Shown: positions 1-6,995 of the stretch, in pieces
Layout: every line of letters begins with the position of its first letter
Position numbering within the stretch: the stretch's first letter is position 1
DNA from: Planctomycetota bacterium
GTDB lineage: Bacteria; Planctomycetota; Phycisphaerae; WQYP01; JAJZKY01
NCBI GenBank assembly: GCA_021803885.1
Contig: JAJZKY010000235.1
Location: 1 to 6,995 of the forward strand
Direction of reading: 5' to 3'
DNA: 6,995 nucleotides
Made by a program: the position numbers and the translations under genes
The notes under the pieces: generated by a model
What the model saw: only the letters and a program-made list of their open reading frames with translations
The model's database searches: none
What the model was told of the DNA's origin: nothing

Positions 1-427
1 TGATACCTTTATTTATTAACGCAGCCTTAGCCGCCTCAACAGCGTCGTGGGCGTGCTCTTGGAGCCATTTTTTCGCCTGAATTATCCGTTTGGCCTCCGC
101 GATGTCCAGCCCGATCTGAGCAGGCGATTGGTGGCCCAAAACCACCGCCGCGCCGCGGAACCCGACAGCCTCATCGTCCGTGAGCGTTTCGCCTCTGGCG
201 AGCCGCAAACACGCGCCATAATACTCGCGTGTGGCCCCCTGATATTTGTTTTTTTCCAGTCCCTCCAGCCGCTCGCCCAGATCGTAACCAATTCGCTCTT
301 CGTCGCTCAAACTCAGGATTTGGCGCTCAAGCCCATTGCGCAGGACGTAGTCCCGCGCCACGCGCTTGACATTGCCTTGGTTGTCATAAATGTAGACAAA
401 TTCTGGTGTAGTTTCTTGATTTGGCAT
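1..427 (-). CDS. Hypothetical protein, C-terminus off the left edge
   Basis: An open minus-strand frame of 142 codons starts at 427 and runs off the left edge without a stop. It begins MPNQETTPEFVYIYDNQGNV. The visible protein is soluble and rich in charged residues. It carries a LSDEERIGYDLGERLEGLEK stretch, then a segment with Tyr and Arg (TREYYGACLRLARGE), and a helical Ala/Lys-rich end (AKKWLQEHAHDAVEAAKAAL). No signal peptide or membrane segment is seen. GAGG sits about 9 bases upstream of the chosen ATG; an in-frame ATG at 436 directly abuts that GAGG and is less likely. I do not recognise the family. It is the last visible gene of the minus-strand run and may be co-transcribed with the HTH-like gene ending at 625. 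The plus-strand frame over the same bases looks like a shadow. Confidence 0.7.
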   Translation of the reverse strand, partial: MPNQETTPEFVYIYDNQGNVKRVARDYVLRNGLERQILSLSDEERIGYDLGERLEGLEKNKYQGATREYYGACLRLARGETLTDDEAVGFRGAAVVLGHQSPAQIGLDIAEAKRIIQAKKWLQEHAHDAVEAAKAALINKGI

Positions 428-490
428 TGTGTTCATCCTCGTAAAAGCCGGCCGAGCCGCCGCCTCCGAGCAGCGGCCCAGCCAGTGCGT

Positions 491-628
491 TCACCGCGCT
501 TGGAGGACGCGGTGCGGATCATCTATCCTTGGGCGAGCGGCTAAATGCAGGCCAAAAGCTCGGCCAAAAACAGCGCTTTTGCTGGCGTTTTCGCGCGCCG
601 CGTGGCCAAATGCGGGCCAAAAGCTCAT
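491..628 (-). CDS. Possible 45-residue protein, weakly supported
   Basis: An ATG at 628-626 overlaps the TGA of the preceding gene (627-625) in an ATGA arrangement, the same coupling seen elsewhere in this gene run. The frame gives 45 residues starting MSFWPAFGHAARENASKS and ending near RVLQAR. The segment is built largely from two imperfect copies of a GAGCTTTTGGCC-containing repeat, so the protein is itself repetitive (SFWPAFG and RAFGLHL). A competing frame starting at 635 and ending at 519 is equally short. This may be non-coding spacer between the HTH-like gene and the gene starting at 427. Confidence 0.2.
   Translation of the reverse strand: MSFWPAFGHAARENASKSAVFGRAFGLHLAARPRIDDPHRVLQAR
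537..626. repeat. Imperfect direct repeat pair of about 25 bases
   Basis: Two copies on the plus strand share the pattern GGC(C/T)AAATGC(A/G)GGCCAAAAGCTC, one near 538-561 and one near 603-626, about 62-65 bases apart. A partial GGCCAAAAA copy lies between them at about 562-570. They sit in the gap between two minus-strand genes. A duplicated regulatory element or a small repeat of the host genome are both possible; no function can be read from the sequence. Confidence 0.45.
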
Positions 629-1026
629 GTTTCATCCTCGTTTTCGTCTTGGCCGCCGGCACGTTCGCCGCCAAAACCGCGCGAGGCGGATCGGGGCTCC
701 GCACTCTCGATCAATGTTTGCCGCACAAAGACATGAAGTCTCAAAAGTTTATAGGTCGAAAGCGCGATTCCGATCTGCGCGGCAATCAGCCGATTCGATA
801 TAGTGGGAGATTCAGCGATACAAGCGGCGGTTTTAGCGCGAAGCGCGGTAATTTCGTCGGACGTAAACTTGCGATGCCTTGTCCTCCGCGCCGGTTGGTC
901 GCTTTTGTCGGCGGCGTAAACCACCGTCGCGGCGATTGCCTCCCGGATTCCCGCCGGCAGGCGCGGCCAGCATTCTTGAATCGCCTGAAGTAGCGGATCG
1001 TCGTGGTTGGACGTTGACGTTACCAT
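625..1026 (-). CDS. HTH-like protein with an integrase-tail-like N-terminus
   Basis: This is a 133-residue protein with ATG at 1026. Only a weak purine-rich GAGAGAG lies upstream. Residues 10-41 (DPLLQAIQECWPRLPAGIRE and onward) align without gaps to the orphan integrase tail at 5284-5522, with 13 of 32 positions identical by hand count, including the WPxLPxxIR core. Residues 43-55 are basic (ARRTRHRKF), and residues 56-100 look like a helix-turn-helix (TSDEITALRAKTAACIAE, then ISNRLIAAQIGIALSTYKLL). The C-terminus is acidic (GGQDENEDET). A DNA-binding regulator is the best guess; no named family is recognised. The gene starts 14 bases after the stop of the 131-residue gene, which suggests co-transcription. 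Confidence 0.75.
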   Translation of the reverse strand: MVTSTSNHDDPLLQAIQECWPRLPAGIREAIAATVVYAADKSDQPARRTRHRKFTSDEITALRAKTAACIAESPTISNRLIAAQIGIALSTYKLLRLHVFVRQTLIESAEPRSASRGFGGERAGGQDENEDET

Positions 1027-1040
1027 GATTTGCTCTCTCT

Positions 1041-1436
1041 TTAAGTTGGTTTTCGTGCCGCAACCGCCGCCGGAAAATCGGGCGGTGGAATTGTTGCCGT
1101 TGGTGTTGATTGTCGCGCCGCGCAGGCCGCAACATAATCGGGCGCTGGAACCGTTACCGTGGGCGATAAAGTCGCCGGTTGTGGCGTTACCGCAGGCGAT
1201 AACACTGGCTCTGGCCCGGCAATGATTTTGGCCCGCAAGCCGTAGCCGCGCCACGCCATCTTGAGCAGGCGCCTTACCCGACAAACCACAGGTACGCCGG
1301 TATCGCGCCCGGTGAATTCAATTGTCCAGCGTTCCACCGGCGTCTTGGCCGGGCGCGGCGCGGGCGGAAACTTCAGAGTTCGTTGGCCGTTCCCGCCAGG
1401 AATGTTCCGTTTTGAAGTTGTTACAAAAAAGGACAT
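1041..1436 (-). CDS. Hypothetical protein with Pro/Ala repeat tail
   Basis: This 131-residue protein starts at 1436. GGAGA (1445-1441) is 4 bases upstream of the ATG, and the gene starts 15 bases after the preceding stop at 1452. The compact basic part, residues 34-72 (VERWTIEFTGRD, then VPVVCRVRRLLKMAWRGYGL), resembles short proteins I recall from PVC-group elements, with a W-T-x-E-F strand followed by a VRRLLK helix and a YGLR turn. No function is assigned to that pattern. Residues 76-129 are low in complexity and consist mainly of two tandem 20-residue Pro/Ala units with PxPD(Y/F) and AAR. The repeat tail looks like a flexible linker or a recently expanded segment. Confidence 0.7.
   Translation of the reverse strand: MSFFVTTSKRNIPGGNGQRTLKFPPAPRPAKTPVERWTIEFTGRDTGVPVVCRVRRLLKMAWRGYGLRAKIIAGPEPVLSPAVTPQPATLSPTVTVPAPDYVAACAARQSTPTATIPPPDFPAAVAARKPT
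1050..1169 (-). repeat. Two tandem 60-base units inside the 131-residue gene
   Basis: The units encode residues 90-109 (LSPTVTVPAPDYVAACAARQ) and 110-129 (STPTATIPPPDFPAAVAARK). Eleven of 20 residues match. A degenerate third copy may precede them (residues 76-89). The repeat has kept the reading frame, which supports the gene being translated. Confidence 0.6.
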
Positions 1437-1451
1437 TATGTCTCCATTATG

Positions 1452-2054
1452 TCAAACAGCCCCGGTGTCCGGGACATCGCACAGCCACCAACTTGCAATT
1501 TCATCGGCGAAGCCCTCCAGGGCAATGCCCTTGCCGTGCTTCAGCCGTAAATGATTGTCCACGTGGGCAAACAGGAACCAGCCCGCCGGGTAGCCGTGCT
1601 CGCGCACCAGGAAGTTCCAATTACGTTCTTCCACCTGGGCGGCTTGCCATACCTTGGTGCGGGTTGCGGGGTCGGGTTCCAGCCGGTTGAGAGCCGCCAG
1701 GGCAACCGAGCGGTGGGTTAGGGCTTGTGGCGCTCTTGCCGGTAGCGCTGCCGGGACTTGATCCGGCAGATTCTTGGTGGACAGGGTACATTGGGGCCCA
1801 TGCGCATAGGGGGGGGGCAGGGTACTTGTAGTGTTTTTTTGAGGCTCATAGCTCTTTTGATTTTTTTTAAGGGAATTGTCGGTTTTATTGAACAAATCGC
1901 TCAAAAAAGCCACCACATCAAGATTAACCCCACCCCTACCTATGCGCATGTGCCCCAATGTACCCCCTTTTTCTGAAATTCCGCGATTCATTGGGATTTT
2001 GGCCCGATTTTCGGGGGTACATGCGTTTGTCTTGGGGTATGAAGGTTCAGTCAT
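1452..2054 (-). CDS. Hypothetical protein, origin-like repeats in its 5' half
   Basis: The start at 2054 gives 200 residues. I chose it because GGAGG (2068-2064) sits 9 bases upstream and because ATGACTGA overlaps the ATPase stop by 8 bases, which fits coupled translation. Upstream in-frame ATGs at 2063 and 2096 lack a spaced ribosome site. Residues 1 to about 105 are low in complexity and are encoded by repeats: the inverted repeat gives GTLGHMRIG on one arm and PPYAHGPQCTL on the other. The C-terminal part is ordinary globular sequence (TKVWQAAQVEERNWNFLVRE, then GWFLFAHVDNHLRLKHG and FADEIASWWLCD). Aromatic and charged residues suggest a soluble, possibly DNA-associated protein. I do not recognise it. 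The gene also carries A7, A8 and C9 runs on the coding strand that could cause slippage. Confidence 0.65.
   Translation of the reverse strand: MTEPSYPKTNACTPENRAKIPMNRGISEKGGTLGHMRIGRGGVNLDVVAFLSDLFNKTDNSLKKNQKSYEPQKNTTSTLPPPYAHGPQCTLSTKNLPDQVPAALPARAPQALTHRSVALAALNRLEPDPATRTKVWQAAQVEERNWNFLVREHGYPAGWFLFAHVDNHLRLKHGKGIALEGFADEIASWWLCDVPDTGAV
1784..1965. repeat. 27-base inverted repeat with AT-rich centre, candidate origin structure
   Basis: The left arm 1784-1810 begins GGGTACATTGGGGC and continues through ATGCGCATAGG. The right arm 1939-1965 is its reverse complement with one mismatch (26 of 27). The spacer of 128 bases contains a second, perfect nested pair (TTTTTTGAG at 1835-1843, CTCAAAAAA at 1900-1908) and T-runs at 1834-1840 and 1861-1868. 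GGGTACATTGGGG shares its core with the direct repeats at 2011-2099. A strand-separating AT-rich centre between binding-site-like arms next to a replication ATPase gene fits a replication origin, but this is inference. A transcription attenuator within the run is the alternative. Confidence 0.65.
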
Positions 2055-2099
2055 GGGGTACATCCTCCGTGTTTTGAGCGTTTTCCGGGGGTACATGCG
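2011..2099. repeat. Iteron-like GGGGTACAT direct repeats
   Basis: GGGGTA(C/T)-type boxes on the plus strand start at 2014, 2034, 2055 and 2088, and three of the four read GGGGTACAT. The first and last are part of near-identical 15-base copies (TCGGGGGTACATGCG at 2011, CCGGGGGTACATGCG at 2085). Spacings of 20, 21 and 33 bases are near whole helical turns, as expected for protein-binding iterons. A related GGGTACAT box starts the inverted repeat at 1784 and a decayed GGGTACTT lies at about 1820. The boxes cover the junction of the ATPase and 200-residue genes. Confidence 0.6.
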
Positions 2100-3768
2100 C
2101 TGTGGTTTGGGGGCGTTCGGGGGGTGCGTCCGGAGAAAATCCTAAATCAACGCCGTAAACGCGCTGGATTCGGGCCAGGGGTTCGATTCCGCCGAGGTCA
2201 TAGAGCTTTTGGCCGTGGCTTTTCTTTGGTCGTAAGCTAAACCGGGCCAGAACGGTTGCGACGCCCTTGGGCGTAAATCGCTTCAATAATTCTGGTTCAT
2301 CTTCACGAGCAGGGATCAAGATTTCCTTGGCCGTTGGCCTGAACCCATCCTTAACTAATTGCGTCAAGGCGCGAAGTAAGGTTTCGTCCATCTCCCCAAC
2401 ACCGTCGTCGGCTTTATCTTCGATCGCGCGCCGGGCGTGATCCTGAACCAGTCCCAACAAGCCGATTACACCCAATGTCTCCAACCACCTTGCTAGCGCC
2501 ATGATCGGATGCCACAGTTCATAATCGCGCCCGGATATTTCAATGGGGCAAGCCGTGGTATCGGACGCCAAAGAGACAATCGACGATCCATATTCCAGCG
2601 CCACCTGATACAAACCATCCCGAAGCGATTGCCACCGCGCGGGGTCTTCGTCGATCCTGCGTTTCGGTTTTTCCGATCCGGCTGGGGAGCGGAACATAAT
2701 GATGCTGATACACCTATCCAATAGCGGCCCCGGCAACCCGGCGATGCAGGCCAGGGCCTTTGGACCATAAACATCAAACTCGATCAGGCGAAAAGTGTCG
2801 CCTTGGGCCTCCAGCCGAGAGGCGCGGCCGCCACGCTTGTAACCAGCCAGCAAAACACTTCGCAGTTCCAGGGTATCCGGTGTAGATTCCTTCAAGCGTT
2901 CCGCTTCATCCAAAATTAAAACGCCACCATGATTGTGCAGCGTTCGGAACAGGCACGGCGCCGACATATTGCTGGAACACAAAGGGCGAAATACCAAGCG
3001 GCTCAAAACCTCGAACAGTCGGCTTTTTCCAGAACCTTTGGGTCCGCCGGCATACAAGTAAGGAATTGCGTCCCACGCTGGATAAAAATATGTCAACATG
3101 ATCCAGAGCGCCAGCACGGCGCAGGTGCTTTCCGGTTGCGGTAAATCAAGGTAATAGGCGATGGCCTCGCAAAGGCCCGTAAACACTTCCACCGGATTGA
3201 CAGACGGTTCACCATCAAGCCATTGTTTCCGTTTTTTGCTACTCCAGCCGGGCAAAGTCCCGGCGGTTGGTGTATCAGGAATAGGATGAAAGAAAATCCG
3301 CCGGCCGCCAACGTCCAACGACTGCTCCAGCCCTCGTGCTTCACGCCGCCCATCCGCCCATTGAAGATACAACGCCCACCGGGCCTTTGGCTCGCCCGCA
3401 ACCAAAGTGGTTTGCGGAATTACCACGCCACAAACAGCAGGCGTCAAAAATAGTTCAGGACGCAGAACCAAAGACGCGGAAAGTTCCTCGCCCCAATTGT
3501 GCGTTCCCTCGGCCTTTGGTTTCGCAACCGCCGCCGCCTCAACCTCAAGCAACCTTTGAATTTCATTCGTGGGTATCGCCGGGAATTTTTTGGCGATAGC
3601 GGAAACAAAAGCGTCGCGGGCCTTCGCTGATCTTAAGTCGAGAATATCGGTATGTAGTGGCGTCCCGTTGGATAGAGTAACCGTGTGCCGTTTGCCGGAC
3701 AGCTTGCATTCCAGCGTCAGTTCGACGGTGGTGGAAATAGATGGCGTTTCGGTCACGCATGTAGACAT
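2047..3768 (-). CDS. P-loop replication ATPase, DUF3631-like
   Basis: This 573-residue protein has GGGAGA (3780-3775) 6 bases before its ATG, inside the end of the upstream gene (16-base overlap). Walker A is at residues 242-249 (GPKGSGKS) and Walker B at 284-288 (LILDE, within GGVLILDEAERL). An arginine in LLDRCISIIMF (349-359) is a candidate sensor or finger. Residues 411-430 (ISGRDYELWHPIMALARWLE) match the DUF3631 pattern of a degenerate Arg-Asp…W-x-P-hydrophobic helix, and residues 498-526 (FTPKGVATVLARFSLRPKK, then YDLGG) match its winged-helix-like end. The first 190 residues have no recognised primase motif. The family is found with phage and plasmid replication genes, so a helicase or origin-remodelling ATPase is likely. 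The last 25 residues are encoded by origin-like repeats and may be disordered. Confidence 0.85.
   Translation of the reverse strand: MSTCVTETPSISTTVELTLECKLSGKRHTVTLSNGTPLHTDILDLRSAKARDAFVSAIAKKFPAIPTNEIQRLLEVEAAAVAKPKAEGTHNWGEELSASLVLRPELFLTPAVCGVVIPQTTLVAGEPKARWALYLQWADGRREARGLEQSLDVGGRRIFFHPIPDTPTAGTLPGWSSKKRKQWLDGEPSVNPVEVFTGLCEAIAYYLDLPQPESTCAVLALWIMLTYFYPAWDAIPYLYAGGPKGSGKSRLFEVLSRLVFRPLCSSNMSAPCLFRTLHNHGGVLILDEAERLKESTPDTLELRSVLLAGYKRGGRASRLEAQGDTFRLIEFDVYGPKALACIAGLPGPLLDRCISIIMFRSPAGSEKPKRRIDEDPARWQSLRDGLYQVALEYGSSIVSLASDTTACPIEISGRDYELWHPIMALARWLETLGVIGLLGLVQDHARRAIEDKADDGVGEMDETLLRALTQLVKDGFRPTAKEILIPAREDEPELLKRFTPKGVATVLARFSLRPKKSHGQKLYDLGGIEPLARIQRVYGVDLGFSPDAPPERPQTTAHVPPENAQNTEDVPHD
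2064..2068 (-). promoter_or_regulatory. Ribosome binding site that decides the 2054 start
   Basis: The minus strand reads GGAGG, then nine bases (ATGTACCCC), then ATG at 2054. The ATG at 2063 directly follows GGAGG with no spacer and is therefore unlikely to be used. The site lies within the 3' end of the ATPase gene. Confidence 0.6.
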
Positions 3769-4265
3769 GGAGTATCTCCCATAATGTGATCCAGTGCCCG
3801 CCGGGCGGCGGTGATGGTGTCGTCGCTCACTTCGCTCGCCCGCGCCGCCATGATGATCCGATGCGCCGTGATAATGAGTTCACGTTTCCTGCGAGCTTCG
3901 AGGATGCGCCCGAGCGCGACCGGCCAGTGTCCACGCATCCGCAGCCCGGTGGCGAGGCGGACGATCCACTGTTTATGGGGTGTAGAGATTGGCCCCGCGC
4001 GCTCCAGCGCCGCCACGAATACCGCCGCATCAGCGCCGGGATCGGGGCCGTAAACATTGGCGAGCGTCGGCCATATCCAGCGGCATCGGCACTCTGTAAA
4101 CGCCGCAACGTCCACCCCGGCGGATATGGCCATCGGCACATGTCGCGGCTCCTGTAGGCAGGCGGCGACGATGTCCAGCTCCCCCTGCCGATCAGCAGGG
4201 ATACGCATCGCCCCATCCTCCACGGGCGCTGCTGGTATCGGCGCACGGATCACATATCGGCTCAT
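3753..4265 (-). CDS. Standalone DnaB N-terminal-like domain protein
   Basis: This 170-residue protein starts at 4265 by ATGA overlap with the preceding stop; GGAAAG lies about 8 bases upstream. Residues 25-163 follow the DnaB N-terminal helical pattern: an acidic helix with a short-loop LQEP (ELDIVAACLQEPRHVPMAI), an F/W-rich segment (AAFTECRCRWIWPTLANVY), D…A…FVAALERAGPI, then helices ending in ARRKRELIITAHRIIMAA and DDTITAARRALDHIMGD. It ends there, so the RecA-type helicase domain of DnaB is absent. In DnaB this domain forms the hexamer collar and contacts primase. Here it is followed at once by a different ATPase, suggesting a split or hybrid helicase. The fold call is from pattern recognition and has not been tested by profile search. 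Confidence 0.75.
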   Translation of the reverse strand: MSRYVIRAPIPAAPVEDGAMRIPADRQGELDIVAACLQEPRHVPMAISAGVDVAAFTECRCRWIWPTLANVYGPDPGADAAVFVAALERAGPISTPHKQWIVRLATGLRMRGHWPVALGRILEARRKRELIITAHRIIMAARASEVSDDTITAARRALDHIMGDTPCLHA

Positions 4266-4480
4266 GGCGTGCTTTCCGGCTCGTGTCGCGGATCCCGGCG
4301 TGGTCGGGCGGCGCGCCGGACTCGCGCGGGCCACCACGACTCGTGGCCATATCGCTCACACAGCACGTCGCCGAGCAGCACGGGGTCGCCGCCCCGCACT
4401 GGGCGGCGAGCCGGCGTCGCGAGGGTGCGGGCGGCGGCGTCGGAGCGGCGCGGTCGTGCGGTGGTGGTGGGCGTCGTCAT
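4262..4480 (-). CDS. Unknown 72-residue protein between xis-like and DnaB-N-like genes
   Basis: The ATG at 4480 overlaps the TGA of the excisionase-like gene (ATGA), and the stop overlaps the ATG of the DnaB-N-like gene (ATGA again). Both ends fit translational coupling, which is the main evidence that it is real. The protein is Arg/Pro/Ala-rich at both ends, with an ordinary middle (GDPVLLGDVLCERYGHESWW). No family is recognised. The region is very GC-rich, so long frames occur on both strands; a 206-residue plus-strand frame covers it but has no such coupling. A small DNA- or nucleic-acid-binding role is possible from the basic composition, but this is only a guess. Confidence 0.5.
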   Translation of the reverse strand: MTTPTTTARPRRSDAAARTLATPARRPVRGGDPVLLGDVLCERYGHESWWPARVRRAARPRRDPRHEPESTP

Positions 4481-4746
4481 GGCCGCACCGCCCGCCCGGC
4501 GTACTGGCCCGCGCGATCGCGCTGATGAGCCGGCCCGACGTACGCCGTGGCCGCCGGCAACCCGGCGACATACCGCTCGATGTCCGGCATGGAGATCCGT
4601 ATCTGGCGGCCCAGCCGCCGCGCGCGGATCGCGCCGGAGGCGATGAGGCGCTCCATTTGACGTATGGACACGCCTAGATATGCCGCCGTCTCTCGCTTAT
4701 CCAGGAGGCCGGCGGGTCGGCCCTCCGTCCGTGTGATCGTCAGCAT
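4477..4746 (-). CDS. Excisionase-like MerR-type HTH protein
   Basis: ATG at 4746, preceded by AGGAG six bases upstream, gives 89 residues. The frame is open further upstream to an ATG at 4887, but that start has no matching ribosome site and the added residues look non-coding. Residues 14-62 form the small winged-helix excisionase domain: LLDKRETAAYLGVSIRQMER, then LIASGAIRARRLGRQIRISM and PDIERYVAGL. These match the HTH_17 pattern of A-A-x-L-G-V-S, then the wing with R-R-x-G-R-x-I. Excisionases of this kind bend DNA at att sites and steer the integrase toward excision, and many also repress their own promoter. It is the first gene of the minus-strand run. A plain transcriptional regulator is the alternative. 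Confidence 0.85.
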   Translation of the reverse strand: MLTITRTEGRPAGLLDKRETAAYLGVSIRQMERLIASGAIRARRLGRQIRISMPDIERYVAGLPAATAYVGPAHQRDRAGQYAGRAVRP

Positions 4747-4761
4747 CGCTCTCTCCTGTGC

Positions 4762-4793
4762 TGTCCGGCGGACACGGGACACCACGCGGTGTC
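4762..4793. promoter_or_regulatory. Two palindromes in the leader of the excisionase-like gene
   Basis: TGTCC-GGC-GGACA occupies 4762-4774 and GACACC-ACGC-GGTGTC occupies 4778-4793, both with perfect arms and sharing the GGACAC/GTGTC theme. They lie 16-47 bases upstream of the ATG at 4746. Beyond them, at 4808-4848, is an AT-rich tract that probably holds the promoter; no good -35/-10 pair is certain. Paired palindromes before an xis-like regulator suggest operators for autoregulation. A leader hairpin in the mRNA is the alternative. Confidence 0.45.
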
Positions 4794-5031
4794 GCCAGTC
4801 TCCGCCTACACATCTATTACACTTTGACTTTTTTTTAGTGTTTTTTTCCGCCCCGTACGCGGCCCACGTGATGATTGTTCTATACATGCCCGCGCAAAAT
4901 GGCCGTATTCATTGCACAAATGACGCAGAATGAAATGATTCAATTGTACATGGAATTTTTACGGGATTTATTCTTTGGGGAGTTTTTGCGGGTGGTGGTG
5001 AACGGGCGGGCTCGCGGCTATTCAGAAAGTC
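4794..5031. other. Divergent intergenic region
   Basis: This region lies between the minus-strand run and the plus-strand 57-residue gene. It holds an AT-rich tract (4808-4848, with T8 and T7 runs) that fits the promoter region of the excisionase-like gene, followed by moderate-GC sequence to 5031. A plus-strand frame from 4875 starts with sequence that could be an amphipathic peptide (MTQNEMIQLYMEFLRDLFF) but continues into low-quality Arg/His-rich translation, so it is not called. No tRNA, attachment site or strong terminator is seen. Confidence 0.5.
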
Positions 5032-5205
5032 ATGGGCATTGCCAACACCATCACTTACATCGTTACGGCGGTAGGCATACCGACCATCGTTGCCGCGCTG
5101 ATCTACGTGGGGCGGAAACTTCACGCGCCGGACGTGGTGGAAAAACAGCTTACGAACGTGGCAAAGAAACTGGACGCCTTCTTGGACAAGCCCAAAGCGG
5201 GATAG
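5032..5205 (+). CDS. Small single-pass membrane protein
   Basis: A 57-residue frame starting MGIANTITYIVTAVGIPTIV has one clear hydrophobic segment at residues 6-26. A basic stop-transfer patch (GRKLH) follows, then an amphipathic charged tail (DVVEKQLTNVAKKLDAFLDK). A single short membrane helix with a coiled-coil-like cytoplasmic tail is typical of small phage and element membrane proteins, but no family is recognised. The ribosome site is weak (AGAAAG), which lowers confidence. It reads opposite to the rest of the element and lies between the excisionase-like leader and the att site. An imperfect hairpin (AAGCCC 5188-5193, GGGCTT 5208-5213) over its stop could be a weak terminator. Its good protein character compared with the overlapping frames is the main support. 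Confidence 0.5.
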   Translation: MGIANTITYIVTAVGIPTIVAALIYVGRKLHAPDVVEKQLTNVAKKLDAFLDKPKAG

Positions 5206-5283
5206 CCGGGCTTTGGCGGGGCGTCGGGCCGAAAAGCATCCGGCCTCCGCCTGATCGGGCGGCCATATCGCCCCGCCGCACTT

Positions 5284-5522
5284 TTACCGGCGGCTTGTCT
5301 TGCCCCCGGCGGCCAGGGCCATGCCCAAGAGGGCCTTACGGATAGGCCCTGGAAGGCTTGGCCAGACTTCGGCCAGCCGGGCAAGTTCTGGGTCGGTTTG
5401 TCCCTTATTTGTCCCACGGGGTTTTTCGGAAAACGCTAAACCCTTGATTTTACATGACTTAGAGCGATTCTGGCAAAGGACTGAAAATCCTTGTGTCGCC
5501 GGTTCGATTCCGGCTCTGCCCA
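5284..5522 (-). pseudogene. Orphan C-terminal tail of the element's tyrosine integrase
   Basis: A minus-strand frame crosses the tRNA-Phe remnant as AGIEPATQGFSVLCQ, continues through a basic segment (NRSKSCKIKG), and ends in DPELARLAEVWPSLPGPIRK followed by ALLGMALAAGG before the stop at 5284. Integrases whose attP lies at their own 3' end read the antisense of the tRNA near the C-terminus, and those of PVC bacteria often end in WPxLPxxIRxxI. No catalytic domain is next to it: to the right is chromosome. It is therefore interpreted as the 3' end of int, separated from its body by the integration crossover and restored only in the excised circle. It is not a decayed gene. Transcription here would be meaningless unless it starts in the flank. 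Confidence 0.7.
5474..5522 (+). other. attR: 3' remnant of tRNA-Phe (GAA)
   Basis: The segment holds a complete anticodon stem (5476-5480 pairing 5488-5492), loop CTGAAAA with anticodon GAA at 5483-5485, variable loop 5493-5497, T arm (GCCGG 5498-5502, TTCGATT loop, CCGGC 5510-5514), acceptor 3' strand TCTGCCC 5515-5521 and discriminator A 5522. The expected 5' strand GGGCAGA and D arm are absent upstream, so this is not a functional tRNA. A 3'-end remnant marks the element end that is distal to the intact tRNA. The tRNA reads rightward, so the element lies to the left and the intact copy should be at the left end. Confidence 0.85.
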
Positions 5523-5610
5523 GTTCTCCAGAATGTTCGGAAAAACACTCGCAAAGCCACATATTTTTGGATTTTCGCGTGGCGTGTTGACCGTAGGGGC
5601 AATCGCTTCG
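5523..5610. other. Chromosomal intergenic spacer
   Basis: These 88 bases separate the tRNA remnant from the stop of the oxidoreductase gene. In the original chromosome this was the spacer downstream of tRNA-Phe. No hairpin with a T-tract is evident for either direction. Confidence 0.5.
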
Positions 5611-6995
5611 TTACGCCTCAAGATTGAGCCACTTGAGTTCGTCGGGTGTGAGTTTGACCTGCAAAGCCTCAAAGCTGCTGCGCGTTTCCTCCACCTGAGC
5701 CGGACCGATCAGGGGAAAAGTGGGGAACGATTGACAGAGTACATAAGCCAGGGCGATGACAATCGGAGCCACCTCTTTTTGTTTGGCCAACTCCCGCGCC
5801 CGCTGTTGCCGCTGAAAATTATCCGGCGAATACCAGCAGCGCACCAGTTCCTGATCAGACGTTTGATCCGGCGCCGCCCGGTCCGTAAAAAAGCCGCGGG
5901 CCTGGCTGCTCCAGGGCATCAGAACGAATTGTTCCTTCTCCAGCCACGCGCGCGATTCGGCGTCCGAGGAGCTGATGCATCCGCCCCACGGCGGCTGGAT
6001 CATGCGGGCCAGGCTGAAATTGTTGCTCACAGCGCAAAAGCCGGTAAGCCCCTTGGCGCTCGCGTAATCGTTGAATGCCCGCAAGCGCTGGAGCGTCCAA
6101 TTCGATCCACCGAAGGCACTGATGCGCCCCGCCCGCTTGTGTTCGTTGAGCACCTCGACGAATTCGTCCACCGGCACGTCCGGATTGTCGCGGTGCATCA
6201 TGTAAATGTCCACGTAATCCGTCTGGAGCCGCCGGAGGCTCTCCAGAAGCTGGCGGGTGAGCGCCTCCGGATAGCAATTCGGGGTGTGGGCGCCCTTGTC
6301 AAGCAGCACCACTTTCTCGCGGATATTGCGGGACTTGATCCAGTGTCCCAGCGCCTTTTCGCACCCTCCGTCGCCGCCATAAATATAGGCCGAGTCGAAG
6401 GCGTTGCCGCCGCGCTGAAAATAATCATCGAACATCGCCGCCGCCATGGGAAAATTCGAGATGCCCACTTTGTCCACTCCCATCACCAGGCGGGAGACGG
6501 GTTTGCTCACTCCGGGAATGGCGCCGTATTCCATCCGCTGGTCTTTTCTTACGCACAAGGGGCGGCCGTCAATAGGGAGGGTGCGGTTGGGCGGTTTCTC
6601 ATTTTCGTAAACAACGCCGATCGCCGCACGCCACTGGTCCAGGGTTTTCATGTTTCCCAGCGTGTCTTTCCAGCGCATGGCCGGCCAGGCGGCCTCGCGT
6701 TTACCTGCCTGCACGGCGGCGGCGAATGTATCAGCCTCCAGTGTGTAAACATTCGCCGGCGCTTCGACCACAATCTCCTGTGTATCTTTTCCATAGCGAT
6801 GCACGATGATCTTGTTGCCCTTTTCCGAAGGAACCCACAACTCGGGAATGTGAATCTTGCCCGTGGAACCATAGATACGCACCCCGTTGTCCATGTTGCA
6901 CTGCACGGCCGTACCCACGCCGGCTACGATGTCGTTCGGAAACTTCAGCGTGGCCAAGGCGTATTCATCCACCCGGCTGCGGGCGCCAACATATC
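5611..6995 (-). CDS. Gfo/Idh/MocA–aldo/keto reductase fusion, N-terminus off the right edge
   Basis: The frame is open to the right edge, so the start and the Rossmann domain are outside; the GTG at 6972 is only an internal valine. In numbering from that valine, residues 1 to about 125 are the C-terminal sheet domain of a Gfo/Idh/MocA oxidoreductase (VDEYALATLKFPNDIVAGVG, then GVRIYGSTGKIHIP). Residues 148-453 are a complete aldo/keto reductase. Its tetrad is visible: Asp193 and Tyr198 in AFDSAYIYGG, Lys226 in LLDKGAH, His260 in YMMHRDN. Both parts use NAD(P) and act on sugars or other aldehydes and ketones; the substrate cannot be read from sequence. Fusions of this kind are common in Verrucomicrobiota and related phyla. 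This is chromosomal flank and is not part of the element. Confidence 0.9.
   Translation of the reverse strand, partial: YVGARSRVDEYALATLKFPNDIVAGVGTAVQCNMDNGVRIYGSTGKIHIPELWVPSEKGNKIIVHRYGKDTQEIVVEAPANVYTLEADTFAAAVQAGKREAAWPAMRWKDTLGNMKTLDQWRAAIGVVYENEKPPNRTLPIDGRPLCVRKDQRMEYGAIPGVSKPVSRLVMGVDKVGISNFPMAAAMFDDYFQRGGNAFDSAYIYGGDGGCEKALGHWIKSRNIREKVVLLDKGAHTPNCYPEALTRQLLESLRRLQTDYVDIYMMHRDNPDVPVDEFVEVLNEHKRAGRISAFGGSNWTLQRLRAFNDYASAKGLTGFCAVSNNFSLARMIQPPWGGCISSSDAESRAWLEKEQFVLMPWSSQARGFFTDRAAPDQTSDQELVRCWYSPDNFQRQQRARELAKQKEVAPIVIALAYVLCQSFPTFPLIGPAQVEETRSSFEALQVKLTPDELKWLNLEA

Follow-up and report, generated by a model that had tools for sequence, protein, structure and literature searches.

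Iteron origins that are bound by the C-terminal domain of a helicase are already known from SaPI Rep and from Cch2 of SCC, and origins that lie inside genes are known from lambda, whose O protein is not itself a helicase. SaPI Rep is a helicase with a C-terminal origin-recognising domain and with iterons directly downstream of its gene, and Cch2 uses its C-terminal domain to bind direct repeats that lie downstream of its gene (PMC7581432, in excerpt). In PICI origins two sets of iterons flank an A+T-rich region 3' of rep (PMC6092414, in excerpt), and in the pRN1 family of Sulfolobus an essential element lies within 166 bp downstream of the replication protein gene (PMC4234260, in excerpt). The DUF3631/RepAM initiators of actinomycete ICEs have been predicted to be of the rolling-circle type (PMC3218068, in excerpt). 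We found no published account of the origin of the helicase family described below; the original work on pMEA300 lay outside the scope of this study, and repeats near repAM may already have been published.

The window, by which we mean the whole stretch of 6,995 nucleotides analysed here, comes from a Planctomycetota bacterium and corresponds to the minus strand of contig C71 in a draft genome (G000) of 2.8 Mb and 86 contigs. Read along its minus strand, it carries an excisionase-type helix-turn-helix gene (4743-4477), an ORF (4337-3753), an ATPase gene (3768-2047), an array of short repeats, and a further gene. The ATPase gene product is modelled with an MCM/SF3-like AAA+ helicase fold ending in a winged helix (AlphaFold, pLDDT 90), and a two-armed array of facing short boxes lies directly behind the winged-helix codons. 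By examining this locus and its relatives, we hypothesize that the array is quite likely the replication origin of an integrative mobile element, with boxes recognised by the C-terminal winged helix of the MCM-like helicase. The features are as follows.

5473-5544, plus strand: 72-bp attachment site including the 3' part of tRNA-Phe, identical to G000:C69:10021-10092
4477-4743, minus strand: excisionase-type helix-turn-helix protein (HTH_17, E 6.3e-10; TIGR01764, E 1.8e-9)
3753-4337, minus strand: ORF upstream of the helicase, no family match ("DnaB-N-like" being the label of the first-pass annotation)
2047-3768, minus strand: predicted MCM/SF3-like AAA+ initiator helicase, 573 aa
2155-2331, minus strand: C-terminal winged helix, residues 480-538, proposed iteron reader and putatively DNA-binding
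2088-2099, plus strand: box, left arm, in the C-terminal codons of the ATPase (HVP)
2055-2063, plus strand: box, left arm, within the last ATPase codons (DVP)
2034-2040, plus strand: weaker box GGGGTAT, beyond the ATPase stop
2014-2025, plus strand: box, left arm, inside the next ORF; also in the related locus L007
1967-2013, no strand: inter-arm spacer, its 43-base core 60% A+T
1933-1966, minus strand: right arm, in opposite orientation, made up of two clear units plus a third that is degenerate; same place in L007
1817-1932, no strand: A+T-rich stretch (63%), candidate unwinding region
1784-1816, plus strand: distal arm, located in the next ORF and repeating the right arm in inverted form; two boxes here in L007 too
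1452-2054, minus strand: next gene, its ORF open across the array

Comparison with described systems

The window family shares with SaPIs and PICIs a set of repeats immediately 3' of a helicase gene, for which we infer an origin role, and an arrangement in two box sets, found in 33 of the 35 loci with listed arms. It differs from them in its planctomycete hosts, in a likeness that is one of fold, with no sequence relation found in a profile search of PDB chains, and in its spacer, which is 60% A+T in the window yet shows no significant excess over 33 loci. The protein of pXZ1, a plasmid that we take to belong to the pRN family, is a distant homologue of the window helicase. With pRN1 the window has in common a replication protein with a downstream element, whereas the pRN1 element is a 100-nt stem-loop (PMC4234260, in excerpt) and no box array lies behind the pXZ1 gene. 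The likeness to SCC, with its MCM-like Cch and its Cch2, consists of an MCM-like AAA+ helicase on an integrative element; SCC carries Ccr recombinases, whereas the integrase here is of the tyrosine type and not of the Ccr type, and the Cch2 iterons are 5-nt units in a 23-bp direct-repeat region (PMC7581432, in excerpt), as against units of 9-10 bp in two inverted arms here. Lambda ori resembles the window in that its iterons fall within a translated gene, one of the initiator operon, and differs in that these are 19-bp inverted repeats bound by O dimers (PMC5043065, in excerpt).

The mobile element and its helicase

The second copy of the 72-bp attachment site (G000:C69:10021-10092) overlaps a complete tRNA-Phe gene adjoining an integrase ORF that resembles tyrosine recombinases in profile searches (XerC model, E 1.5e-10, short of the curated cut-off). 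Of 35 other loci searched, many of them short, 10 carry ORFs related to this integrase 3' of the array. The integrase ORF itself (locus L059, 10009-11517, minus strand) ends inside tRNA-Phe (9998-10070) and crosses the attachment site at 10021-10092, antisense to the 3' end of the tRNA, so that excision would change its last residues. The left edge of the window (1-31) recurs at or near many contig ends, about 30 bp of it being common to contigs C85, C68, C27, C81, C48, C21, C69 and C83 of the same genome, and the ends of C69 and C71 share 126 bp at 99%. These shared 30 bp are probably the terminus of an insertion sequence that interrupts the element next to its integrase, and the element is therefore broken in the assembly. 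No FtsK/SpoIIIE-type Tra protein was found among the ORFs scanned of this broken element.

The helicase matched no family in Pfam or NCBIfam; PF12307, the model for DUF3631, was reached by only two of 26 family members, and weakly (best E 0.011), and PHROGs gave a single weak match, to a family of unknown function (E 0.00047). A profile search of PDB chains gave nothing meaningful (best E 0.3), and a Foldseek comparison of the model matched 7ola_B at E 3.4e-4, a similarity of fold to SaPI Rep with no match in sequence. The winged helix is modelled as helices at residues 480-490 and 500-508, strands at 515-517 and 520-522, and a helix at 529-538. When the window protein alone was used as query, viral contigs yielded nothing and genome contigs yielded 25 pattern stretches with no relative among them; a scan of viral contigs with the alignment yielded 148 stretches, again with no relative. 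Several relatives (L045-L056, L088) have ORFs that are otherwise different but show a weak match to the first 90 or so residues of the helicase, an N-terminal part that is perhaps a shuffled module.

The array in the window

The first-pass annotation had pointed to four GGGGTA(C/T) boxes on the plus strand at 2014, 2034, 2055 and 2088 (steps of 20, 21 and 33), to an inverted repeat and to an A+T-rich region, all at the junction of an ATPase gene and the next gene, and each of these is borne out by the present analysis. The boxes lie at the coordinates given, with a fifth GGGGTAY copy, inverted, at 1960-1966; all five matches of the window fall within 135 bp, as compared with 1.16 expected in a shuffled window, and five were reached in 3 of 200 shuffles. 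The inverted repeat comprises 33 nt with 91% complementarity (arms 1784-1816 and 1933-1965), the inner 27 nt matching at 26 positions as counted by eye, and when the whole window is scanned, a 24-nt inverted pair of the array (23/24) comes out at the top. In the distal arm (1784-1810) the homologue P0121 has V where the window has G, which would be consistent with a perfect inverted repeat in other strains. The stretch between the arms (1817-1932) is 63% A+T against 41% for the window, and the junction is that of the ATPase gene (2047-3768, minus strand) with an ORF on the same strand ending at 1452. An Rfam search gave no match.

Many copies of the repeat elsewhere in the host genome had been named as a ground against an origin. 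The box is not scattered in this way, since the pattern GGGGTACATNS has 10 matches in the whole draft genome, four of them within a single 143-bp stretch at the window array; the same pattern read backwards, as a control, has four matches in the draft genome. Taken by itself the window array is nevertheless not extreme in three tests: three of 33 control windows were as good by box counting, the pair score (400-bp windows) ranked fifth among 112 control windows, and a two-arm scan restricted to the 330 bp that follow the winged helix gave p 0.105. To this extent the array could be a chance product of low-complexity or repeat-prone coding sequence, and the strong evidence is comparative.

Recurrence of the array in related loci

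Behind the winged-helix codons of planctomycete relatives lie tandem boxes of 9-10 bp, which recur on the opposite strand after a spacer. The second ground against an origin, absence of the repeats from relatives that keep the ATPase gene, is contradicted by this recurrence at the same place. The two-arm scan, which compares the 330 bp behind the winged helix with other windows of the same locus, was applied to 29 loci chosen without regard to repeats; 21 were individually at p<=0.05, with a combined Fisher value of 6e-16, the smallest p attainable depending on how many control windows there were and the loci being not fully independent (L030 and L032 are near-identical). When the window and later finds were included, 22 of 36 loci were at p<=0.05 (Fisher 6e-17), and 23 of 38 (Fisher 7e-17) when two loci first omitted, L102 and L110, were restored at p 1.0 and 0.043. 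In an earlier whole-locus scan the pair near the ATPase end ranked first in 21 of 34 loci (three being duplicates), and two simpler statistics, both weak in GC-rich loci, gave rank 1 for the pair score in 10 of 30 loci and no control as good for the box count in 9 of 30. The 29 loci remained from 33 after removal of L035, L037, L038 and L039, in which the match ended before the C-terminus. Duplicates (L041, L042, L043, L093-L098) were also dropped, as were the later loci L103 and L105 (contig ends), L109 and L112 (match stopping before the winged helix), L106 (masked), and L107 and L108 (no winged helix found), and the array scan left out loci L060-L088.

The arrays thus stand at one place and in one architecture, with boxes that differ from element to element. 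It is this result, significant over 29 loci against other windows of the same loci and made up of different boxes at one place, that already contradicts the chance explanation, which we regard as scarcely credible. The array is real and conserved, and it is probably a replication origin.

The exceptions to the two-armed layout are L013 and L020, with a single arm each, L028, with a weak array, and, outside the 35 loci, L102 with a single arm. In L025, also outside the 35, and in L043 the helicase is truncated within the winged helix and followed by what by eye is integrase-like sequence, with no array. An A+T-rich spacer as a general feature is unsupported, the mean A+T excess between the arms being 0.021 across 33 loci (p 0.14). 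A slight A+T excess of 0.038 (p 0.0004) is seen in the 100 bp that follow the array, although the start of the next gene may be all that it reflects. Between the arms of L104 and L111 a G-rich hairpin and a TTTTCTTTTCTT(A/T)ATATAAGG stretch can be seen by eye, and this region appears, also by eye, to be a better candidate unwinding element than those of other loci.

Coding overlap and the next gene

The first-pass annotation had placed the array within coding sequence and taken it to force a low-complexity half upon the next protein. The embedding is real in the window and is not universal: 17 of the 35 loci have the array entirely past the ATPase stop, 10, the window among them, have it across the stop, and 8, among which are the two with a single arm, have it inside the ATPase frame. 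The second claim is right in part only. The next ORF is indeed open across the array in the window, L007, L030, L032 and L033. Three of four homologues of the next protein, its own cluster excluded (P0122, P0123 and P0125), have their starts, judged by eye, near window residue 43, and the small genes of two loci discussed below (L115 and L113) start there too, so that the upstream extension of the ORF may not be translated. The "residues 1-105" of the annotation were counted from an ATG at 2096, and a likelier start is at 2054 or later; a start at 2054 overlaps the ATPase stop and has GGAGG nine bases upstream. An origin inside a translated gene had further been called unusual, but it has a precedent in lambda ori, within gene O (PMC5043065, in excerpt).

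Between the window and L007, 37 of 126 bases differ over the 42 residues that cross the array (9/11/17 by codon position), and 77 of 144 bases over the 48 aligned codons that follow, a poorly aligned part; these differences fit constraint on the DNA more than on the protein. Of the 120 best-listed homologues, 13 have lag-3 peptide repeats in the protein tail behind the winged helix; repeats of this kind fill 51 of the 1266 windows taken in tails, against 14 of 65268 in the body. Examples, taken from the protein only, are VPHVPQVPP, GHVGHVGHV, RPKRPKRP and GGESGESGE. Boxes of 9 bp read in frame would give such repeats.

The array as a possible operator or partition site

In 17 of 35 loci a distance of 14-36 bp separates the array from the start of a small gene, and this proximity of the right arm to a gene start is what one would expect if the boxes bound the ATPase or the next protein and regulated the next gene rather than replication. 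We consider such an operator unlikely, since in 18 of 35 loci the arms extend into the ATPase frame or are contained in it, and as this type of small gene does not follow the array in L019, L028, L102 and L111, judging from ORF lists and sequence. A promoter consensus scan of positions 1400-4900 returned no promoter-like site, which is weak evidence either way. A further argument comes from two loci, L115 (G000:C1, L115:3566-5779, minus strand), a second related element in the same genome, and L113, in a genome of the same genus, where homologues of the window's next gene (E 4.7e-35 and 3.2e-30) follow a different ATPase. The only similarity detected between the L115 ATPase and that of the window is a short N-terminal match (E 0.00018); the L113 ATPase frame had no match in that comparison, and a separate genome search placed a weak N-terminal match on it. 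At these junctions stand GCCGAAA boxes, which account for 9 of the 15 copies in the L115 locus (12 kb, both strands) and 5 of the 6 in the L113 locus (5.8 kb, one strand). Homologous small genes behind a different ATPase therefore have unrelated boxes, and the box goes with the ATPase and not with the next gene.

The same finding bears on a partition (parS-like), packaging or resolution site, since short repeats near a small protein would fit such sites too. The box follows the helicase and not the small gene, the array directly adjoins the winged-helix codons, and no partition family was matched among the ORFs scanned, in an element incomplete in the assembly; we hold this explanation to be highly improbable next to that of a helicase-read origin.

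Divergence of boxes and winged helices

Box classes read from the arms include GTRCCC, GTRCCGCA, CGCCACC, TTGTCACT, GTGACCC, CACCCAAG and CGGCACTAC, among others. Box similarity is related to winged-helix similarity (Spearman 0.35 over 35 loci), and in partial Mantel tests (n=35), for which arms were picked by eye, L025 was omitted as having no array and the loci were not independent, the relation of box to winged helix given the ATPase core was r 0.29 (p 0.0004), as against r 0.09 (p 0.19) for box and core given the winged helix. At least 16 changes of box class are needed on the core tree and at least 15 on that of the winged helix, and the trees therefore do not tell covariation from common descent. 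All four GTRCCGCA loci share a wing insertion found in no other of the 35, and four of the five CGCCACC-type loci (not L101) share RTV[ST]x[RK]L and a two-residue insertion. Neighbours on starred branches of the core tree that have unlike boxes (L010/L014, L104/L111, L024/L026, and L033 versus L030/L032) differ in the winged helix or its wing too. The proposal that box and winged helix change together is, on these sequence comparisons, supported but not settled.

Related arrays in actinomycetes

A tblastn search of 72,556 plasmid records returned 12 weak relatives, and distant homologues were inspected in 8 of these 12 and in one of two phage records. Matches to Streptomyces DUF3631 proteins had E values of 8e-10 and 5e-8, and two-armed arrays lie behind DUF3631-type genes on two circular Streptomyces plasmids and at a Nonomuraea locus, the three examined; of these loci L123 and L124 were chosen after L120 had shown an array, and the reading of L124 was by eye, with no control. 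L120 has 11 exact TCCGCTACC core boxes, against four in the best control window (0 of 39 as good), and L123 has 10 of its 11 TCCGCTACC copies at the place of the array, while the boxes of L124 are AGCCGTAAY, read by eye as SRNSRNSRNSRN. Both L120 and L123 carry a helix-turn-helix gene and an integrase downstream. No array was found behind the homologues in Thermus (2), Acinetobacter (2), Sulfolobus pXZ1 and Pseudomonas phage Phipami28, six of the seven distant homologues in the scan that included L120.

RepAM is thus linked to the window family by weak tblastn kinship and by the same array layout, and the rolling-circle prediction in print for it (PMC3218068, in excerpt) differs from the helicase-initiator reading given here. 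From the modelled fold and the array we infer that RepAM may be a helicase-initiator rather than of the rolling-circle type. The printed prediction, together with the capacity of the inverted repeat to form a hairpin, raises the question of whether the window array is itself a rolling-circle double-strand origin or nick hairpin. This appears very unlikely, given that the initiator model is MCM/SF3-like, that tandem boxes on both arms suit the binding of a multimer, and that no Rep, relaxase or HUH family was found among the ORFs scanned, the element being incomplete in the assembly.

A model of the proposed origin and its implications

SaPI Rep and Cch2 work by C-terminal recognition of iterons (PMC7581432, in excerpt), and the same working is the best reading here. 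In the proposed mechanism, the winged helix of the MCM-like helicase would bind the DNA by recognising boxes of 9-10 bp; because the arms face each other, the excised circle would receive two hexameric helicase rings in head-to-head orientation, and replication would start outward from the array in both directions. Since the boxes run into the ATPase tail and the next ORF, the same DNA encodes a protein tail and would form a binding site.

What is new here is the helicase family, the 9-bp iterons that would encode tripeptides, and a hint against RepAM as a rolling-circle initiator. More tentatively, and with the odds somewhat against it, Planctomycetota and Actinomycetota may share a widespread class of replicons in which an MCM-like/DUF3631 helicase has its cognate origin at the end of its gene, iterons of three codons (9 bp) that overlap the gene show up in the protein as tripeptide repeats, winged helix and iterons form a co-changing cassette, and RepAM is theta-replicating. 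If this is true, RepAM elements replicate by a helicase-driven theta mechanism and not by the rolling circle proposed for them. The arrays also open the printed prediction on RepAM to a direct test. For a large, unannotated family of planctomycete mobile elements, the arrays mark candidate origins. About 35 helicase-origin pairs with different recognition sequences could expose a recognition code of winged helices directly, and helicase, proposed reader domain and site together have the look of a single, diversifying unit.
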